Part shown: in pieces, positions 1-64,000 of the stretch
How the letters are laid out: each line of letters opens with the position of its first letter
Position numbering within the stretch: the stretch's first letter is position 1
Origin: Thermomicrobium sp. 4228-Ro
Lineage (GTDB): Bacteria > Chloroflexota > Chloroflexia > Thermomicrobiales > Thermomicrobiaceae
NCBI RefSeq assembly: GCF_026241205.1
Contig: NZ_JAPFQM010000001.1
Coordinates: forward strand, 1,178,001 to 1,242,000
Reading direction: 5' to 3'
Length of the DNA: 64,000 bases
The notes under the pieces: generated by a model
Database searches by the model: none
The model's input: the letters and a program-made list of their open reading frames with translations, nothing else
Told to the model about the DNA's origin: nothing
Position numbers and translations under genes: made by a program

Positions 1-885
1 ACCATCAGCGATCGCCTCGACACCGGTCAACGCGGTGCTACCGGAAGCGAAAGCGCGCAGGATGAGGAATAGGGTGAGCGGACTCGTCGGCGGTGGTGCC
101 TGGTAGCGGACGGGATGCGGATGTGGCCCGATGCCAGCGAGTGAGGCGAGGCCGAGCAGGATCAAGGCACCGACGCTCGCGATGAAGGCATAGGTGGGAA
201 GCATGAAGATGGTAGCGCTCTCCCGCACACCGCGCAGGTTCGCGATCGTCAGCAGGACGATCGCTGCGACAGCGAGTTCGACTCGAAATGGATAGAGTGC
301 GGGAAACGCCGAGGTGATCGCTGCGACACCTGCCGAGATGCTCACCGCGACGGTGAGGACATAGTCGCTCAGCAGTGCCGCGGCGGCGACCAGTGCTGGG
401 CCGACACCCAGATTGTCTTTCGTCACGATGTACGTGCCGCCACCGTGCGGATAGGCCCGGATCGTCTGGCGGTAAGAGAACAGGACAATCGCGAGCAGGA
501 GGACGATGGCCAGGCCGATCGGCAGCACGAACGCATAGGCTGCGCTGCCGGCCAGGATGAGTACACGCAAGATTTCCTCGGTGGCATACGCGGTCGACGA
601 CAGCGCGTCCGAGGAGAAGACCGCGAGTGCCTGTGCCTTGCCGATTCGCTGGTGTGGTGCCTCGGCCGTGCGGAGCGGCCGTCCGATCAGTGTCCGCCGG
701 AGGCGGTACCATGCCTTGCCAAGTGGGCTCGCTGGCTCGGTCAGTTCGGCGACGAAACGGCCAGGGGCGATCTCCCGAATCGGAAGGTCGCTGGAAGCGA
801 CGCGGCGAATATACCGGTCTCCCGGGTGCGTGCCCGGGACACTCGTTCCGTTGCGGACTGACGAGCTCGACTCGCTCGTCTCCAT
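1..885 (-). CDS. APC-family amino acid permease (3' end beyond window)
   Basis: Integral-membrane permease of the amino acid-polyamine-organocation family, probably taking up an amino acid by proton symport; the substrate cannot be read from sequence. About 295 residues are visible and the carboxy end runs off the left edge. A hydrophilic amino end of about 85 residues is followed by the family signature SSDALSSTAYATEEIL (residues 91-106), then a run of hydrophobic helices, and near the edge FASGSTALTGVEAIADG, typical of the long APC permeases of Actinobacteria and Chloroflexota. The ATG at 885 follows GGTGGGAG closely. The gene is divergent from the CtaG-like gene at 1028. Family call is firm, substrate unknown. 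Confidence 0.88.
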   Translation of the reverse strand, partial: METSESSSSVRNGTSVPGTHPGDRYIRRVASSDLPIREIAPGRFVAELTEPASPLGKAWYRLRRTLIGRPLRTAEAPHQRIGKAQALAVFSSDALSSTAYATEEILRVLILAGSAAYAFVLPIGLAIVLLLAIVLFSYRQTIRAYPHGGGTYIVTKDNLGVGPALVAAAALLSDYVLTVAVSISAGVAAITSAFPALYPFRVELAVAAIVLLTIANLRGVRESATIFMLPTYAFIASVGALILLGLASLAGIGPHPHPVRYQAPPPTSPLTLFLILRAFASGSTALTGVEAIADG

Positions 886-1027
886 CTCCCACCTCGGCGA
901 GCGGCGACAGTTGCCCCGCTCGCTACCGGCGCTCGAGTATACGCCCGCAGTGGATCGGCGGGGGAGGGCATGCTCAGAGTGATACGCTTGACGAGGAAAC
1001 GAGTGCGGTTCTGCGCGAGGTAGCCCG

Positions 1028-1891
1028 ATGTTTCTACCGGTTCTCCACGTTTGTCCGACCTGCCCGAGCGTGCTCGGGATCACGCTCTACCCGCCGGCGC
1101 TCCTGCTGGTCTTCGTCCCGGTACTCGCCTATACGCTCGCGCTGTGGCGCTTGCGGCAACTCGGCCGCATGGTTCCGTCGAGCTGGCCAGCCCTCTTTTA
1201 CGCGGGCATGCTGAGCGCGCTCGTCGCGCTGGCGGGGCCGCTGGACACCTGGAACGACGAACTCTTGACGATGCACATGGCGCAGCACCTGGTGCTCATC
1301 CAGATCACCGCCCCACTCATCCTGCTCGGCCGTCCGGTTCAGGTGATGCTGCGCGCGTTGCCGCCCCAGCGGGCAGGCGTGTTGACGCGCCTGTTGCTCC
1401 GTCCCGTCTGGATGCGCCGGCTGCTGACCGTGCTCACTGCCCCGCTGGTCGCCACTGCGCTGGCGAATCTCGCGCTCGTCGTGTGGCATTTTCCTGCGCT
1501 CTACGAGCAAGCTGTCCTGCGCCAGCCGGTGCACGACCTCCAGCACCTCAGCTTCTTTGGAACGGCGCTCCTGTTCTGGTGGCCGATCATCGATCCGGTC
1601 CCACGGCACCACCGCGTGAGCGGACTGTGGGCGAGCCTCATGGTCTTCATCACTGCCGTCGTGAGCACGATCATCGGTGCGATCCTCACCTTGGCGGACG
1701 AGGTGCTCTACGAGCCGTACCGCTCTGTGGCGATGCCATGGGGGTTCACTCCGCTCGTCGACCAGCAACTCGCTGGTCTCCTCATGTGGATCGGTGGCGG
1801 TACGCTCTATCTCATCATCATTCTGGCGCTGCTCGCCCGCTGGTTGCTCCGCGAAGAAGGGCAGCGCGTGGCTCGCGAGTCGACGGCGTGA
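1028..1891 (+). CDS. ctaG: CtaG-like cytochrome c oxidase assembly protein
   Basis: Membrane protein of the caa3-type CtaG family (Cox assembly, distinct from the copper chaperone CtaG/Cox11). It is expected to help mature haem-copper oxidases in the cytoplasmic membrane. The 287 residues hold about seven hydrophobic helices. The family hallmarks are HMAQHLVLIQITAPLILLGR (about residues 81-100), the WHFPALYE stretch near 150 and HDLQHLSFF near 170, which supply conserved histidines. GAGG seven bases upstream of the ATG supports the start. It is convergent with the flavoprotein gene, with only five bases between the two stop codons. No oxidase subunits are in the window, so the partner enzyme is not known. 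Confidence 0.87.
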   Translation: MFLPVLHVCPTCPSVLGITLYPPALLLVFVPVLAYTLALWRLRQLGRMVPSSWPALFYAGMLSALVALAGPLDTWNDELLTMHMAQHLVLIQITAPLILLGRPVQVMLRALPPQRAGVLTRLLLRPVWMRRLLTVLTAPLVATALANLALVVWHFPALYEQAVLRQPVHDLQHLSFFGTALLFWWPIIDPVPRHHRVSGLWASLMVFITAVVSTIIGAILTLADEVLYEPYRSVAMPWGFTPLVDQQLAGLLMWIGGGTLYLIIILALLARWLLREEGQRVARESTA

Positions 1892-1896
1892 GCTGC

Positions 1897-3390
1897 TCAG
1901 CAACACGTCGATGTTCCGACGGTCGAACGCGCCGTGTTCCCAGCGCAGCAAGGCTCTTCACTGCTCGACTGGTCGGTGCAGTCGGTCGGGCTCGGCACCG
2001 TGCCACGGCGGGGCCAGGGGCAGGTCGGAAATTGCTCCTCTCGGTTCGACGGCGCAGTGCAGCAGAGCGAATCGGTGCGGAGCTGCAGCGGTACCTGCAC
2101 CGTTCTGGCCACGCACTCTGGTTCGGTCGGCTCACTGCAGCAGGCCACACCCGCTTCTCCCGAGCACACGCCTGTCGCTGGAAGCTCGAGTTCGACACGA
2201 CGGGCTGCCTCCCAGTCTCCCGCCAGAGCCGCGACGATCGAGCGCACTTGCTCGTAGCCGGTCCGCAGCAGAAACGTCGGGGCTCGCCCGTAGCTCTTGA
2301 GCCCGACGATGAAAAAGTCCGGTTCCTGCGGATGGGCGAGTTCCGCGAAGCCGTGCGGTGGCACCGTACCGCAGCTGTGGGAGCGTGGATCGATGTGCGG
2401 GGCAAGCGCGACCGGCGCCTCGACGATCGGATCGAGAGCCAGTCGCAACTCGCGGAGCGGCGCGAGATCGGGACGATAACCGGTCGCACACACGATGCGG
2501 TCGACCGGCGGAAGGGCGCGCTCGCCGCTGTACACCGTGATGCCGGCCCCGTCCGCCTCGACACGATCGACCAGGACACCGGTATGCAGCGTGATGGTAC
2601 CGCTGGCCAGGAGTTCAGCCACTCGCTGGCCGAGACGCCCTCGTTCCGGAAGTTCGTCGCTGGGACTTCCCAGACGGCCGGTAAGCGAGCGGCGGCGGAT
2701 CGCCCAGTGGACTTCGGTGCCTGGTACTTGCTCAGCAAGCGCAACGAGGTCGAGCAGGACACCGAAAGCGGAGTGTCCCGCACCGACGATGAGTGTCCGC
2801 ATTCCGGCATAGTGCTCACGCTCGCTGCCCAGAACATCCGGCATCCCGTAGGCGATCCGCTCGGCGAGGTATGTCTCGCCGAGCGCCGGAAGACCGGATG
2901 CTCCGAGCGGGTTCGGCACAGCACCAGAGGCATCCAACACGGCGCGAGCGAGGAACTCCTGCTCGCCGACCGACGTGGAGACGCGGACGAGGAACGGCCG
3001 ACCAGCGCGATCGCGGCTGGAAAGCTTGTCACGGCCCTGGCGGGCGACAGCCGTGACCCGGTGGCCGAGGCGCAGGTACGGTGCGATCGACGGGTGCGTC
3101 GCCAGCGGCTCGACCCAGCTGGCCAGGAGCTCGGCACCGGTGGGGTACTGCTCCGGATCGGGCGCGACCCAGCCCTGCTCAGCCAAAAGCTCGGCGGCGC
3201 TGGGATCGACGTTGTAGCGCCAGGGGGAGAACATCCGTACGTGGCGCCAGCGACGCATCGATGCTCCGGCAGCGTCTCCGCTCTCGAAGACGAGGAAGGG
3301 TAACCCTCGAGCTGCGAGATGGGCCGCGGCGACGAGACCGATCGGCCCCGCTCCGATGACCACCACGGGAAGCTCGTCGCGATGAGGCAT
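1897..3390 (-). CDS. FAD-dependent oxidoreductase with cysteine-rich tail, ArsR-linked
   Basis: Flavoprotein of about 497 residues in the two-dinucleotide-binding-domain class. The FAD site is VVVIGAGPIGLVAAAHLAAR (residues 7-26), a second Rossmann motif is LIVGAGHSAFG near residue 215, and CATGYRPD is the usual ATG motif near 310. Relatives are often annotated as monooxygenases or K+-transport flavoproteins and commonly sit beside arsR genes. The last 95 residues are unusual: 12 cysteines, including four CC pairs, with CC as the final residues. This suggests metal or metalloid binding or thiol relay. GGAAAGGAG precedes the ATG at 3390. It lies downstream of arsR on the same strand, with a second copy of the arsR operator in the 159-base gap, so metalloid control is likely. 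The reaction is unknown. Confidence 0.8.
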   Translation of the reverse strand: MPHRDELPVVVIGAGPIGLVAAAHLAARGLPFLVFESGDAAGASMRRWRHVRMFSPWRYNVDPSAAELLAEQGWVAPDPEQYPTGAELLASWVEPLATHPSIAPYLRLGHRVTAVARQGRDKLSSRDRAGRPFLVRVSTSVGEQEFLARAVLDASGAVPNPLGASGLPALGETYLAERIAYGMPDVLGSEREHYAGMRTLIVGAGHSAFGVLLDLVALAEQVPGTEVHWAIRRRSLTGRLGSPSDELPERGRLGQRVAELLASGTITLHTGVLVDRVEADGAGITVYSGERALPPVDRIVCATGYRPDLAPLRELRLALDPIVEAPVALAPHIDPRSHSCGTVPPHGFAELAHPQEPDFFIVGLKSYGRAPTFLLRTGYEQVRSIVAALAGDWEAARRVELELPATGVCSGEAGVACCSEPTEPECVARTVQVPLQLRTDSLCCTAPSNREEQFPTCPWPRRGTVPSPTDCTDQSSSEEPCCAGNTARSTVGTSTCC

Positions 3391-3491
3391 CACGAGTCTC
3401 CTTTCCTTCTCACGATTCGTTCGCCCAGACTCCTCTCGCGCAGCAGCTCGGCGCGCTCTCGGGTGTCCTGGTCGTTCAGATTGATCCATTA

Positions 3492-3507
3492 ATTGATGTC
3501 TATCGAT
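3492..3507. promoter_or_regulatory. Second ArsR-type operator copy
   Basis: A 16-base imperfect dyad (ATTGATGTCTATCGAT) lies between arsR and the flavoprotein gene. Read on the minus strand it is ATCGATAG-ACA-TCAAT and matches 13 of 16 positions of the site inside the arsR promoter (3923-3938), there in the opposite orientation. It probably lets the same repressor act on the flavoprotein gene. No convincing -10/-35 pair was seen around it. Confidence 0.55.
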
Positions 3508-3549
3508 GTAAGCGCGATGATTCTCCCGCCCTCCGTCTCGGGACGCTCT

Positions 3550-3891
3550 TCACGGCACGGTGACCGGATCGGCCAGCAGGTGACTGAGCTGACGGAGCAC
3601 GTTCTGAGCCAGCGGTGTCGCTGCGTAGTAGGCCCAGGTTCCGCGTCGTTCGACAGTGACGAGGCCTGCCTCGCGGAGGACCCGAAGGTGATGGGAGACC
3701 GTCGGCTGTCCGACCGGGACGTGCTCGACGAGGTGGCAGACACAGAGCGGTTCCTCGTACCGGGTCAGCAGGGCGAGGAGCGTGAGGCGTGTCTCGTCGG
3801 CCAGTGCCCGGGCGAGCGAGGCGATACGGCTGATCGGCATGGTCGCCACCGTTGCATCGGGAGACTCCATCGGGCAGCACCGACCGTCCAT
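3550..3891 (-). CDS. arsR: ArsR/SmtB-family metalloid-responsive repressor
   Basis: Small winged-helix repressor of 113 residues that releases DNA when it binds arsenite or another thiophilic metal. The recognition region is QPTVSHHLRVLREAGLV (about residues 68-84), followed by the wing RRGTWAYYA. The stretch EPLCVCHLVEH (about 47-57) carries the CxC motif typical of the As(III)/Sb(III)-sensing alpha-3N type, and the amino end adds a CC pair. GGAGGTGAGCG stands directly before the ATG at 3891; later methionines at residues 8 and 18 are possible starts. A TTGACA/TACACT promoter with an overlapping dyad lies just upstream, as expected for autoregulation. No arsenite pump or arsenate reductase is in the window. 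Confidence 0.88.
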   Translation of the reverse strand: MDGRCCPMESPDATVATMPISRIASLARALADETRLTLLALLTRYEEPLCVCHLVEHVPVGQPTVSHHLRVLREAGLVTVERRGTWAYYAATPLAQNVLRQLSHLLADPVTVP

Positions 3892-3908
3892 CGCTCACCT
3901 CCGGAGTC

Positions 3909-3938
3909 AGTGTACGGGGTGTATCGATAGTTGTCAAT
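3909..3938 (-). promoter_or_regulatory. arsR promoter with overlapping operator dyad
   Basis: On the minus strand a -35 box TTGACA (3932-3937) and a -10 box TACACT (3909-3914) are separated by exactly 17 bases. The 16-base dyad at 3923-3938 (ATCGATAGTTGTCAAT on the plus strand) covers the -35 box and half of the spacer, so bound repressor would block polymerase. A related dyad recurs at 3492-3507. Confidence 0.72.
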
Positions 3939-4294
3939 GCCTGCAAAATGTATACAAGCGAGGCAACCGCAGCATCGCACTACCATGCGGTCGGTCGTGC
4001 GGCAGGACGCGCGCACCGCGGAGGGCAGTTCCCTGGACGGCAGGGGGATCGTGACAGGCCCGTTCACAGCACGGGGTCGTACTGGCGAGTCCTCGCTGGC
4101 CGGAGTGGTGTTGCGTGTCCCATTCAGCGTTCGCCTCTCCGTGGCTCGGGAAGACGGGGTCGATACCTGCGCATCGACTCAAGTCTTTGCGTCGCTGCAG
4201 TTGTCTATAGTGTGCGACTTGCCAGCCTGACTCGATCCCGCTACTGTGCCGAAGCAGAGTAGCTCTCCGGTCGTACTCGCGGAAAGGACGCACG
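3939..4294. other. Intergenic region between arsR and amidohydrolase
   Basis: About 355 bases upstream of the two divergent genes without a supportable gene. A TATAGT hexamer at 4206-4211 could be a -10 box for the amidohydrolase, but no good -35 box stands 16-18 bases before it. No RNA gene, repeat or mobile-element end was recognised. Confidence 0.5.
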
Positions 4295-5890
4295 ATGGAC
4301 GCCTATCTCGTCACGAACGGAACGATCCTGACGATGGATCCCGCGCAGCCGACCGTCGAAGCGTTCGGCGTGATCGGCGAGCGGATCGTCGCGACCGGCT
4401 CCATCGCCGACGTGGAGGCAGCGCTGCCGCGCGGCTACCGGCGACTCGACCTCGCCGGCGCGACCTGCTTGCCCGGGTTCAACGAGGCGCACAACCACAT
4501 GATCAACTTCGGCTTCGTGCTCGGCCAGGTCAACTGTCGGTACCCAGCGGTGCGGTCGATCGAGGAGATCGTCCAGCGCTTTGCCGAGCGAGCGAGCCGA
4601 ACAGCGCCCGGAACCTGGATCCGGGGGCGTGGCTACGACGACAACGTCCTCGCCGAGCACCGCCATCCCACGCGCTCCGACCTCGACCGGGCCAGTACCG
4701 TGCATCCGCTCGTGCTCACGCACAGCTCGGGCCACATGCTGGTCGCCAACTCGCTCGCGCTCCAGCTCGCCGGTGTGACGCGGGAGACCCCCGATCCTCC
4801 TGGGGGCCATATCGTCCGCGACGAGCACGGCGAGCCGACCGGGCTCCTGCAGGAGAACGCGATGGAGCTCGTCGAACGGGTCATCCCTGCTCCGACGCTC
4901 GACGACATGGTGGAGGCGCTGCGCCGCTGCAACGATGCGTATGTCGCGGCCGGGATCACCTCGAGCCAGGATGCTGGTTCCGACCACCCGCTCCAGGTCG
5001 AGGCCTACCAGCGAGCGGTCGAACGTGGTGTACTCAAGCTCCGTACCTCGATGATGATCCGGCACCAGCTGCTCCCGCATCTGCTCGGACTCGGGGTCAA
5101 GCAAGGCTTCGGGGACGATCACCTGCGCATCGGCCCGGTGAAGCTCTTCGCTGACGGAAGTCTCATCGGCCGTACGGCTGCCGTGAGTCGTTCCTTCCTG
5201 AACGATCCCCGCCCGGACAACTACGGCATCACGATCTGGACGCAAGAGGAGCTGGACGAACTCGTCTGGCAGGCGCACTCGGCAGGTTTTCAGGTCGCGA
5301 CCCATGCGATCGGCGACCGGGCGATCGAGATGGTGCTCGATGCCTACGAGCGTGCGCTCGCGCGGCTGCCACGGCCAGATCACCGGCACCGGATCGAGCA
5401 CTGCGGGGTGCTGCGTCCCGACCTCATCGACCGGATCGCCCGGCTCGGCGTGCTGGTCGTGAGCCAGCCGATCTTCATCGCCGAGTACGGCGATGGCTTC
5501 ATCCGGCATCTGGGACTCGAGAGGATTCAACTGACCTATCCGTTGCGGAGCCTGCTCGAGGCGGGTATCCGGCTCGTCTTCTCGACCGACTGCCCTGTGT
5601 CCGCCTACCAGCCACTCCGCTGTATCCAGGCTGCTGTGCTCGAGCGGACAGCGAGTGGGCGCTCCTATGCCCTGGAAGAAGCGATCACCGTAGAGGAAGC
5701 GTTACCGCTCTACACGGTCAACGGCGCGTATGCGACCTTCGAGGAGCAGCGCAAGGGGATGATCCGGCCCGGTATGCTGGCCGACTTCGTCGTCCTCGAG
5801 CGCGACCCGCGCACGGTCGACCCGGAGGAACTGGCTGAGCTGCGCGTGCTCCGTACGGTCATCGGTGGCGCGACCGTCTACGAGGCGTGA
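4295..5890 (+). CDS. YtcJ-like metal-dependent amidohydrolase
   Basis: Cytoplasmic amidohydrolase of 531 residues, the normal length for the YtcJ / exoenzyme-regulatory branch of the amidohydrolase superfamily (amidohydro_3). It begins with the small beta-sandwich half (LVTNGTILTMDP), then the metal motif LPGFNEAHNHM near residue 63. Later come ATHAIGDRAIE near 345, RIEHCGVLRPD near 370 with its histidine, and FSTDCPVS near 430 with the metal-binding aspartate. The carboxy end returns to the sandwich domain (MIRPGMLADFVVLERDPR). GGAAAGGA precedes the ATG. It stands alone and is convergent with the M28 peptidase. Substrates in this group are poorly known, so none is assigned. Confidence 0.87.
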   Translation: MDAYLVTNGTILTMDPAQPTVEAFGVIGERIVATGSIADVEAALPRGYRRLDLAGATCLPGFNEAHNHMINFGFVLGQVNCRYPAVRSIEEIVQRFAERASRTAPGTWIRGRGYDDNVLAEHRHPTRSDLDRASTVHPLVLTHSSGHMLVANSLALQLAGVTRETPDPPGGHIVRDEHGEPTGLLQENAMELVERVIPAPTLDDMVEALRRCNDAYVAAGITSSQDAGSDHPLQVEAYQRAVERGVLKLRTSMMIRHQLLPHLLGLGVKQGFGDDHLRIGPVKLFADGSLIGRTAAVSRSFLNDPRPDNYGITIWTQEELDELVWQAHSAGFQVATHAIGDRAIEMVLDAYERALARLPRPDHRHRIEHCGVLRPDLIDRIARLGVLVVSQPIFIAEYGDGFIRHLGLERIQLTYPLRSLLEAGIRLVFSTDCPVSAYQPLRCIQAAVLERTASGRSYALEEAITVEEALPLYTVNGAYATFEEQRKGMIRPGMLADFVVLERDPRTVDPEELAELRVLRTVIGGATVYEA

Positions 5891-5937
5891 CCGGGAAGAG
5901 CGCGTCGCTCGGGGGCTCGCTCGCCCGACAGTCAGGT

Positions 5938-5980
5938 AGCGGGTGCTGGGAGCGATCTGGCTGCATTCCCAGCACCCGCT
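5938..5980. terminator. Bidirectional hairpin between convergent genes
   Basis: A perfect 14-base inverted repeat (AGCGGGTGCTGGGA at 5938-5951 and its complement at 5967-5980) encloses a 15-base loop between the convergent stop codons of the amidohydrolase and the M28 peptidase. Stem strength and position fit a shared terminator, although neither side has a clear T tract. Confidence 0.7.
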
Positions 5981-5987
5981 GCGCGTG

Positions 5988-7394
5988 CTAGATCACCGGA
6001 CCTTCCGTCGCCCGCACCCGCTCGAGAAGGCCAGCGTCGGCCAGTTGCTGACGCACTTCTTCCGGCGTCCGCTGTCGCCCAGGGAAGTTCTCGTCCTCGC
6101 TGAGCCGGATCACGAGCCGCGCCGCCAGCGCAGCAGCCATCTGGATGCTACGCAACGTCACCTTGTCCAGCGTGTCGGCCTCGGTGTGTCCCCATCCGCG
6201 CCCGATCATCCCGGCAGTGGCATCGCGGCTGCTCAGCGTTGCGTTCGGGATCCCGCGCAAGGCGAACGGGAAGTGGTCGGAGTGCGCGTTCAGCTCGTCG
6301 CGGATCGCGAAATCGTAGGGAAGCTCGCGGGCGATTCCCTGGAAATATGCCACGAGCTCGGGGAGTCCCGAGAGGACGAGTTGCTCCTGCCCGCCCGTGC
6401 CGCGACCGGCCCCGTCCAGGTTCAGTACGAAGCGGATGCATTCTCCGCGCGCAGCTGCCTGTGTGGCATGAAAATAGGCGCCGAGCAGCCCGAGCTCCTC
6501 GGCACCGAAGCAGATGACGCGGACTGTCCGCGCGAGCTGGCCGCGGAGCTGGGCGAGCGCGCGCCCCACCTCGAGCCCGACGACGGTGCCAGCACCGTCG
6601 TCGCCGGCCCCTTGCGCGATATCGTGACTGTCGTAGTGCCCGCCGACGAGGACGATCTCGTCGGGTCGTGTGCTACCGGGAATCTCGCCGATCACGTTCG
6701 CTGACTCCGCGTCGAGCGTCCGGTTCTCGGTCGCGAGGCGCACGCGCAGCCGGCCACGCTCGGCGAGACGCCGGAGAAACTGACCAGTCTCGTAGCTCAA
6801 GCCGATACCGGGAATCGGTGCCTCGCGGTCGATGGCGCGTGTCCCGTTCAGGTTGCGGCCAGTCAGCGAGCCGGTAATGTGGAGCTGGCCCGGGTTCTGG
6901 TTGATGAAGAGGACAGCGACCGCACCGCGCTGGACGGCCCAGTTGAACTTGTCGGTCCGGTGACTCTTGCGCTCGCCGGGACGGTTGGTCTCGGCGTCGG
7001 TGAGCACGACCTTCCCGAGAATCTCGCTGGCCAAGCGCTCGAAATCAGGAAGTTCGCCCTCGCCGACGTCGATCACGTCAGCTTCGATCTGTGCGGTCGG
7101 GCAGTAGGGCATGGCGATGGCCGGGAGTTCCCGCTCGAGCGGCTCCACGACAGCGAGATGGCACGGCCCACGCTCCCAGGTCGCCATGGGAAACGGTTCG
7201 AGTCGGACATTCTCGAGTCCATAGGCGCGCATCCGGTCAGCGAGGAACTCGGCTGCACGCCGTTCTCGCTCCGACCCGGCGAAGCGATGGCTGAGGTCAT
7301 CGCAGAGGTAGACGAGGTTCCGCCAGGCCTCGCTGGATGTCCAGATCTCGCCGAGGACGATGCGGTCCAACTCGCGGACGTGCTCTCGGTCCAT
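5988..7394 (-). CDS. M28-family zinc aminopeptidase with PA-like insert
   Basis: Metallopeptidase of 468 residues that should remove amino-terminal residues using two zinc ions. The zinc-site motifs appear in family order: GGHYDSHD near residue 260, GAGDDGAGT soon after, the catalytic EE pair in CFGAEELGLLG near 305, LNLDGAG near 335 and the last histidine in RGWGHTEADT near 410. Residues about 100-230 form the protease-associated insert. No signal peptide is seen, so it may be cytoplasmic, which is less usual for M28 enzymes. GAGGAG precedes the ATG. It follows the PfkB kinase gene by ten bases and is probably co-transcribed. Confidence 0.88.
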   Translation of the reverse strand: MDREHVRELDRIVLGEIWTSSEAWRNLVYLCDDLSHRFAGSERERRAAEFLADRMRAYGLENVRLEPFPMATWERGPCHLAVVEPLERELPAIAMPYCPTAQIEADVIDVGEGELPDFERLASEILGKVVLTDAETNRPGERKSHRTDKFNWAVQRGAVAVLFINQNPGQLHITGSLTGRNLNGTRAIDREAPIPGIGLSYETGQFLRRLAERGRLRVRLATENRTLDAESANVIGEIPGSTRPDEIVLVGGHYDSHDIAQGAGDDGAGTVVGLEVGRALAQLRGQLARTVRVICFGAEELGLLGAYFHATQAAARGECIRFVLNLDGAGRGTGGQEQLVLSGLPELVAYFQGIARELPYDFAIRDELNAHSDHFPFALRGIPNATLSSRDATAGMIGRGWGHTEADTLDKVTLRSIQMAAALAARLVIRLSEDENFPGRQRTPEEVRQQLADAGLLERVRATEGPVI

Positions 7395-7404
7395 CCCTCG
7401 CTCC

Positions 7405-8376
7405 TCACTCGTGACGCGACACGTCGCCCGACATCGTCAACAGTCGCTGCACCTGGCGGCGGGTGGGGAGGGCCGGAATCGCCCCCCGCCGGGTGCAGAC
7501 GAGCGCACCGACGGCATTCGCGAGCCGGAGTACCTGTTCGACCGCGCGTTTCGACCAGTCGAAGCCCTGCTCGAGGAGCCCGACGAGGAGTCCGGCCACG
7601 AACCCGTCGCCAGCGCCGGTCGTATCGACGATTGGCACAGTGAAGCCGGGTACTTCTCCCTCCTCCTGCGGCGTGAGATACGCGCAACCGGCCGCACCCA
7701 GCGTCACGACGAGCAGCTGCAAGCGGTCGTGCCACAGCTGGCGTGTGGCGGCCGGGTCGCTCGACCCGGTGAGGAAAGCGAGTTCCTCGCGGCTCAGCTT
7801 GACGATCTCGGCGTGCTCGAGCCCACGGAGCATACCCGCTCGTGCCGCTTCAGGCGAGGGCCACAATGCGAGACGCAGGTTCGGGTCGTAGGAAAGCCGC
7901 GCTCCGTGCTCGCGGGCAGTCTCCATGGCTACCAGCGTCGCTGAGCGTGCTGGTTCCTCGATCAGCGAGATCGATCCGAAGTGGAAGATCCGCGTCGTAC
8001 TGGCGACTGTCCGGTCGACGTCTTCCGGACGCCAGAGCATATCGGCGCTCGGGTGCCGGTAGAAGAGGAAGTCGCGTTCACCGTCCGCACGGAGGCTCAC
8101 GAAGGCGAGCGCTGTGCGTGCGTCCGGCGAGAAACGCAACCCCCGCACATCGACGCCGGCGCGCGCGAGCGTTTCTGCCAGGTAATGGCCGAAGTCGTCG
8201 TCACCGACCTGACCGAGGAAAGCCGCTCGCCGGCCGAGCCGTGCGACACCGACGGCCACGTTGGCCGGTGCGCCACCAGCGGCCCGGCGGAACGCCGGTG
8301 CCTCGGCCAGCCGCACGCCCCGCCGGAGCGCGACGAAGTCGACGAGGAGTTCCCCACAGCTGACGACATCGAACAC
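7405..8376 (-). CDS. PfkB-family sugar kinase (fructokinase / KDG kinase type)
   Basis: Ribokinase-fold kinase of about 323 residues that phosphorylates a sugar or sugar acid with ATP. The amino signature GGAPANVAVGVARLGRRAAF lies near residues 35-54. The carboxy signature DTTGAGDGFVAGLL near 255 carries the catalytic aspartate and the anion hole. The start chosen is a GTG at 8376 with GGAG seven bases upstream; the open frame continues another 56 codons but that extension has no family similarity. Fructose and 2-keto-3-deoxygluconate are both plausible substrates. The neighbouring GH13 glucosidase and the KDG-like FAH gene at 20.1 kb fit sugar catabolism but do not settle it. Confidence 0.87.
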   Translation of the reverse strand: MFDVVSCGELLVDFVALRRGVRLAEAPAFRRAAGGAPANVAVGVARLGRRAAFLGQVGDDDFGHYLAETLARAGVDVRGLRFSPDARTALAFVSLRADGERDFLFYRHPSADMLWRPEDVDRTVASTTRIFHFGSISLIEEPARSATLVAMETAREHGARLSYDPNLRLALWPSPEAARAGMLRGLEHAEIVKLSREELAFLTGSSDPAATRQLWHDRLQLLVVTLGAAGCAYLTPQEEGEVPGFTVPIVDTTGAGDGFVAGLLVGLLEQGFDWSKRAVEQVLRLANAVGALVCTRRGAIPALPTRRQVQRLLTMSGDVSRHE

Positions 8377-8601
8377 GCCTCGGCTCCACCCTCTTCCGGC
8401 TCCAGCCGTCAGCCTGACGATGGTGCAGTGCTCGGCGTCCGGTGTCAAGACGTATCGGGGCCAGGAGCGGCTGTGCGTGCCGCGGCGTACCGCGAAGCTG
8501 CGCTGCGTCCTATAACGGGCGAGTGCCGGCCACTGGCGGCGCAACGACCTGGTCTACGACGAACGCATCTGACGCTCCGGTTGCACGGTTGTCGGTGGTG
8601 G

Positions 8602-10218
8602 CTAACGGCCCGGCAATCCGCTGAGGGCGACGACGCAACCCTCGTTGGGGCGCAAGAGAAGCGTGCCGCGCACCGGCTCGCCGTCCCGGTCGAGGTGCGT
8701 CGAAAGCAGGACATACCCGTCCAGTGGCTCACGAGACGGGCGAAAACCCTGCTCATGACCGCTGAAGTTGAGGACGATGGCGAGTCGCCTACCACCAGCC
8801 GTGCGCTCGTAGGCCAGGACGTCCGTCGTCACGCCGAGCGGCCGGTACTGCCCGATAGCGAGAGCCGGCTCGGCGCGGCGGAGCAGGAGCAACTCGCGGT
8901 AGAGGCGGAGCATCGACCGCGGGTCTTCGCGTTGTGCGGCCACGTTGCGGGTCTCGTAGTCCGGATTCAGGGGGAGCCACGGCTCGACAGTCGAAAATCC
9001 AGCGTAGGGGCTCGCATCCCACGGCATCGGAGTACGGCAGGGGTCGCGTCCCGCTCCCGGACCGATCGTCCGCTCGAGCGGATCCTGTCGGCGCTCGGGT
9101 GGAATGGGAACGTCGGCGAGGCCGAGTTCGTCGCCGTAGTAGACCGTCGGTGTACCGCGTAACGTGAGGAGCAGCATTGCCGCCACGCGTGCCTGCGCTT
9201 CGCCGACGCGCGTCGCGACCCGTGGCTGGTCGTGGTTGCTCAAGACCCAGTTGGGCCAGTCATCGGGGCCGAGTAACCCTTCGTAGGTGTCGATCGTGGC
9301 AGCGACCTGGCGTGCGGTCCAAGGGATCAGCAGGAGCTGGAAGTTGAACGGAAAGTGCAGCTCTCGCTCGTGGCGGCAGCCGTAGTAGGCGACGAGACGG
9401 CTGATCGGGATGTACATCTCGCCGATCAGCACCCGCTCGCCGAACGCGTCGGTGACATGGCGCATCGCTGCCAGGATCTCGTGGAGTTCGTATTGGTCGG
9501 CACTGTAAGCGGGAATCAACTCGTTGAACGGTAGTTGGTCGGGTGAATAGTCCGGATTCGGTGGGTTGTCCCGAAACGAGGCGTCCTTGATCAGGAAGCG
9601 GAGCGCATCGATCCGGAAACCGTCCACTCCCCGCTCGAACCAGAAGCGCAGCACGTCGAACATTGCCGCGCGGACTTCCGGATTACGCCAGTTGAGGTCA
9701 GGCTGCTCCTTGAGGAAGGTGTGCAGGTAGTATTGCCCGGTCGCAGGATCGAACTCCCAGGCACTCCCACCGAAGACGCTGCGCCAGTTGTTCGGCGAGC
9801 CACCGTCCGGGGCCGGGTCGGCCCAGATGTACCAGTCACGGCGCGGGTGATCGCGCGCGCTCCGCGCTTCCTGGAACCACGGGTGCTGGTCGGAGGTATG
9901 GTTCGGCACGAAGTCGAGGATGACCTTGAGGCCGCGTGCATGGGTATCGGCGATCAGCCGGTCGAGATCGGCCAGGGTGCCGAAGATCGGATCGACGTCG
10001 CAGTAATCGCTGATGTCGTACCCGAAGTCGGCCATCGGTGACGGAAAGATCGGCGAGAGCCAGATCGCATCGACCCCGAGCCAGACGAGGTAGTCGAGCT
10101 TTTGCCGGATTCCTTCGAGGTCACCGATTCCGTCGCGGTTACTGTCGGCGAACGAGCGAGGATAGATGTGGTAGATGACGCCACGTTGCCACCAGCGCCA
10201 GCGACGTCCCTCGTCCAT
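8602..10218 (-). CDS. GH13 alpha-glucosidase (oligo-1,6-glucosidase type)
   Basis: Alpha-amylase-family hydrolase of 538 residues acting on alpha-glucosides, cytoplasmic because no signal peptide is present. The four GH13 regions are clear: DFVPNHTS near residue 100, DGFRIDALRFL near 198 with the nucleophile aspartate, LIGEMYIP near 265 with the acid/base glutamate, and LSNHDQPR near 325. The QxxxE-style loop of sucrose isomerases is not evident. The carboxy end is the usual beta-sandwich. AAGGGAG precedes the ATG. The gene is read toward the PfkB kinase, 225 bases away. Oligo-1,6-glucosidase, maltose glucosidase or trehalose-6-P hydrolase activity cannot be told apart by eye. Confidence 0.88.
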   Translation of the reverse strand: MDEGRRWRWWQRGVIYHIYPRSFADSNRDGIGDLEGIRQKLDYLVWLGVDAIWLSPIFPSPMADFGYDISDYCDVDPIFGTLADLDRLIADTHARGLKVILDFVPNHTSDQHPWFQEARSARDHPRRDWYIWADPAPDGGSPNNWRSVFGGSAWEFDPATGQYYLHTFLKEQPDLNWRNPEVRAAMFDVLRFWFERGVDGFRIDALRFLIKDASFRDNPPNPDYSPDQLPFNELIPAYSADQYELHEILAAMRHVTDAFGERVLIGEMYIPISRLVAYYGCRHERELHFPFNFQLLLIPWTARQVAATIDTYEGLLGPDDWPNWVLSNHDQPRVATRVGEAQARVAAMLLLTLRGTPTVYYGDELGLADVPIPPERRQDPLERTIGPGAGRDPCRTPMPWDASPYAGFSTVEPWLPLNPDYETRNVAAQREDPRSMLRLYRELLLLRRAEPALAIGQYRPLGVTTDVLAYERTAGGRRLAIVLNFSGHEQGFRPSREPLDGYVLLSTHLDRDGEPVRGTLLLRPNEGCVVALSGLPGR

Positions 10219-10250
10219 GCGGTCTCCCTTCCGTGGCTGCGCGTCGCAGC

Positions 10251-10278
10251 GAGCGGGCCACCCGCAGGCGGCCCGCTC
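10251..10278. terminator. Hairpin between GH13 gene and small membrane protein gene
   Basis: Perfect nine-base inverted repeat (GAGCGGGCC at 10251-10259 and its complement at 10270-10278) just after the stop codon of the 85-residue membrane protein. It lacks a T tract, so it may be a weak terminator or an mRNA-end structure. Confidence 0.5.
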
Positions 10279-10282
10279 TCGT

Positions 10283-10540
10283 TCAGCGTCGCTGGACGAC
10301 GTGTGCCGGGAAGACGCGTGCTAGCACGACGCTCGTGCCGGCGGCCACCAGGAAGACCAAGGGAATGTCGATCAACAGGAAGCCCCAGGTCAACGCCAGC
10401 TCACCGTTGATCAGGCTGGCTAGCGCACCGAAGATGACGCTCAACGCCACCAGCGCGACGGTGCGCAGGCGAACCGATGCGATCCGCCAGCAGATGAGTC
10501 CGACGACGACACCGGCACTGATCGGGAGAATTTCGCCCAT
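10283..10540 (-). CDS. Small three-helix membrane protein, unknown function
   Basis: A protein of 85 residues that is almost entirely hydrophobic, with about three predicted membrane helices (around residues 5-20, 27-45 and 53-75) and a short basic tail ending in VQRR. I do not recognise a family. The start is convincing because GAGGAGGG stands five bases before the ATG. It is followed by a hairpin and lies between the duplicated unknown protein and the GH13 gene on the same strand. It may be a small lipid-bilayer accessory protein, but no role can be assigned. Confidence 0.6.
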   Translation of the reverse strand: MGEILPISAGVVVGLICWRIASVRLRTVALVALSVIFGALASLINGELALTWGFLLIDIPLVFLVAAGTSVVLARVFPAHVVQRR

Positions 10541-10618
10541 GACTACCCTCCTCGTGTCCCGGTTCCAGCCTGCCGCAACCAGGACAGGCTGTCAAGCTGC
10601 GGCGTGCACTCGTCCGCT

Positions 10619-11887
10619 TCATTTGCCGAGAGTGATCATGGTCAGTACTGCCTCGATCCGCTCGCGCAGGCGTTCGAGCCACTCGAAGATCCGGCGTGCC
10701 TCGTCCGCTGTGACCGGTGGCAGACCGCTCGGGGTGAAATGCCACGTGCGGGCGAGGAGTGCAGGTTCGTCAGGGGCCGTCAGGATCGGTGTGCCACGGT
10801 GGGTCAAGATCGCGGCGAGCCGCTCAGCGATACCGAGTTCGCGAGCGAGCAGGTGCTCCCACGTTTGGGCAGCGAGGTCTGCGAACCAGTACCTGAAGCG
10901 CACGAGCGGGAGCTCACCGAGCGTCTCGGCGACGTTCGACCAGCCGGTGGTGTCGTCCGGTGCTGGCGGGAAAGGATCGAGCGACGCGCCGTGGGCCTCG
11001 GCTACGGTGGCCGGAAACCAGGCAAACCAGATCGCCCAGAAACGCCGGAAGGCAGTGACGAGGTCGCGGATCTCGAGTTCCTCGGGTGGCCGCTCGGCTT
11101 CGAGTTGCCCCATCGCGGTCAGGGAATAGCGGAGCAACTCGCGGAACGCGCGAATCCGTTCTGGTAACTCGAGATTCGCGGCGTCGAACCACCGCTTCTG
11201 GTATGCCCACGTGCCGACGAGTTGGGCAAGATCGAAATCACTGTCGGCGAGTGCGACTTGGACGGTCTGGTCAATCGTTTCGATTTCTTCGGCCGCTGCA
11301 GTGGCATGCTCCAGGAGCGTTTCGATCCAGCGCAGGCTGGCCTGGCATTCCTCAGCCGTAATGTCGAGTGGGACGGGAAAGGTGTACCGGTCGAGACAGC
11401 CGCGTGTCCAGTTCCCGCCGAAGGGATCCAGGACGACCATCGAGAAACCGGTCGGCACTCCGGGATCCTCGAGTGCCAGGTCGAGCCAGCGCACGATGCC
11501 GAACTCCTCGGCGAGTGTCCGTGCCAGCGGATGCTCAGCGAGCCCGGGGAACCAGTACCGGAAACGGACGATGTAGAGGTCACCGATCGCATCGCGGAGC
11601 GCTTGCCACCCTTCGTGGTCGTCGTCAGCTGGGATGTAGGCACGGGCGTTCACGCGTGCGAGGTTGTACGGGTCGCTCCAGAGGCGTTGCCGAACTGGGT
11701 GGTCTTCCGGCATATACTCGGCGATGAACGCGGTGAACCACAGGTGGAAGAATTCGTAGCTTCGCCAGAGATCGTACGAGGGAATGAAGAACGCCGCTTC
11801 GTGATCGCTGGCCAGGTTGCTCGCATCGAAGTAGGTCGCACGCAGGAACGCCAGGTCGTAAGCGATTTCGCGCATTGCCTGGCTCAT
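10619..11887 (-). CDS. Unrecognised soluble protein with internal duplication
   Basis: A 422-residue soluble protein I cannot assign to a family. It consists of two similar halves. The phrase VRFRYWF occurs at about residues 106-112 and again near 325-331. Each copy is preceded by GW and an amphipathic helix (LRDAIGDL versus VAETLGEL) and followed by a similar acidic stretch (TLAEEFGIV versus LLARELGIA). Each half then has a Phe/Tyr-rich segment and a long helix. Aromatic residues, mostly Trp, Tyr and Phe, are unusually frequent (for example FWAIWFAWFP). There is no signal peptide, metal motif or nucleotide site. GGAGGGAG precedes the ATG. It stands between the MshC-like gene and the small membrane protein gene and could share a transcript with the latter. 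Confidence 0.75.
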   Translation of the reverse strand: MSQAMREIAYDLAFLRATYFDASNLASDHEAAFFIPSYDLWRSYEFFHLWFTAFIAEYMPEDHPVRQRLWSDPYNLARVNARAYIPADDDHEGWQALRDAIGDLYIVRFRYWFPGLAEHPLARTLAEEFGIVRWLDLALEDPGVPTGFSMVVLDPFGGNWTRGCLDRYTFPVPLDITAEECQASLRWIETLLEHATAAAEEIETIDQTVQVALADSDFDLAQLVGTWAYQKRWFDAANLELPERIRAFRELLRYSLTAMGQLEAERPPEELEIRDLVTAFRRFWAIWFAWFPATVAEAHGASLDPFPPAPDDTTGWSNVAETLGELPLVRFRYWFADLAAQTWEHLLARELGIAERLAAILTHRGTPILTAPDEPALLARTWHFTPSGLPPVTADEARRIFEWLERLRERIEAVLTMITLGK

Positions 11888-11995
11888 CGCTTCGTCTCCC
11901 TCCAGTCGTCAGCGGTCAACCCGCGTCGAGTGTCCGCGACTGGAGAGAACCCTGTCGTTCCCGTTCTGTCGTGCCGTACATCCTCTGGCGCGACG

Positions 11996-13249
11996 TCACC
12001 GTGTCACGGTGAGGCCGAGGAGCCCGCCCATCTCGCGGAGCTGCTCGCGGGCCCGCTCGATGTCGCGCCCCTCCCGCGCGGCGGTCAGGAGCCGTTCACC
12101 TGCCTCGGCGAGGAGTTCGATCGCGCGCGGTGTATCGAGGTCGTCGGAGAGGGCAGCGACCATCGCGTCGCGCAGCGGTGCGAGGTCGAGCGGTGTCGCT
12201 GAGCCGCCGGTCGCGTTGACCGCCTCGCGTAACCGCCGGACGAGCGGCTCGAAGCGGGCTGGCCCGTCGTCCTCGTAGGCGAACGGTGTCCGGTAGTGGT
12301 GACTGAGGAGGTAGAGGCGGATCGCATCGCCGGAGTGACGCCGCAGCGTGTCGCGGACGAGGACGAGATTGCCCAGCGATTTCGACATCTTCGCACCCTG
12401 GTATTCGACCATCGCGACATGGACCCAGAAGCGCGCGAACGGCTTGGCGCCGGTATAGCCCTCGGACTGCGCGATCTCGCTCTCGTGGTGCGGATAGATG
12501 AGGTCGTAACCGCCCCCGTGCACGTCGATCTGGAGGCCGAGGTACTTCATCGCCATGGCGCTGCATTCGATGTGCCAGCCAGGCCGTCCCGGTCCCCAGG
12601 GACTGTCCCAGGTCGGTTCGCCGGGCTGGGCAGCTTGCCAGAGAACGAAATCGAGCGGGTCTTCCTTCCGCGGATCCTGCGGATCGGCGCCCCGCTCGGC
12701 CGAGAGCCGGATCATCTCCTCGCGACTACAGCGACAGAGCTGCCCGTAATCCGGATCGCTGGCGACGCGGAAGTAGACGTTCCCGTCCCGCACGTAGGCG
12801 GCGCCGCGTTCGATGAGCCGCTGGATGATCTCGATCATGAGCGGGATTTCTTCGGTCGCTCGGGGGAAAACGGACGGGAAGAGGACGTTGAGCGCGTTCA
12901 GGTCTTCCTGGAACTGGCGGATATAGCGATCACCGAGTCGATCCCAGGGCTCGCCCACCTCACGCGCCTTCCGCAGGATGTCGTCATCGATGTCGGTGAT
13001 GTTCTGGACGTACTTGACGCGCCAGCCATGGAACTGGCAGATCCGATTGAAGACGTCGAAGACGAGATAGGTCATCGCATGGCCCATGTGCGTGGTGTCG
13101 TAGGGGGTCACGCCACAGACGTAGAGTCGTACCGTTCGCCCGTCGGCCGGCGCGAACGGTTCGATCGTTCGAGTGAGCGAATTGAACAGCTGCACGGCTT
13201 CTCGCGCTCCCTCCAGCACTCGCGTCCCTCGCTTCGGGTATCGTACCAT
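11996..13249 (-). CDS. Cysteinyl-tRNA synthetase-family ligase, MshC-like
   Basis: Class I cysteine-activating enzyme of about 417 residues. HIGH-type motif THMGHAMTYLVFD, zinc/cysteine site in YVCGVTPYD, GRPGWHIECSAMAM and KMSKSLGN are all present. Several phrases resemble MshC (L-cysteine:glucosaminyl-inositol ligase of mycothiol synthesis) more than CysS: CGVTPYDTTHMGHA where CysS usually has CGPTVYD, AERGADP...DPLDFVLWQAAQPG, and NLVLV...DAIRLYLLSHHYR. The protein is also short like MshC (about 410) rather than CysS (about 460). Only about 100 residues follow KMSKS, so the anticodon-binding part is small. The ATG at 13249 is 43 bases from the divergent seleno-peroxiredoxin. tRNA charging remains possible; presence of another cysS would decide. 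Confidence 0.75.
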   Translation of the reverse strand: MVRYPKRGTRVLEGAREAVQLFNSLTRTIEPFAPADGRTVRLYVCGVTPYDTTHMGHAMTYLVFDVFNRICQFHGWRVKYVQNITDIDDDILRKAREVGEPWDRLGDRYIRQFQEDLNALNVLFPSVFPRATEEIPLMIEIIQRLIERGAAYVRDGNVYFRVASDPDYGQLCRCSREEMIRLSAERGADPQDPRKEDPLDFVLWQAAQPGEPTWDSPWGPGRPGWHIECSAMAMKYLGLQIDVHGGGYDLIYPHHESEIAQSEGYTGAKPFARFWVHVAMVEYQGAKMSKSLGNLVLVRDTLRRHSGDAIRLYLLSHHYRTPFAYEDDGPARFEPLVRRLREAVNATGGSATPLDLAPLRDAMVAALSDDLDTPRAIELLAEAGERLLTAAREGRDIERAREQLREMGGLLGLTVTR

Positions 13250-13292
13250 CGGAAAGGCGAGCGGAAAGCGCGTCGAGCGGGAAGGACGTGGC

Positions 13293-13769
13293 ATGGCAGG
13301 ACGAGTCGGTGAACGAGCACCGGAATTCCGTTTACCGAGTACGCTCGGTCGACCACTCGCGTTGAGCGAGATCCTCCAAGAGCGGATCGCGCTCCTCGCG
13401 TTCTTCCATTTCGCCTTCACCGGTGGTTGAGCGAACCAACTGTCCCAGTTGTGGGGCAGGATCGAGGAGATCCGTGCGCTCGGCGCCGAGGTCTATGCGA
13501 TCAGTTGCGACAGCCACTTCGCTCAAGCCGCCTGGGCACGCGAACTCGGGGTCGGTTTTCCTTTCCTCAGCGACTGGAACCGCGATGTCATCGCCGCCTA
13601 CGACGTGAAGCTGGACGAGCTGGCGGGCTACCGTGAGGTGCCAGCTCGGGCGCTCGTCGTCGTCGACCGCGACGGGACGATCGTCCACCGGGACCGTGCG
13701 CCGCTCCGAGAACTCCCGGACGTCGAGGCTGCGGTCGCGGCGTTGCGGTCACTGGCGGCGCGCTCCTGA
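13293..13769 (+). CDS. AhpE-type peroxiredoxin, predicted selenoprotein (TGA at 13428)
   Basis: One-Cys peroxiredoxin of the AhpE class, reducing peroxides in the cytoplasm. The frame runs MAGRVGERAPEF ... AFFHFAFTGG, then TGA at 13428-13430, then ANQLSQLWGRIEE ... to a TGA at 13769. All conserved elements continue across the TGA in the same frame. Mycobacterial AhpE has AFTGICQGEL with catalytic Cys45; here AFTGG-U-ANQL puts the TGA at residue 46, exactly on the peroxidatic residue. Downstream are DSHFAQAAWA, FPFLSDWNRDVI and VVVDRDGTI as in the family. Total length with selenocysteine is 158, normal for AhpE. An eight-base-pair hairpin starts ten bases after the TGA. GGGAAGG precedes the ATG. 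It is divergent from the MshC-like gene and overlaps the NDH-2 gene tail to tail by 21 bases. Confidence 0.88.
13440..13459 (+). promoter_or_regulatory. Candidate bacterial SECIS hairpin in peroxiredoxin
   Basis: Eight-base-pair stem (13440-13447 with 13452-13459, one U-G pair) closed by a GUUG tetraloop, starting ten bases after the TGA at 13428-13430. The apical loop lies 18-21 bases after the TGA, the spacing required for SelB-directed selenocysteine insertion, and contains the GU that bacterial loops usually carry. Confidence 0.65.
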
Positions 13770-15152
13770 GCTGACCACTGGTGACGCGGGAGATTCGACC
13801 GGCCCTGGTGCCTCGCGGAGCCTGCGGAGTGCCGCTTCGACCAATCGCCGGGTCGCCGGTGCCGGTTGGCCGACCTTGAGCTGGACCAGTTCGGGCGGGA
13901 AGAGCAGGTCGAGCGTCCATTCCATCGCCAGGCGGATCCGCCGGTCCCAGCGCGGGATCTGCAGGAGCGCATAGGTCCGCCACAGCCACCAGGCCGGAAA
14001 GCCTGTCACGGTGACCCGTCCGAGCCAGGCGATCGCAGCGTGGTCGCCGAGCGTGACCATCATCCCACGGGTGCGGTAGCGCATCGGTTCGAGCGGGCGA
14101 CCGCTGAGGCTGGCGACGAGGTTCCTGGCCAACAGCTTGGCCTGGCGCACTGCGTGCTGGGCAGTCGGCGCGTACGGGCGGCCTGTCGCCGGATCGGTCA
14201 CCGCAGCGTTGTCGCCGATCGCCCAGACGTCGGGGAATCCAGCGACACGGAGGAACTCGTCGACGAGGAGCCGCCCGCGCGAATCGAGCGGAAGCCCGAA
14301 GGAGCGAACGATGGGGTTGGGCTCCACACCGATCGCACTGACGACCGTCCGCGACTCGATCGATGTGCCGTCATCGAACATGACTGCTGCCGGATCGACC
14401 CGGACGACCTTCCGCTCGAGCGAGACCTCGATGCCACGCTGCCGGAGCTCGCGCGCGGCCCGCTCGGCTGCTTCCTCCGGGAAGCCGGTGAGGAGCCGCG
14501 GTAGGGCCTCGACGAGCACGATACGCTCGGTGCCGGGGCGGATGTTCCGGTAGAACGGGAGCGCGTGGGTGAAGAGGCTCCGGATTTCGGCCGCGACCTC
14601 GACACCGGTCGGCCCACCGCCGATGACGACGACGGTGAGCAGTCGTCGTTGCTCGTCCGGATCGGATTCGATATCGGCCTGCTCGAGGAGATCGATGAGG
14701 TGGTTGCGCAGCGCGAACGCGTTCGAGAGACGCTGCACATCGAACGTGTAGTCGTCGAGTCCGGGGATACCGAAGGTCGCTGGGACACCACCGAGGGCGA
14801 GCACCAGATGGTCGTAGGGAAGCTCGAGAGGGTGTTGCTGGTGCTGGTAGAGGCCGTGCTGGATCGTCACGGTCCGTCGCTCGAGGTCGATCCCCGTCAA
14901 CTCGCCGGCGTACAGGCGAGCATGCGGTACGACGTGCCGGATCGAGGTGAGGATCGTCTCGACCCGCAGCGCGCCGGAGATGACCTCCGGCATGAGCGGA
15001 TAGAAAACGAATGCGTTCTCGCGCGAGATCACGGCGACTTCGATGTCGCCAGCGCGTGCTGCTTTCCGGAGCGCGTGGGCAGTGGTGACCCCAGCGAATC
15101 CACCACCGGCGATCACGATCCGCGTCGGTCGGTTGTCCTGTGCTCTCTTCAT
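13749..15152 (-). CDS. ndh: Type II NADH dehydrogenase (NDH-2-like)
   Basis: Membrane-associated flavoprotein of 467 residues that passes electrons from NADH to quinone without pumping protons. The FAD motif IVIAGGGFAGVTTAHALRKA is at residues 11-30. The NADH motif VVVIGGGPTGVEVAAEI lies near 165-181. VWAIGDNAAV near 300 and YAPTAQHAVRQAKLLARNL near 317 are the standard carboxy-half signatures, with AQ(H/Q)A-type residues at the quinone side. The tail has amphipathic stretches (ALLQIPRWDRRIRLAMEW) suited to membrane attachment. The ATG at 15152 has AAGG upstream; the open frame continues 85 codons further without similarity. It is convergent with and overlaps the peroxiredoxin gene. Confidence 0.85.
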   Translation of the reverse strand: MKRAQDNRPTRIVIAGGGFAGVTTAHALRKAARAGDIEVAVISRENAFVFYPLMPEVISGALRVETILTSIRHVVPHARLYAGELTGIDLERRTVTIQHGLYQHQQHPLELPYDHLVLALGGVPATFGIPGLDDYTFDVQRLSNAFALRNHLIDLLEQADIESDPDEQRRLLTVVVIGGGPTGVEVAAEIRSLFTHALPFYRNIRPGTERIVLVEALPRLLTGFPEEAAERAARELRQRGIEVSLERKVVRVDPAAVMFDDGTSIESRTVVSAIGVEPNPIVRSFGLPLDSRGRLLVDEFLRVAGFPDVWAIGDNAAVTDPATGRPYAPTAQHAVRQAKLLARNLVASLSGRPLEPMRYRTRGMMVTLGDHAAIAWLGRVTVTGFPAWWLWRTYALLQIPRWDRRIRLAMEWTLDLLFPPELVQLKVGQPAPATRRLVEAALRRLREAPGPVESPASPVVSSGARRQ

Positions 15153-15328
15153 CGTTGCCAACCTTACTCGTCCCGGCTCGCGACGAGCGTTGCCGGACGA
15201 ACCCTTCATTGTATCGCACTGGGCGGTAGCCGATATGCCAGTGTCTCTCGGCTCCGGAAACGCTATCTCCGGTCGTTCTGCAACAATGGAGCGGGACTGA
15301 GAGGTCGAGATTCGCTGGGGAGGACGCG

Positions 15329-16144
15329 ATGGGTGCACGCGGGTTCGGCCTCGCCGCTGCAGTGTCCCACGAGGTGATCCGTGCTGCGGTGAGCGCCTGC
15401 GAGACACTGGGCTATCGCACCTTTTGGGTCAACGATACGCCGGACGGTGATGGACTGGCTGCGCTGGCCGCTGCAGCTGCGGTGACGAGCCGCATCGCGC
15501 TCGGTGTGGGGGTCTTGCCGCTCTCGCGCTGGACGCCGGAGCGGATCGTCGAACGTGTCCGGGAACTCGACTTGCCGGTCGAACGACTGCGCTTGGGGAT
15601 CGGTTCGGGCGCCGGAAGCGGAGCGCTCGAACGAGTCCGTCAGGGGGCGCAGGTGCTCCGAGCGGCGCTCTCGTGCGAACTGGTCGTCGCCGCGCTCGGC
15701 CCCCGCATGTGCCGGCTGGCGGGCGAAGTCGCCGATGCTGTCCTCTTCAACTGGTTGACACCGGAGTTCGTCGATCGCTCGACCGATTGGCTCCGCGAAG
15801 GTGCCGAGGCGGCCGGCCGACCGCTCCCGAAGCGCTACGCGTACGTGCGTGTCGCCCTCGGACAAGCGGCGCTCCCCCGCTTGGAAGACGAAGCAGCCCG
15901 GTACGAGCGATTCCCTGGCTATCGTGAGCACTTCCAGCGTATGGGTGTCCCGGCACGCGCGACGGCGATCGCGGTGGAAAGGGCTGAAGACCTTTCGGCG
16001 GCGCTGGCTCCGTGGGAGGAACGTCTCGACGAGACGGTCGTGCGAGCAGTGACGGCGAACGACCGGCTCGAGGAGGTCCTGGCGCTCGTCGAGGCAGCGG
16101 CACCGGGCCGTCAGCTCGGCTCGGGGGGCCACGGGGTTTCCTGA
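15329..16144 (+). CDS. Luciferase-like (LLM) flavin-dependent oxidoreductase
   Basis: TIM-barrel oxidoreductase of the bacterial luciferase / F420-dependent class, 271 residues, a little shorter than the usual 290-340. Visible signatures are GYRTFWVNDTPDGDGL near residues 28-43, SRIALGVGVLPLSRWTPE near 54-71, the barrel strand RLRLGIGSGAGSG near 86-98 and VADAVLFNWLTPE near 134-146. The reaction is not predictable; F420 or FMN could be the cofactor. GGGGAGGACGCG leads into the ATG. Its 3' end overlaps that of the DinB gene by 34 bases on the opposite strand. Confidence 0.8.
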   Translation: MGARGFGLAAAVSHEVIRAAVSACETLGYRTFWVNDTPDGDGLAALAAAAAVTSRIALGVGVLPLSRWTPERIVERVRELDLPVERLRLGIGSGAGSGALERVRQGAQVLRAALSCELVVAALGPRMCRLAGEVADAVLFNWLTPEFVDRSTDWLREGAEAAGRPLPKRYAYVRVALGQAALPRLEDEAARYERFPGYREHFQRMGVPARATAIAVERAEDLSAALAPWEERLDETVVRAVTANDRLEEVLALVEAAAPGRQLGSGGHGVS

Positions 16145-16578
16145 CCAGCGAGCAGGCGCTCGATCTGCTCGAGATGTCTGCGATCGTGCTCGACCAGCTC
16201 TTCGACGAGATCCTCGACTGTGACCTCGCCGAGCGTCTCGTGGATGGCGGCTCGCTCCCAGTCCTTCAGCGAGAGTGTCATCAGTGTCGTGAGCGTCTCG
16301 CCGCGCTCCTGTCCGAGCCGTTTGAGTGCCTCGGCGAGCGATGGAACCGACTCGGCCACGACGGCGAGGTCGGTCGCGCGGAAGTACGGCGTATCCTGCG
16401 CGACCATCCGCAGGATCCGCTCGCGCATCAACGCTTCGACCGCCGCGAGGTGGGCGACGACCCGCGTGAAATGCTCCGTACCCGTCGCAGAGGGAACGTC
16501 CACGTTCTCGAGTAGGCTGGTCAGCCGCCGCGGTGTCTCGGCGAGGAGGTCGATCAGTTCCTGATACGGATGCAGCAT
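16111..16578 (-). CDS. DinB-superfamily four-helix protein
   Basis: A 155-residue DinB/DfsB-type four-helix bundle protein. Family members bind a metal through three histidines and many transfer thiols (mycothiol or bacillithiol) to substrates. Candidate ligands are the histidines in VVAHLAAVEALMRERI (residues 40-55), HETLGEVTV (113-121) and EHDRRHLEQIERLL (130-143). AAGGGA lies nine bases before the ATG at 16578. It follows the VOC gene by 31 bases on the same strand and may share its transcript. The possible thiol-S-transferase role is interesting given the MshC-like gene 3 kb away, but is only a family-level suggestion. Confidence 0.78.
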   Translation of the reverse strand: MLHPYQELIDLLAETPRRLTSLLENVDVPSATGTEHFTRVVAHLAAVEALMRERILRMVAQDTPYFRATDLAVVAESVPSLAEALKRLGQERGETLTTLMTLSLKDWERAAIHETLGEVTVEDLVEELVEHDRRHLEQIERLLAGQETPWPPEPS

Positions 16579-16609
16579 GCTGGTGCGGTCCCTTCGTCTG
16601 GCGGGTGAT

Positions 16610-17170
16610 TCAACGGCTGGGCGGTTGGCTTTCCGCAAGGTCGGTGATGTGCCACGTGATACCGAATGGGTCGCGGAAGACGAACGCATGCTCGTCGCTC
16701 TGCGCCACCGGATACTCACGGACGAGGACGTCCGCGCGCAGTTCAGCCAGCGTTTCGGGCGCGACCCGCAGGCTGAGGTGAACGAGCCGCGGTTCGACGA
16801 AGACCGTGCCGCGCCCTGCGAACTGGAGCAGCAAGGCGAGCGGTCCATTGCGGAGCAACACGTACTGGGGGTAGATGCCGGTACGGATACCGGCATCCCA
16901 GTCGAAGTCGGCCGGAAGGTACTCCCACCGCTCACCAGCGCGCCGCACGCGCCAGACGACTTCCATCCCGAAGAATTCCCGGTAGAACGACTCGGCAGTG
17001 CGGAGGTCAGCGACGCGGATCGCCACGTGCTGGACTGCTTCGATCCGCAGTTCCCGCGGCGCCGGAAGCAGGGGCTCGCGTCCCGGATCGGGAAGCCCGT
17101 AAGGGAGCAGTCCACTACCTGGTGGAGCGGGGACGATCTCGGTGCCAAAGGGCGTCAGTGGCTCGCGCAT
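16610..17170 (-). CDS. VOC-superfamily (glyoxalase/dioxygenase) protein
   Basis: A 186-residue protein with one vicinal-oxygen-chelate module. The first paired beta-alpha-beta-beta-beta unit starts at AVQHVAIRVADLRTAESFYR (residues 45-64), whose histidine is a metal-ligand candidate. A second half runs LVHLSLRVAPETLAELRA (129-146) and FVFRDPFGITWHITDL (163-178). The first 40 residues are a proline-rich extension not usual for the fold. GGAGGACACG directly precedes the ATG. Substrate unknown; it lies 17 bases after the secreted glycosidase gene on the same strand and 31 bases before the DinB gene. Confidence 0.8.
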   Translation of the reverse strand: MREPLTPFGTEIVPAPPGSGLLPYGLPDPGREPLLPAPRELRIEAVQHVAIRVADLRTAESFYREFFGMEVVWRVRRAGERWEYLPADFDWDAGIRTGIYPQYVLLRNGPLALLLQFAGRGTVFVEPRLVHLSLRVAPETLAELRADVLVREYPVAQSDEHAFVFRDPFGITWHITDLAESQPPSR

Positions 17171-17187
17171 CGTGTCCTCCCGTTCAC

Positions 17188-18975
17188 CTAGCGGTACCAA
17201 CCGAGCGTCTGGAGTGCCTGCGCGCCGAGGAGCCCGAGCTGCACCTCGTACCGTGTCCCAACTGCCTCCGGATGGAACTCGAAGCGTGCCCGCTCGAAGT
17301 ACTGGACGGTGTACTCTTTGCCGTCGCTCGGGTTCACCTCGCGGAACTCCGGACTGATCGGCAACCCGAAACGAGCCAGCCCACCGTTCTGCTCCCAGTA
17401 TCGCAAAAAAGCGCCGCGGACGACGAAGCCGGTTTCCGGAAAATAGCGCTCGCCGGGGGCTGGCTTCTCCGGCGGTGGTTGCGCAGCGAAGCTGTGGTTC
17501 CCGAGCGCCCAGCGTCCGAGATGAGCGAGTTGCACCTCGTTCGGAGTACCGCGGAACTCCGGCCAGTACTCGAAGCAGGCACGCTCGAAGAACTGGACGA
17601 GTCGTCCGCCGCTCCAGAACGGTTCGGTGAGTGGGTAGCCGAAGGCAGCCAGTCCACCGTTCGCTTCCCAGTAGCGGCGGAACGGCCCGCTCAGGGTGTG
17701 TCCGGTCTCCGGAAAATAGCGCACGTTGGGATCGTCCGGGGGCGCGACGCGGCTGGTCGGCAACGCGTCCGGTCGGGCCAGGCTCTGGTAGACGAGGAAC
17801 GCTGGCTTGCGCGGCCAGGGTATGGCCTCGCGACCGTAGACCATACTGGAATCGAGCAGGCGGACGAGCCCCCAGTTGGCATACCCGTGGCTGGTGCCGA
17901 AGTCCTCGAACTTGAACCAGAAGACGCGCTCGACCTCGGGGGCCTGCTCCCAGAGGAGTGTGTAGACCTGCCGGAGAAACGCTGCCTGCGCGAGTTCGGC
18001 CGGCGTGGGGTCGAGCACGCCTGCCGGTGACCACGCTGCTGGTTCAGCCGGCATCCCGACTTCGGTGAGCCAGATCGGACTCGTGTCACCGTACTCCAGC
18101 TGCACGGCCCGGAGTTCGCGGACTGTGGCGAGCACGCTCGCTGCGTTGGGCAGAAAATAGGGGTGGAGCGAGAGCGCGTCCCATGGATATCGTCCGGTTC
18201 GTGCGCGGAAGTCCTGGACCGCCGGGCTCTCGTACACGGCACGGAGCCAGGCGAGATGCCGGTCGCCGTCTTCCTGGCGGTCGAAGAGAATGCTCCCGGC
18301 GACGACCCGGGTCGAGGGGCTCTGGCGCTTGACGGTCTCGTAGACATCGACAGCGAGCCGCCCGTAGATATCGGGCCGGACGGCATGCACCTGCTGGTTC
18401 GTCTCTTCCCACAGGAGCTCGTTCGCATTCGGCTCGTTCAAGAGCTCGATCGCCGCGAGCGCTGGGCCATAGCGTCCCGCGATGTCGGCGGTGCGCTCGA
18501 CGAACGCGCGCGTATAGCGATTGCGCCCGTCGCGGTCCGGTGGAACGTTGATGTGCGAGAACGCGTAGCTCGCATCGAGGTCGGCGAGGATGCCGGAGCC
18601 GAGGACGGCGAGCACCTTCATGGCGTATCGGGGAGCGAGCTCGAGGAGGTACCAGTCGTGCTTTTCCCAATCGATCCAGCCTGGTCCGGAAGGCTGGTCG
18701 TACTCGGCGTGGAACTCGATGCGCACCCAGCGCGCACCCATCCGGGCCATCTCGGCCATCATCGTCTCCAGGAACGCGCGGTTGGTGCGGACCGGGTACC
18801 GCTCGGGATCGGTATTGAACTCGTACCAGGGGTCCCGGCCGACGATACCGAAGAACTCGCCGTAGCTCGCTGGGTCTCGTGCTGCCTGGCTGGGGGGTGA
18901 CGGGGCGAGGACCAGGCTGATGAGCGTGAGCGAACAGGCCAGCACGACACGCAACGACCGGCCGATGACCTGCAC
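17188..18975 (-). CDS. Secreted TIM-barrel glycoside hydrolase with two YFPETGH repeats
   Basis: Exported glycosidase of 595 residues. A signal peptide (basic start, hydrophobic residues 9-24, PSQAA cleavage region near 28-32) is followed by a clan GH-A type barrel. The acid/base is in AAIELLNEPNANE near residue 180 and the probable nucleophile in PIWLTEVGMP near 310, resembling GH5/GH39-like enzymes; the exact family is uncertain. From residue 419 there are two copies, about 91 residues apart, of a module with RYFPETG(H/F), YWE-NGGLA-FG-P, VQ(F/Y)FERA-FE and EVQL-LG. The same module occurs on the GH18 protein at 36.5 kb and may bind cell wall or polysaccharide. The start is GTG with GGAGGGGG upstream. 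Confidence 0.82.
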   Translation of the reverse strand: MQVIGRSLRVVLACSLTLISLVLAPSPPSQAARDPASYGEFFGIVGRDPWYEFNTDPERYPVRTNRAFLETMMAEMARMGARWVRIEFHAEYDQPSGPGWIDWEKHDWYLLELAPRYAMKVLAVLGSGILADLDASYAFSHINVPPDRDGRNRYTRAFVERTADIAGRYGPALAAIELLNEPNANELLWEETNQQVHAVRPDIYGRLAVDVYETVKRQSPSTRVVAGSILFDRQEDGDRHLAWLRAVYESPAVQDFRARTGRYPWDALSLHPYFLPNAASVLATVRELRAVQLEYGDTSPIWLTEVGMPAEPAAWSPAGVLDPTPAELAQAAFLRQVYTLLWEQAPEVERVFWFKFEDFGTSHGYANWGLVRLLDSSMVYGREAIPWPRKPAFLVYQSLARPDALPTSRVAPPDDPNVRYFPETGHTLSGPFRRYWEANGGLAAFGYPLTEPFWSGGRLVQFFERACFEYWPEFRGTPNEVQLAHLGRWALGNHSFAAQPPPEKPAPGERYFPETGFVVRGAFLRYWEQNGGLARFGLPISPEFREVNPSDGKEYTVQYFERARFEFHPEAVGTRYEVQLGLLGAQALQTLGWYR

Positions 18976-19020
18976 CGAACCCCCTCCCTTCCCTGTCTTG
19001 TCGATGCTCCACAGCGCCTG

Positions 19021-19920
19021 TCAGGCCAGCGCTCGGACTCGCCGCCACGGCTCGAGCACGAAGCGCTCCAGTGCCTCGACGACGCCGTCTTCGTCGTGCC
19101 CCCGGACGACTGCGTCAGCCTGGGCGCGGACGTGTTCCGGCGCGTTTCCCATCGCGACCCCGAGCCCGGCAGCGCGGAGAAGCGGCAGGTCGTTCTCGCC
19201 GTCCCCCACGGCGAGGACGTCCGCCAACGTCAACCCGAGACGGCTCGCCAGGGTCTCGACGCCAGTCGCCTTGCTCACGCCAGGTGCATGCACGTTGGCG
19301 ACCCAGCGCGGCAGCGCCGGTAGCCACTCGAACGGCCCGTGATGATAGATCGGAAGCCCAGCACGGGCCAGCCGCGCCGTCGCCCGCCGCAGCGCGAGTT
19401 CCGGTCCGAAGAGGTCGACGGTCAACACGTCGTCGAGTTCGAGGACCTGCTGAGCGGCTCGATGGTCGACATCACCCGTGCGCGGCAGGAGTTCCTGCTC
19501 GAACTCCGGCAGTCGCGGCAGCGGGTCCGTCACCAGAACCATGCGCTCACCGCTCGCCGGACCGCGTAACACGAGCGCACCGAGCCCTTCGCGTTCCGCC
19601 TCCCGCAGTGCACGTTCCAGTGCCGTACGGTCCAATGGCCGCTCGGCCAGCGCTGCCTCGTGCTCGGTATCCCAGACCAGCGCACCGTTATAGAGGACGA
19701 GCGGGAGCTGGATACCGAGTTCGCTCACGATCGGCCGCGTCGTGCGCAGGCGCCGTCCGGTGGCGAGGACGACTTCGACTCCGAGTTCTCGGCAGGACTG
19801 GATCGCCTCGCGCACCACGGGACGGACCACGTCGGTCGGGTCGAGGAGCGTTCCGTCGATATCGAGGACGACGAGGCGGAAGAGCGGGGCTGATCGGTCA
19901 TTCGGATGGCGGGTGTTCAT
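19021..19920 (-). CDS. Cof-type HAD phosphatase
   Basis: Cytoplasmic phosphatase of 299 residues, type IIB (Cof/YbiV-like) HAD family, which dephosphorylates sugar phosphates or flavin and PLP-type metabolites. Motif I is [12 protein letters not shown] (residues 16-27) with the nucleophile and acid aspartates. Motif II is VVLATGRRL (49-57). The cap domain follows, motif III is the lysine in [11 protein letters not shown] near 218, and motif IV is [12 protein letters not shown] near 240. GGAGG lies directly before the ATG at 19920; the open frame extends far upstream but without similarity. It is divergent from the FAH-family gene, with 177 bases between the two starts. Confidence 0.87.
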
Positions 19921-20097
19921 CGGGCCTCCAGCACTCGGTTGCCGGGTTTTGGTATAGCACACAGGGGAGCACGACCGGTTATCCACCGAGTCACTGGTTC
20001 GGTACCGCTTCTGTCGGACAGCATCGCCGGTATCGGATGCATGCTCGACAGGGGACGGGACCGAGGGGACAATAGTCGCGAAAGGGAGGGTCACCAG

Positions 20098-20913
20098 GTG
20101 TACCTCACGCGTCACCGCACAGTGAGTGGATCGCGCTGGGCCTGCGATGGACAGTGGCTCCCGGAGGGATTCCGGCTGAGCTGGCTCCTCGAGCTGCCAG
20201 CCGACGCGGTGCGTAACGTTCTCGTTCAGCTGCCCCGCTCGGGCGTCGCGAGCGGCCCGCTCCTCCCGCCGGTCGAGCCGGAGCAAGAGGTCTGGGCGGC
20301 TGGCGTCACCTACCTCCGCAGCCGGGACGCGCGGATGGCCGAGGCGCAGGTCAAGGACATCTACTGGCGCGTCTACGAGGCCGAGCGGCCGGAACTGTTC
20401 TTCAAGGGACAGGGCTGGCGGATGGTGGGGCCGGGCGAGCCGGTCCGCGTGCGCCGGGACAGCCGCTGGAACGTCCCCGAGCCGGAACTCGCCGTTGTCT
20501 TCACCCGGACACTCGAGATCGTCGGCTATACGGTCGGGAACGACGTCTCCTCGCGCGATATCGAAGGCGAGAATCCGCTCTACCTTCCACAAGCCAAGAT
20601 CTACGATGGGGCCGGGTCGCTGGGGCCCGGCATCGTGGTGGTCGAACACCCCGGGATGCTGCGCGGTCTTCGGATCGCTCTGGAGATCCGTCGCGGCGAA
20701 GCGGTGCTCTTCCGGGGCGAGACGACGACCGACCAGATGAAGCGCCTGCCGGAGGAGCTGGTCAACTGGCTCGGCAAGGAGCTGTCCTTCCCGTACGGAG
20801 GCATCCTGATGACCGGCACCGGGATCGTCCCACCGGACGACTTCTCCCTCCAGTCCGGTGACCGCGTCGTCATCCGGGTCGCTGACATGGTGCTGGAGAA
20901 CCCGGTGAGTTGA
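20098..20913 (+). CDS. FAH-family protein, 2-keto-3-deoxyarabinonate dehydratase-like
   Basis: Fumarylacetoacetate hydrolase-fold enzyme of 271 residues. Metal-binding and catalytic phrases are visible: [14 protein letters not shown] near residue 65, ELFFKG near 98, the acidic EPELAVVF near 123 and [18 protein letters not shown] near 140. The continuation [11 protein letters not shown] is characteristic of the 2-keto-3-deoxy-pentonate dehydratase (KdaD) branch rather than true fumarylacetoacetase. That branch turns 2-keto-3-deoxy-arabinonate or xylonate into 2,5-dioxopentanoate. The GTG at 20098 has AAAGGGAGGG eight bases upstream and is preferred over the in-frame ATG at 20041. No other pentose-oxidation gene is adjacent. 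Confidence 0.78.
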
Positions 20914-21124
20914 CCAGAGTACGCATCCTCATACCGACAGCAGTGAGCCCAGTTATCGGCATGCCAGTAGACACAGGGGTCTGCGCGGGCTTGTCCGGAG
21001 CGGGCATCTCCCTTTCGCTACCGCTCGTTCCTCAGGCAAGTGTGCGGTGCGTGGGGCATCGCTCCACAGGGGATCGTTTCGAGGACGAAAGAGCCAGGAA
21101 TGACCCGGGGCAACGGTGGGCGGT

Positions 21125-22129
21125 TCAATTGCGTTCCCGCGTGATCGCGAACGTCGCCGCCGGATCGTCGGCCGACCGGCGACCACCGAAGACCAGCGCA
21201 GCCCGCAACAGGAATGCGCCAGCGAGGGCGACGAGACTGGCGAAGACGGTGACCGGTCGGCGCCAGCGTCGCGGCAGCAGGTGCGCCAGCGCGTGCAGCG
21301 CCAGAGCGAGCGCGGTGCCGGCACGGGCCGCCGTGTAGGCCTGCCCTTCCAGGCCCTTGCGGAGGGGCCGGCCGACGACCGGGCCGCTCCGCCGCTGGAT
21401 CGTCTCGAGCAGGACGAGTTCTCCAGCCAGCGCGACACGCTCGACGCGCTCGAGTGCCTGCCGGGCGCGTGCCGTCTTACCCTGGTGCCCCAGCAGGAGC
21501 GAGAGCGCGGCAGCCGCACTGGAGAGCGCCGAGCAGAGAAAGAGCGGTCCGAGCAGGAGCGCGTTCCGGGCCCAGAGCGGAACGGCCGTCGCGCCGAGCA
21601 GCACGCCGGTGTACCCGGCCAGGAAGAAGGCCGGGAGCGCGCTTGCCGCTGCCAGCCCCCGGTCGGGAAGTCGGCGTACCAGCCGGGCCAGTCGCTTGCT
21701 GCGACCCAGCAGGCCGTCGTCGCTCGCCTGGCGCAGCGCATTCGCGAACGCGGTGAGACTGAAGCCGATGAGTCCCCACACACCGAGCGACATCGGCGAG
21801 CGGAGCTTGACGACGCGCAGCATATGGTGGAACCGTTCCGGCCGGCCGAGGTCGACGATCAAGAGCAAGGGGCCAGGGAGCACCGCGAGAAAAGCGAGAT
21901 AGCGACCGGCGCGGACGACCGGGCGGGCCCAGTGTCCACCGACGAGTCGAGCGACTGCTGCCAGGACAGCGCTCCCGCCAGCGAGACCACCGAGCACGAA
22001 GTAGAAGACGATCGGCCAGCGCCAGTGCGGGCCGTGGATCACCGGTAGACCGTAGTAGCTCTCGCGCGTTTCGGCGCTGACCGGTTGCCCGGGTTCGCGG
22101 CGATGCCGCCAGGTGCGGACGTCAGTCAT
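21125..22129 (-). CDS. NrfD-type membrane subunit of formate dehydrogenase
   Basis: Polytopic membrane protein of 334 residues with about eight to nine hydrophobic helices, of the NrfD/PsrC family. It connects the iron-sulfur subunit to the quinone pool without binding haem. Family features include PIVFYFVLGGLAGGSAVLA (residues 39-57) and ILLxDLGRPERFHHMLR-like DLGRPERFHHMLRVVK near 96-111. Its ATG overlaps the 3' end of the iron-sulfur gene by eight bases, showing translational coupling as third gene of the operon. A cytochrome b type gamma subunit, as in FdnI, is absent. Confidence 0.85.
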   Translation of the reverse strand: MTDVRTWRHRREPGQPVSAETRESYYGLPVIHGPHWRWPIVFYFVLGGLAGGSAVLAAVARLVGGHWARPVVRAGRYLAFLAVLPGPLLLIVDLGRPERFHHMLRVVKLRSPMSLGVWGLIGFSLTAFANALRQASDDGLLGRSKRLARLVRRLPDRGLAAASALPAFFLAGYTGVLLGATAVPLWARNALLLGPLFLCSALSSAAAALSLLLGHQGKTARARQALERVERVALAGELVLLETIQRRSGPVVGRPLRKGLEGQAYTAARAGTALALALHALAHLLPRRWRRPVTVFASLVALAGAFLLRAALVFGGRRSADDPAATFAITRERN

Positions 22130-22970
22130 GGCGTGCTTTCCTTCCCTGCTTGAACGACAGGAGCGCCGCCAGGCCGAGCGCGAGCGCGGCGAGCGCGCTG
22201 GTCAGGAAAGCGGGGAATACGCGTCGCTGGGGGAGTTCCGGTTCGGCCGGGAGGTTGTAGACCTCCGGTGGGGCTGTCAGGATGAAGAAGGCGTTGAGCC
22301 CGCCGATCCCACCGGTGCCGCCGAGCGCCTCGTCGCCGTAGATCCGTGCCTCGATCCCCTGTGCCTGCAGCTCGGCGACGCGTGCCCTGGCTCGGTCCAT
22401 CAGGGCATGCACCGGACCGAACTGGATGGCATCGGTCGGGCAAGCTTTGGCGCAGGCCGGTTCGAGCCCGTCCTTCACCCGGTCGTAGCACAGGGTGCAC
22501 TTGTGCGCCTTCCCGTCGTACGGGCTCAGGGCGGGAACACCGAAGGGGCAGGCTGGGACACAATAGCCGCACCCGTTGCAGATGTCCTGCTGGATCACGA
22601 CGGTGTCGAACTCGGTGCGGATGATGGCACCGGTCGGGCATGCTTCCATGCATCCGGCGTTGACGCAGTGCTTGCAGACATCGCTCAACATCAGCCAGTT
22701 GCTCTGGAAGGGAGCCAGGCGGGTCGGTCGCCGTCCCTCGCGGTCGCTGATCCGCTCGATGAAGGCGACGTGGCGCCAGGTGGTCGCGCCGAGGTCGCCA
22801 GTGTTGTCGTAGCTCATCCCGGTAAAGCCGAAGTCGTCCATCGGGAGCTGGTTCCACTGCTTGCAAGCGACCTCGCAGGCCTTGCAACCGATGCAGAGGG
22901 TCGTATCGGTGAGAAAGCCGAAAGCCCCGGGCCGGGCGCGCGTCCGCCCGACCGGCACCGCGCTGCTCAT
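22122..22970 (-). CDS. Formate dehydrogenase iron-sulfur subunit
   Basis: Electron-transfer subunit of 282 residues with four [4Fe-4S] clusters. Cysteine groups are CIGCKACEVACKQW (residues 26-39), CKHCVNAGCMEACP (98-111), CNGCGYCVPACP (131-142) and CTLCYDRV...ACAKACP (157-178), the FdnH/HybA pattern. A hydrophobic segment near the carboxy end (FPAFLTSALAALALGLAALL) anchors it to the membrane. It carries electrons from the molybdenum or tungsten centre of the catalytic subunit to the NrfD-type subunit. The start overlaps the catalytic gene by four bases. There is no signal peptide. Confidence 0.9.
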   Translation of the reverse strand: MSSAVPVGRTRARPGAFGFLTDTTLCIGCKACEVACKQWNQLPMDDFGFTGMSYDNTGDLGATTWRHVAFIERISDREGRRPTRLAPFQSNWLMLSDVCKHCVNAGCMEACPTGAIIRTEFDTVVIQQDICNGCGYCVPACPFGVPALSPYDGKAHKCTLCYDRVKDGLEPACAKACPTDAIQFGPVHALMDRARARVAELQAQGIEARIYGDEALGGTGGIGGLNAFFILTAPPEVYNLPAEPELPQRRVFPAFLTSALAALALGLAALLSFKQGRKARHD

Positions 22971-25900
22971 GGTTCAGTCCCTTCGCGTCGTCGTCCCTTG
23001 CGGACCGTGCAGGTAAACGACTTGGCCTCGTGGATGAGCGAGTTGGGATCCTCGACCAGCGCAGCCAGCTCGTTGGCGATCCCTCCCGTTGCCAGTCCGC
23101 CGAAGCCGAAGTGCCAGGGCATCCCGATGACATGCACCGTCCGGCCGGCGATCCGGAGCGGCTGCACGCGCTCGGTGACCAGCGCACGCGCTTCAGCTGC
23201 GCCACGGGCGGTCTCGACCACCACCCAGTCGCCATTGGCGATACCCAGCTCGCGGGCCAGCTCCGGGCTGATCTCGACGAAGCCAGCTGGCTGCAGTTCC
23301 GCCAGCCACGGTACCCAGCGACTCATCCCGCCCGCTGTATGGTGCTCGGTCAAGCGGTAGGTGGTGATGACGTAGGGGTAGCGTGGATCACCGATCTCGT
23401 GATACGGGTTGTCGGGGCGGAGGATGAGCGGTGCGACCGGGTTGCGCGGCTGAGACGGGTAGAGCATGTTGGTGACCGGTGTCTCCCAGGGCTCGTAGTG
23501 CGTCGGGAGTGGCCCGTCGAGGAGACCGACCGGGACGAAGAGCCAGCCCAGGCCGTCGAGCATCATGATGAAGGGTGCTGTTCCCGGGTGCGCGTCGAGC
23601 CCGCGAGCCCCTGGTGGTGGCTGGTAGTCGGGCGGCTTCGTCGCAGGAAAGTCGGGGACATCGTAACCGACCCAGCGCCCCTGCTCCGGATCCCACCAGA
23701 TCCACTTCTTGCGCTCGCTCCACGGGCGACCCTGCGGGTCGGCCGAAGCGCGGTTGTAGAGGATGCGCCGGTTGGCTGGCCAGGCGAAGCCCCAGTCCAG
23801 ACTGGCCCGGTCGTCGCCGCGCCGCCGTTTGGCACGGTGCTCGCCGTCGGGTGTCACGATGCCGGAATAGATCCAGCAGCCGCAGGCTGTCGAGCCGTCG
23901 TCGGCGAGCTCGTGGAAGCCAGCCACCGGTCGACCATCGGCCACACGGTACCCGCTGATCTCCTTGGCGACTGCCATCAGGTCCGGCTCCTCGTGCGGCC
24001 CGACCGTCGGATAGTCCCAGGTCAAAGCCTGGATCTGCCGGCCAGCCGGTGAGTCGTCACCGGCGTAGAGCTCCTTCAGCCGCCGCCCGAGGTGGTAGAC
24101 GAAGTGTGCTTCGGAGCGGGCGTCACCCGGTGGATCGATCGCCTTGTCGTGCCACTGGACGAGCCGGTGGGTATTGGTGAAGGTGCCGTCCTTTTCGGCT
24201 GCGATCGCGGCTGGCAGGAAGAAGACTTCGGTCTTGATGTCCTGCGGGCGAATCTCGCCGCTGCGCACTTCCGGCGCGTCGTACCAGAACGAGGCCGTCT
24301 CGATCTCGTGGACGTCGCGCACGACGAGCCAGTCCAGGTTCGCTAGCGCCTGGCGTGCCAGCCGGGCGTTCTGTCCACCGACGGCCGGGTTCATGCCCAT
24401 GACGAAGAGGCCTTTGACGATGCCGTCCTTCATCATGGTGAGGATCGACTGGAAGGAGTAATCACCGCCGATCTTGGGCAGGAAGACGTACCCATACTCG
24501 TTCTCCGGTGTCGCTGCCTCGCCGTACCAGGCCTTGAGGAGCGACACTATGAACTTCGGCATGTCGTACCAGAGCCCGGTCGCTGGGCGTTCGCTCGCGA
24601 GGTACTCGGCCAGCGTGGCGTGCTCGGGAATAGCCCGCGGCATCTTGAGGTAGCCCGGGAGGAGGTCGAAGAGGGTCGGGATATCGGTCGAGCCCTGGAT
24701 GGTGGCGTGGCCGCGCAGGGCGAGGATGCCACCACCGGGCCGGCCGATGTTGCCGAGCAGGAGCTGGAGGAGCGCGCAGCAGGAGATGATCTGGGTACCG
24801 ATCGTGTGCTGGGTCCAGGCGACCGCGTAGCAGAAAGCGGTCGTGCGGTCGCGTCCCGAATTGGCCAGGATCGTCTCGGCGACATCGAGGAAGAGGTCGC
24901 GTGGGACGCCGCATGCCTGCTCGACGAGTTCGGGTGTGTAGCGCGCGAAGTGGCGCTTGACGAGCTGGAAAGCGCAGTGGGGGTGCTCGAGCGTCGGGTC
25001 GCGCTCCGGCTCGATGCGCGGTCGGCACGGCCAGCGTTCACCCTCGAGCGGGCGCCTTTCGCCGGCGTACTGCCAGCTCGCCGGGTCATAGCGGCGCTGC
25101 TTCGGATCGTAGCCGCTGAAGAGTCCTGCCAGCTCTTCAGTGTCGCGGAACTCCCCCGAGACGATCACGCTGGCATTCGTGTAGTGGACGACGTACTCGC
25201 GGAAGAAGGGGTCGGTGTTCCAGCGTTCCGCATTGAGGACATAGTTCACCAGTGCGCCGAGGAAGACGAGGTCGCTCCCCGGGCGGATCGGGACGTAGAG
25301 GTCAGCGAGCGCCGAGGTACGCGAGAAGCGCGGATCGACGTGGATGATCCTAGCGCCACGCTCGCGCGCTTTCACGACGAAGCGGAAGCCGACCGGGTGG
25401 TTCTCGGCCATGTTCGAGCCCATGATGACGATGCAGTCGCTGTCGGCCAGGCTCGCCAGCGTCGTCGTCGCACCACCTCGACCGAGTCGGGCGCCCAGAC
25501 CGGGCACCGTGCTGGAGTGTCATATCCGTGCCTGGTTCTCGACGGCGACGATGCCGAGTCCACCGGTGAACAGCTTCTTGATGAGATAGTTCTCCTCGTT
25601 GTCCAGCGTCGCGCCACCCAGATGGGCGATACCGAGCGTGCGGTTGACCACCAGGCCGCGCTCGTCACGATGGACGAACGTCGCGTCGCGCGTTTGCTTG
25701 ACCAGTTGCGCGATCCGCTCCATCGCCCACTCGAGCGGCCGCTCCTCCCAGTGGTCGCTGTAGGGAGCGCGGTACTTGACGCGGAGTTCGCGCAGCGGAC
25801 TGTGGATGAGCTGCCAGGTCGCTGCGCCCTTGGGGCAGAGGGTACCGCCGTTGATCGGGCTCTCGTAGTTCCCCTCGATGTCGACGATGCGCCCGTCCTT

Positions 25901-26056
25901 GGTGTAGACGAGCTGCGAGCAACCGACCGCGCAGTACGGGCAGACGCTGATGCTCACGTCGGCGCCGCGGACGCGCGCATGCGCCTCGCGCGTCGTGCGA
26001 CTCACTGGGTTCGGAACTAAACCGATATGGTTCCGGAGACGCTGGACGATACCCAT
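22967..26056 (-). CDS. Formate dehydrogenase catalytic subunit, selenoprotein (TGA at 25520-25522)
   Basis: Molybdopterin formate dehydrogenase of about 1029 residues, the FdnG/FdoG length. It oxidises formate to CO2. The amino end has the [4Fe-4S] ligands CPYCAVGC and CPKG. The frame then reads VENQARI-TGA-HSSTVPGLGA; in all selenocysteine formate dehydrogenases this is NQAR-x-U-HS-xTV, so the TGA is residue 179 and ligates the metal. The same frame continues to 22967 through YAVAWTQHTIG, GNIGRPGGG and the cofactor-binding carboxy domain (ANGDWVVVETARG). A SECIS hairpin follows 11 bases after the TGA. The ATG at 26056 is preferred to a GTG at 26068 by RBS spacing. No Tat signal is visible, so the complex may face the cytoplasm. 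Confidence 0.93.
25490..25508 (-). promoter_or_regulatory. SECIS hairpin of formate dehydrogenase
   Basis: On the minus-strand mRNA, GGUGCCC and GGGCGCC form a seven-pair stem (one U-G) closed by the loop GGUCU. It starts 11 bases after the UGA at 25522-25520 and places the loop 18-22 bases downstream. The GGUCU loop is the same as that of Escherichia coli fdhF, the reference SelB-binding SECIS. Confidence 0.88.
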
Positions 26057-26228
26057 GACGCCGGCCACCCTTTCGTGATCGACAACGAGTGTACTCGCTC
26101 GTGGCGGGCGCTCCCACGCCCGGCTCTCGCGTCGACCTGAATCGGCACGGTAGGCAGCGTCGTACCCGCGATTGTGTTAGGCTGGGGTCGAAGGCATCGG
26201 CTGCGCGTCCCTGCGATGGGTGTGAGTT

Positions 26229-26624
26229 GTGGCGAATCGTGGACGAGACTAGCTGGAACAGGCGAAACGCGATCTGGCGCATGCCGAGCATGCGCGCCAG
26301 GCTGGGGACTACGAATGGGCCGCGTTCGCGGCCCAGCAGGCAGCGGAAAAGGCGGTGAAGGGGCTGCTCCTCAGTCTCGGTGGCGAGGGCTGGGGAGACA
26401 GCGTCTTCCGCTTGCTCGAAGGTCTGCGCGCCCGGATCGACATCGATCCGGCGCTCCTCGATGCGGCCCGGCGCCTGGACCGGCACGACGTCCTCGCCCG
26501 GTATCCGAACGGCTACCCGGCCGGGCTCCCGGGGGAGTACTACACTGAACGTGATGCATCGGAGGCGATCGACGATGCACGGGCCATCGTCGGGTTTTGC
26601 GAGCGTGCGTTTCCTGGATCGTGA
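26229..26624 (+). pseudogene. HEPN-domain gene interrupted by an amber codon
   Basis: HEPN-family protein, the usual partner of MNT nucleotidyltransferases. From the GTG at 26229 the frame reads VANRGRD-TAG-LEQAKRDLAHAEHA, then YEWAAFAAQQAAEKAVKGLL and GEYYTERDASEAIDDARAIV to the stop at 26624. HEPN proteins commonly begin M-xxR-xx-D-W-L-x-Q-A-x-x-D-L, so the TAG at 26250-26252 sits where TGG (Trp) is expected, a one-base change. The rest of the domain is intact. It may be a young pseudogene, or the protein may start after the TAG at the CTG (26253), with GGACGAG seven bases upstream, or at the GTG at 26355. It overlaps the MNT gene downstream by 50 bases. Confidence 0.75.
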
Positions 26625-26931
26625 AGCGGTACTGGCTGCCATCCAGGCAGCGGCTGCACGAGCGGCGACCTGCCCCGGCGTCCTCGCTATCTATCTCTTC
26701 GGTTCGTTCGCCTCCGGCGTGCCCACGCCACGGAGCGATGCCGATCTCCTGGTCGTCATCGCCGATGATGCCGACCGTGAAGGAGTGCGGGACTGCTGTC
26801 TCGAAGCCTTTCGGCCGGTGCCGGTGCCGGTCGATCTCTTCGTCTGGACGGACAGCGAGGTGACCGCGAGCCTGTCCAGCGGACGCGGTCTTCCGGCGAG
26901 GGTCCTGCGCCCGGCGATCCGGCTGCGCTGA
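26575..26931 (+). CDS. MNT-type minimal nucleotidyltransferase
   Basis: Small nucleotidyltransferase of 118 residues from the MNT/HEPN pair family. The active-site signature is YLFGSFASGVPTPRSDADLL (residues 40-59), containing GSF-x-x-G and SD-x-D, with the third acidic residue in VPVDLFVW near residue 87. In known pairs the MNT protein AMPylates the HEPN toxin on a tyrosine and so acts as antitoxin. GGAGG nine bases before the ATG at 26575 supports the start inside the HEPN 3' end. Gene order is HEPN then MNT. If the HEPN partner is dead through its amber codon, this gene has lost its usual target. Confidence 0.82.
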   Translation: MHGPSSGFASVRFLDREAVLAAIQAAAARAATCPGVLAIYLFGSFASGVPTPRSDADLLVVIADDADREGVRDCCLEAFRPVPVPVDLFVWTDSEVTASLSSGRGLPARVLRPAIRLR

Positions 26932-27083
26932 GTGCTGCGCGATTCGCTCGTTCGCTGTAGCAGTCAGCGCGCCGGCCATTCTGACGCCCGTACCACTGTC
27001 CCCGTCACCGAAACAGCGCTCACTTCGGGAGCCCGCAGCAGAACCGGTACCGGTCCGGGGCGGTAGCCGTGTCGATCCGCCGC

Positions 27084-27381
27084 TCAGTGTCCGATCATCC
27101 ACGGGCGCCCGTGTGACCGATGCCAGCGTGGCTTCGGCTCGGGATCGGGAGAGGGGAGACCGCTCTCCTCGCGCGTCACGACACGCGGTTCGTGGCGGGA
27201 GCGCTCCTCGCGCGAGACCCTCAGCGATCCACTTCGGTGTGCGCGGGACGTTGGGTGGGGTGAAGACGCGCTGGGCGGGCTGACCGCACCATGGGCATGC
27301 CAGCGGAGAAGCAGCTTCAGCGAGGGGGCGCCGTACTTCGAGCAGACCGTCCTGCGAGCAGGAATACAGATACAACGGCAT
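27084..27381 (-). pseudogene. FmdB-type zinc-ribbon protein gene with a frameshift
   Basis: Two frames together make one FmdB/CxxC-CxxC-SSSS regulatory-type zinc-ribbon protein. The first part, MPLYLYSCSQDGLLEV...CPWCGQPAQRVFTPP...TPKWIAEGL, starts at the ATG at 27381 and holds cysteine pairs. The second, in another frame, gives EERSRHEPRVVTREE and ends with HGRPWMIGH at 27084, the usual carboxy end of this family. Dropping one base from the CTCGCGCGAG region near 27205-27215 joins the halves into KWIAEGL-REERSRHEPRVV. As written the first frame runs on antisense to the HEPN/MNT genes, with no family similarity. It is either a recent pseudogene or a sequence error; function of FmdB proteins is itself unclear. 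Confidence 0.72.
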
Positions 27382-27681
27382 CGCTCCCGTCCTCCCGAGG
27401 CCTCAAGCGACAACTGGCCGGAGATGTCCCATGAGAATCAGATAGCCAGGTAGCCAGGCTGTGGGGGCACCCTGCTTGACCCTGTCTGTTCCCAGCGTAA
27501 CGTCATGTCCGATCGGCGATACTGGCCGTGTGCACCAGTGACGGGCTGCAACGTGTGCTCCCTGCCTTAGGCGTAACAGCCGCATGCGATCGTGCGGGAG
27601 AATCCGGTGTGGAATATCCGGTAAGTCTCGCGAATCTGTGCGTGCGGGTCAGATGAGCATGTTCCGCTGTCTCAGAAACTG
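27382..27681. other. Intergenic region without recognised features
   Basis: About 300 bases between the FmdB remnant and the membrane/EEP fusion gene, all minus-strand neighbours. No gene, RNA, repeat or clear promoter was recognised. An inverted-repeat terminator for the EEP gene, whose stop codon is at 27682, was looked for and not seen. Confidence 0.45.
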
Positions 27682-29565
27682 TTAGCGCAGCGTGAGCCGC
27701 ACGACCACCGGTCGGTGGTCGGAGGCCGTGACGCTCGGCACTCGGCCGCCGCTGACCTCGAATTCCCCGGTGACGAAGAGGTAATCGATCCGGCGCTGGT
27801 CGGCTGAAGTCGGTCCGGTGGCTCCGATCGCTGCGGCAGCATCGATCAAGCCAGCCTCGAGGAGGCGCTGGTACTCCGGGCTGCCCGGCTCGGCGTTGAA
27901 GTCGCCACCCAGCACGACTGGTCGCCACGGCTGGAGGAAGACCAGGAGCTCCTCGATCTGTACGAGCCGGACACCGGTCGCGCTGCGCGGATCGTCCAGG
28001 TGCGTGTTGGCCAACCACACTGACCCGTGCGGCGTCGCCAGTCGCACCGCGACCGCGCCCCGGCGAAGGTTTTCGGTCGTCCGGAAGCGCGTCGTCCGCA
28101 CTTCCAGCGGTCGCCCGCGCGTCAGGATGGCGTTGCCCCACAACCCGTCCGCACTCGCCGGACCCCAACTGGCCTGCATGCCGAGTCGGCGAGCGAGCCA
28201 GGAGAGCTGGTCGGTGCTCGAAGTGACCAACCAACCACGGCTGACTTCCTGCAACAACACGACGTCCGGCTGTGCTGTCTCGATCACCTGAGCGGTCGCC
28301 TCGAGATCCCAGCGATCCCTGCTATCGTAGCCGGACTGGATGTTGTAGGTCATGACGACGAGTTCGTTGCCGATCATCGTCAGCGAGGTCGCTCGCCCGC
28401 GTGTTTCGACGGCCTGCCAGAGGATCGCTCCGGCGAGTGGGAGCAGGACCCCGATGGCCAGATGGGGGAGTAGCGCCACGGTGCCGGGCGCGAGCGCGCG
28501 CGGCCAATCGAGTGCGACGACGAGCGCCAGGATGCCCCAGAGGCCGAGCAAGACGACGCGATCACCGGTCGCCGTGAAATACCGGAACAGCAAGGCCACC
28601 TGCACGACCTGGCCGAGCGCCAGCGCGAGTGCTACTCGTCCAGTACTCGCCGGATTCCGCAAGACACGTCCGCCGATCGCTGCCGTCGACGTGAAGATCG
28701 TCCAGCTGGCTACTGCCGCCAGCAGGCCGAATGTCCCGCGCCACCCCTCTCCCCAGGCCAGCCATAGACCCAGTGCACCGATGAGTGTCGTCGCAGCCCA
28801 GCCCGACCAATGCCGGGTCGCTACCGAGAAGGCGAGGATCCCGATCGCGAGGCCGATCGTCAGAACGAGGGTCGCGGGAGCGAGCGAGCGGCTCGTGTGC
28901 ACGACGGCGAAGCCAGGATTCGTCACGACGAGGTGGGCGAGCCCGAATGCCGGACCGAGCGCGAGGAATCCGAGCGCACCGCGCGGCTCGAGCGGCCCGC
29001 GATCGGCGAGGACGAAGACCAGAGTGGCGAGCAGCCCAGCCAGCACCACGGCTGTGCCGAGGTGACTGCCGAAGCCTGGAAGCCAGGGCAGGTCGATGGT
29101 GTCTCGCGCCGTTCTGATCGCCAGGTCGAGCCCGCACCCGAGCACGATCCCGAGACCGGCTCGCGCTCGCCAGCGGAGCAACGGTATGAGGAGCCAGCCG
29201 AAGGCGACGAAGCCGAGCGCTCCCAGTACGACGCGGGCCAGCGGCCACTCGATGAACTGCAGCGGGGCGCGCGCGGCGACCAGCACGCCGGCAGCGATCG
29301 GCAGCAGCCGTCCGCCGGACAGCATACTGACGACGGGAGCGAGAAGTGGGCTCGCGAAGGCCGCCAGCATCAGCACGAGGAGGACAGTTCGTCGGCTCTG
29401 GTCGATGACGAAGACACTGTCGGAGACGAAGACACGCACCGACTCGAGACCGAGCACCGTCGCGCAGGCGACCGCGAGCGCTGCCCACAGGATCGTGTCC
29501 GGCGTCACACCGGCGGCACGTGTTCGTGTCCCTTTAGTCGCGGTGCGACCGGTCGATCCGGTCAC
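27682..29565 (-). CDS. Multi-helix membrane protein fused to EEP phosphodiesterase domain
   Basis: A 627-residue fusion. Residues about 20-390 contain some ten or more hydrophobic helices. From VVMTYNIQSGYDSRDRWDLE (about 397-416) to the end is an endonuclease/exonuclease/phosphatase domain. Its sequence motifs are VVLLQEVSRGW (metal glutamate), ANTHLDDPRS, LGGDFNAEPGS and SVTASDHRPVVV (catalytic histidine). The layout, membrane part first and EEP domain last, is that of eukaryotic Cwh43/PGAP2IP, which remodels GPI lipids. In bacteria the substrate is unknown; membrane-lipid headgroup hydrolysis is a reasonable guess. The start is GTG with TGGAG upstream. It appears to be a single-gene transcript. 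Confidence 0.85.
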   Translation of the reverse strand: MTGSTGRTATKGTRTRAAGVTPDTILWAALAVACATVLGLESVRVFVSDSVFVIDQSRRTVLLVLMLAAFASPLLAPVVSMLSGGRLLPIAAGVLVAARAPLQFIEWPLARVVLGALGFVAFGWLLIPLLRWRARAGLGIVLGCGLDLAIRTARDTIDLPWLPGFGSHLGTAVVLAGLLATLVFVLADRGPLEPRGALGFLALGPAFGLAHLVVTNPGFAVVHTSRSLAPATLVLTIGLAIGILAFSVATRHWSGWAATTLIGALGLWLAWGEGWRGTFGLLAAVASWTIFTSTAAIGGRVLRNPASTGRVALALALGQVVQVALLFRYFTATGDRVVLLGLWGILALVVALDWPRALAPGTVALLPHLAIGVLLPLAGAILWQAVETRGRATSLTMIGNELVVMTYNIQSGYDSRDRWDLEATAQVIETAQPDVVLLQEVSRGWLVTSSTDQLSWLARRLGMQASWGPASADGLWGNAILTRGRPLEVRTTRFRTTENLRRGAVAVRLATPHGSVWLANTHLDDPRSATGVRLVQIEELLVFLQPWRPVVLGGDFNAEPGSPEYQRLLEAGLIDAAAAIGATGPTSADQRRIDYLFVTGEFEVSGGRVPSVTASDHRPVVVRLTLR

Positions 29566-29871
29566 GCGGCGCTCCAGGGGATTCGACGGCAGGTCCGCTC
29601 ACGCACAGCCTACGAGAACGCAAACGGGAGCGCAAGGGGTGCGGTTTCTGTCTGCTTGTCGGGGGTGCAAGGTACAGCGTTGCTGGCACCTGCGATCGAA
29701 CCTGCGCTCGCCGGTCACCGCCGCACGGTGCACGCCTGCTCCGGCATGGAGACGAGCGGGACTGCTCGCAGCGGGACGGCCCATCGAAACGCGTGCCCGT
29801 GCCGGGGTCGAGCGCGGCGTTTCCCCTCTTCCTGTTGTCTCGTGTGCCGGTCTCGCTGCACCGATGCAGCA
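29566..29871. other. Intergenic region upstream of EEP fusion
   Basis: About 300 bases between the EEP fusion start and the terminator of the subtilase gene. No gene or RNA was recognised and no good -35/-10 pair was found. Confidence 0.4.
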
Positions 29872-29912
29872 GGGAGGAGCCTGGTGCCGATTTCCGGCGC
29901 CTGGCTCCTCCC
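29872..29912 (-). terminator. Terminator hairpin of subtilase gene
   Basis: A strong stem: GGGAGGAGCC (29872-29881) with its perfect complement (29903-29912), continued inside by GGTGCCG/CGGCGCC with one G-U pair around an ATTTC loop. It begins 17 bases after the subtilase stop codon. Confidence 0.72.
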
Positions 29913-29928
29913 CGGTCGTGCGGTGCGC

Positions 29929-31854
29929 TCAGCGGCGGGCTGATGCGACGACGGTGATGGTCAGCGAGCGTGTGTTATCCGTCGGATTGGCATCCCCGCT
30001 GAGCGGTGCGGAGGCGGTCACGGTATAGGTTCCCGGCGCTGTCCGCGAGTTCGTGCGCCAGGTGAAGGACAATGTCCGCGTCTGCCCAGGTGCCAGCGTG
30101 ACGCGCTTGCTGACGGTTCCCATTGCTGGGTTGCCCGGACTCGTGCTCAGGCTGACGACCACAGTGACACTGCTCGTCCCGCGGTTTGCCAGCACCACCG
30201 AGATGCTCGCGGACTGGCCACGGGTGAGACTCGTCGGGCCGGTGAGGTCGGTAATGGCGATATCGCGTGTTGGACTGGTCTGTTGCGTCACGGAAACCGT
30301 TGTGCTCCGCTGGTTGTCGTTCGGATCGCTGTCGTCGGCGATCGTCGCACGTGCCTCGAGCGTGTACGTACCGGATGCAGTGGGCTGCCAGGTGAAACGC
30401 ACCGAACCGCTCGCGCCGGGATCGAGCGATAGCGTCTGCGGCTGTCCGATCGCCTGTCCGTTCGCTGTGAGCGTGATCGTGGTCGTCTCGCTCGCTGTTC
30501 CCTCATTCCGCAGGGAGACGGTAACTGTGGTGGTGCTCCCGAGTGTTAGCGACGATGGGGCAGAAAGTTGCGTCACGGCGATATCGTGCGTGAGGGGTGC
30601 GGTGCCACCGTTGTCGGAGCCTCCACCGGATCCGCCGTTGCTCCAGTCCGCTCGGACGAGCCGTTGACCGAAGCTGTCCCAGAACCCCGCCTCGCCGATC
30701 GATGCGAGGAAGCTCTGGACTTGACTCGGTGAGGCTCCCGGATTCTGAGCGAGATACAAGGCAGCGGCTCCGGTGACGTGCGGTGCGGCCATGCTGGTGC
30801 CGCTCCACCGTTGATAGCCACCGCCAGGAACAGTGGACAGGATGGCATAGCCCGGTGCGTAGAAGTCGACCGCCGGACCATAATTCGAGAAGGAAGCCCG
30901 CGTGTCGTCAGCGCCGTAACTGGTGCCTGGCCCAAGGCTGCCTGGTTTGCCATCGGTGTCGACGATCGCACCGACTGCGATGGCTTCCGGATAGGCAGCC
31001 GGAACGGTGTTGCTCGCGTCACGACCGTCGTTCCCGGCGGCAACGACCAGCGTGACGCCAGCTTGCACGACGCGGCAGACGGCTTGGTGGAGCGGGTCGC
31101 TCGAGCCTCCGCAGTTCGGCGTGTCGCTGCCGCTGGCTCCGCCACTGTAGTTAGCGACCTTGATCGTGCCAGCGTTCGCAGCGACCCAGTTGAGGCCGCA
31201 AATCAGCCAGGAAACATAACCAGTTCCGTTGTCGCCGAACACCTTGACGGCCCAGAGTCGTGCGCCGGGTGCGACGCCGACGACACCGATACCGTTGTCG
31301 CGCGCGCCGATGATCCCCGCCACGTGCGTTCCGTGTCCGTGCCGGTCGACCCAGCTTCCGCTCCCCGTGCAGTCGTACCCGCCGACGACATTGAGATCAG
31401 GGTGGCTCGGATCGATTCCGGTATCGAGCACTGCCACGTCGATCGGTAGCGGATCGTCCACACCATCGATCTTGGCAGTCGGGTTCGCGAGTGTTCCGAT
31501 GCGTTGCACGCCAGTGGGCACGGCTTGCGCTGCCAGGTGCGTTTCGACGTCGGGCACGATGCTCGCGACCGATCCGGTCGCTCGGAGGTGCTCGACCTGC
31601 CGCGGTGTCAAGTAGCCGGCGAAACCGTCCAGCACGGTGTCGTAGACGACATCGGGTCGTGCACCGACTGCTTGGGCCAGCTCGAGCGCACGACTGCGCC
31701 GTACCGGCGCGAAGTCGCTGGTGGCCGTCTGTGGGGCGACGAGCACGATATACCGTGCCGGTGGCCCGTCCGCACTCGCTGCTGCGATGGCAGCAGCGCC
31801 GAGTTGCAGCGCGATAACGAAGCTGACGAATAGCCGGATGATCGCCCGTCGCAT
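29929..31854 (-). CDS. Secreted subtilisin-like serine protease with two CARDB-like domains
   Basis: Exported protease of 641 residues. A signal peptide (RR start, hydrophobic residues 8-24, cleavage near ASADG) and an inhibitor-I9-type propeptide (about residues 30-108) precede the S8 catalytic domain. The triad is Asp144 in VAVLDTGID, His174 in RHGHGTHVAG and Ser354 in WSGTSMAAPH; the oxyanion Asn is in VAAGNDGR near 275. After a Gly/Ser linker (about 405-420) come two Ig-like CARDB-type repeats beginning THDIAVTQLSAP and TRDIAITDLTGP, probably for surface or substrate contact. The GAGGAGG ribosome binding site is buried in a 12-bp hairpin directly upstream, suggesting translational control. 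Confidence 0.9.
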   Translation of the reverse strand: MRRAIIRLFVSFVIALQLGAAAIAAASADGPPARYIVLVAPQTATSDFAPVRRSRALELAQAVGARPDVVYDTVLDGFAGYLTPRQVEHLRATGSVASIVPDVETHLAAQAVPTGVQRIGTLANPTAKIDGVDDPLPIDVAVLDTGIDPSHPDLNVVGGYDCTGSGSWVDRHGHGTHVAGIIGARDNGIGVVGVAPGARLWAVKVFGDNGTGYVSWLICGLNWVAANAGTIKVANYSGGASGSDTPNCGGSSDPLHQAVCRVVQAGVTLVVAAGNDGRDASNTVPAAYPEAIAVGAIVDTDGKPGSLGPGTSYGADDTRASFSNYGPAVDFYAPGYAILSTVPGGGYQRWSGTSMAAPHVTGAAALYLAQNPGASPSQVQSFLASIGEAGFWDSFGQRLVRADWSNGGSGGGSDNGGTAPLTHDIAVTQLSAPSSLTLGSTTTVTVSLRNEGTASETTTITLTANGQAIGQPQTLSLDPGASGSVRFTWQPTASGTYTLEARATIADDSDPNDNQRSTTVSVTQQTSPTRDIAITDLTGPTSLTRGQSASISVVLANRGTSSVTVVVSLSTSPGNPAMGTVSKRVTLAPGQTRTLSFTWRTNSRTAPGTYTVTASAPLSGDANPTDNTRSLTITVVASARR

Positions 31855-31859
31855 GGAGC

Positions 31860-31905
31860 CCTCCTCGATCGTTTCGCGGCGGCGTGCGCCTTCCGATCGA
31901 GGAGG
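31860..31905 (-). promoter_or_regulatory. Hairpin sequestering the subtilase ribosome binding site
   Basis: A perfect 12-base inverted repeat (31860-31871 and 31894-31905) with a 22-base loop stands six bases upstream of the subtilase ATG at 31854. On the mRNA the 3' arm is CGAUCGAGGAGG, which contains the whole Shine-Dalgarno sequence, so the folded form should block initiation. The loop can form an inner GGCG/CGCC stem. Candidate RNA thermometer or protein-regulated switch. Confidence 0.7.
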
Positions 31906-32229
31906 TCGGCAGTCGTAGGACGGCGGCGGAGAACGATCGGGTACTGCGGATCACTAGGTGTTCGTGCCCGGGGGCTCCTAGCACCGGCGGGTCGGGACAG
32001 CCGGGCTCACACGATCGTCTCCCGGAAGCTGGTCGCCGGTCACCCGGTCAGAAGTGCGGAGAGGCTAGCTGGGGCGCTGGATGACTGGTGATCGGGGGTC
32101 TCGAGGGCGAGACGAGAAGACCGGCTCTTCGACGATGTAAACCGGTATTTCCGGCAGGGCCAGGCGATACGCTCGTGCCTGACCGGAAGCGGTCATCGTG
32201 TGCCAGTGGTCGTCGCGGTGCGCATCGCG
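31906..32229. other. Intergenic region between subtilase and xseB
   Basis: About 320 bases holding the upstream region of the subtilase gene and the downstream region of xseB, both on the minus strand. No gene, RNA or clear promoter hexamers were recognised. Confidence 0.4.
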
Positions 32230-32529
32230 TCAGGAAAAGGGAAGATCGCCGTCCTCATCACCGGCGAAGTCGAGCGCTTCCGTGGCCGATCCGATGTCCG
32301 ATGTTGGCCCGCCGAGACGGAGCTGGCTGATCTGCAGTTCGGCGTGATCGAGGATCGCGTTGCAATGCCGAATCAGCTCGACCCCGCGCTGATACTCGCG
32401 GATCGCTTCGGCGAGCGGGAGTTCGCCACTCTCGAGGCGCTGCACGATCGTCTCGACCTCTCGGACGAGTTGTTCGAACAGATCGATCGGATGGAGCGGC
32501 GTACCGGATCCATCGACGCGTTCAGCCAT
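32230..32529 (-). CDS. xseB: Exodeoxyribonuclease VII small subunit
   Basis: Small helical subunit (99 residues; family usually 70-100) of exonuclease VII, which degrades single-stranded DNA to oligonucleotides. The hallmark stretch is VETIVQRLESGELPLAEAIR (about residues 25-44), then EYQRGVELIRHCNAILDHAE (45-64). The acidic carboxy tail of about 20 residues is longer than usual. Its start overlaps the end of xseA by eight bases, so it is translationally coupled. It is the last gene of the long operon that begins near 39.4 kb. Confidence 0.92.
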   Translation of the reverse strand: MAERVDGSGTPLHPIDLFEQLVREVETIVQRLESGELPLAEAIREYQRGVELIRHCNAILDHAELQISQLRLGGPTSDIGSATEALDFAGDEDGDLPFS

Positions 32530-33760
32530 GCGTCCCCCCTCCCGTTCCCTCTCGTTGGAGCGCCTCGACGACTGTGTCGGCTCGTCCGTCGTTGAAGTGC
32601 AAGCGCAGCCGCTGGCCGATCGCCAGCTCGTCGATCGAGCGCACGAGCTGGCCGCTCGCCGCGTCCTCGGCGAGGAGATAGCCGCGCGCCAGCGGGCCGT
32701 ACGGGCTCAACAGCTCCAGCTCGCGTACCAGCGCCTGGAGGCGCTGTCGTTCAGCGACCAGTCGCTGGGCCAGCGCGCGATCGAGCCGCTGTGCCGACTG
32801 GTCGAGCCGCTGGCGGAAATTGTCCACACGATGCCGAGGTGCTGCCCGGTTCAACCGCTGTGCGAGGTGCCCGACCTGCTCGCGCGCACGCTCGAATCGC
32901 TGCTGCATCAGGTCGTGCAGGCGATTGTCGAGTCCAGCCAGCCAGCTGAGGAGCGCCAGGCGATCGTGGGGCGTCACGAGTTCGGCGGCTGCCGAGGGGG
33001 TTGGTGCACGGTGGTCAGCGACGAAGTCACAGATCGTCCAATCGGTCTGGTGGCCGACGGCCGAAACCACGGGGATACGGCACGCGAAGACAGCCCGGGC
33101 CAGCCGTTCGTCGTTGAAGCACCAGAGGTCTTCGAGCGAGCCACCGCCGCGCGCGATGATCACCACCTCGGCTCGCCCGTCCAGTTGCACGGCCTCGAGC
33201 GCCGCGATGAGCGACTCGACCGCGCCGTCACCCTGCACGCGCGCCGGTGCGAGAATGAGGTGCACGTAGGGATAGCGGCGACGCAGCACGATCTGGATGT
33301 CGTGCCAGACTGCACCGTGCGGCGAGGTGACGACGGCGATACAGCGCGGAAGCGGTGGTAAAGCACGCTTGCGGCTCGGATCGAACAGCCCCTCGCGTTC
33401 CAGCTTCTGCTTGAGCTGCTCGAGCTGCAGGCGCAGTGCGCCGTCCCCGAGTGGCTCGAGGAATTCGACGTACAGCTGGTAGACACCGTCGCGCTCGTAC
33501 ACGCTGATAGAGCCGGTGGCGATCACCTCGTCGCCGTCGTTCGGCAAGTAGGGGAGCCACTGCGCGGTGCCCCGGAACAGCACGCAGCGGAGTGTCGCTT
33601 CTCCCTCGCGCAGGTTGAAATACCAGTGGCCGCTCGCGTAGGTGCGGGCATTGGTGACCTCGCCGCGCACGCGGACGAACTGGAACTCGGGGTGGCTCTC
33701 GAGCAACTCCTTGATCTGCTGCGTGAGCGCTGCGACGCCGATGACCTCGCCCCCGAGCAT
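32522..33760 (-). CDS. xseA: Exodeoxyribonuclease VII large subunit
   Basis: Catalytic and DNA-binding subunit of exonuclease VII, 412 residues (family 400-460). The amino OB fold includes FVRVRGEVTNARTYASGHWY (about residues 28-47) and LRCVLFRGTAQWLPYLPNDG. The nuclease core has AVVTSPHGAVWHDIQIVLRR near 142-161, VVIIARGGGSLEDLWCFNDE near 195-214 and VSAVGHQTDWTICDFVADHR near 226-245, all diagnostic. Coiled-coil helices follow. The ATG at 33760 has AGGAG seven bases upstream; a GTG directly before it is less well spaced. Sixteen bases separate it from accB. Confidence 0.93.
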   Translation of the reverse strand: MLGGEVIGVAALTQQIKELLESHPEFQFVRVRGEVTNARTYASGHWYFNLREGEATLRCVLFRGTAQWLPYLPNDGDEVIATGSISVYERDGVYQLYVEFLEPLGDGALRLQLEQLKQKLEREGLFDPSRKRALPPLPRCIAVVTSPHGAVWHDIQIVLRRRYPYVHLILAPARVQGDGAVESLIAALEAVQLDGRAEVVIIARGGGSLEDLWCFNDERLARAVFACRIPVVSAVGHQTDWTICDFVADHRAPTPSAAAELVTPHDRLALLSWLAGLDNRLHDLMQQRFERAREQVGHLAQRLNRAAPRHRVDNFRQRLDQSAQRLDRALAQRLVAERQRLQALVRELELLSPYGPLARGYLLAEDAASGQLVRSIDELAIGQRLRLHFNDGRADTVVEALQREGTGGGTHG

Positions 33761-33776
33761 CACCTGTCTCCTCGCG

Positions 33777-34274
33777 TCAATCCGGCCGCAGGCGCATCAG
33801 TGGCTGACCATACTCGACCGGTTGCCCGTTCTCGACCAGGATCTCGACGATCGTCCCGGCTCGCTCGGCGACGATCTCGTTCATCACCTTCATCGCCTCG
33901 ATGATCGCCACTGCCTGGCCTGGTTCGACGTGGTCACCCACCCGCACGAACGGGTCGGCGCCGGGCCGCGGCGCAGCATAGAAGGTGCCCACCATCGGCG
34001 CGACGATGGTATCCAGCTTCTCGGTGGGTACTGCCGTTTCGGCCGTTCCCGGTACTGCGTTGACCGATGCCGGTGCGACAGCGGCGTGTGCCTGGAGCGT
34101 CGGGGGAGCGAGAGCCGGTGAGGCGCTCTCGAGCGTGATGCGCAGATCCCCCTGGGCGACTTCGAGGCGCTGCAGGCCGGCTGCCCGCATCACTTCGACC
34201 AGTTCGCGGACGGTGCGGGTCAGCGCAGCGTAGTCCGGATGCTGCGCGGACGCGGTTCCGGTCGGTTCGGCCAT
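33777..34274 (-). CDS. accB: Acetyl-CoA carboxylase biotin carboxyl carrier protein
   Basis: Biotin carrier subunit of 165 residues. After an amino helix and an Ala/Pro-rich linker (about residues 55-85) the biotinyl domain runs IVAPMVGTFYAAPRPGADPF to the end. The biotinylated lysine is in IIEAMKVMNEI (about residues 122-132). The thumb typical of AccB is present (YAAPRPGADPFVRVG). It moves carboxybiotin between biotin carboxylase and carboxyltransferase for malonyl-CoA synthesis. It follows efp by two bases in the same operon. No accC or accDA lies in the window; a second carrier at 51.8 kb is a diverged paralogue. Confidence 0.9.
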   Translation of the reverse strand: MAEPTGTASAQHPDYAALTRTVRELVEVMRAAGLQRLEVAQGDLRITLESASPALAPPTLQAHAAVAPASVNAVPGTAETAVPTEKLDTIVAPMVGTFYAAPRPGADPFVRVGDHVEPGQAVAIIEAMKVMNEIVAERAGTIVEILVENGQPVEYGQPLMRLRPD

Positions 34275-34276
34275 CG

Positions 34277-34837
34277 TTAGCTCACCCGTTCGATGTACTC
34301 GCCGGTGCGCGTATCGACGCGGACGACATCACCGACCTCGACGAAGAAGGGCACTGTGACGACGATGCCCGTCTCGAGCGTCGCTGGCTTGCCACCGCCG
34401 GACTGTGTGTCGCCACGTACCCCCGGTGGCGTATCGACGACGCGGAGATCGACCGTCACCGGCAGCTCGACCTCGACCGGCTGGCCGTTGTACGTGAGAA
34501 GATCGAGTTGGAGCCCTTCCTTCAGGTAGTTAACTGCGTCGCCGAGCGCCTCTCGATCGACTGCGAACTGCTCGAACGTCTCGGTGTCCATGAAGTGATA
34601 CTGCCCGCTGTCCTCGTAGAGGAACTGTACCCGGTGTCGCTCGAGCGGGGCGAGCTCGAAACGTGTCCCCGCTTGCACGGTCGTGGTCGTCGTCGCTCCG
34701 GTGCGCAAGTTCTTGAGTGTCAACCGGACGAAGGCGCTCCCGCGGCCCATCTTGACGTGCTGGAAGTCGAGCACCCGGACGAGTTCGCCGTCGATGAGCA
34801 GCGTCATGCCTTTCCTGAGGTCACCTGTCTCGATCAT
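34277..34837 (-). CDS. efp: Translation elongation factor P
   Basis: EF-P of 186 residues, which binds between ribosomal P and E sites and relieves stalling at proline runs. Three beta domains are present: KOW-like amino domain, then GQYHFMDTETFEQFAVDREA in the middle, and the final signature VDLRVVDTPPGVRGDTQSGG (about residues 130-149). The domain I loop reads KMGRGSAF, so the tip residue is Arg32, where Escherichia coli EF-P has Lys34 for beta-lysylation. Arg-type EF-Ps are rhamnosylated by EarP in some Proteobacteria; no earP is seen here. GGGGGAA precedes the ATG; accB follows by two bases. Confidence 0.94.
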   Translation of the reverse strand: MIETGDLRKGMTLLIDGELVRVLDFQHVKMGRGSAFVRLTLKNLRTGATTTTTVQAGTRFELAPLERHRVQFLYEDSGQYHFMDTETFEQFAVDREALGDAVNYLKEGLQLDLLTYNGQPVEVELPVTVDLRVVDTPPGVRGDTQSGGGKPATLETGIVVTVPFFVEVGDVVRVDTRTGEYIERVS

Positions 34838-34924
34838 CCGGCGTTCCCCCTGAACGTGAGGTCTTCTTGCCTCGCTCTTGCCGATCAGTATACGGATTCC
34901 CGCTGCCTGCGCACGACCGACCCG

Positions 34925-36022
34925 TCAGCTCAGGTGCAGGCGTTTCGGTGTGCGTGTCAGCACCTCGACGCCGTTCTCGCGGATGACGACGAGATCCTCG
35001 ATGCGCACCCCGCCCCAGCCGGGCAGATAGATCCCTGGCTCGATCGTCACGACCTGTCCGGGCGCGAGGGGCTGCTCGGATGCGGGAGAGAGTGCTGGCG
35101 CCTCGTGGACGCGCACGCCGACCCCGTGCCCGAGCGAGTGGGTGAAGGCGTCACCATAGCCAGCTCGCTCGATCACCTCGCGGGCCAGCCGGTCGGCCTC
35201 GCGTCCCGTCATGCCGGGCCGGATACCGGCCTCGGCGGCTTCCAGGGCAGCCAGGACGATGCCGAAAATCCGCTCCAGCTGCTCGTCCGCCTGGCCGAGC
35301 CAGACGGTGCGGGTCAGATCGGCGCAATAACCGGCCACGACTGCTCCCATGTCGATCACGATCGGTTCACCGGCTGCGATCGCCCGCTGCGTCGGCCGGT
35401 AGTGGGGCAGCGCGCCGTGTGGCCCCGAGGCGACCGCGATCGGGAAGGCGGTACCGTCCGCACCGGCCTCGACGAGTGCCTGTTCCAGGCGCAGCGCGAC
35501 TTCCCGTTCGCTCATCCCCGGCCGCAATTCGCGCACCACCGCCTGGAACGCTGCATCGGTGACCGCTTGCGCCCGAGCGATGAGCGTGAGCTCTTCCTCG
35601 TCTTTGACCACACGCAGGTCGTCGACGAGTGACCCGACTGGAACCAGCTCGACGCTGTCGCCAAGCGTTTCCTCGAGGACACGTATGTCGCGATAGAGAA
35701 CGGCGCGGTCCTCGAAGCCGACCCGGCGTGCACCCAGCTCGCGGAGCACCGCGGCGTCGCCCCGCGCGAAATCGCGCTCGCGGTCGAAGATGCGGAAACC
35801 GCGTGCCTCCTGCTGGGCGAGCGTACTGTTGAGGCGACTGGTGACCAGCACCGCGTCCTCGTGGCTGATCACGAGATGCCCGGCTGATTCGTTCGGCGGG
35901 ATGTCTTCCCCAGTGAAGCCGCTGAGCCAGAAGCGGTTCGAGGGATGGGTGATGACGACCGCATCGAGTTCCTGCTCGCGCAGCCGCTCGCGGAGCCGCG
36001 CGAGCCGTGCCGATGTGTTCAC
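34925..36022 (-). CDS. M24-family Xaa-Pro aminopeptidase
   Basis: Metallopeptidase of 365 residues that removes amino-terminal residues before proline. The amino domain ends near residue 130, then the pita-bread fold carries the dimetal ligands: [20 protein letters not shown] (Asp pair, about 221-240), the His of [17 protein letters not shown] near 292-308, [11 protein letters not shown] (Glu) near 328-338 and VRIEDLVVI (last Glu). The start is a GTG that overlaps the aroQ stop codon, with GGAGCG upstream. Together with efp downstream it forms the common aroQ-pepP-efp gene order of Gram-positive-type genomes. Confidence 0.92.
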
Positions 36023-36483
36023 CCTGACGCTCCTTCCGCTCGCCGGATCAAATACATGAGCGCGAGTTCGTAGCTCATCGGGCCGAACCCGCAGATTTGG
36101 CCGACCGCGACCGGCGCGATGACCGAACGGTGCCGGAAGGGTTCGCGGGCGTGGATATTGGAGAGATGGACTTCGACGACCGGTGCGGGTATCGCGGCGA
36201 CCGCGTCACGCAAGGCAATACTGTAGTGGGTGAGGGCACCCGGATTCAAGACGACACCGATGACGTCCCAGCCGTAGCGTTGGAGCAGGTCGACCAGTTC
36301 ACCCTCGTGGTTCGACTGCGCGCAGATGACCTCGATCCCGTGAGCAGCGCCGAGCTGTCGGAGCCGTTCGTCGATCTCCGCAAGTGTCATCGATCCGTAG
36401 ATCTCCGGCTCGCGTCGGCCGAGCAGGTTGAGGTTCGGCCCGTGCAGGACGAGGACGCGCCTAGCTGCTGTCACCGGATCCAC
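36019..36483 (-). CDS. aroQ: Type II 3-dehydroquinate dehydratase
   Basis: Shikimate-pathway enzyme of 154 residues that dehydrates 3-dehydroquinate to 3-dehydroshikimate. Diagnostic stretches are [20 protein letters not shown] (residues 11-30) with the catalytic Tyr and Arg side, [15 protein letters not shown] near 57-71, [18 protein letters not shown] near 80-97 and [19 protein letters not shown] near 102-120 with the catalytic His. It overlaps the upstream GH18 gene by 13 bases and the downstream pepP gene by four. Confidence 0.94.
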
Positions 36484-38144
36484 CCTTTCGCGCGCACGAG
36501 GTCGGTTCCGAGGAGCCCCAGCAGCACCCGATACGGCTCTGGGTTGTCCGGATGGTACTCGAACCGCGCCCGTTCGAAGTACTGGATCGTCAGCCCGGTC
36601 GCTGGATCGGTGAACGGTTCGGAGAGCGGGTAACCGAAGAGCGCGAGCGATTCGCGAAAGGATATCCCCGGATCACCGAACTCCAGACCGTGCGACTGCC
36701 AGTAGGCGAGGAACGCGCCGCATACCGCATGACCGGTTTCGGGGAAATAGAGACAGTCCTGACCGGCAACCTCCGGCGGGACGGGCTGGAACGGCGGTGT
36801 GCCGAGCAGCCCGCGGCGCTGGGCGTCCTCGGCGCCGAGGCGTCCGAGTTGCACCTCGTAGGGAGTCCCGGCGAGTTCTGGGTGGTACTCGAACCGCTGG
36901 CGCTCGAAGTACTGCACGGTGAACGGTTTGCCGAGGTCAGGATTGATCTCGGTGAATTCCTCGGTCAGCGGGTAACCGAACACCGGTAACCCGCCACTCC
37001 GTTCCCAGAACGCCTTGAACCCGTAGGAAAGCGAGTGCCCCGTTTCCGGGAAGTAGCGGCGTTCGGGGGTCGAGGGAAAGGCGGGAATGCGTGTCGCTGG
37101 CGTGTTCAGCCGGCTGAGTTCGGACCAGATAGCGGGATCTTCGTGACCGAGTCGCCAGAGTGCGACCCCGGCCAGACCACGGTCGAGCGCCAGGTTCAGC
37201 CGTGCAGTCACGCTTCGGACGTCGGCGTGCCAGACCTCGTGCTGGTGGTCCGCATCGTCCAGGTAGCGGAGCCAGGCTTCCTGCTCCACCGCGTCGTACC
37301 CACTCGTCGCGCCTGGTCGGCGTTGCAGTTCCTGTACCTGGTCGTAGCGGACCGAACGAGCTGGCGGACCGGCTGTCGTGTCCCAGTCGTACCCGTAGAG
37401 TGGTATACCGAGGAGCAGTCTCCCGGCCGGGATGCGTGTCGTCGCGTAGTCCACGACGCGGCGGACCCAGCCGATCGGCGCCACCGGACCGGGCGAGCCA
37501 CCGGCGTAGTGAAAGTCGTAGGCCATGATCACCATGTAGTCGTTCACCGCGGCGAGCGCGGCGTAGTCGTAGGCCCCGCCCCAGGTCGTCGGTGTGTCGG
37601 AAGTGCGGGCGACCACGGCTTGCGTGACCAGCTTGCCGCGGGCGTGCAACTGGGCTGCGAGTTCCTGCATGAAGGTGGTGAGGTGTGCCGCATCGCTCGC
37701 ATTGACCGCCTCGAAATCGATGTGGATGCCGCTGTAACCGCGCCGTTCGACTAGCTCGACGATCCGTTCGATCGCGGCCGCGCGTCGTTGCGGGTCGGCA
37801 AGGAGCGGTGTCAACTCGTCCCAGCGCGGGATGTTCTTGATCATCGGGAGGACGGTGTACCTGCTCTGGCGGAGAAGGGTGTCCGCTGCCGGATCGCTCA
37901 GCTCCTCGATCGTCCCGTCGGCGCGCAGTTGGAAGAAATACGGCGACACGATATCCAGGTTGCCGAGCTGCGCCTGCAGCGTCGTCCAAGACGTACGGTC
38001 ATAGGTCACGTAGTAGCCCCAGCGCACGAACGTCCCAGCTGCCTGAACCGGGCGGTGGAGCGCGAGCGGGTCGGCGACGATGGAGGCGAGAACGAGCAAC
38101 AGGACGAGCCGCGAGCCAACGAGCGCGTCTCGGAACCGTGCCAA
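36471..38144 (-). CDS. Secreted GH18 hydrolase with two YFPETGH repeats
   Basis: Exported chitinase-fold protein of 557 residues, closest in style to spore-cortex/peptidoglycan hydrolases such as YdhD and YaaH. A hydrophobic leader (residues 10-35, ending VQAAG) precedes the barrel: [23 protein letters not shown] (D143, E145 catalytic DxE), [31 protein letters not shown] and [12 protein letters not shown]. From about residue 368 two modules follow with [11 protein letters not shown] or [20 protein letters not shown] or FGYPLSEPF and [14 protein letters not shown] or [14 protein letters not shown], as on the glycosidase at 17.2 kb. The start is TTG with a GGGGGTAGG site. It follows the stalked protein gene by 15 bases and overlaps aroQ by 13. 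Confidence 0.86.
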
Positions 38145-38159
38145 CCTACCCCCTTTCGC

Positions 38160-39365
38160 TCAACCCCGCGGTGCTACCTGGGCAGCGACCGCAGCGACGG
38201 TGACGGTCACCGGTACCGGTTCCGGATAGCCCGCGAACGTCGCGGTGCCTCGGAACCGGACAACCGGTGTCAGGTACCGTGTCATGCCCTGCCCAGCATC
38301 GACCCAGGCCAGTTCGGCCTTGGTGATCTTGGCCGTGCCCTGCAGCGGGAGATTTGCCTGCCTGAGGACGGACTCGTCGATCTCTACCGTACCGCGCCGG
38401 TTCACGACGTCCTGCCAGAGCGCATCGGCCGGTCGCAGGCTGTAGGTCGACGATTCCATCGAAGCCGGCCAGGCGACGAATGCCTGGCGGATCGACCCAT
38501 CGGCCGCGACGGCGAGCGTCGCGCCGGGAACAGCCGAGAGGACCGGCGATGGCTCCGCCGGGCCGAAGGTGACGATCACCAGGCCCTGCTCGGGAATGCG
38601 CTCGCGTACGGTGCCGGCATCGAGCGGTGTGGAGACGAGCTGGTGACGCTGGAGCCAGGACCGCGCAGCCTCGATCGCGATGGCGTCGGACAGGAGCGAG
38701 GATGCCTCTGGCGTTGGCTCGGGTGTCTCTTTCGGCGTGGTCACCGGAGTAGGTGCCACCGCTGGTTCGGCTGCCTGATACTGTACGGTGAAGCCGGTTA
38801 CCACGAGTTGTCCGGCTGGGCCCCGTACGACGAAACTCCCCGTCGCTGTGGACTGAAGCGTACCGTCGATACCAAGCTCGCGCGCGAGTTCAGCCACTCG
38901 TTCCTCGTTCCAGTCCGGTGGGACGAGCCGGTAGACCGGAGCCTCGCTGGGAAGTGTCGCCAGATCGAACGCCGGTTCGAAGATCAGGTCGAGCTGACCG
39001 GGCGGGAAGGCAGCTTGCGGTAGGTTCGGTGCTGGCAATTCGCCGAAGGCACCGACGACGACCGGTGCCGGTGGTGTCGGAGTCGGTGTGGGTGTCGCGG
39101 TCGGGCCGGGTGTGCCAGCTTCCGCTGGGACCGTGGCCGTGGCTTCGGCCGGGCTGGTTGTCGGCGTGACGACCGGGAGCGTGCCTGCCTCGCTCGTGGC
39201 GACCGGACTCGTGGCCGGCGGTGACTCGGTGCGGAGCAAGCCCCGCACCGCCCAGGCCGCGAGCGCGAGCATGAGAACGAGCGCGACGGCACCGAAGACG
39301 AGCGGCCCACGCGCGCGACGCGGTGGCTGCCGTCTGGTGCGCTGACGTTGGGACGCGGCTGCCAC
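38160..39365 (-). CDS. Membrane-anchored protein with Thr/Pro stalk, unknown function
   Basis: A 401-residue protein with a strongly basic cytoplasmic start (RQRTRRQPPRRARG), one membrane helix (about residues 21-42) and an external part. A Thr/Pro/Ala-rich stalk spans about residues 48-100. Two extracytoplasmic regions follow, split by a second Pro/Thr linker near 208-222. I recognise no catalytic motif; the second region has a YkyA/two-component-accessory look (SYSLRPADALWQDVVNRRG) seen in Gram-positive regulators of unknown mechanism, but that is weak. The start is GTG after AGGGAGGGGAC. It is the first gene of the operon that continues through GH18 and aroQ to xseB. Confidence 0.65.
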   Translation of the reverse strand: MAAASQRQRTRRQPPRRARGPLVFGAVALVLMLALAAWAVRGLLRTESPPATSPVATSEAGTLPVVTPTTSPAEATATVPAEAGTPGPTATPTPTPTPPAPVVVGAFGELPAPNLPQAAFPPGQLDLIFEPAFDLATLPSEAPVYRLVPPDWNEERVAELARELGIDGTLQSTATGSFVVRGPAGQLVVTGFTVQYQAAEPAVAPTPVTTPKETPEPTPEASSLLSDAIAIEAARSWLQRHQLVSTPLDAGTVRERIPEQGLVIVTFGPAEPSPVLSAVPGATLAVAADGSIRQAFVAWPASMESSTYSLRPADALWQDVVNRRGTVEIDESVLRQANLPLQGTAKITKAELAWVDAGQGMTRYLTPVVRFRGTATFAGYPEPVPVTVTVAAVAAQVAPRG

Positions 39366-39478
39366 GTCCCCTCCCTTCCCGTCGGAGATGAGCGTACCAC
39401 TCGACCGGACACGTGCGGGAGGAGCTGCCGGCTGCGGTGTGGGTGCCGGGTTCTGCCGTCAGGTTCTCGGCAAAAACA

Positions 39479-39518
39479 ACGCGGGGGCCGAGACGTGACC
39501 CACCGTCGACCCCCGCGT
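39479..39518 (-). terminator. Rho-independent terminator of leuACDB
   Basis: Perfect nine-base inverted repeat (ACGCGGGGG at 39479-39487 and complement at 39510-39518) just after the leuB stop. On the minus strand the stem is followed by TTGTTTTTG, the clearest U tract in the window. Confidence 0.85.
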
Positions 39519-39528
39519 GTCGGCGTTC

Positions 39529-40647
39529 TCATCCGAGCAAGCGATCGAGTTCTTCGAGCACGCGCCCAGTGAAGGCTTCCGTACCGAGCGGCGTCTCGCC
39601 CGGCCGCGCCAGGTCGGCCGTGCGGGCGCCGCTGGCGAGTGCGACATCCACTGCCTGCTCGACGGCTGCTGCAGCTGGCTCGTCGTCGAGTGACCAGCGC
39701 AGGAGCATGGCCGCGCTCAGGATGGCACCGATCGGGTTGGCGATCCCCTTGCCGGCGATGTCGGGTGCCGACCCGTGTACCGGTTCGTAGAGGCCGAATC
39801 GGCGTACCGGGGACCCTGGTCGTTCCGGCGGGCGTCCGTGCAGGCTGGCCGAGGGAAGCATCCCCAGCGAGCCAGCGAGGACAGCCGCCTCGTCGCTGAG
39901 GATGTCGCCGAACAGGTTCTCCATGACCAGGACGTCGAAGTCGCGCGGTCGGGCAACGAGGCGCATCGCGCACGAATCGACGAGCTGGTGTTCGAGTGTC
40001 ACGTCAGGGTACCTTGCTCCGATCTCGGTCGCCACCTCGCGCCAGAGCGCCGACGTGTTGAGGACATTGGCCTTGTCGACGCTCGTCACCTTGTGCCGCC
40101 GCTGGCGGGCCAGCTGGAAAGCGAGATCGACGATCCGAGCGATCTCCTCTTCCCGGTACGGCAACGTATCGACTGCCCAGCGGCCACTCGGCTCGCGGCG
40201 GAGTTCCGACGGTTGCCCGAAATAGAGGCCACCGGTCAGCTCGCGCACCACGATGAGGTCGACGCCGCGCACGACCTCCGGCTTGAGCGGTGTCGCATCG
40301 GCCAGTGCGTCGAAGACCCGTACCGGCCGCAGGTTCGCGAAGAGGCCGAGTTCCTTGCGCAAGCGCAGGAGACCCGCTTCCGGACGGGTCGCCTTCGGCA
40401 AGTGATCCCACTTGGGGCCGCCGACTGCTCCGAGGAACACTGCGTCCGACTGCAGCGCGCGGGCGATCGTTTCGTCGCGGAGCGGTGTCCCGTAGGCGTC
40501 GATGGCGGCACCACCGACCAGGTCTTCCGCGAAAACGAACCGGTACCCGCGTTGGTTCCCGACCACTTCGAGCACTCGCCGTGCGGCGGCCAGGACTTCC
40601 GGCCCGATCCCGTCGCCGGGGAGTAGGAGCACGTGTACCTCGGTCAC
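39529..40647 (-). CDS. leuB: 3-isopropylmalate dehydrogenase
   Basis: NAD-dependent decarboxylating dehydrogenase of 372 residues, third step of leucine synthesis. Landmarks are VLLLPGDGIGPEVLAAARRV (residues 5-24), LRKELGLFANLRPVRVF (about 96-112), VRELTGGLYFG (133-143), TSVDKANVLNTSALWRE (187-203), MENLFGDILSDEAAVLAGSL (237-256) and LYEPVHGSAPDIAGKGIANP (about 281-300). The GTG start overlaps the leuD stop codon (GTGA). It is the last gene of the operon, followed by a U-tract terminator. Confidence 0.96.
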   Translation of the reverse strand: MTEVHVLLLPGDGIGPEVLAAARRVLEVVGNQRGYRFVFAEDLVGGAAIDAYGTPLRDETIARALQSDAVFLGAVGGPKWDHLPKATRPEAGLLRLRKELGLFANLRPVRVFDALADATPLKPEVVRGVDLIVVRELTGGLYFGQPSELRREPSGRWAVDTLPYREEEIARIVDLAFQLARQRRHKVTSVDKANVLNTSALWREVATEIGARYPDVTLEHQLVDSCAMRLVARPRDFDVLVMENLFGDILSDEAAVLAGSLGMLPSASLHGRPPERPGSPVRRFGLYEPVHGSAPDIAGKGIANPIGAILSAAMLLRWSLDDEPAAAAVEQAVDVALASGARTADLARPGETPLGTEAFTGRVLEELDRLLG

Positions 40648-41162
40648 TGCCCGGCCTCCGCTGCCTTGTGTGCGGCCAGACGCTCGCGCACGGCGTTCAA
40701 GAGTCCACCGGCCCGGATGATATGCTGGATGAATTCGTCGTACTGGGTCGCCTTGTAGGTCTTACCGGTCCGGAGATTGCGGACGATCCCGTTCTCGGTA
40801 TCGATCTCGAGTTCGTCACCGGTCTCGGTCTCGCGTACCGCTTCCGGTGCCTCGACGACCGGCAATCCGATGTTGATTGCGTTCCGGAAGAAGATCCGCG
40901 CGAACGATTCGGCAACGACTGCCTGAACCCCGGCCGCCTTGATCGCGATCGGGGCGTGCTCGCGTGACGAGCCACAGCCGAAGTTACGACCGGCAACGAT
41001 GATGTCGCCGGGTCGTACCTTGCTCGCGAACTCCGGGTCGATATCTTCCATCACGTGCTGGGCCAGCTCCTGGGGATCGATCGTCACCAGGTAGCGGGCC
41101 GGGATGATGACGTCGGTGTCGATATTGTCGCCGAACTTCCACACTCGCCCGCGCATCGGCAC
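40644..41162 (-). CDS. leuD: 3-isopropylmalate dehydratase small subunit
   Basis: Swivel-domain subunit of isopropylmalate isomerase, 172 residues, the short archaeal/thermophile form. Signatures are [15 protein letters not shown] (about residues 12-26), [20 protein letters not shown] (about 53-72) and [14 protein letters not shown] (about 88-101). The GTG at 41162 is eight bases after GGAGGAGGG and is preferred to the ATG two codons later. A 12-bp hairpin lies in the 91-base gap to leuC; leuB overlaps the end by four bases. Confidence 0.94.
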
Positions 41163-41213
41163 GGGTACTGCCCTCCTCCATTTTCACAGCGTGCAGGTCC
41201 GTGGACTGCCCGA

Positions 41214-41245
41214 CTGGGTAGCGAGACGGTCAGCTCGCTACCCAG
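41214..41245 (-). promoter_or_regulatory. Intercistronic hairpin between leuC and leuD
   Basis: Perfect 12-base inverted repeat (CTGGGTAGCGAG at 41214-41225, complement at 41234-41245) with an eight-base loop in the leuC-leuD gap. No U tract follows, so it is more likely an RNA-stability or processing element than a full terminator. Confidence 0.6.
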
Positions 41246-41253
41246 CGGGTCGT

Positions 41254-42513
41254 TCAGTTGAGCTCGAACGGCGAAGCCACGCGTCCCAGGACAGCGCTGG
41301 CAGCAGCGACGGCCGGGCTGGCCAAGATCACTTCCGACTCGCGGTGCCCCATGCGCCCGCGGAAGTTGCGGTTGGTCGTCGAGACGCAGCGTTCACCCTT
41401 GGCCAGGACGCCCATGTAGCCACCGAGGCAGGGACCGCAGGTCGAGACCGAGAAGACGGCGCCGGCCTCGAGGAAGATGTCGACCAGGCCTTCCTTGGTC
41501 GCCTGCTTGGCGACCTCCTGGCTGCCGGGTATCACGATACAGCGCACGCGGGGGTGTACCTGCCGTCCTTTGAGAATTTCTGCGGCGATGCGCAAGTCAC
41601 TCAGCCGCCCGTTGGTGCAGGAGCCGATGACGACCTGGTCGATCGGCAGGTCGCGCACCTCGTCAGCCGGGCGCACGTTCGATGGCAGGTGTGGCAGCGC
41701 GACCAGCGGGCGCAGGTTGGAGACGTCGAACTCGATGACCTGCGCGTAGTGCGCATCGGGGTCGCTATCGACCGGCTCGTAGGGTTCGGAAGTCACCTGG
41801 GCCAGCCACGCGCGGGTCTTGTCGTCGCAAGCGAAGATCCCCGTCTTGGCACCGGCCTCGATCGCCATATTGGCCATCGTGATACGGTCGTCCATCGGCA
41901 ACTCGTCGATAACCGGCCCGGTGAACTCCATGCAGGCGTAGAGTGCGCCGTCGACGCCGATCTGTCCGATCGTATAGAGGATCAAGTCCTTCCCAGTCAC
42001 GAACGGCGGCAACTTTCCTTTATAGACGAACTTGATCGTCGGTGGTACCCGCATCCAGGTGGTACCGGTCGCCATCGCTGCCGCGATATCGGTCGAGCCC
42101 ATACCGGTCGCGAAGGTGTTGAAGGCACCGTAGGTGCAGGTATGCGAGTCGGCACCGATGATGACCATACCGGGGCGCGTCAGGCCGTGCTCGGGAAGCA
42201 CCACATGCTCGATACCAGCCCGGCCGATCTCGAAATAGATCGCACCCTGTTCGAGTGCGAACTCGCGCATGATCTTCGACTGCTCGGCCGCTTTGATGTC
42301 CTTGGCCGGCACGAAGTGATCGGGGACGAAGACGACCTTCTTGGGGTCGAAGACGCGGTCGACACCGAGCTTCTTGAACTCGGCGATCGACAGCGGTGCG
42401 GTGATGTCGTTGGTCATCACCAGGTCGACGGCAACCTCGACGATCTCACCTGGCTCGACACGGCTCCGCCCAGCCGCCCGTGCCAGGATCTTTTCAGCCA
42501 TCGTCATGCCCAT
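41254..42513 (-). CDS. leuC: 3-isopropylmalate dehydratase large subunit
   Basis: Iron-sulfur subunit of isopropylmalate isomerase, 419 residues, the short LeuC2/homoaconitase-like type that pairs with a short LeuD. It converts 2- to 3-isopropylmalate. Landmarks are GADSHTCTYGAFNTFATGMG (about residues 114-133), VIGSCTNGRLSDLRIAAEIL (about 292-311) and STCGPCLGGYMGVLAKGERC (about 355-374), which together give the three cluster cysteines. GGAGGTGA is ten bases before the ATG. It follows leuA by six bases. Confidence 0.95.
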   Translation of the reverse strand: MGMTMAEKILARAAGRSRVEPGEIVEVAVDLVMTNDITAPLSIAEFKKLGVDRVFDPKKVVFVPDHFVPAKDIKAAEQSKIMREFALEQGAIYFEIGRAGIEHVVLPEHGLTRPGMVIIGADSHTCTYGAFNTFATGMGSTDIAAAMATGTTWMRVPPTIKFVYKGKLPPFVTGKDLILYTIGQIGVDGALYACMEFTGPVIDELPMDDRITMANMAIEAGAKTGIFACDDKTRAWLAQVTSEPYEPVDSDPDAHYAQVIEFDVSNLRPLVALPHLPSNVRPADEVRDLPIDQVVIGSCTNGRLSDLRIAAEILKGRQVHPRVRCIVIPGSQEVAKQATKEGLVDIFLEAGAVFSVSTCGPCLGGYMGVLAKGERCVSTTNRNFRGRMGHRESEVILASPAVAAASAVLGRVASPFELN

Positions 42514-42519
42514 GGCGAC

Positions 42520-44058
42520 TCACTCACCTCCACTTACCGGTACTGTCGCAGTCAATGCAGCGCGGTTCAGCGCCATGAGATAGGCGCGGATACTGGCCTC
42601 GATGACGTCCGTCGCGACGCCGCGGCCATTATAGACCTGCATCCCGCAGCGCAGGTGCACGGTCACCTGGCCCTGCGCGTCCTCGCCCGGACTGACGGCA
42701 TCGACGTGGAAGGCCTCCAGTTCGCAGCGGCGGCCGACCAACCGGTCGATCGCCTTGAACAGCGCGTCGATCTGGCCGTTGCCGGTCGCTGACGCCTCGC
42801 GGTCGATCCCGTCGACTTCCAGCTTGACCCAGGCCTCGGCACGCCCGTCGGAACCGGAATGGGCACGCCAGCCCTTGAGGACGTAGCGTTGCGGAACCTG
42901 GGCCAGCTGATCTTCGACGATGGCGATGATGTCGGCATCGGTCACCGTCTTCTTGCGGTCGCAAAGCTCGATGAAGCGCTGATAGAGCTGCTCGATCCGC
43001 TCCGGTGCCAGGTCGCCGTAGCCGAGTTCTTTCAGACGTGCCCGGAAGCCAGCCCGGCCGGAGTGCTTGCCGAGCACCAGGCGGCTCGCTTCCCAGCCGA
43101 CCGACTGCGGCGTCATGATCTCGTACGTCATCCGGTGTTTGAGCATACCGTCCTGGTGGATTCCTGCCTCGTGGGCGAACGCATTGGCACCGACGATCGC
43201 CTTGTTGGGCTGGACCTGGATTCCAGTGATACGCTGAACCAGCTTGGAGGTCGGTACGATCTGCTCGGTCACGATACGCGGCTGAATCGCGCCGAACACG
43301 TCGCGCCGGACGTGCAGGGCCATGACCACCTCTTCGAGCGCCGTGTTGCCGGCTCGCTCGCCGATTCCGTTGATCGTTACCTCAGCTTGCCGGGCACCGA
43401 CGCGGATGGCTGCCAGCGTATTGGCGGTCGCCAGTCCGAGGTCGTTGTGGCAGTGCACGCTCACCGTAACCTTCTCGATGCCGGGTGTGTGCTCCATGAC
43501 ATAGCGGACGAGTTCGGCGAACTCGTGCGGGACAGCATACCCGACCGTGTCCGGGATATTGATCGTCGTCGCCCCTTCTTCGATCGCAGCTGCGAAGACC
43601 CGGCACAGGAAGTCCCAGTCGGAACGGGTCGCGTCCTCCGCCGAGAACTCGACGTCGCCGACGTAGCGCTTGGCGGCGCGTACCGCGAAGCGAGCGGCCT
43701 CGAGGACCTGCTCTGGAGTCTTGCGCAGCTTGTACTCCATGTGGATCGGCGAGGTGGCGATGAAGGTGTGGATGCGCGGCTGCTCGGCCTCGCGCACCCC
43801 TTCCCAGGCAGCATCGATGTCCTGCTGGTTGGCGCGGGCCAGAGCGCAGATAGTGACCCCCTTCACCTCGCGACTGATCCGCTGGACTGCACGGAGGTCT
43901 CCCGGTGACGCCGCCGGGAACCCTGCCTCGATGATGTCGACACCCAGCTTGACCAGCTGGCGGGCTACTTCGACCTTCTCGTCTTCGGTCATCGTCGCGC
44001 CCGGCGACTGCTCGCCGTCGCGCAGTGTCGTATCGAAAATGATGACTCGCTCGCTCAT
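42520..44058 (-). CDS. leuA: 2-isopropylmalate synthase
   Basis: First committed enzyme of leucine synthesis, 512 residues: condenses acetyl-CoA with 2-oxoisovalerate. The barrel has IIFDTTLRDGEQSPGATMTE (residues 6-25), VSVHCHNDLGLATANTLAAI (about 199-218) and NGIGERAGNTALEEVVMALH (about 229-248). FAHEAGIHQDGMLKHRMTYE (about 295-314) follows, then the carboxy-terminal regulatory domain that binds leucine. GGAGGGGAGACG directly precedes the ATG at 44058; the open frame offers a poorer start ten codons upstream. Expression is led by the leucine T-box at 44.24-44.48 kb. Confidence 0.96.
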   Translation of the reverse strand: MSERVIIFDTTLRDGEQSPGATMTEDEKVEVARQLVKLGVDIIEAGFPAASPGDLRAVQRISREVKGVTICALARANQQDIDAAWEGVREAEQPRIHTFIATSPIHMEYKLRKTPEQVLEAARFAVRAAKRYVGDVEFSAEDATRSDWDFLCRVFAAAIEEGATTINIPDTVGYAVPHEFAELVRYVMEHTPGIEKVTVSVHCHNDLGLATANTLAAIRVGARQAEVTINGIGERAGNTALEEVVMALHVRRDVFGAIQPRIVTEQIVPTSKLVQRITGIQVQPNKAIVGANAFAHEAGIHQDGMLKHRMTYEIMTPQSVGWEASRLVLGKHSGRAGFRARLKELGYGDLAPERIEQLYQRFIELCDRKKTVTDADIIAIVEDQLAQVPQRYVLKGWRAHSGSDGRAEAWVKLEVDGIDREASATGNGQIDALFKAIDRLVGRRCELEAFHVDAVSPGEDAQGQVTVHLRCGMQVYNGRGVATDVIEASIRAYLMALNRAALTATVPVSGGE

Positions 44059-44243
44059 CGTCTCCCCTCCGGTGGTCATTACTGACAATCAGACGGCCTC
44101 CCAGGCGGGAGGCCGCGAGCCAGCTCGTTTCTGGCGACCGTCACGCCCGTCCCGCGTCGCTCGTGGCCCCTCCCCGGGGCCGGCTAAGGGAGAGTCGGAG
44201 CAAGCTCGAGACTCGATAGAACATCGCTGTCCCTCTGACGCCA

Positions 44244-44484
44244 AACGGCCCGTCCGCGAAGGGACGGGCCGTTCCCGTGGTACCACCCTACTTGGCCGTC
44301 ACCACGCTGCGTGGCGACGCCCGCTCTCTGCGCTGTAACGGGCGCATCCCGGCACGCGCTACTCGGACGCGTTCACGCATGCAGCTCCGGGACGAGTTCG
44401 CGCGCTACTCCGGGCCGGGCTCCCACCACTCCCCGGCTCGCTGGCCGGACTCGGCGCGCTACTGCTTCCCTTCCGCGCCTTTGC
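44244..44484 (-). promoter_or_regulatory. Leucine-specific T-box riboswitch of leuACDB
   Basis: tRNA-sensing leader on the minus strand. The T-box core GGGUGGUACCACGGG (44288-44274) carries UGGU, complementary to the ACCA end of tRNA-Leu. Upstream, Stem I has GCAG-UA-GCGCGC on its 5' side and GCGCGC-GAACUC...CUGC on its 3' side, placing CUC (44396-44394), a leucine codon, in the specifier position. The apical part GGGGAGUGGUGGGAGCC is typical of T-boxes. The competing terminator is a perfect 12-bp stem (44244-44255 with 44262-44273) followed only by UUUGG. A further 8-bp hairpin (44095-44114) lies between it and the leuA start. Confidence 0.88.
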
Positions 44485-44490
44485 GGGAAA

Positions 44491-44519
44491 GACTAACAGA
44501 CGCTCCTGGCGTTTGTCAA
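44491..44519 (-). promoter_or_regulatory. leuA operon promoter
   Basis: On the minus strand TTGACA (44514-44519) and TTAGTC (44491-44496) are separated by 17 bases, placing the transcription start near 44484, just before T-box Stem I. The -35 box is perfect, the -10 box moderate. Confidence 0.7.
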
Positions 44520-44556
44520 GTGTCGCGTTGCTCATCCTCGCTCGTCCACCCCGCGC

Positions 44557-45153
44557 TCACGAGGGGCGGATTGCGACGGGCAGACTGGTCGAACCTTCCT
44601 CTTCTTCGCCGTTCTCCTGTTCCGGCGCTGCCTGACGGTTGCGCTGTTCGCCACCTTCTCCACCTCCCCCACCTTCCCCACCTTCACCGAAGGTCGCGAT
44701 CAGTCCCTGGATGAGTTGCTGCTTCTCCTGCGCTGAAAGATTCGCTTCCGGATGGACCGGCAGGTAGAACCACGGCGGCATCGTGCCTTTCTGGATCTGC
44801 TCGACCGATTCGTCGCACTTCGCTTCGCCACCCACCCCCCACTCGGAAACGTTGCACTTCTGCCGTCCGTCGGTGACGTCGCGGTAGGCCAGGAAGGCAG
44901 CCGGAGCGACGTAGGTGTACCAGCGCCAGTTCGTCTGGTTGGAGTGGCAGTCGCCGCAGGCCCGCATGAAGAGTTCGCGTGTCTGCGGACTGTCCCAGTT
45001 GGGTTCGGCGATGACGGGCGGGTTCGTCCGTGGCAGTGCCAGGGCGATGCCCTGCAAGGCGATGAAGAGCGCGACGAGCACGCCGCCAGCGACCAGCGCG
45101 ACCCGTCGCCAGCGCGATCGTGCCGTGTGTACGACTGTTGTCGGTGCGGCCAT
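44557..45153 (-). CDS. Membrane-anchored haem-binding protein (CxxCH)
   Basis: A 198-residue protein with one amino-terminal membrane helix (about residues 17-40) and an extracytoplasmic haem-binding domain. The c-type haem site is RACGDCHSNQTNWRWYTYVA (about residues 65-84), with MPPWFYLPVHPEANLS (125-140) supplying the usual MPP methionine region. This is the Haem_bd layout found near respiratory genes. Two further cysteines (CNVSEWGVGGEAKC) could form a disulfide. The carboxy tail is a Gly/Glu-rich low-complexity run. AGGAGG is nine bases before the ATG at 45153. It stands alone between the leu leader and a divergent dioxygenase gene. Confidence 0.83.
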   Translation of the reverse strand: MAAPTTVVHTARSRWRRVALVAGGVLVALFIALQGIALALPRTNPPVIAEPNWDSPQTRELFMRACGDCHSNQTNWRWYTYVAPAAFLAYRDVTDGRQKCNVSEWGVGGEAKCDESVEQIQKGTMPPWFYLPVHPEANLSAQEKQQLIQGLIATFGEGGEGGGGGEGGEQRNRQAAPEQENGEEEEGSTSLPVAIRPS

Positions 45154-45348
45154 GCGTGCTGTCCTCCTTTCCCTTCCGAGCACCCCAGCCCGATGACTCG
45201 AGCTTTTCGAGACAGAGTATCGATGCCTCGTGTAAACGCAGTGTAACCGGAGCGGGCGAGAGCGCTGGTGCTCGCGATGCTCGGGACGGCTTGCGCCCGA
45301 GCCAGCGAGCCCGGATACTGCCTCCGGGAAGATGGCGAGGAGGGAACG

Positions 45349-46230
45349 ATGGGAATCGTTTTCGGGGCGGTGGCTCCGCACGGGTTTCCGATCATCCCGG
45401 AACTCTCCGACGATGCCGAGGGTGGTCTCGCGACGCGGGCAGCGATGGGGGTGCTCGCCCAGCGGTGTGCGTCTGCGCGACCGGACGTCCTGGTCGTGGC
45501 GACGCCGCACGGCGTCCGTGTCGATGGGATGGTCTGTCTGGCCTATACGGCACGCGGTGCCGGGACGTTGCGCTGGCACGGGCGGCAGATCGAGATGAAC
45601 GTGCCGCTCGATCGGGCAGCGACGGAAGCGATCGCGGAAGCCGCGCGCGAACTGGGCGTGCCGATCGCGCTGGCGGGGTTCGCCGGCAACCGGTGGGACC
45701 AATCGGTGATTCCGCTCGATTGGGGCACCATGACGCCACTCTGGTTCCTCGGTCACGGGCGGAACCTGGCCGGCCACGGTGACGTGCTGGCGCCGCCGCC
45801 GGAGGAGGATACCGGCCCGCCGGTCGTCGTCGTGACGCCCTCGCGGCGCGTGCCGCGTGACCTGCTCGTGACGTTCGGTGAAGCGGTCGCGGTGGCTGCC
45901 GAGCGCGACGGGCGGCGGTTCGCCTTCATCGCGAGCTGCGACTGGGCGCATACGCACCGAGCCGATGGGCCGTACGGGTTCCACCCGGATGCAGCGGAAG
46001 TCGATCGCATCGTGGTCGAGGCGTTGGCAGCCAACGATCCGGGCCGGCTGATCGACCTCCCGGAGGAGAAAGCGACCAACGCCGCGATCGATGGTCTGTG
46101 GCAGACGCTGATGTTGGCAGGTGTCATGCGTCGCGTGCCGATGCGAGGCGAGGTGCTCTGTTACGAGGCGCCGAGCTACTACAGTATGATCGTTGCGGCG
46201 TTCGAGCCGATCACCATGACACCAGCTTGA
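45349..46230 (+). CDS. Class III extradiol dioxygenase (LigB superfamily)
   Basis: Enzyme of 293 residues with the LigB/MEMO fold. The amino end GIVFGAVAPHGFPIIPEL has the first metal histidine (His12 or near), VVATPHGVRVDG near residue 50 gives a second, and FIASCDWAHTHRADGPYGFH near 192-211 holds the conserved DxxHxH region. These fit a non-haem iron ring-cleaving dioxygenase, but the superfamily also contains AMMECR1-linked Memo-like proteins, so substrate and even activity are uncertain. GAGGAGGG precedes the ATG at 45349. It is divergent from the haem-binding protein and followed by an unrelated esterase 256 bases on. Confidence 0.77.
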   Translation: MGIVFGAVAPHGFPIIPELSDDAEGGLATRAAMGVLAQRCASARPDVLVVATPHGVRVDGMVCLAYTARGAGTLRWHGRQIEMNVPLDRAATEAIAEAARELGVPIALAGFAGNRWDQSVIPLDWGTMTPLWFLGHGRNLAGHGDVLAPPPEEDTGPPVVVVTPSRRVPRDLLVTFGEAVAVAAERDGRRFAFIASCDWAHTHRADGPYGFHPDAAEVDRIVVEALAANDPGRLIDLPEEKATNAAIDGLWQTLMLAGVMRRVPMRGEVLCYEAPSYYSMIVAAFEPITMTPA

Positions 46231-46486
46231 GTCGCGCTGTCGAGTCACTCGGTGTTAGCCAGGACCGGAGCGGCCTCGCACGCTGCGGTTCCGTCTTCGC
46301 GTGCCGAGATGCACGCTGCTCCCGGCGGCTGCGTACTGCTCGACCGAAGTCGGCTCGGGTGGGAGCGGCTCCCCGACCGCGACAGGCCGGTTGGCTACGA
46401 TACAACGCTTCCTTGCTTTCTCTCTGACCGTGCGATAGGGTCGCAGTGTCGTCCAGAAGGTCGCGCGTGGAAAGCGGGGTACAGTG

Positions 46487-47455
46487 ATGTCGGTGTTCGA
46501 ACGAATCGACCCAGAACTCGCGGCAACGCTCGCCGCATTCCCGGAGGAGCTCCTCCTCGATCTGCGCGATATCGCGCTGGCACGGCGCCGCATCGTGGTG
46601 TTGCGCGAGGCGCTGGCGAGCCTGATGCCGCCGCTCCCGTCCGACGTTGCCATCACTGACGAGTTCGCTCCGAACACATACGATGGCACGGCGGTGCGTG
46701 TTCGCCTCTACCGGCCAGCCGCGGCGCAGGGCACACTCCCGGCGCTGGTCTGGATCCATGGTGGGGGCTACGTAATGGGGACGCCGGAGATGAACGACCC
46801 GCAGTGCGCCGAGTTCGCGCGCTCGTTACCAGCGCTCGTCGCTTCGGTCGACTACCGCCTGGCACCCGAGCATCCGTATCCCGCGCCACTCGAGGACTGC
46901 TACGCAGCGCTCCGCTGGGTGCACGAGCGAGCTGAGCAACTCGGTGTCGACCGCGAGCGGATCGCGATCGGTGGGGCGAGCGCCGGTGGGGGACTCGCTG
47001 CAGCGCTGGCCTTGCTCGCTCGCGACCGTGGCGAGGTCCCGGTGCGGTTCCAACTGCTCATCTACCCGATGCTGGACGACCGCAACGAGACACCGTCGAG
47101 CTACGAGATCACCGACCGTCGCCTCATCTGGACGCGCGAGTGGAACGTCGTCGGTTGGCGCGCCTACCTCGGTCGGGAACCGGGCGGCCCCGATGTTCCG
47201 GCCTATGCAGCACCGGCACGGGCCGAGAACCTGGCCGGATTACCACCAGCCTATGTCATGGTCGGTACGGCTGACCTCTTCCGGGACGAAGACATCGCCT
47301 ACGCGCAGCGGCTCATGCAGGCTGGTGTGCTGACCGAACTGCACGTCTTCGCCGGGGCCTTCCACGGCTTCGATGCGTTCGTGCCCTCCGCCTGGGTCAG
47401 CCAGCGGGCGAACGCCGAGGTACTCGCAGTCTTGCAGCGGGCGCTCGCTGGCTAG
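46487..47455 (+). CDS. HSL-family alpha/beta-hydrolase (esterase/lipase)
   Basis: Family IV (hormone-sensitive-lipase-like) carboxylesterase of 322 residues, cytoplasmic. The oxyanion motif ALVWIHGGGYVMGTPE is at about residues 84-99. The nucleophile elbow is AIGGASAGGGLAAALAL (Ser near 164), the acid is in GTADLFRDEDI near 262-272 and the histidine in FAGAFHGFDAF near 285-295. It also has the typical SVDYRLAPEHPYPAPLEDC stretch. The ATG at 46487 is preceded in frame by a GTG at 46484; spacing does not decide between them. Likely hydrolyses short acyl esters; natural substrate unknown. Confidence 0.9.
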   Translation: MSVFERIDPELAATLAAFPEELLLDLRDIALARRRIVVLREALASLMPPLPSDVAITDEFAPNTYDGTAVRVRLYRPAAAQGTLPALVWIHGGGYVMGTPEMNDPQCAEFARSLPALVASVDYRLAPEHPYPAPLEDCYAALRWVHERAEQLGVDRERIAIGGASAGGGLAAALALLARDRGEVPVRFQLLIYPMLDDRNETPSSYEITDRRLIWTREWNVVGWRAYLGREPGGPDVPAYAAPARAENLAGLPPAYVMVGTADLFRDEDIAYAQRLMQAGVLTELHVFAGAFHGFDAFVPSAWVSQRANAEVLAVLQRALAG

Positions 47456-48026
47456 GCTGGCCACGGTCCGTTCACCGGAGCGAGAGGCGTCGCGCCCGGC
47501 TGCAGCGGCGAATGCGGCGCTGAACGAGGCATCGCATTCCCCGTAACAACGTGCCCAGGGGAGAAGCGTGCTTCACGGGATTGGCGTCTCAGGCATCTGC
47601 CCGAATCCAACGAGACTGGCTCGGTCAGGCAGCGCCTGGTCCCAGTGGAAACGAGACTGGTTCGCGAGGCACACCGATCGTGCTCGAGTTGTGCGTGATC
47701 GATCGCTCCATCCGCGTGAGCAGGGAACGCGCGCCTTACTAGGGTGCGTTCCCGTGGCCGATCGGCTGTCGTCTCATCCATACGTTCTCTGTTCGATCCG
47801 TCGTTCTGTGCTGCTCGGAGCTGCGCGGATTCGTTCGAGCGCTCGATCGCTCCGTTGAGCTGCGGCTCGCGACCGTCGTTCGACCGCGCCAGTGGTCGAG
47901 CGTCTCTTCTCGTGGTTCTCGGGGTGGGGGCGAGGGTAATGGTGGGAAGCTGCTGGTCCTTTATTTCGTGCTGGCGAAGGTGCGTCCGAGCGTGGAAAAG
48001 TTCCTCGTTGGAGGGGAAAGACAGGC
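47456..48026. other. Long intergenic region between esterase and CoA ligase genes
   Basis: About 570 bases between convergent genes, the longest non-coding stretch here. The only structure seen is an inverted repeat (GGGAACGC at 47723-47730 with GCGTTCCC at 47746-47753). The phrase ACGAGACTGG occurs twice close together near 47610-47665. No gene, tRNA or mobile-element end was recognised. Confidence 0.45.
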
Positions 48027-48040
48027 GAGAGACCGCTCTC
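48027..48040 (-). terminator. Possible terminator after the CoA ligase gene
   Basis: GAGAG-CGGU-CUCUC hairpin directly after the CoA ligase stop codon on the minus strand, followed by GCCTGTCTTTCC, a weak pyrimidine tract. The five-pair stem is short, so confidence is low. Confidence 0.4.
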
Positions 48041-49369
48041 CTACTCGCTCCGGACGATCACCTGGCGCTTCATGCTGCCGGTCGGAGCGAGTTCACCTTT
48101 GGGGACGAGGTGGACGACGGCTCGGAAGATCAGCTGCGCGCGGATCGCTTCTTCGATGTCCTTTTTGAGCTTTTGGAGGTCGCCGGGCTCAGGGCCGAGT
48201 TCGACGACGATTGGTACCGGAGGCTCGATCGGTAGGCCGCGGGCCGGAAGACGGATCTGGAATTCACCGGTCACGCGTGGGCGGAACGAGGCGATGACGT
48301 CTGCGACCGCACTCGGGAAGACGTTGACGCCGCGGACGATGAACATGTCGTCCACGCGCCCGACGCACCGGATCCGAATCCCGGTGCGGCCGCATTCGCA
48401 CGTGCCCGTTCCTTCGATCCGGACGAGGTCACCGATCCGGAAGCGGATGAGCGGGACGCACTCGCGCGCGATGGCGGTATAGACGAGTTCCGCCAACATC
48501 CCCTCCTTCGGCTCGACCGGCTGGCCGGTGGCCGGGTCGACGAACTCGGCGATGACGAATCCCTGGCCGATGAAGTGCATGCCAGCCTGTGCTTCGCACT
48601 CCGTCCAGAGGATGGGGGCGAAGTCGGCAGTGCCCATCGCGTCGTAGACCTTGCACTGCCAGGTTTCTTCGATCTGTTGCCGGATCTGCGGTACCCCAGC
48701 ACCCGGCTCGCCACCGAGGGCCATCGCCTTGAGTCCGAACGAGGCGGGGTCGATACCCAATCGCTCGCGTGCGACGTTCGTCAGGTAATTGACGAAGGTC
48801 GGACTCGAGACCATGTAGTCGACCCCTGCCCGGCGGATAACGTTGAACGTCCGGGACGCTTCCATCGTGCCGGACGGGTAGACAGTCGCGCCCATCTGGC
48901 GCAGTGCCTCGTAGAAGCTGAGACCAGCGATGTACCAGCCGAGCGTCACCGCGAGCCAGACGCGCGTTCCCGGCCGTACCCCAGTCGCCCAGAAGAAGCG
49001 GGCGAGGATCTCGTTCCAGGTTCGCGAATCAGCTTCCGTCAACCCGACGAGTGTCGGCTTACCGGTCGTCCCCGATGAGGCGTGAATCCGGACGACCTCG
49101 TGGAAGGGAACGCAGGCGTGACCACCGAGCGGGGGATAGTCCTCTTGCGTTTTCCGGACTTCGTCTTTGACCGTGAACGGGAGCAAATGGAGCGTATCGC
49201 GACCGATCGTCAGCGGATCGATTCCGGCTTCGCGGAACTTCTGCTGGTAGAAAGGGGATCGCTCCCAGACCCAGCGGAGCTGCCAGCGAAGTCGCTCGTC
49301 CTCCAGTTTCCACAACCTGGCTGGATCGATCGTCTCCATTTCCTCGTTCCAGTACCGTCGCTCGCCCAT
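48041..49369 (-). CDS. Phenylacetate-CoA ligase-like AMP-forming ligase
   Basis: Adenylate-forming ligase of 442 residues in the PaaK family, turning an aromatic or other carboxylic acid into its CoA ester. The ATP motif is IHASSGTTGKPTLVGLT (residues 95-111), ALGGEPGAGVPQIR lies near 236-249, YDAMGTADFAPILWTECEAQ near 259-278 and GRVDDMFIVRGVNVFPSAV near 336-354. The final lysine-bearing loop is PTGSMKRQVI near the end. PaaK usually has YG-x-TE in the third motif; here it is MGTADFAP, so the acid may not be phenylacetate. GAGGAG precedes the ATG. It is the last gene of the 48-54 kb operon. Confidence 0.85.
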   Translation of the reverse strand: MGERRYWNEEMETIDPARLWKLEDERLRWQLRWVWERSPFYQQKFREAGIDPLTIGRDTLHLLPFTVKDEVRKTQEDYPPLGGHACVPFHEVVRIHASSGTTGKPTLVGLTEADSRTWNEILARFFWATGVRPGTRVWLAVTLGWYIAGLSFYEALRQMGATVYPSGTMEASRTFNVIRRAGVDYMVSSPTFVNYLTNVARERLGIDPASFGLKAMALGGEPGAGVPQIRQQIEETWQCKVYDAMGTADFAPILWTECEAQAGMHFIGQGFVIAEFVDPATGQPVEPKEGMLAELVYTAIARECVPLIRFRIGDLVRIEGTGTCECGRTGIRIRCVGRVDDMFIVRGVNVFPSAVADVIASFRPRVTGEFQIRLPARGLPIEPPVPIVVELGPEPGDLQKLKKDIEEAIRAQLIFRAVVHLVPKGELAPTGSMKRQVIVRSE

Positions 49370-49382
49370 GGCGACGAACTCC

Positions 49383-50240
49383 TCACCGGTCGGCTGCTCC
49401 TTCCCGCATGCACGCTTCCCGGAGGAGCTCGAGGAGCTCCCCGACACCGCTCACGACGAGATCACCGAGAAGCGGTGTCTCGATCGGTTCGCTGCCGCGT
49501 CCAGTCCGCACTTGAACGGTCGGGGCTCCCGCGTCACGTCCCATCCGTAGTTCGAGGTCAGGATCGTCGCCGACGACAGCAGTCGCAGCGATCTCCGTTC
49601 CCAGCAAGCGCGCGACGGCACGGAGCGCTTCGACCGAGGGCTTGCCGACCACGCGCGGGTGCTTGCCGGTCGTCTCGGCGATCGCGATCGCGATCGACCA
49701 CGACCACCCGGGCTTGAGCCCCCGCTTGGAGACGAAGGCGCGTGCCGCTGACGTGACCAGGAGATCAGCGCCGTTCCACACCGCGCGGCAGGCGATGTCG
49801 AGTTGATCATACGTCAACGATCGGCTCCAGCCAACGAGGACGACTCCGGCTGTCTCCCCTTCCTTCCCGTCGACGACCCGAATGCCCCGGGCCTGGAGCG
49901 GCGCGACCGTGCCCTCCTCGCCGAGCACGTAGACGGAACGCCCGGGGTAGTCGGTCGCGATGATCTCGGCGGCGGTCACCCCGGTCGTGATGACTTGCCA
50001 GTCCTCGATCGGGAGGCCAGCTGCGCGCAAGCGTGTGGCGTAGATCTCCGGCCGGTGCGTGCTGCCACTGGTGAACAGTGCGAAGGGGTAACCCTGTTCC
50101 CGGAGCCACTGCAGGAGCTCGACTGCACCCGGTAGCGGGACGGCTCCGCTCCAGTCCGGGCTTTCCGAAAGGATGAGCGTGCCGTCGACGTCGAACACGA
50201 ACCCACGGACGGTACGGAGATCGACGTGCGAGACGGTCAT
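49383..50240 (-). CDS. HAD-superfamily phosphatase (NagD-like, type IIA)
   Basis: Phosphohydrolase of 285 residues. Motif I is GFVFDVDGTLILSESPDWSG (residues 13-32), motif II is LFTSGSTHRPEIY near 55-67, the cap follows, the lysine is in VVGKPSVEALRAV near 197-209 and motif IV is AVVGDDPDLELRMGRDAG near 222-239. This arrangement matches NagD/4-nitrophenylphosphatase-like HAD IIA proteins. Its start overlaps the stop of the carboxyltransferase gene (ATGA), and the CoA ligase starts 13 bases on, so it belongs to the same pathway. In anaerobic phenol metabolism a HAD subunit (PpcD) also accompanies the carboxylase, an analogy worth testing. Confidence 0.83.
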   Translation of the reverse strand: MTVSHVDLRTVRGFVFDVDGTLILSESPDWSGAVPLPGAVELLQWLREQGYPFALFTSGSTHRPEIYATRLRAAGLPIEDWQVITTGVTAAEIIATDYPGRSVYVLGEEGTVAPLQARGIRVVDGKEGETAGVVLVGWSRSLTYDQLDIACRAVWNGADLLVTSAARAFVSKRGLKPGWSWSIAIAIAETTGKHPRVVGKPSVEALRAVARLLGTEIAATAVVGDDPDLELRMGRDAGAPTVQVRTGRGSEPIETPLLGDLVVSGVGELLELLREACMREGAADR

Positions 50241-51754
50241 GTGCCTTGCGTCCTTCCTGTTCCGGCCTGGTGCGTCGCCTGCCGACTGAGCGTCAGGCGA
50301 ATTCCGTCTTTCTCGAAGTGGAAGAAGCTGATCGTCGGCCGTCGTGCGACCTCGGCGATCAACTGGGTGAGCGGATGGGACAGTCCGTTCCCGTTCACCC
50401 CGACATTCCCTGTCTTGCGAGCGAGTGCGGCATCGACCTGGTCACCGGGAAGAGCCCAGCGCAGGAGCAGCTCTTCGTCGGGAATCGTGCCGCCGAACTC
50501 GCGACGCAGCTCCTCCAGCGTCGGTTCGGCGATGGGGACGTCCAGTTCGCGTGCCCGGGGCAGCGAGAGAACGCGCTCCTTGACCCAGGGGTCGATCGGT
50601 GCTGGTGGCGGGCCGTAGCGTCCGAGGACATACTTGATGACCTCGTCCGGTACCTTCTCGTAGCGTTCGCGCGATTCGAGGTTCATGAGGGCTTGCGTGG
50701 CGACGAGCTGCGAGTAGGGCGTGACCATGATCGGGTAGCCCAGCTCGGCCCGGACGCGCACGATCTCCTCGAGGACGTCCTCGAAGCGGTGCTCAGCCCC
50801 AGCCTCCTTGAGGTGGCGGCGGAGCGTCGTGATCATCCCGCCTGGTACCTGGTGGCGGTAGTAGGACACGTCGTACTCGAGCGGCTGCCCGATCGGATAA
50901 CCCTTGCGTCGGGCGAGGCGGAACAGGTGCTCCGAGACATGCTGAAGCGGCTCCAGATCGATCTCGACCTCGCAACCCAGCTCGCGGAGGTTCGCGACCG
51001 TGCGGTAGATGGACGGAAGCGAGGTACCTTCGGCGAGCGGTGGGATGGCCGTGTGCACTGTCTCGACACCGAGCTCAGCTGCCTTGAGATAACAGAGCGG
51101 TGCCATGCCCATGTTGCAGTGCGAGTGGATCTCGAGCGGCATGTCCTCGCCGAGCGCGCGCTGTAACGCTGGCACGATCGTCTGGACTCGCTCCGGCGTG
51201 AGGAGGCCGGACGGGTCCTTGATATAGACCGTATCGATGAGGTGCGGCTCGCGGGCCAGCTCCTCGGCGCAGCGCACGTAGAACTCGTCGGTGTGCACGG
51301 GGCTGATGCTGTACACGAGTCCCGCGACGACCGTTTCCGCTCCTTCCTCGCGGGCGATCCGGGCTGCCTCGAGCAGCGCGCTCATGTTGTTCATTGGCTC
51401 AACGATTTGGATGCGGCGGATACCATGCCGGATCACGACGCGCATGGCGAGGCGAATGATGGTCCGCGGTGCTGGCTCCCAGGTGATGAAACGCATGCCG
51501 GTCGTCATGAAGATGAGTGGCGTGTTCGGCATGAGCTGACGGGCCAGCCGGATCTTCTCGTAAGGATCCTCGCGGTGATAACGCACGCTGATCGCCATGT
51601 GCGTGCTGGTCGTGAAGTCGATGCATTTGAATCCGGAACGGTCGAGCCAGGGAGCGACCTCGACGACCGTGCGCGTATCGATGCCGATCGCACTCCAGAG
51701 GCTCTGGTTTCCGTCGCGGAGGGTGACGTCGATGAGCCTGATGCGCTTGGCCAT
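50237..51754 (-). CDS. Biotin-dependent carboxyltransferase (PycB/OadA-type)
   Basis: A 505-residue protein of the HMGL-like barrel plus PYC/OADA domain family, the carboxyltransferase of pyruvate carboxylase subunit B, oxaloacetate decarboxylase alpha and transcarboxylase 5S. The barrel has LIDVTLRDGNQSLWSAIGI (residues 7-25) with metal aspartate. YIKDPSGLLTPERVQTIVPA near 177-196 and LEIHSHCNMGMAPLCYLKAA near 206-225 carry the lysine and His-x-His ligands. The conserved domain continues with HQVPGGMITTLRRHLKEAG near 304-322. The second motif NQS is followed by LWSA, not the usual LAT, hinting at a changed substrate. It lies 12 bases after a biotin carrier gene. No biotin carboxylase is in the window. 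Confidence 0.84.
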   Translation of the reverse strand: MAKRIRLIDVTLRDGNQSLWSAIGIDTRTVVEVAPWLDRSGFKCIDFTTSTHMAISVRYHREDPYEKIRLARQLMPNTPLIFMTTGMRFITWEPAPRTIIRLAMRVVIRHGIRRIQIVEPMNNMSALLEAARIAREEGAETVVAGLVYSISPVHTDEFYVRCAEELAREPHLIDTVYIKDPSGLLTPERVQTIVPALQRALGEDMPLEIHSHCNMGMAPLCYLKAAELGVETVHTAIPPLAEGTSLPSIYRTVANLRELGCEVEIDLEPLQHVSEHLFRLARRKGYPIGQPLEYDVSYYRHQVPGGMITTLRRHLKEAGAEHRFEDVLEEIVRVRAELGYPIMVTPYSQLVATQALMNLESRERYEKVPDEVIKYVLGRYGPPPAPIDPWVKERVLSLPRARELDVPIAEPTLEELRREFGGTIPDEELLLRWALPGDQVDAALARKTGNVGVNGNGLSHPLTQLIAEVARRPTISFFHFEKDGIRLTLSRQATHQAGTGRTQGT

Positions 51755-51766
51755 GGTTGTCGCTCC

Positions 51767-52318
51767 TCACGATGTCGCTGCGGATGGGTGTTGCTCTGCC
51801 ACTGGCTCGCTCGGTCGGACCAGGAACAGCGGCTGGCCGCGATCGACCGCCTGGCCGTTCTCGACGCAGACCTGGACGATCGTTCCGCGTACCCCGGCCT
51901 GGACGGAATGCATGAGTTTCATGACCTCGATAATGGCGACGACCGTGTCCTCGCGCACCTCGCTCCCCACATCGACGAACGGTTCAGCCCCGGGGCGCGG
52001 GGCACGGTAAAAGATGCCCTTGAGTGGGGCAACGATCGGGACCAGTGTTTCGTCGCGGGGCACGACCGGCTCCGCGCGGGGCGGTTCCGCTGCAGCCGGA
52101 CGTTCCGCCGGTATCGTCGCGGCTACTTCGCTCGCCTGGCGCGTGGACGATTCCGCCGCTGTTGCCGGCTGGGGAGCCGGTACGACGGTGCTGCTCGTCC
52201 CGTCGTGGCCACGGCGGACGATCAGCTTGAGCTGCGGCGTCTCGAGATACAACTCGTCGAATGAAGACTGCTCGATCAGCTTGAGAATCTCTTGCACGTC
52301 TTCCGGCGTCAGTTCCAT
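51767..52318 (-). CDS. Biotin carboxyl carrier protein, AccB paralogue
   Basis: Carrier protein of 183 residues, with an amino helix (LTPEDVQEILKLIEQSSFDE), a long Ala/Pro-rich linker (about 40-85) and a biotinyl domain IVAPLKGIFYRAPRPGAEPF. The lysine motif reads IIEVMKLMHSV, with Val in place of the usual Ala before MK. It retains the AccB thumb. Its position directly before the carboxyltransferase gene makes it the dedicated carrier of that enzyme, separate from the AccB at 33.8 kb. GGAGAT precedes the ATG. Second gene of the five-gene operon. Confidence 0.87.
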   Translation of the reverse strand: MELTPEDVQEILKLIEQSSFDELYLETPQLKLIVRRGHDGTSSTVVPAPQPATAAESSTRQASEVAATIPAERPAAAEPPRAEPVVPRDETLVPIVAPLKGIFYRAPRPGAEPFVDVGSEVREDTVVAIIEVMKLMHSVQAGVRGTIVQVCVENGQAVDRGQPLFLVRPSEPVAEQHPSAATS

Positions 52319-52416
52319 GGGGCGATCTCCATTCTGGTCCGATCTTTTTCAGGATACTGCACCGGTGAGCGGTGCCCAGCTCGCCGGTTCGTGTTGCTCG
52401 CTCCTGCACGGTGGGA

Positions 52417-54231
52417 TCAATCGAGAATCGTAACGGTACCCTCGTTCCCGTCGACTCGCAGGCGTTGTCCGGTACAGATCCGCTTGGTCGCTACACCGGT
52501 ACCGAGCACTGCCGGGACACCGTATTCTCGAGCGACGATCGCAGCGTGCGACATGACGCCGCCGATATCGGTGACGATGCCACGCACCTTCGCGAAGACA
52601 GGTGCCCAGCTCGGCTCGGTGACCGAACAGACGAGGATCTCGCCGTCCTCGACCGTCTTGAGTTCGGCGACGTCGAAGATCACACGCGCTGGTCCCTCGA
52701 CGACACCCGGTGAGGCGGCGAAGCCGCGCAGCACATTTCCTTCGTCCTTGGTTACCCAAGCCCGCAGGCGCTCGGGGGTGATGCCCCAGAGCATCACGAT
52801 GGCAGGATCGGCGATGACCTCCGGAACCACACCGAGCGCCGGTGGCGGGTTGAAAACGCGGAGCTTCCGCAGGATCTCCTTCCGACGCGCGACCACGTCC
52901 GGCCAGTGCTTCGGGCCGTACGCCTCGGTACCGATCGACCAAGCGAGCAAGAGGTCGGTGAGTGCCTGGCTCACTTCCGTCCAGTGGAGGTAGAACAGGT
53001 CGTCGACTTCGCGGAAGAAACCGTGTTCGACGAAGAGCGCGCCGAGTTCGCGCAGTTTGTTCCACCAGATGCTCATAAACCAGTGGTCGACCCAAAACTT
53101 GTGGTCCTCGATCGAGTAGTAGACCCGCCGCACGAGGCTGAGGAGCTGGTCAAAGGCAGCGCGGTCCTCATCGCTCGGTAGGAGCGCGCGATACTCAGCA
53201 GTGATCCGCTCGCGTTCCTCGCGAACCGGCGCCGTGTCCCGCTGGAGCGACTCACCGCGGGCTGCGCGCTTGACGTACTCGATGAGGATCGGGAAGATCG
53301 GGCTCGGGTCGTCGCGCCATGCCCGGAACTGGTGCTGGAGCCCGTCGCCAGCGTTGATCCAGAACCATGGCTCGCCGCGTTCGTCCCACTCGCGCAACCA
53401 GGTTCGACCGTTCTCGCACTGCTGGAGATCAGCGAAGACGTCCTGCCAGCTGCGTCCCTCGACGAAGGCATCGGCCACTCCCAGTTCGACGGCTCGCTTG
53501 GCGAGGGCTCGGAGCTCCTGATCGGGACGCATCATGCTGACGTCGATACCGGAGACCATGAGCGTGATCTGCTGGTCGGGAATCTCCGGGAAGAAGCGCT
53601 TGCAGAACTGGTAGAAGGTCAGGTAAGCGGCGAAGCCGATCATCACGATCTCGCAGTGGATCTGGGCGATGCGGAAGAGGCTCTCGATGACGCGGTTGTA
53701 GCTCTCGAATATCGTCTGGGCTGTGCCGATGCCACGATGCGCGAAGACGAGTTCCTCGGGTTCGACGTCGGGAAGCCTGGGGAAGGGGATCTGCTTGAGT
53801 GCCTCGATCTCGGCGATGACGCGTTGCTTCCAGTCTTCGTAGATCGCCGACCAGTTCTCGTAGTAGTGACCGGCTCGCCGCTGGAAGAGTTCGGCGCGCT
53901 CCTGCACCTTCTGCGGGTCGAGCACTGGAATCCCGCTGATGTAGACGTAGCCGTTGAGTACGCGGAAATCGACGCCGAGCGCCGGGGGAATGCAGAAGAA
54001 GCGGGCGTTCATCTCACCGATGGCGACGTAGAAGGCCTCAGCGGTGATGACATCGAAAGGCGAGATCGGTTCCGGGAAGTGCATGCCGTTGTAGAACCAG
54101 AGGCGTGACTCCTCGAGTTCTCGCCGTTTCTCCGAGAAGCGCATGTAGGCCGGGTACATCTCTTCCCAGCCATCGCAGCCGGCCGGAGTTTCTACTTCGA
54201 ACGGGCTCGGAAACCGCAGCGTCCCGCTCAT
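52417..54231 (-). CDS. PEP-synthase-like phosphohistidine protein (phenylphosphate synthase subunit 1-like)
   Basis: A 604-residue protein whose carboxy end is a PEP-utilising-enzyme mobile domain: GIVTDIGGVMSHAAIVAREY with the phosphorylatable histidine at residue 562, then GVPAVLGTGVATKRI. It lacks the amino ATP-grasp domain and the PEP-binding barrel of PEP synthase. Phenylphosphate synthase protein 1 of Thauera aromatica is a similarly sized, histidine-phosphorylated protein with the same domain near its end. The central helical part (for example FYQFCKRFFPEIPDQQITLM) is aromatic-rich and probably binds the phosphate acceptor. It is the first gene of the operon. No separate ATP-grasp partner is in the window. 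Confidence 0.8.
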   Translation of the reverse strand: MSGTLRFPSPFEVETPAGCDGWEEMYPAYMRFSEKRRELEESRLWFYNGMHFPEPISPFDVITAEAFYVAIGEMNARFFCIPPALGVDFRVLNGYVYISGIPVLDPQKVQERAELFQRRAGHYYENWSAIYEDWKQRVIAEIEALKQIPFPRLPDVEPEELVFAHRGIGTAQTIFESYNRVIESLFRIAQIHCEIVMIGFAAYLTFYQFCKRFFPEIPDQQITLMVSGIDVSMMRPDQELRALAKRAVELGVADAFVEGRSWQDVFADLQQCENGRTWLREWDERGEPWFWINAGDGLQHQFRAWRDDPSPIFPILIEYVKRAARGESLQRDTAPVREERERITAEYRALLPSDEDRAAFDQLLSLVRRVYYSIEDHKFWVDHWFMSIWWNKLRELGALFVEHGFFREVDDLFYLHWTEVSQALTDLLLAWSIGTEAYGPKHWPDVVARRKEILRKLRVFNPPPALGVVPEVIADPAIVMLWGITPERLRAWVTKDEGNVLRGFAASPGVVEGPARVIFDVAELKTVEDGEILVCSVTEPSWAPVFAKVRGIVTDIGGVMSHAAIVAREYGVPAVLGTGVATKRICTGQRLRVDGNEGTVTILD

Positions 54232-54438
54232 CGCTACCCCCGCTTCGCTCCTCGACGACCGCTCGCGCTTCACCGACGTCCTGCGCTCGCGTTCGCGCGT
54301 TATCAGCTGCCCAGTGCTCGCTCTCTCGACACGAGCCGACACCCAGGTTCGCGTGACCAATGTGCGTGCCGGATCGGCTCTCTCACGGAACTGTGCAGCG
54401 TGTGTTCGGTCTCGCGAGCGTGATCACTGTCGGCTAAG

Positions 54439-54478
54439 CTTCAGTGTTGAAGATACGATGCCTCGCTGAGGGTGTCAA
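54439..54478 (-). promoter_or_regulatory. Promoter and dyad upstream of the carboxylation operon
   Basis: On the minus strand TTGACA (54473-54478) and TATCTT (54450-54455) are 17 bases apart. A perfect five-plus-five dyad, CTTCA-N4-TGAAG (54439-54452), overlaps the -10 box and start region and could be a repressor site. The 427-base gap between the operon and queF (54232-54658) otherwise holds no recognised feature; the predicted 5' leader is about 210 bases. Confidence 0.68.
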
Positions 54479-54658
54479 GAGCGAGGCGGTCGCTCTTGTG
54501 TGCGCGGGGAGGGCAGGTCGAGTGTACGGGTTAGCCAGGAGTGCCCAGCCACACCAGTGCAGTCGTCGGTACGCCGATCGATGTGCCGTTTCGGCCAAGG
54601 TGGCGCGGAGTGAGCCAGGCGGGACGATCCGGCCTCCGGCGGGTGTCCGGCGCGCTGC

Positions 54659-55042
54659 TCAATCTGCGGTAGCACGCATCTCCTCGATCGTCTGCTCGTA
54701 GCGGGCGGTGACGACAGTGTGCAGCCCGCCGCGGATATTGAAATCGGCGACTACGGTCATGCGGCGCGGCTGGAGCGTCCGTACCAGGTCGTCGAGGATC
54801 GTGTTGGTGACCTCCTCGTGGTAATGCCCCTCGTTCCGGAAAGACCAGAGGTAGAGCTTGAGCGACTTGAGCTCGACGATCCACTGGTCGGGGACGTAGC
54901 GGATGGTGATCGTCGCGAAGTCCGGCTGGCCGGTCCGCGGGCAGACACAGGTGAACTCGTTCGTCGTGATCTCGATCTCGTAGTCGCGCTCGGGTTTCGG
55001 GTTCGGGATCCGTTCCAGTTCCTTGCTCGGTTGCGTCGGCAT
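54659..55042 (-). CDS. queF: NADPH-dependent 7-cyano-7-deazaguanine reductase
   Basis: QueF of 127 residues, the short single-domain form (tunnelling fold). It reduces preQ0 to preQ1 for queuosine in tRNA. Signatures are [19 protein letters not shown] (about residues 29-47, with the catalytic Cys of the thioimide), [20 protein letters not shown] (55-74; QueF motif ELKS-K-Y-x-x-S-x-R-N-x-x-x-x-E) and [18 protein letters not shown] seven bases before the ATG at 55042 sets the start against a longer frame. No other queuosine gene is nearby. Confidence 0.93.
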
Positions 55043-55138
55043 CGGCGAGCCTCCTCGCTCCTCGTTCCTCGGGAACAAGTCTTGCGGACGAGCAACCGGT
55101 TCCTCCGGCCCGGCGCTGTCGATACTCACGTTGTCCGA

Positions 55139-57004
55139 TCAGGAAGCCGGACTGTCAGCCGAACGGTGCGCGGCCGGCACTCCCCCGTCAACGAGGGAGA
55201 ACCACCAGACATTCCCGCCCACGTCGGCAGCGTAACCAGAAAGTACAGGCGAAGCTGGGTCACCAGCCAGTGCGACGATTGTCTGTTCCGGCTGGTCAGG
55301 GGCGAGCGCGCGGAGTTTGCCGCTTGCTTCGCAGTACCAGAGACGGGCCCCTGCGGCGAGGAACCAGCCCGAATTGCCAGCGCGGCCGAGCGCGGAGGCC
55401 GGACTGTCGAGACGACCGATGCGAGCGATCCGTGGCCGTTCGAGCGGCCGGTGCACCAGCCACACGTCCGTCTCGATGACGACGAGGAGCGCTTCCCCGT
55501 CCACTGACCAGAGCAGGCGCGCCATGGTCGTCTCGGGCAGTGTCTCGGGCCAGCGGTGATGGTGCCAGCGTCCTCGTGACGTCGAGAGCACCGACAACGT
55601 ATGGTGCAGCGAATCGGCATGAAGGGCCAGGAGCGCGAGTGCGCGACCATCGGGGGCGAGCGCTGCCCCTTGGACATGCGCGAAGGTGTCCGTCTCGTCG
55701 GTGTGCCACGTGTTTCCGCTGTCCATCGAGGAGACGAGCGAGACCAGTGGTTCCAGCGTCTCCTCGAGCGTGTACTGGACCAGGAAGACCGTCCGGCCGT
55801 CGTCGCTGACTACGAGCCAGGCCGATTCCGAGAGATCGGTGATTTCGTGCACGGTCTCCCACGCTCGCCCATCATGAGAACGAAGCAGCGCATCGAGCGC
55901 GAGCGCGAAGACCGGGCCGCTCGTTCCGCCGGCGAACTGAGCGATGCCACGCTCGAGCATCACGGTCTGCCACGTCTCGCCCCGATCGACCGACTGGAAG
56001 ATCGTTCCGGAATAATCGGCGATAACGAGTTCCCCGGTGCGACGCGTGACCAGACCGACCGGAAGGCGACCGTAGAGTCCGCTGTTCCACGACAGCCAGG
56101 CGGCCGTGCTGGTCTCCCAGCGGAGACATCCCTGTGCGAGGGTACCGGCGACGAGGCGTTCGCTATCGAGGATCGCCAGGGACAGGATGTGGCTGGGTAC
56201 GTCCGGCAGGCGCTGCCAGGTGTCTCCTCCATCGGGCGACCGGATGACGTGGCGATCGATCGCGGCGGCGACAGAGTGGCCGGTCGGGTCGGTGGCGAGT
56301 GCGCTGCAGCTTCCCTCGACCGGTAGCGTGGCGGCTTCCCAGGTGCGGCCGCGGTCACGGGAGCGGAAGAGTCCCTCCTCTCCACCGGCGAGAAGCGTCA
56401 GTCGTCCGTGCTCATCGACAGCGATCGCGCCGCATTCGAGCATGGCTGGAGCCGACTCGATCTCGTGCCAGCTCCAGCGGCGCGAGCGACTGAGATAGAT
56501 GCCATCGGCGGTGACGAGCATCGCAGTGCGGTCGCGCTCGAACTGCGGAGAGAGCGTGAGGTCGACAATTTCGACCAGCTGGGGCAAGCCTGCATTGGCG
56601 GGCTCCCAGTCCGTTCCGGCATTGGAGGAAACGAGGATGCCGTCCAGCTGATCAGCGACAATGACGAGTCGTCGCGTTCCATCGGCAACCGCCCGGATCG
56701 CGACGATCGTTCCACCCTCCAGGCACCGCTGCCAGTTGCCGTTCGGCTGCTGGCGGAAGAGACCCAACGGTGTCGCGATATACCGGTCACCCCAGGGCGC
56801 GATCACGACAGGGTTGGCGAGTTCCAATCGTCCCCAGGTGTCAGGTAGTGCGAGCGTTTCCCAGGTGTCAGCGTCGTGCCGGGCGAGAAAGGCACCACTC
56901 GCTGTGCCCGCGAGGACGGTTTGCCCATCGGTCGCGAGCGCGAGAACCGCGCCGCCGGGTTGGCGAGTGAGGTGGCGCCAGACGAGGTGCGTGTCTCTTC
57001 CCAT
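55139..57004 (-). CDS. BNR/YCF48-type beta-propeller repeat protein
   Basis: A 621-residue cytoplasmic protein without signal peptide, built of repeated beta-propeller blades. BNR/Asp-box style phrases recur: SSNAGTDWEPANAGLP, RSRDRGRTWEAATLP, RSPDGGDTWQRLPDVP, QSVDRGETWQTVMLE, RSHDGRAWETVHEI and SSMDSGNTWHTDETD, each with the S-x-D-x-G-x-T-W core. Similar blades occur in YCF48/HCF136 and sortilin-like proteins, many of them assembly factors or scaffolds. GGGGAGACC precedes the ATG at 57004. It lies 22 bases after the GroEL-like gene and is surely co-transcribed, suggesting that the two work together. Confidence 0.82.
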   Translation of the reverse strand: MGRDTHLVWRHLTRQPGGAVLALATDGQTVLAGTASGAFLARHDADTWETLALPDTWGRLELANPVVIAPWGDRYIATPLGLFRQQPNGNWQRCLEGGTIVAIRAVADGTRRLVIVADQLDGILVSSNAGTDWEPANAGLPQLVEIVDLTLSPQFERDRTAMLVTADGIYLSRSRRWSWHEIESAPAMLECGAIAVDEHGRLTLLAGGEEGLFRSRDRGRTWEAATLPVEGSCSALATDPTGHSVAAAIDRHVIRSPDGGDTWQRLPDVPSHILSLAILDSERLVAGTLAQGCLRWETSTAAWLSWNSGLYGRLPVGLVTRRTGELVIADYSGTIFQSVDRGETWQTVMLERGIAQFAGGTSGPVFALALDALLRSHDGRAWETVHEITDLSESAWLVVSDDGRTVFLVQYTLEETLEPLVSLVSSMDSGNTWHTDETDTFAHVQGAALAPDGRALALLALHADSLHHTLSVLSTSRGRWHHHRWPETLPETTMARLLWSVDGEALLVVIETDVWLVHRPLERPRIARIGRLDSPASALGRAGNSGWFLAAGARLWYCEASGKLRALAPDQPEQTIVALAGDPASPVLSGYAADVGGNVWWFSLVDGGVPAAHRSADSPAS

Positions 57005-57026
57005 GGTCTCCCCTGTTTCGCTATGC

Positions 57027-58637
57027 TCACGGTTCGGCACTCGAGGCAGGCCAGGTACGATGGACCAGCACGTCCGTGGAGAGGAAGGCACGCGCGAGAC
57101 TCCAGCTCGCCTCCACGGCGGCCTCGAGAACACCGAGGGGATCCAGCAGGCCATGCGACCAGGGATCGACCCAGCGGTCGTCTCGCACATCGTAGACGAG
57201 GCGCGGTGCCTGTGCCAGCGTCTCGTGGACGACCGGGCCTGGCTCGATGCCGGCATTGGCGACGAGGGTTCGCAGCGGTTCCAGCAGCGCAGTGTGGGCA
57301 GCACGGAGAACTGCACGCTCGGTCGGTGAGGCGCTGGTGACCTCGTTCGCGAGTGCGCGGGCTGCCACGGCGAGGCTCGCCGCACCGCCGGGGACGAGCC
57401 CGGTCTCGAGAGCGACCTGAATGGTGCGAGCGAGCCGCTCGAGCATGAGCAACCGGTACTCCTGCTCGCTGGGTGTCTGCCCGCCGACGCGGATCTGAAG
57501 GAACGCACCGTGCAGCCGGGCCAGCCGTTCCTGCGCGCGGCGGCGCGCAGCTTCGTCCTCGGCTCGCTCCCGTTCCGCCTCAGCGATGGCGAGACGCTGA
57601 CGAATCGCCGCCCGCGTCCCTCTCCCACCGAGCACCGCGAAGTTCCAGCGCGTGACCAGTACCTGCCGAGCGCTCCCGAGGTCCGTGAGGCGTGCCTGTT
57701 CCGGACGTTCTCCGGCCTGCTGTCTGAAAGGGCGCCCCCCGCAGAGCGCTGCGAGATCCTCGAGGATGCGCGTCTGTTGCAGGCCAACGGAAGGAGCCGC
57801 AACGACGGCGACCTGTTCCAGGGTACCCCGGGCGAGGTTCGCTGCGAGGAGGGCCCGTGCCGAGTCGCCGAGCTCGCTCGCCACGATGAGGAGACGCCGG
57901 ACACGGTGGCGTACGCAGTCGTCGAGGAGCGGCGCGAGCTGGTCCGCCTCCTCGAGCTTCCAGTCGGTGAGGAGGATGCGCGGCTCGAGGAGCTGCCAGC
58001 TGGTCGTGCCGGTCGGAAGGAGTTCCGACGCGAGCAACCGGCTCTGCCAGTGAATGCCCTGGACGAGCTGGACGCGGACGTCGGTTCCATCGTCCGGATC
58101 GGCGAGCACGATACCCTCTGGGCCGATCGCTTCGAGACCTTCGAGGAAGTCGGTCATCACCTCAGGAGGGAGATCCAGCGGTGCCAGCAGGCCCGCGAGG
58201 TCATGGATATCCTCGAGGGGTCGTGCGAGGGAGCGGAGGGTCGTCGTGACGATGGCTTGGGCACGGTCGAGCGCTCGTGTCAGCTGGTGAGGCGACTGAT
58301 CACTGGCGAGCAGGCGGCCGAGTTCGTGCAGCAAGCGGGCAGCGAGGACTGCCGTCGTCGCCGTGCCGTCACCGGTCCGCTCGTAGACGCGCCAGGCGGC
58401 GTGACGGAGCAGCATCGCACCCGCGTTTTCGAAGGGGTCCGGCAGGCGGAAGGTACGGCGTGCGACGAGGGCGGCTGTCGAGAGGACTTCGGGCGATCCC
58501 GGTTTGAGCACCTTCTCGATAACGACGGTCCGACCGAGCGGGCCGAGCGTCGGTGCCAGGAGGCGAGCGAGCGTCGCGCAGCCGGCCAGAAGCGGCGCAC
58601 GCGCAGCATCGCCGAAACGGATACGCGTCGTCTTCAT
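57027..58637 (-). CDS. Divergent GroEL-like chaperonin without catalytic aspartate
   Basis: Group I chaperonin homologue of 536 residues (GroEL 548). Recognisable parts are LAPTLGPLGRTVVIEK (residues 27-42), PFENAGAMLL (68-77), ERTGDGTATTAVLAARLLHE (86-105) and RLARLHGAFLQIRVGG (371-386). The stretch ending ALETGLVPGGAAS matches GroEL AAVEEGVVAGGG. Key changes: GroEL Asp52 is Glu41 here, Asp87 is kept (Asp90), and the ATP-hydrolysing Asp398 (in VEDALH) aligns without gaps to Arg401 (LERLAR). The Gly-Gly-Met tail is absent. No groES adjoins. GAGGTG precedes the ATG. It heads a two-gene unit with the BNR protein and likely binds substrates without an ordinary ATPase cycle. Confidence 0.85.
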   Translation of the reverse strand: MKTTRIRFGDAARAPLLAGCATLARLLAPTLGPLGRTVVIEKVLKPGSPEVLSTAALVARRTFRLPDPFENAGAMLLRHAAWRVYERTGDGTATTAVLAARLLHELGRLLASDQSPHQLTRALDRAQAIVTTTLRSLARPLEDIHDLAGLLAPLDLPPEVMTDFLEGLEAIGPEGIVLADPDDGTDVRVQLVQGIHWQSRLLASELLPTGTTSWQLLEPRILLTDWKLEEADQLAPLLDDCVRHRVRRLLIVASELGDSARALLAANLARGTLEQVAVVAAPSVGLQQTRILEDLAALCGGRPFRQQAGERPEQARLTDLGSARQVLVTRWNFAVLGGRGTRAAIRQRLAIAEAERERAEDEAARRRAQERLARLHGAFLQIRVGGQTPSEQEYRLLMLERLARTIQVALETGLVPGGAASLAVAARALANEVTSASPTERAVLRAAHTALLEPLRTLVANAGIEPGPVVHETLAQAPRLVYDVRDDRWVDPWSHGLLDPLGVLEAAVEASWSLARAFLSTDVLVHRTWPASSAEP

Positions 58638-58668
58638 GGTCGTGCACCTCGTCGCCCGACAGATTCGA

Positions 58669-58696
58669 ACGGGGGACGCTGACGAGCGTCCCCCGT
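58669..58696 (-). terminator. Terminator of sugar ABC transporter operon
   Basis: Perfect 12-base inverted repeat (ACGGGGGACGCT at 58669-58680, complement at 58685-58696) with a GACG tetraloop, 34 bases after the substrate-binding-protein stop codon. No U tract follows. Confidence 0.7.
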
Positions 58697-58730
58697 GTTC
58701 CGTACGCGGTGCCCCGCGAGGTGACCCGGT

Positions 58731-60188
58731 TCAGGCTCGGTTCTCCGGCTTGCTCCAGATCTCCTGTGCGGCCTTGACGAAGTTCGCCAGTGCCTCCTTA
58801 GGTGAAAGCCGGCGGACGCAGAGGTCCTGCATCATATCGCCGATGACGAACTTCGTAGCCAGTTCGCCGAAGGCACCGAGCGGTGGCGCAGCGTAGGCCA
58901 TGATGCGTCCCGTCGAGATGATCTTCTGATACTCGCTGTAGAGTTCGTTCTTCTGCCAGAGGTCGTGCTTGATCATATCCTTCCAGCAGGGAAGGAATCG
59001 TCCCTTCAATTGCTCGTTGATGTAGCTCGCGTACCAGGTCGGCTCCATGAGTGCAACGAGGCAGATGCGCGCGTTGTCGCCGCCTTTGCCGTTTTTGAAG
59101 AGCCCCTCGGTCCAGACGTCCACTTGACCGAAGGAGCCAGCCGGACCAGCTGGGTAGCTGTAGAAGCGGGTCTTCTGAGCGAGCTCAGGCTTGTTCTTGA
59201 GGAGCCAGTTGTAGATGCTGGTCGGGTTCGAGGTCAGGACAAGCTGCTCGCTCTGGTAGCCCTGGTTGTTTCCACCGTCATCCCAATTGACCGAGCCGGG
59301 CGGGATGATCTGGTCCTCGATGTACATGGTTTGGATCAGCGCGAGACAGTCGAGCCATGCCTTGTCGTCAGCAGTGACGCCGAGCGAACCGTCCTCGTTC
59401 TGGAGCTTGCCGCCGAAGGTCCAGACCATCCCGAGTGTGTGGTTGTTGGTGTCGTTGATGCGGCTGAGTGTCATCCCGTAGTAATACAACGGTGGCTTGG
59501 TGAGCGCCTTTCCCTGCTGGCGGAACTCGTCCCAGTTGGCAGGAAACTTGAACCCTGCCTGGTCGAGGAGGTCCTGGCGTGTATGGAACGGCCAGGCGTT
59601 GACGGCGAGCGGTGTCGCCCACCAGCGACCCTTGAAGGTGCATGTCAACTCCACCGGCTGCCACACACCGCCGTTTTGCTGGAGGAAGGGGGCGACTAGG
59701 TCAGTCACGTCGGTCGTCTGGCCTTGCGCGCGCCAGAACTGAGTCTGATAGTCATAGAGCCGGTAGATATCGGGCGGCGTACCGGCCTGCACGGCAGCGT
59801 TGAAGCGGTTGTAGCCCTGCGGATTGTTCGGAATTTCCTCGAATGAAACGGTGAACCCGTTCTTCTGGGCGATCTCGTCGAGGCGTTGCTTGATGAGGGC
59901 GGTCGTCTCCGGCAGATAGTCGACGGTCTGCCAGACGACCACCTCGCGACCGGGAATCGGCGTGAGCGCCGGTGCCTGGGCAGCCACGGCAGTGGGTGTG
60001 GCAGCGGCCCGCGTCGGTGTCGCGGCGCCAGCTGGAGTCGGGGAAGCAGCGGGTGCAGGAGTCGGGCTCGGCTGCGGTGCTGGGGTCGGTGTCGCTTGCC
60101 CGCCGCCGCCGGCACAGGCGGCGATCGTCGTCCCGAACCCGGCAGCCAGGACGGCGAGGAACCGGCGTCGCGAGAATTGCTGGCGCAT
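58731..60188 (-). CDS. Sugar ABC transporter substrate-binding lipoprotein
   Basis: Extracytoplasmic binding protein of 485 residues for a CUT1-type importer. The amino end has a Tat signal (SRRRFLAVLAAGFG) ending in a lipobox-like IAACAGGGG, so it is exported folded and lipid-anchored. A Pro/Thr/Ala stalk (about residues 30-80) precedes the binding domain: VVVWQTVDYLPETTALIKQR, GTPPDIYRLYDYQTQFW, WWATPLAVNAWPFHTRQDLL and GFKFPANWDEFRQQGKAL, all typical of family 1 solute-binding proteins. GGAGGAG precedes the ATG. It is third in the transporter operon after the two permease genes; no ATPase gene is present. Confidence 0.9.
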   Translation of the reverse strand: MRQQFSRRRFLAVLAAGFGTTIAACAGGGGQATPTPAPQPSPTPAPAASPTPAGAATPTRAAATPTAVAAQAPALTPIPGREVVVWQTVDYLPETTALIKQRLDEIAQKNGFTVSFEEIPNNPQGYNRFNAAVQAGTPPDIYRLYDYQTQFWRAQGQTTDVTDLVAPFLQQNGGVWQPVELTCTFKGRWWATPLAVNAWPFHTRQDLLDQAGFKFPANWDEFRQQGKALTKPPLYYYGMTLSRINDTNNHTLGMVWTFGGKLQNEDGSLGVTADDKAWLDCLALIQTMYIEDQIIPPGSVNWDDGGNNQGYQSEQLVLTSNPTSIYNWLLKNKPELAQKTRFYSYPAGPAGSFGQVDVWTEGLFKNGKGGDNARICLVALMEPTWYASYINEQLKGRFLPCWKDMIKHDLWQKNELYSEYQKIISTGRIMAYAAPPLGAFGELATKFVIGDMMQDLCVRRLSPKEALANFVKAAQEIWSKPENRA

Positions 60189-60206
60189 GGCTCTCCTCCT
60201 CCTTCG

Positions 60207-61106
60207 TCAATCTTTGACAGCTCCAGCAGTCCAGCCGGCGATGACCCACCGTTGCCCGAAGAGGTAGACCACGAGGGGCGGCAGCGACATGATGGTCGCG
60301 GCAGCCATCATCTGCCCCCAGTAGTACTGGTCACCGATCACGTAAGCCGAGAGGCCCACAGGGGCCGTCATCACCTCTTGCTTCTGCAGCAGGACGAGTG
60401 CGTAGAGGAACTCGTTCCAGGAGAGTGTGAAGGCGAAGACCGCAGCGACGACGAGCGCCGGTCCGGACAACGGCACCATGATGCGCCACAAGACTTGCCA
60501 ACGGCTGGCACCGTCGATGAGCGCCGCTTCCTCGAGTTCGATCGGGACAGTGCGGAAATAGCCCATCAGCATCCAGGTGGCGAAGGGTACTGTGAAGGTG
60601 AGATAAGCGAGTGTGAGGCCAACGAGGTTATCGCGCAAGCCGAGTCGGCTCATCATGACGAAGATAGGGATGAACAGGATGGTGCCAGGTGCGAGATAGG
60701 CGTAGACCAAGAGCCGTGCCAGGATCGTCCGGCCAGCGAAGCGGAGGCGGGTGAGTGCATAACCGGCCATCGCACCGAGCAAGGTCGAGATCGCCGTCGT
60801 GGCGGCTGCGACGACAGCGCTGTTGCGCAGCTGGCGCAAGAAGGGATAAGACGGTCCGAGGATCTTGTCGTAATGCTCGCCAGTCAGGACACGTGGGAGC
60901 AGCGTGACGGTCGGACTGAAGAGGTCGACATCCGCCCGGAGCGAGGTCGCCAATTGCCAGTAGACCGGGAAGAGCGTCCACAGGGCGAGCGCCAGGAGCA
61001 CGAGATAGCCAAGCACGTAGTACCCACGATTGCGGTAAGCGAGCCAGGTGAGGATGCGGCGCTCGCTGGGGCGTGCTCGTTCGATCGAGCGAACTGCTTC
61101 GGCCAT
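60207..61106 (-). CDS. Sugar ABC transporter permease, MalG type
   Basis: Membrane permease of 299 residues with six helices. The EAA loop that contacts the ATPase is seen as ELEEAALIDGASRWQVLWRI (about residues 191-210), followed by MVPLSGPALVVAAVF. The amino helix YYVLGYLVLLALALWTLFPV and the Phe/Leu-rich helix near LGAMAGYALTRLRF are usual for MalG-like subunits. The stop codon of the MalF-type gene is four bases from its ATG, so the two are coupled. The SBP gene follows by 18 bases. Confidence 0.92.
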   Translation of the reverse strand: MAEAVRSIERARPSERRILTWLAYRNRGYYVLGYLVLLALALWTLFPVYWQLATSLRADVDLFSPTVTLLPRVLTGEHYDKILGPSYPFLRQLRNSAVVAAATTAISTLLGAMAGYALTRLRFAGRTILARLLVYAYLAPGTILFIPIFVMMSRLGLRDNLVGLTLAYLTFTVPFATWMLMGYFRTVPIELEEAALIDGASRWQVLWRIMVPLSGPALVVAAVFAFTLSWNEFLYALVLLQKQEVMTAPVGLSAYVIGDQYYWGQMMAAATIMSLPPLVVYLFGQRWVIAGWTAGAVKD

Positions 61107-61110
61107 CGCT

Positions 61111-62055
61111 TCAGCCCTCCTGCCGGAGCATGCGGCGCGTGAGGAAATAAATGAGAATGGCGAAGACCGGGAAGAAGACGAGCGGAATCGCCGATGCGAT
61201 CCCGAGGTCGTAGGCCGTCATCCCCTCATGGTAGGCCAGGAGTGGGAAGGTCTCGGTCACATTGGCTGGCCCGCCGTTCGTCAAGATGTAGACGTATTGG
61301 ATCGCGTTCGATGTCCAGATAGCTGAAAGCATGACCGTCACCGTGATGACCGGTGTGAGTAGGGGGAGCGTGATGCGGAAGTACTGTTGCAGCGGCGTCG
61401 CACCATCGATCGCCGCTGCCTCGTACAGCTCGCGCGGAATCGCCTGGAGACCAGCGAGGAACGTCATCGTCCAGAACGGTGCACCTTGCCAGATGGCCGC
61501 GACGAGCACTGACCAGAGGGCGATGCGAGGATCGGCCAGGAAGAGGATCGGGCGCTCGACGAGTCCAAGATTGGTGAAGAACGTGTTGAGGACGCCGTTC
61601 ACGTCGTTGTAGATCCACTTCCAAGTAAAGGCTGAGACGACGGCGGGAATCGCCCACGGGACGAACAACAAGGTGCGCCAGAAGTGCCGAGCGCGGATCT
61701 GGGCATTGAGGATCAGGGCGCTCACCATGCCGATGACGAACTTCCCGGCTAGCGCGCCCCCGGTATACAGCGCCGTTACCTTCACGCTGTTCCAGAACAA
61801 CCCGTAGATGCGGCTCTGGCTGTCGAAGAGCAGGCGCGCATAGTTGCCGAAGCCGATGAACTGCCCCTGCCCACCGACCTTGATGTCCTGGAGCGAGAGC
61901 CAGAACGCATAGCCGAGCGGATAAGCGACGAGTCCGACGACCACCAGGACGGCCGGAAGCGTCAGCGCATAGCCGAGCCAGAAGTCCCGGCCGAGCCGAG
62001 ATGTGCGGACACCCGGTGACGCGACGGTGCGTTCTGCCTGACGCAACACGACCAT
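61111..62055 (-). CDS. Sugar ABC transporter permease, MalF type
   Basis: Partner permease of 314 residues with six helices. The EAA loop is ELYEAAAIDGATPLQQYFRI (about residues 226-245) followed by TLPLLTPVITVTVMLSAI. LPAVLVVVGLVAYPLGYAFW is the first helix and SLQDIKVGGQGQFIGFGNYA the periplasmic start. The ATG at 62055 has AAAGG nine bases upstream and is preferred to the GTG at 62076. It is the first gene of the operon malF-malG-SBP; sugar identity is unknown. Confidence 0.91.
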   Translation of the reverse strand: MVVLRQAERTVASPGVRTSRLGRDFWLGYALTLPAVLVVVGLVAYPLGYAFWLSLQDIKVGGQGQFIGFGNYARLLFDSQSRIYGLFWNSVKVTALYTGGALAGKFVIGMVSALILNAQIRARHFWRTLLFVPWAIPAVVSAFTWKWIYNDVNGVLNTFFTNLGLVERPILFLADPRIALWSVLVAAIWQGAPFWTMTFLAGLQAIPRELYEAAAIDGATPLQQYFRITLPLLTPVITVTVMLSAIWTSNAIQYVYILTNGGPANVTETFPLLAYHEGMTAYDLGIASAIPLVFFPVFAILIYFLTRRMLRQEG

Positions 62056-62268
62056 GGTGTTCAGCCTTTCGAACACTCCGCGTCGCGACGCGGATATCGG
62101 GTAAGCGAGACATCCTTACGGTACCAGAGGCCGGGCGAGCGTGCAAGTGGGTGGGAGCCCAAGCAAGGGCACGACCGGGGTGGGAAGGAGGTTTCCGGGC
62201 GACAGCGCGATCGCGCGTGCTGGGCCTCTCCGTGCCTTCCGATGCCTGCATACCAGTGAACGAAGCGA

Positions 62269-62298
62269 GGAGCCGGAGGCAGAAGTACCCCCGGCTCC
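62269..62298 (-). terminator. Hairpin after the peptide ABC permease gene
   Basis: GGAGCCGG (62269-62276) with its complement (62291-62298) around a 14-base loop, 26 bases after the stop codon of the DppC-type gene. No U tract; probable terminator of the peptide transporter operon. The remainder of the gap to the sugar operon shows no other feature. Confidence 0.5.
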
Positions 62299-62324
62299 CG
62301 CTCGCTTTCTCGCGTGGGCAGTCG

Positions 62325-63203
62325 CTACTGATTCGTCTGGGCTCGCAGGCGTGGATCGAAGTAGTCGGCGAGCATGTCGCCGATGATGTTGAAGCAGAGG
62401 ATCAGGAGCGTGACGATGAGGCCAGGGAAGATCACCATCCACGGTGCACGGGTGAAATAGAGCGAAGCTGCACCGGTGAGCATGTTTCCGAGCGAGGGAT
62501 TGGGCGGCTGGACACCGAGTCCGAGGAAGCTCAGGCCAGTCTCGACGAAGATCGCGGCGCCGAGGTTGAGCGACGCGAGAACAGCAACTGGACCGAGACA
62601 GTTGGGAAGGACGTGCCGCAGCATGATGCGCCAGTGGCTCGCACCCATGGCGCGTGCCGCTTCGCAGAAGAGCGACTCAGAGACTCGTAACGCGGCGGCT
62701 CGCATCACGCGGACGCCGACCGGGATCAGCGAGAGGGCGACGGCACCGATCAGTTGCAGCCGACCAGGGCCGAGGACGGCAACGACGACACTGGCGACGA
62801 CCAGGGAGGGAATCGCCGTGATGAGCTCGACGCCACGTTGGAGAAGGAAGTCGAGGAGCCCACGGCGATAGCCGCCGATGAGACCGAGGAGCGTACCGAT
62901 CAGGGTTCCGAGCAAACCACCGGGCACAGCAATAAAGAGCGTGGTGCGCAAGCCGTAGAGTGCTCGCGTGAAGATGTCGCGCCCCAGTTCGTCGGTGCCG
63001 AAGGGGTACTCGGCCGACGGCGGCTTGAGACGTGCCACGGCATTGGTGGCGGTCGGCGAGCGTGGATTGACTGACGGCCCGATGACTCCCGTTACCACGA
63101 TGATCGCAAGCACGATGGTGACGATGACACCGATCCAGGGGATGCGGCGGCGGGTCGGCGTCGTTCGCTCGCGCGCGAGCGGCGTCGCGACTGCTTCAGC
63201 CAT
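62325..63203 (-). CDS. Dipeptide/oligopeptide ABC permease, DppC type
   Basis: Membrane permease of 292 residues with six helices. The amino part IPWIGVIVTIVLAIIVVTGV is the first helix and NPRSPTATNAVARLKPPSAE with FGTDELGRDIFTRALYGLRT is the typical DppC stretch. The EAA-like loop REAxxxGAS appears as CEAARAMGASHWRIMLRHVL (about residues 182-201), then PNCLGPVAVLASL. It follows the DppB gene by three bases, and its product forms the transporter channel with it. The binding protein and ATPases are outside the window. Confidence 0.92.
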   Translation of the reverse strand: MAEAVATPLARERTTPTRRRIPWIGVIVTIVLAIIVVTGVIGPSVNPRSPTATNAVARLKPPSAEYPFGTDELGRDIFTRALYGLRTTLFIAVPGGLLGTLIGTLLGLIGGYRRGLLDFLLQRGVELITAIPSLVVASVVVAVLGPGRLQLIGAVALSLIPVGVRVMRAAALRVSESLFCEAARAMGASHWRIMLRHVLPNCLGPVAVLASLNLGAAIFVETGLSFLGLGVQPPNPSLGNMLTGAASLYFTRAPWMVIFPGLIVTLLILCFNIIGDMLADYFDPRLRAQTNQ

Positions 63204-63206
63204 GTT

Positions 63207-64000
63207 CTAACCCCTCTCGCGCAACCGGGGATCGAGGAAAGAACACGCGATATCAGTGAGGAGGTTGATGATCACGAATGCTGTCCCGAGTATGAGGACA
63301 GCGATCTGAATGACCGGGAAGTCGCGGCGGGCGACTGCGTCGACGAAGAAGAGGCCGAGCCCCGGCAAATTGAATGTCGTCTCCACGATGACCACGCCGC
63401 CGAGCAGGTAGCCCACACGAAGACCAGAGAAGGCCAGAGTAGGCGCGAAGGCGTTGCGGAGGACGTGCCGGAATACGACGGTCGACTCGGCGAGTCCCTT
63501 CGCCCGCGCCACCTGCACGAACGGCTCCTGCAGTACTTCCAGGACAGCGTTCCGGATGAAGCGAACCAGTCCAGCAGCCAGGACGAAACCGAGAACGACG
63601 ATCGGCAGGACGATCTGTTGGAGATGAACCCACAGGTTTTGGGTGGGCGGCACGAGGCCAAGCGGTGGGCGCCAACCGAAGACGAGAAGCACAAAGATCA
63701 GCACGAGCAGGCCGAGCCAGTAGGCTGGAACGGCCGACGTGATGAAGAAGAAAACCCGCGTCAATGCCTCAGTGAAGCGGCCACGGCGCAGCGCGCTGAA
63801 GAGGCCGAGCGGCAGTGCGAACACCCAGGCGGTGAGTTCGGAGAGAAAGGCGATCTCGATGGTGAGGGGCAACCGGACGCGAAGCTCGTCCGCGATCGGT
63901 CGCCCCGTCACGTACGACTTACCGAGCCCGCCAGTGACGAGCCCAGCCAGGAAGTCGGCGAACTGGACAATCAGCGGCTTGTCGAGGCCGAGTTCCTGCC
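63207..64000 (-). CDS. Dipeptide/oligopeptide ABC permease, DppB type (5' end beyond window)
   Basis: Permease whose amino end runs off the right edge; about 264 residues are visible. The frame enters with QELGLDKPLIVQFADFLAGL, typical of residues 50-70 of DppB proteins, and continues through GLGKSYVTGRPIADEL, six hydrophobic helices and the loop ARAKGLAESTVVFRHVLRNA followed by FAPTLAFSGLRVG. A GTG within the visible part (63911) is not the real start. It is co-transcribed with the DppC gene three bases downstream. Confidence 0.9.
   Translation of the reverse strand, partial: QELGLDKPLIVQFADFLAGLVTGGLGKSYVTGRPIADELRVRLPLTIEIAFLSELTAWVFALPLGLFSALRRGRFTEALTRVFFFITSAVPAYWLGLLVLIFVLLVFGWRPPLGLVPPTQNLWVHLQQIVLPIVVLGFVLAAGLVRFIRNAVLEVLQEPFVQVARAKGLAESTVVFRHVLRNAFAPTLAFSGLRVGYLLGGVVIVETTFNLPGLGLFFVDAVARRDFPVIQIAVLILGTAFVIINLLTDIACSFLDPRLRERG

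Follow-up and report, generated by a model that had tools for sequence, protein, structure and literature searches.

The sequence examined here, which we call the window, is a 64,000-nucleotide stretch of the genome of Thermomicrobium sp. 4228-Ro. It contains a short cysteine ligase gene and a peroxiredoxin gene arranged head to head, and the following features were located:

11996-13195, minus strand: short MshC-family cysteine ligase, GTG start, 399 aa plus stop
13196-13292, 97 bp: intergenic region shared by the divergent pair, in which both promoters are presumed to lie
13293-13769, plus strand: selenocysteine (Sec) peroxiredoxin, ATG at 13293, 158 residues including Sec, divergent from the ligase
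13428-13430, plus strand: in-frame TGA, read as Sec, at the peroxidatic (Cys) position, in the context FAFTGG-U-ANQL
13440-13459, plus strand: SECIS-like stem-loop just 3' of the UGA, in which homologues show compensatory base changes
16111-16602, minus strand: DinB_2 family protein (PF12867, 52.4 bits)

The ligase had been predicted from three characteristic sequence phrases, all of which are present on the minus strand. A 474-aa open frame reaching 13420 was considered as its coding sequence and set aside; the likely coding sequence is 11996-13195. The protein is a short form in which HIGH-type and KMSKS motifs and Zn ligands are found in a catalytic domain like that of cysteinyl-tRNA synthetase (CysRS; PF01406, 373 bits in a Pfam profile search) and the anticodon-binding tail is absent. 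Neither DALR_2 nor CysS_C was detected in it by Pfam, whereas both occur in the full CysS of the same genome. This second CysS-like gene, whose possible existence had been raised with the prediction, encodes a protein of 465 aa (P0005) and is located at C1:305090, so that the ligase is not the only CysS of the genome. Such pairs are common: a CysS-like match at E<=1e-80 was obtained in 149 of 150 genomes of the class, most of which carry two. The gene immediately downstream, in the same orientation as the ligase, encodes a 422-aa protein (10619-11887) which has no Pfam or NCBIfam match and appears by eye to consist of two diverged halves.

Among the NCBIfam models, the best match of the ligase was cysS (TIGR00435; 402.7 bits, above the cut-off of 340), while the curated MshC model (TIGR03447) gave 391.1 bits, under its cut-off of 485.1; the full CysS scored 526.9 bits with cysS and 306.0 with MshC. 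As the first model is passed and the second cut-off missed, an annotation pipeline would label the ligase cysS in spite of the full CysS elsewhere, and because of the same missed cut-off we file the protein under the MshC family and not as an MshC equivalog. A phmmer comparison to the PDB gave 342 bits for E. coli CysRS and 319 for MshC. The AlphaFold model of the ligase has a pLDDT of 93.5; a Foldseek search with this model returned a CysRS at rank 1 and a ranking in which CysRS and MshC were intermixed, and structure therefore does not discriminate between the two.

The phylogenetic data do separate them. In an 88-row tree, a branch with 100/100 support had all 51 bacterial and archaeal CysRS on one side and, on the other, 11 MshC from Actinobacteria together with 26 short ligases from Chloroflexota; the window ligase fell with MshC, in agreement with the original prediction. 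A 60-row tree that included PDB 8hfm likewise split CysRS from the short ligases plus MshC, and the 100/100 branch was recovered in a 74-row tree, whose bootstrap was not fully settled, with its 30 CysRS rows on their own side. The divergent short ligase L059 adjoins the CysRS branch with weak support in the 74-row tree and stands beside CysRS rows in the 60-row tree (97/90). Eighteen more loci from other parts of the phylum, hand-picked from search matches, were placed in the 74-row tree; the 15 short ones joined the short ligases and MshC, and the three long-tailed ones joined CysRS. The root was assumed to lie on the CysRS side in all trees, and the rows were subsets chosen for spread (26 of the 44 short ligases in the 88-row tree). 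A motif scan for CysRS patterns returned at least 80 loci, eight of which, being short and actinobacterial, were labelled MshC by length before the tree was made. In the 88-row tree 8/8 of these fell with three MshC from plasmid records, two of them annotated mshC (L196, L197) and one, from Nonomuraea, unannotated and picked by similarity (L195); 36 of the other 72 loci among the scan matches listed also entered this tree.

One possible explanation for the model scores is that the gene encodes a second cysteinyl-tRNA synthetase, serving for example stress or a special tRNA, which has lost its anticodon-binding domain. We consider this improbable: cysS is indeed the best NCBIfam match and the KMSKS and HIGH-type motifs are intact, as is a CysRS-type Glu260, but DALR_2 and CysS_C are both gone, a full CysS is encoded elsewhere and the protein groups with MshC, apart from all 51 CysRS. 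Another scenario is a duplication of CysRS specific to the Chloroflexota lineage, with a short length that is convergent and unrelated to MshC. It would suit the observation that in the 88-row tree the CysRS of Chloroflexota are nearest the split, the 39 CysRS from elsewhere being set apart (100/96). An AU test rejected a clade of short ligases and Chloroflexota CysRS without MshC (delta lnL 75.9, p 1.04e-6), the ligases have an MshC-specific insert and residues in common with MshC (see below), and one short Chloroflexota lineage, G165, is the sister of actinobacterial MshC (97/88, 74-row tree); these results make such a duplication highly improbable. Given the assumed root, the position of the Chloroflexota CysRS nearest the split is compatible with the MshC family having arisen from a Chloroflexota-type CysRS, but descent shared with Actinobacteria may be the explanation instead. 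The reading of the gene as MshC-like thus held with respect to the second CysS and to the separation from CysRS, and fell short at the curated cut-off.

Residues were counted in 44 distinct short ligases, the window's and 43 from other genomes, six duplicate loci being excluded. In the alignment, the Zn ligands C43, C231 and H256, together with T46, T83, H55 and K289, are found in 44/44 short ligases, and the Cys-AMP site and KMSKS are kept throughout; the roles of these MshC sites (Zn ligands, Cys-AMP site) are those given in passages of PMC9736012. Pro47, in the GITPY loop, is present in 44/44 short ligases, 12/12 MshC and 13/93 CysRS, and Gly189 in 43/44, 12/12 and 2/93, respectively. Pro192 occurs in 43/44 short ligases, 11/12 MshC and 0/93 CysRS, within an insert that is absent from 88 of the 93 CysRS. 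Conversely, Glu260 is retained in 44/44 short ligases compared to 3/12 MshC, and the CysRS-type Met234 and Ile261 are retained in the short ligases as well. The tail past mycobacterial MshC residue 410 is 3-11 residues long in the 44 short ligases and 61-73 residues long in 16 CysRS of the same class.

Compared to MshC, the L-cysteine:GlcN-Ins ligase of mycothiol synthesis (TIGR03447; PDB 8hfm, 3c8z), the window ligase thus belongs to the same clade, is of the same length, has the same Zn and Cys-AMP site, shares Pro47 and the insert, and similarly has no anticodon-binding tail. It differs in its identity (~40-44%), its sub-cut-off score, its CysRS-type Glu260 and its Chloroflexota host, and its acceptor is putative. 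With CysRS (TIGR00435) it has the catalytic domain and the fold in common, but it is devoid of DALR_2 and CysS_C and lies on the opposite side of the 100/100 branch. Judging by the conserved active site, the enzyme would form Cys-AMP from L-cysteine and ATP and would then cysteinylate a glucosamine conjugate at its amine. tRNA is not the expected acceptor, because the anticodon-binding domain has been lost, the tree places the protein with MshC and a separate full CysRS exists; the acceptor would most likely be GlcN-inositol.

The presence of partner genes was examined in 25 genomes of the class, picked for quality and spread, all of which (25/25) carry the short ligase. A full-length match to an MshA-like glycosyltransferase was found in 24/25 (345-402 bits), clearly separated in score from ordinary family-4 glycosyltransferases; the cut-off of the MshA model (TIGR03449, 462.5 bits) was passed in 0/25. 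Six second-tier matches to this model (310-333 bits) were examined and were of sucrose-phosphate-synthase types. In a 39-row tree, the 24 class proteins, including P0006 of the window's genome, grouped with four MshA, and the six second-tier proteins fell with cyanobacterial, Burkholderia and Streptomyces rows in an 11-row sucrose-phosphate-synthase group (100/97). Thr134 is conserved in 24/24 class MshA-like proteins and 4/4 MshA, and is Ser or Ala in 11/11 of the sucrose-phosphate-synthase group; Met24 is found in 22/24 and 4/4, and is Gln in 11/11 of that group. Both belong to the MshA positions (24, 25, 78, 110, 134 and 154) which, following the MshA structure literature, we take to be functional sites. 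P0006 itself matches MshA over its full length and has the MshA-type Met24 and Thr134, but scores 370 bits against the cut-off of 462.5, with a phmmer score about equal to that for the cyanobacterial protein Tll1590 (PDB 6kih), presumably a sucrose-phosphate synthase. Inositol-1-phosphate synthase was found in 23/25 genomes; that of the window's genome has mycothiol_INO1 (TIGR03450) as its best model, at 531 bits under a cut-off of 638. The presence of the MshA-like and inositol-phosphate-synthase genes gives the thiol pathway independent support. Two genomes break the co-occurrence: in G059 the ligase is accompanied by neither an MshA-like gene nor inositol-phosphate synthase, and in G039 the latter is missing.

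The later mycothiol genes gave a different picture. MshB scored above its cut-off in 4/25 genomes (G046, G028, G131 and G002) and was found at E<=1e-15 in 0/5 genomes of the window's own family. MshD was above its cut-off in 0/25 (best 90.7 bits, cut-off 163.1); its top scores came from G002, G131, G074, G046 and G028, four of these five being the genomes with MshB above cut-off. The suggestion that msh genes should accompany the ligase was therefore borne out for MshA, at sub-cut-off scores, and not for MshB in the own family or for MshD; in the same way, the low-molecular-weight thiol system proposed earlier is backed by the MshA-like protein and the inositol-phosphate synthase, and a complete mycothiol pathway, with MshB in the own family and MshD, is not. 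PIG-L deacetylases of some kind occur in 25/25 genomes, with seven in the window's genome. Six of these seven were scored (the C11 copy was left out), and none reached the MshB, Mca or BshB cut-off; the nearest model for the PIG-L genes of this genome was BshB1, all of them under its cut-off. In G021, the MshA-like gene is immediately followed by the start of one PIG-L gene, and a second is found at 2.8 kb from the ligase. Within 3.5 kb of an MshA-like gene or ligase, four PIG-L genes were observed (including those in G111 and G074) compared to 0.53 expected, and for distances of 3.5, 5, 20 and 30 kb P was 0.002, 0.006, 0.047 and 0.0002, respectively, values for which close relatives were counted as independent and contig ends were uncorrected. 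When open frames were clustered around the ligase (21 genomes) and around the MshA-like gene (20 genomes), no class-wide operon was found. BshC was absent (0/25), with positive controls in Bacillus, Thermus and Deinobacterium, and a bacillithiol route was accordingly rejected.

Two further PIG-L genes were seen in other surroundings. Of the 25 genomes, 10 from the same taxonomic order as the window's genome have SelB, and in eight of these (G000:C1:478106-480452 and seven related genomes) the next gene after selB, in the same orientation, encodes a divergent PIG-L/LmbE protein. At L041 1408-4404 (G000:C1 57.4-60.4 kb), a PIG-L hydrolase is clustered, as judged by eye, with an amidohydrolase-like and a periplasmic substrate-binding protein, and this is likely a catabolic cluster.

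These data also bear on the possibility that an MshC-like mechanism serves another amine acceptor, such as a different amino sugar, or a polyamine, carrier protein or natural product, in which case the thiol would not be an inositol conjugate. We hold this to be unlikely, although several observations would agree with it: the missed MshC cut-off, the absence of an MshB-type deacetylase from the window's family, PIG-L genes that are nearest to BshB1 and all sub-cut-off, and a ligase in G059 with neither of the two partner genes. Against it stand the co-occurrence of the ligase with the MshA-like gene in 24/25 genomes and with inositol-phosphate synthase in 23/25, and the MshA-type Thr and Met kept where sucrose-phosphate-synthase types have Ser/Ala and Gln.

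The DinB protein of the window had been put forward as a sign of thiol chemistry. Its family assignment (PF12867) was confirmed; for the thiol-S-transferase role there was a weak match to the bacillithiol-transferase model (24.2 bits, cut-off 160), and a function as a thiol-dependent transferase is possible. The window also contains, on the minus strand, a T-box leader (44257-44484; 94 bits, gathering threshold 93) just upstream of leuA (42520-44088).

The peroxiredoxin gene proved to be real and longer than predicted: the open frame reported earlier, 13449-13769, is only the part past the in-frame TGA, and the frame runs from 13293. Since its peroxidatic residue is encoded by an in-frame UGA, the protein is a selenoprotein starting at 13293. 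The TGA is found at the peroxidatic site in 15/15 close homologues (E<1e-40, among 150 class genomes; alignment), and in the stem-loop that follows it 3 of 6 pairs were changed on both sides across the 15 sequences, the outermost pair being broken in four. The genome has the Sec-decoding trait, with tRNA-Sec (anticodon TCA) and SelB (359 bits). A TGA arising from a pseudogene or a sequencing error is hardly credible in view of its conservation, the decoding genes and the covarying stem-loop; the formate dehydrogenase in the window, which also has a TGA at its catalytic site, speaks against it as well. This alpha subunit (22970-26164, minus strand; NF041513, 1522.6 bits, cut-off 1400) has the TGA at 25520-25522, at the catalytic Sec site (ARI-U-HSSTV), and only what lies below 25507 is visible in a plain open reading frame list. 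After the tRNA-Sec gene comes an open frame (L041 9291-10633; G000:C1 near 65290) that by eye resembles a tyrosine recombinase, as if a mobile element sat at tRNA-Sec.

In all 15 genomes with both genes (15/15), peroxiredoxin and ligase are head to head, 47-241 bp apart by match ends, so the predicted divergent arrangement is a conserved one. In five genomes of genus g4, in the window's family, the close peroxiredoxin was not matched, and G126 is incomplete. Among remoter peroxiredoxins, from families of the class other than the window's, the peroxidatic position has TGA in L158-L162, L168 and L171, and Cys in L163-L167, L169, L170 and L172. No NCBIfam cut-off was reached by the window protein. 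Its best solved-structure relatives are archaeal Bcp-type proteins (2cx3, 78 bits), ahead of M. tuberculosis AhpE (44 bits), and the earlier AhpE-type assignment was accordingly dropped. Bacterial Sec peroxiredoxins with a T/S-x-x-U motif are a known kind, as described in parts of PMC1794560; the window protein resembles them in its Sec at the peroxidatic site and its T/S-x-x-U motif, and differs in having archaeal Bcp, followed by AhpE-like peroxiredoxins, as its nearest relatives of solved structure, and in standing head to head with a thiol ligase. Several homologues have Ala or Val in place of its further cysteine (ISCDSH), and since a resolving cysteine is not conserved there, an external thiol reductant is plausible.

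Taken together, these results are best read as a thiol pathway of the Cys-GlcN-inositol type that lacks the actinobacterial cap, in which the MshC-family ligase takes part; we would give this reading, which is drawn from sequence comparison, a probability of about two in three. Inositol-1-phosphate synthase would supply Ins-P, the MshA-like glycosyltransferase would add GlcNAc, a PIG-L family deacetylase would free the amine, and the ligase would add cysteine to yield Cys-GlcN-Ins or a close variant. We regard this four-enzyme route as the most economical explanation. A cap like that of actinobacterial mycothiol is probably absent from the product, because no MshD was found in the window's own family and the deacetylase there is not MshB-type. 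The Sec peroxiredoxin is probably co-regulated with the ligase and may be recycled by the thiol. The pathway reading is weakened by the lack of MshB and MshD in the own family, by G059 and G039, where the co-occurrence fails, and by scores that are below cut-off throughout.

The genes suggest that the Chloroflexota phylum makes a mycothiol-like protective thiol of its own. In the literature searched (titles, abstract openings and selected passages), neither a mycothiol pathway nor an MshC-family ligase was found to be described for Chloroflexota. Chloroflexus aurantiacus is named among bacteria with a novel, unidentified thiol in a passage of a commentary (PMC6336425), and Thermomicrobium roseum is described in part of PMC2615216 as having no glutathione synthesis genes. 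A wider scenario, which we offer tentatively and at less than even odds, is that a cysteinyl-glucosaminyl-inositol thiol, with no cap or a different one, is made by much of Chloroflexota and is identical to the long-reported one of C. aurantiacus; that the mycothiol ligase arose by duplication of a Chloroflexota-type CysRS, actinobacterial MshC being a twig within the Chloroflexota diversity; and that bacteria like the Thermomicrobiaceae coupled the thiol to a dedicated Sec peroxiredoxin. The class-wide set of MshA-like, inositol-phosphate-synthase and MshC-like genes provides a concrete thiol structure to look for, and the same set may mean that the mycothiol ligase originated outside Actinobacteria. 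The adjoining Sec peroxiredoxin offers a testable physiological partner.

Follow-up and report, generated by a model that had tools for sequence, protein, structure and literature searches.

A predicted selenocysteine peroxiredoxin of Thermomicrobium belongs to a Chloroflexota clade that lacks the conserved peroxiredoxin proline

Introduction

When a TGA codon stands inside the reading frame of a peroxiredoxin gene, is it read as selenocysteine (Sec), and what kind of peroxiredoxin does the gene then encode? The locus in question lies in a window of 64,000 nucleotides of Thermomicrobium DNA (the whole stretch that was analysed), where the initial annotation described an AhpE-type peroxiredoxin with Sec at the peroxidatic position. 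Sec peroxiredoxins were first found in strict anaerobes, and the Thermomicrobiaceae include aerobic thermophiles. In peroxiredoxins the pattern P-x3-[TS]-x2-C has been described as invariant and an arginine as strictly conserved (PMC5719442, PMC8945050), and in Sec peroxiredoxins the corresponding PxxxTxxU is reported to be highly conserved (PMC13188914).

Results

An in-frame TGA at the peroxidatic codon

The frame that had been described as interrupted by TGA at 13428 does continue in the same frame, up to the TGA stop at 13767-13769 (Table 1). The encoded protein, MAGRVGERAPEFRLPST...FFHFAFTGG-U-ANQLSQLWG... (window 13293-13769, + strand), has the TGA at codon 46. With C replacing U, it matched Pfam AhpC-TSA at residues 5-132 (1.7e-28) and Redoxin (3.2e-19), and both matches extend across the UGA. 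The UGA aligned with the peroxidatic cysteine of solved peroxiredoxins, and cysteine homologues carrying C opposite U at residue 46 were found, as the initial placement of the TGA at the catalytic cysteine predicted. A ribosome-binding-site-like GGAAGGA was seen by eye 6 bases upstream of the ATG.

Table 1. Positions, in the 64,000-nucleotide window, of the features discussed in the text
Feature	Position	Strand	Remarks
Selenocysteine peroxiredoxin gene (predicted)	13293..13769	+	158 residues, Sec = residue 46, ordinary UGA stop 13767-13769
In-frame UGA, probably read as selenocysteine	13428..13430	+	Residue 46, peroxidatic position; TGA retained in 15/15 copies of the family and in the wider clade
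Codon of His39 (CAT), where peroxiredoxins have the 'invariant' proline	13407..13409	+	7 residues before Sec
SECIS-like hairpin	13440..13459	+	8-bp stem CUGUCCCA/UGGGGCAG, GUUG loop at +18 to +21 after UGA
Arg119, conserved peroxiredoxin active-site arginine	13647..13649	+	Invariant in alignment A1
Divergent neighbour, second cysteinyl-tRNA-synthetase-like (MshC-like) protein	11996..13225	-	Without DALR/anticodon-binding domains; start approximate

Conservation of the TGA and of the protein on both sides of it

We compared 61 relatives, and close homologues (46-99% identity) were present in 15 genomes of the same family. All 15 copies, isolate assemblies among them, contain exactly one TGA, at codon 46; the counterparts come from Thermomicrobium, Thermalbibacter longus, Sphaerobacter and further Thermomicrobiaceae. 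In the class and the phylum, a single internal TGA is present in every one of the strongest matches (E < ~1e-36), whereas the weaker ones are a mixture of TGA, Cys and other cases; wherever a class or phylum sequence was read, the TGA was the peroxidatic codon. Between Thermomicrobium species, dN/dS was 0.06-0.12 both before and after the UGA, showing that the protein is under equal purifying selection on its two sides. A search of plasmids returned homologues of less than 60% identity, and the three that were inspected were Cys proteins with the proline. Many further peroxiredoxin loci with one in-frame TGA were seen in the order.

Selenocysteine machinery in the genome

The genome (3.07 Mb, 99.9% complete) contains the machinery that the initial annotation had proposed to look for. 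Profile matches identified SelB (359 bits), SelA (548 bits) and SelD (357 bits), and a single tRNA-Sec with a UCA anticodon was found (73 bits). Among the 19 genomes that bear the Sec peroxiredoxin gene, tRNA-Sec was detected in 16 and not in three drafts of 90%, 62% and 93% completeness; SelA is widespread across the order.

The SelD gene (L050, G000:C1:1677655-1678590) has one in-frame TGA of its own and therefore probably encodes a selenoprotein itself. Another likely selenoprotein of the same genome, a Prx-like thioredoxin-fold protein with a UPYC motif and an in-frame TGA, is encoded at G000:C6:816873-817310 (- strand, within L053). A tyrosine-recombinase-like integrase ORF (L009:1501-2843) starts, by eye, just downstream of the tRNA-Sec gene, which suggests an element integrated at selC. 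The LmbE-like gene adjoining selB was matched by no NCBIfam model.

A conserved SECIS-like hairpin downstream of the UGA

The hairpin is exactly as first described, with an 8-bp stem and a GUUG loop 18-21 bases 3' of the UGA (CUGUCCCA-GUUG-UGGGGCAG). It folds with a z of -3.1 and is stronger than synonymous recodings of the gene (p 0.004). However, hairpins as strong follow the in-frame TGA in 7 of 290 TGA-interrupted frames of the window (about 2%), and we therefore rejected the presence of a hairpin as proof in itself; it is conservation, not presence, that carries the argument.

The relatives do keep the hairpin, with compensatory pair changes. Within the family, C-G is replaced by U-A at the base of the stem and U-G by U-A or G-C further up, and part of these stem changes come with amino-acid replacements (Gly to Asp, Arg to Lys) in which pairing is preserved. 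Double-changed cells numbered 10, against 4.0 expected by shuffling (0 of 500 shuffles were as high), and exceeded those of all slid versions. Between Thermomicrobium species, third codon positions within the hairpin are identical at 6-7 of 7, compared with 46-71% in the remaining downstream part of the gene. With the loop fixed at this place, the native hairpin was stronger than in synonymous recodings (p<0.05) for 31 of 43 Sec sequences and for none of 16 Cys homologues; as the sequences are related, these counts are not independent trials. Folding tested in a less specific manner pointed the same way but more weakly (p 0.014). AGUU occupies +17 to +20 in 40 of the 43. In a Thermalbibacter-like group (L023-L026) a mismatch interrupts the stem and the hairpin does not exceed its expected strength, and the same lack of excess strength applies to L035, L082 and L083. 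Across the clade, the coding constraint of the protein alone usually does not account for the strength of the hairpin.

How the UGA is probably decoded

A single mutation or sequencing error in a cysteine codon (TGC or TGT) would also yield TGA, in which case the gene would be a pseudogene or misread. This is virtually impossible here, since the same TGA recurs in 15 family genomes including isolate assemblies, a degree of conservation that by itself ruled out both error and decay when we tested for them; moreover, purifying selection downstream of the UGA equals that upstream, the hairpin is conserved and the Sec machinery is in the genome. Reading of the UGA as some other residue, through readthrough or a reassigned stop (Trp, for example), would produce the same open frame and is very improbable. 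Because the gene itself ends with UGA, genome-wide reassignment is unlikely and recoding must be local; stop reassignment, too, was rejected on testing. A residue other than Sec would also sit poorly with the Cys found at this position in all homologues inspected, with the existence of a UCA tRNA-Sec and SelA, SelB and SelD, and with a hairpin placed where SelB needs one.

Selenocysteine at the peroxidatic position, as first proposed, is thus supported by the Sec machinery, the C/U alignment and the hairpin kept in relatives. Judged from its sequence, the gene almost certainly encodes a true selenoprotein, a small 1-Sec peroxiredoxin. UGA 46 would be read by SelB with Sec-tRNA, directed by the hairpin just downstream, a decoding for which sequence and conservation speak, and UGA 159 of the same mRNA would act as the termination codon.

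Placement of the Sec proteins relative to AhpE and Bcp4

We then asked whether 'AhpE-type' is the right name. The protein is a clear homologue of mycobacterial AhpE, to which its family profile scored 85 bits, but the archaeal Bcp4/PrxQ structures scored higher (108-140 bits). The predicted structure (pLDDT 90) has a Prx fold, and its PDB matches were Bcp4 (TM 0.90, best 3hjp) and AhpE (TM 0.88). A 60-row tree united 39 Sec proteins in one clade (86/90 support) and placed AhpE among the Cys proteins of Chloroflexota; the tree is rooted only at the midpoint, and the AhpE branch is long. None of the curated NCBIfam family models reached its cut-off for the Sec peroxiredoxin. The homology to AhpE stands, but rather than naming the protein AhpE we would place it in a Sec clade of its own, alongside the AhpE and Bcp4 groups.

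In family alignment A1 there is no conserved resolving or second cysteine, Cys72 being genus-specific, and the protein has no UxxC or CxxU redox pair. The lack of a conserved second cysteine suggests that it works like a 1-Cys (here 1-Sec) peroxiredoxin. Thr43, or Ser, is kept three residues before Sec throughout the family alignment. From what is known of the family, Thr43 and Arg119 would hold the Sec46 selenolate, which would attack H2O2 or an organic peroxide and be converted to selenenic acid; an outside thiol would have to reduce this acid because no resolving cysteine is conserved. An AhpE-like enzyme with selenocysteine may be 'highly reactive', as the initial annotation put it.

Absence of the proline

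Of the peroxiredoxin signature the protein retains Thr/Ser and Arg but not the proline of P-x3-[TS]-x2-C. The search pattern had left this position, seven residues before Sec, free. In the sequences of this clade it is occupied by Val (24), His (11), Tyr (3), Leu (3), Phe (1) and Ile (1) and never by Pro; near-identical rows are counted here, as is L035, a sequence from outside the main clade. Among the tree rows, Pro was present in 0 of 40 of the Sec clade versus 16 of 16 Cys homologues inspected. The loss coincides with Sec in essentially one clade and thus amounts to one or two events with no independent replication.

A separate clade of three Sec peroxiredoxins from relatives in the order (L037-L039), with the motif FYPADRTSGU, retains the proline, indicating that Sec does not demand its loss.

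The main clade has replaced a proline that in ordinary peroxiredoxins forms part of the pocket wall around the peroxidatic residue. A possible functional reason is that a selenolate, which is ionised already at neutral pH, could put up with the altered pocket or take advantage of it. The missing proline could instead mean that the protein is a Prx-fold selenoprotein that is no longer mainly a peroxidase, acting as another thiol/selenol oxidoreductase or as a chaperone; the whole clade lacks a residue of a pattern called invariant (PMC5719442). We consider this unlikely, because Thr/Ser at -3 and Arg119 are retained, no UxxC or CxxU pair is present and the Prx fold is intact in the predicted model.

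An MshC-like neighbour

A CysS-like gene is divergent from the Sec peroxiredoxin gene in all 15 family loci (62-100% identity). It is a second copy, the full CysS being encoded elsewhere in the genome (526 bits), and its product has the catalytic domain and lacks the DALR and anticodon-binding domains. MshC is the tRNA-independent cysteine ligase of mycothiol synthesis. Against the MshC model (cut-off 485) the neighbour scored 395 bits and the full CysS 305 bits; with 402 bits the neighbour is also above the CysS cut-off.

An MshA-like glycosyltransferase gene is divergent from and adjoins selA (L120:1450-2757, G000:C1; 370 bits, below the cut-off of 462.5), and MshB was not found in the genome (38 bits against a cut-off of 224). 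A complete mycothiol pathway is therefore unsupported, and the idea that a cysteinyl thiol reduces the 1-Sec enzyme is a lead and not a result. Speculatively, the divergent MshC-like cysteine ligase of Thermomicrobiaceae may make, or help to make, the thiol reductant.

Discussion

Sec peroxiredoxins are already known; what is new is a phylum-wide Sec clade without the 'invariant' proline. The gene occurs in a Thermomicrobium-related bacterium and in dozens of relatives across Chloroflexota, a phylum that is unmentioned in both reviews consulted (PMC9312934, PMC13188914). Our literature searches on selenocysteine-containing AhpE and on selenoproteins of Thermomicrobium, mostly confined to papers outside subscription, found no description of the protein.

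One close precedent is the PrxU, or 'Prx TxxU', family (Eubacterium acidaminophilum; PMC9312934, PMC13188914), which likewise has Sec at the peroxidatic position, TxxU and a SelB-type SECIS downstream. However, the NCBIfam PrxU model gave the Thermomicrobium protein only 41 bits (cut-off 270), and the Pro of PxxxTxxU is absent from the Chloroflexota clade. Mycobacterium tuberculosis AhpE, a 1-Cys enzyme (PDB 1xxu, 4x0x, 5c04), shares the single catalytic residue, the AFTG-x-C/U context, the length and the fold, but has Cys and Pro38 and groups with Cys proteins in the tree; its reduction depends on mycothiol and/or mycoredoxin (PMC8945050). The archaeal Bcp4/PrxQ proteins (Aeropyrum pernix 2cx3/4gqc, Sulfolobus 2ywn, 3hjp) are the best profile match among solved structures, with 3hjp the best fold match, and unlike the Sec clade they retain the Pro. 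In 2cx3 and 2ywn a second Cys follows the first by five residues, whereas the Thermomicrobium protein has Ser51 and the family alignment no Cys at +5. The UxxC Prx-like thiol:disulfide oxidoreductase selenoproteins and Prx-SUH (NF045827) have Sec in an AhpC/TSA fold in common with our protein but differ in motifs; the Prx-SUH model gave 19 bits against a cut-off of 298, and the genome encodes a protein of UxxC type at another locus.

One could go further and propose that a phylum-wide class of Sec peroxiredoxins gave up the proline because selenium does not need it, and that in Thermomicrobiaceae the enzyme is paired with an MshC-like ligase making a still undescribed low-molecular-weight thiol reductant. 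We hold this combined proposal to be doubtful.

Annotation in which UGA only ever means stop would cut the gene short or break it in two. The occurrence of Sec peroxiredoxins, first met in strict anaerobes, now includes the Thermomicrobiaceae and reaches across Chloroflexota. A motif described as invariant in peroxiredoxins is broken in this clade, which makes the role of the proline directly testable with Sec/Cys and Pro/His forms of the enzyme. The MshC-like neighbour is a lead towards what reduces the 1-Sec peroxidase, and perhaps towards an undescribed thiol cofactor in the phylum.
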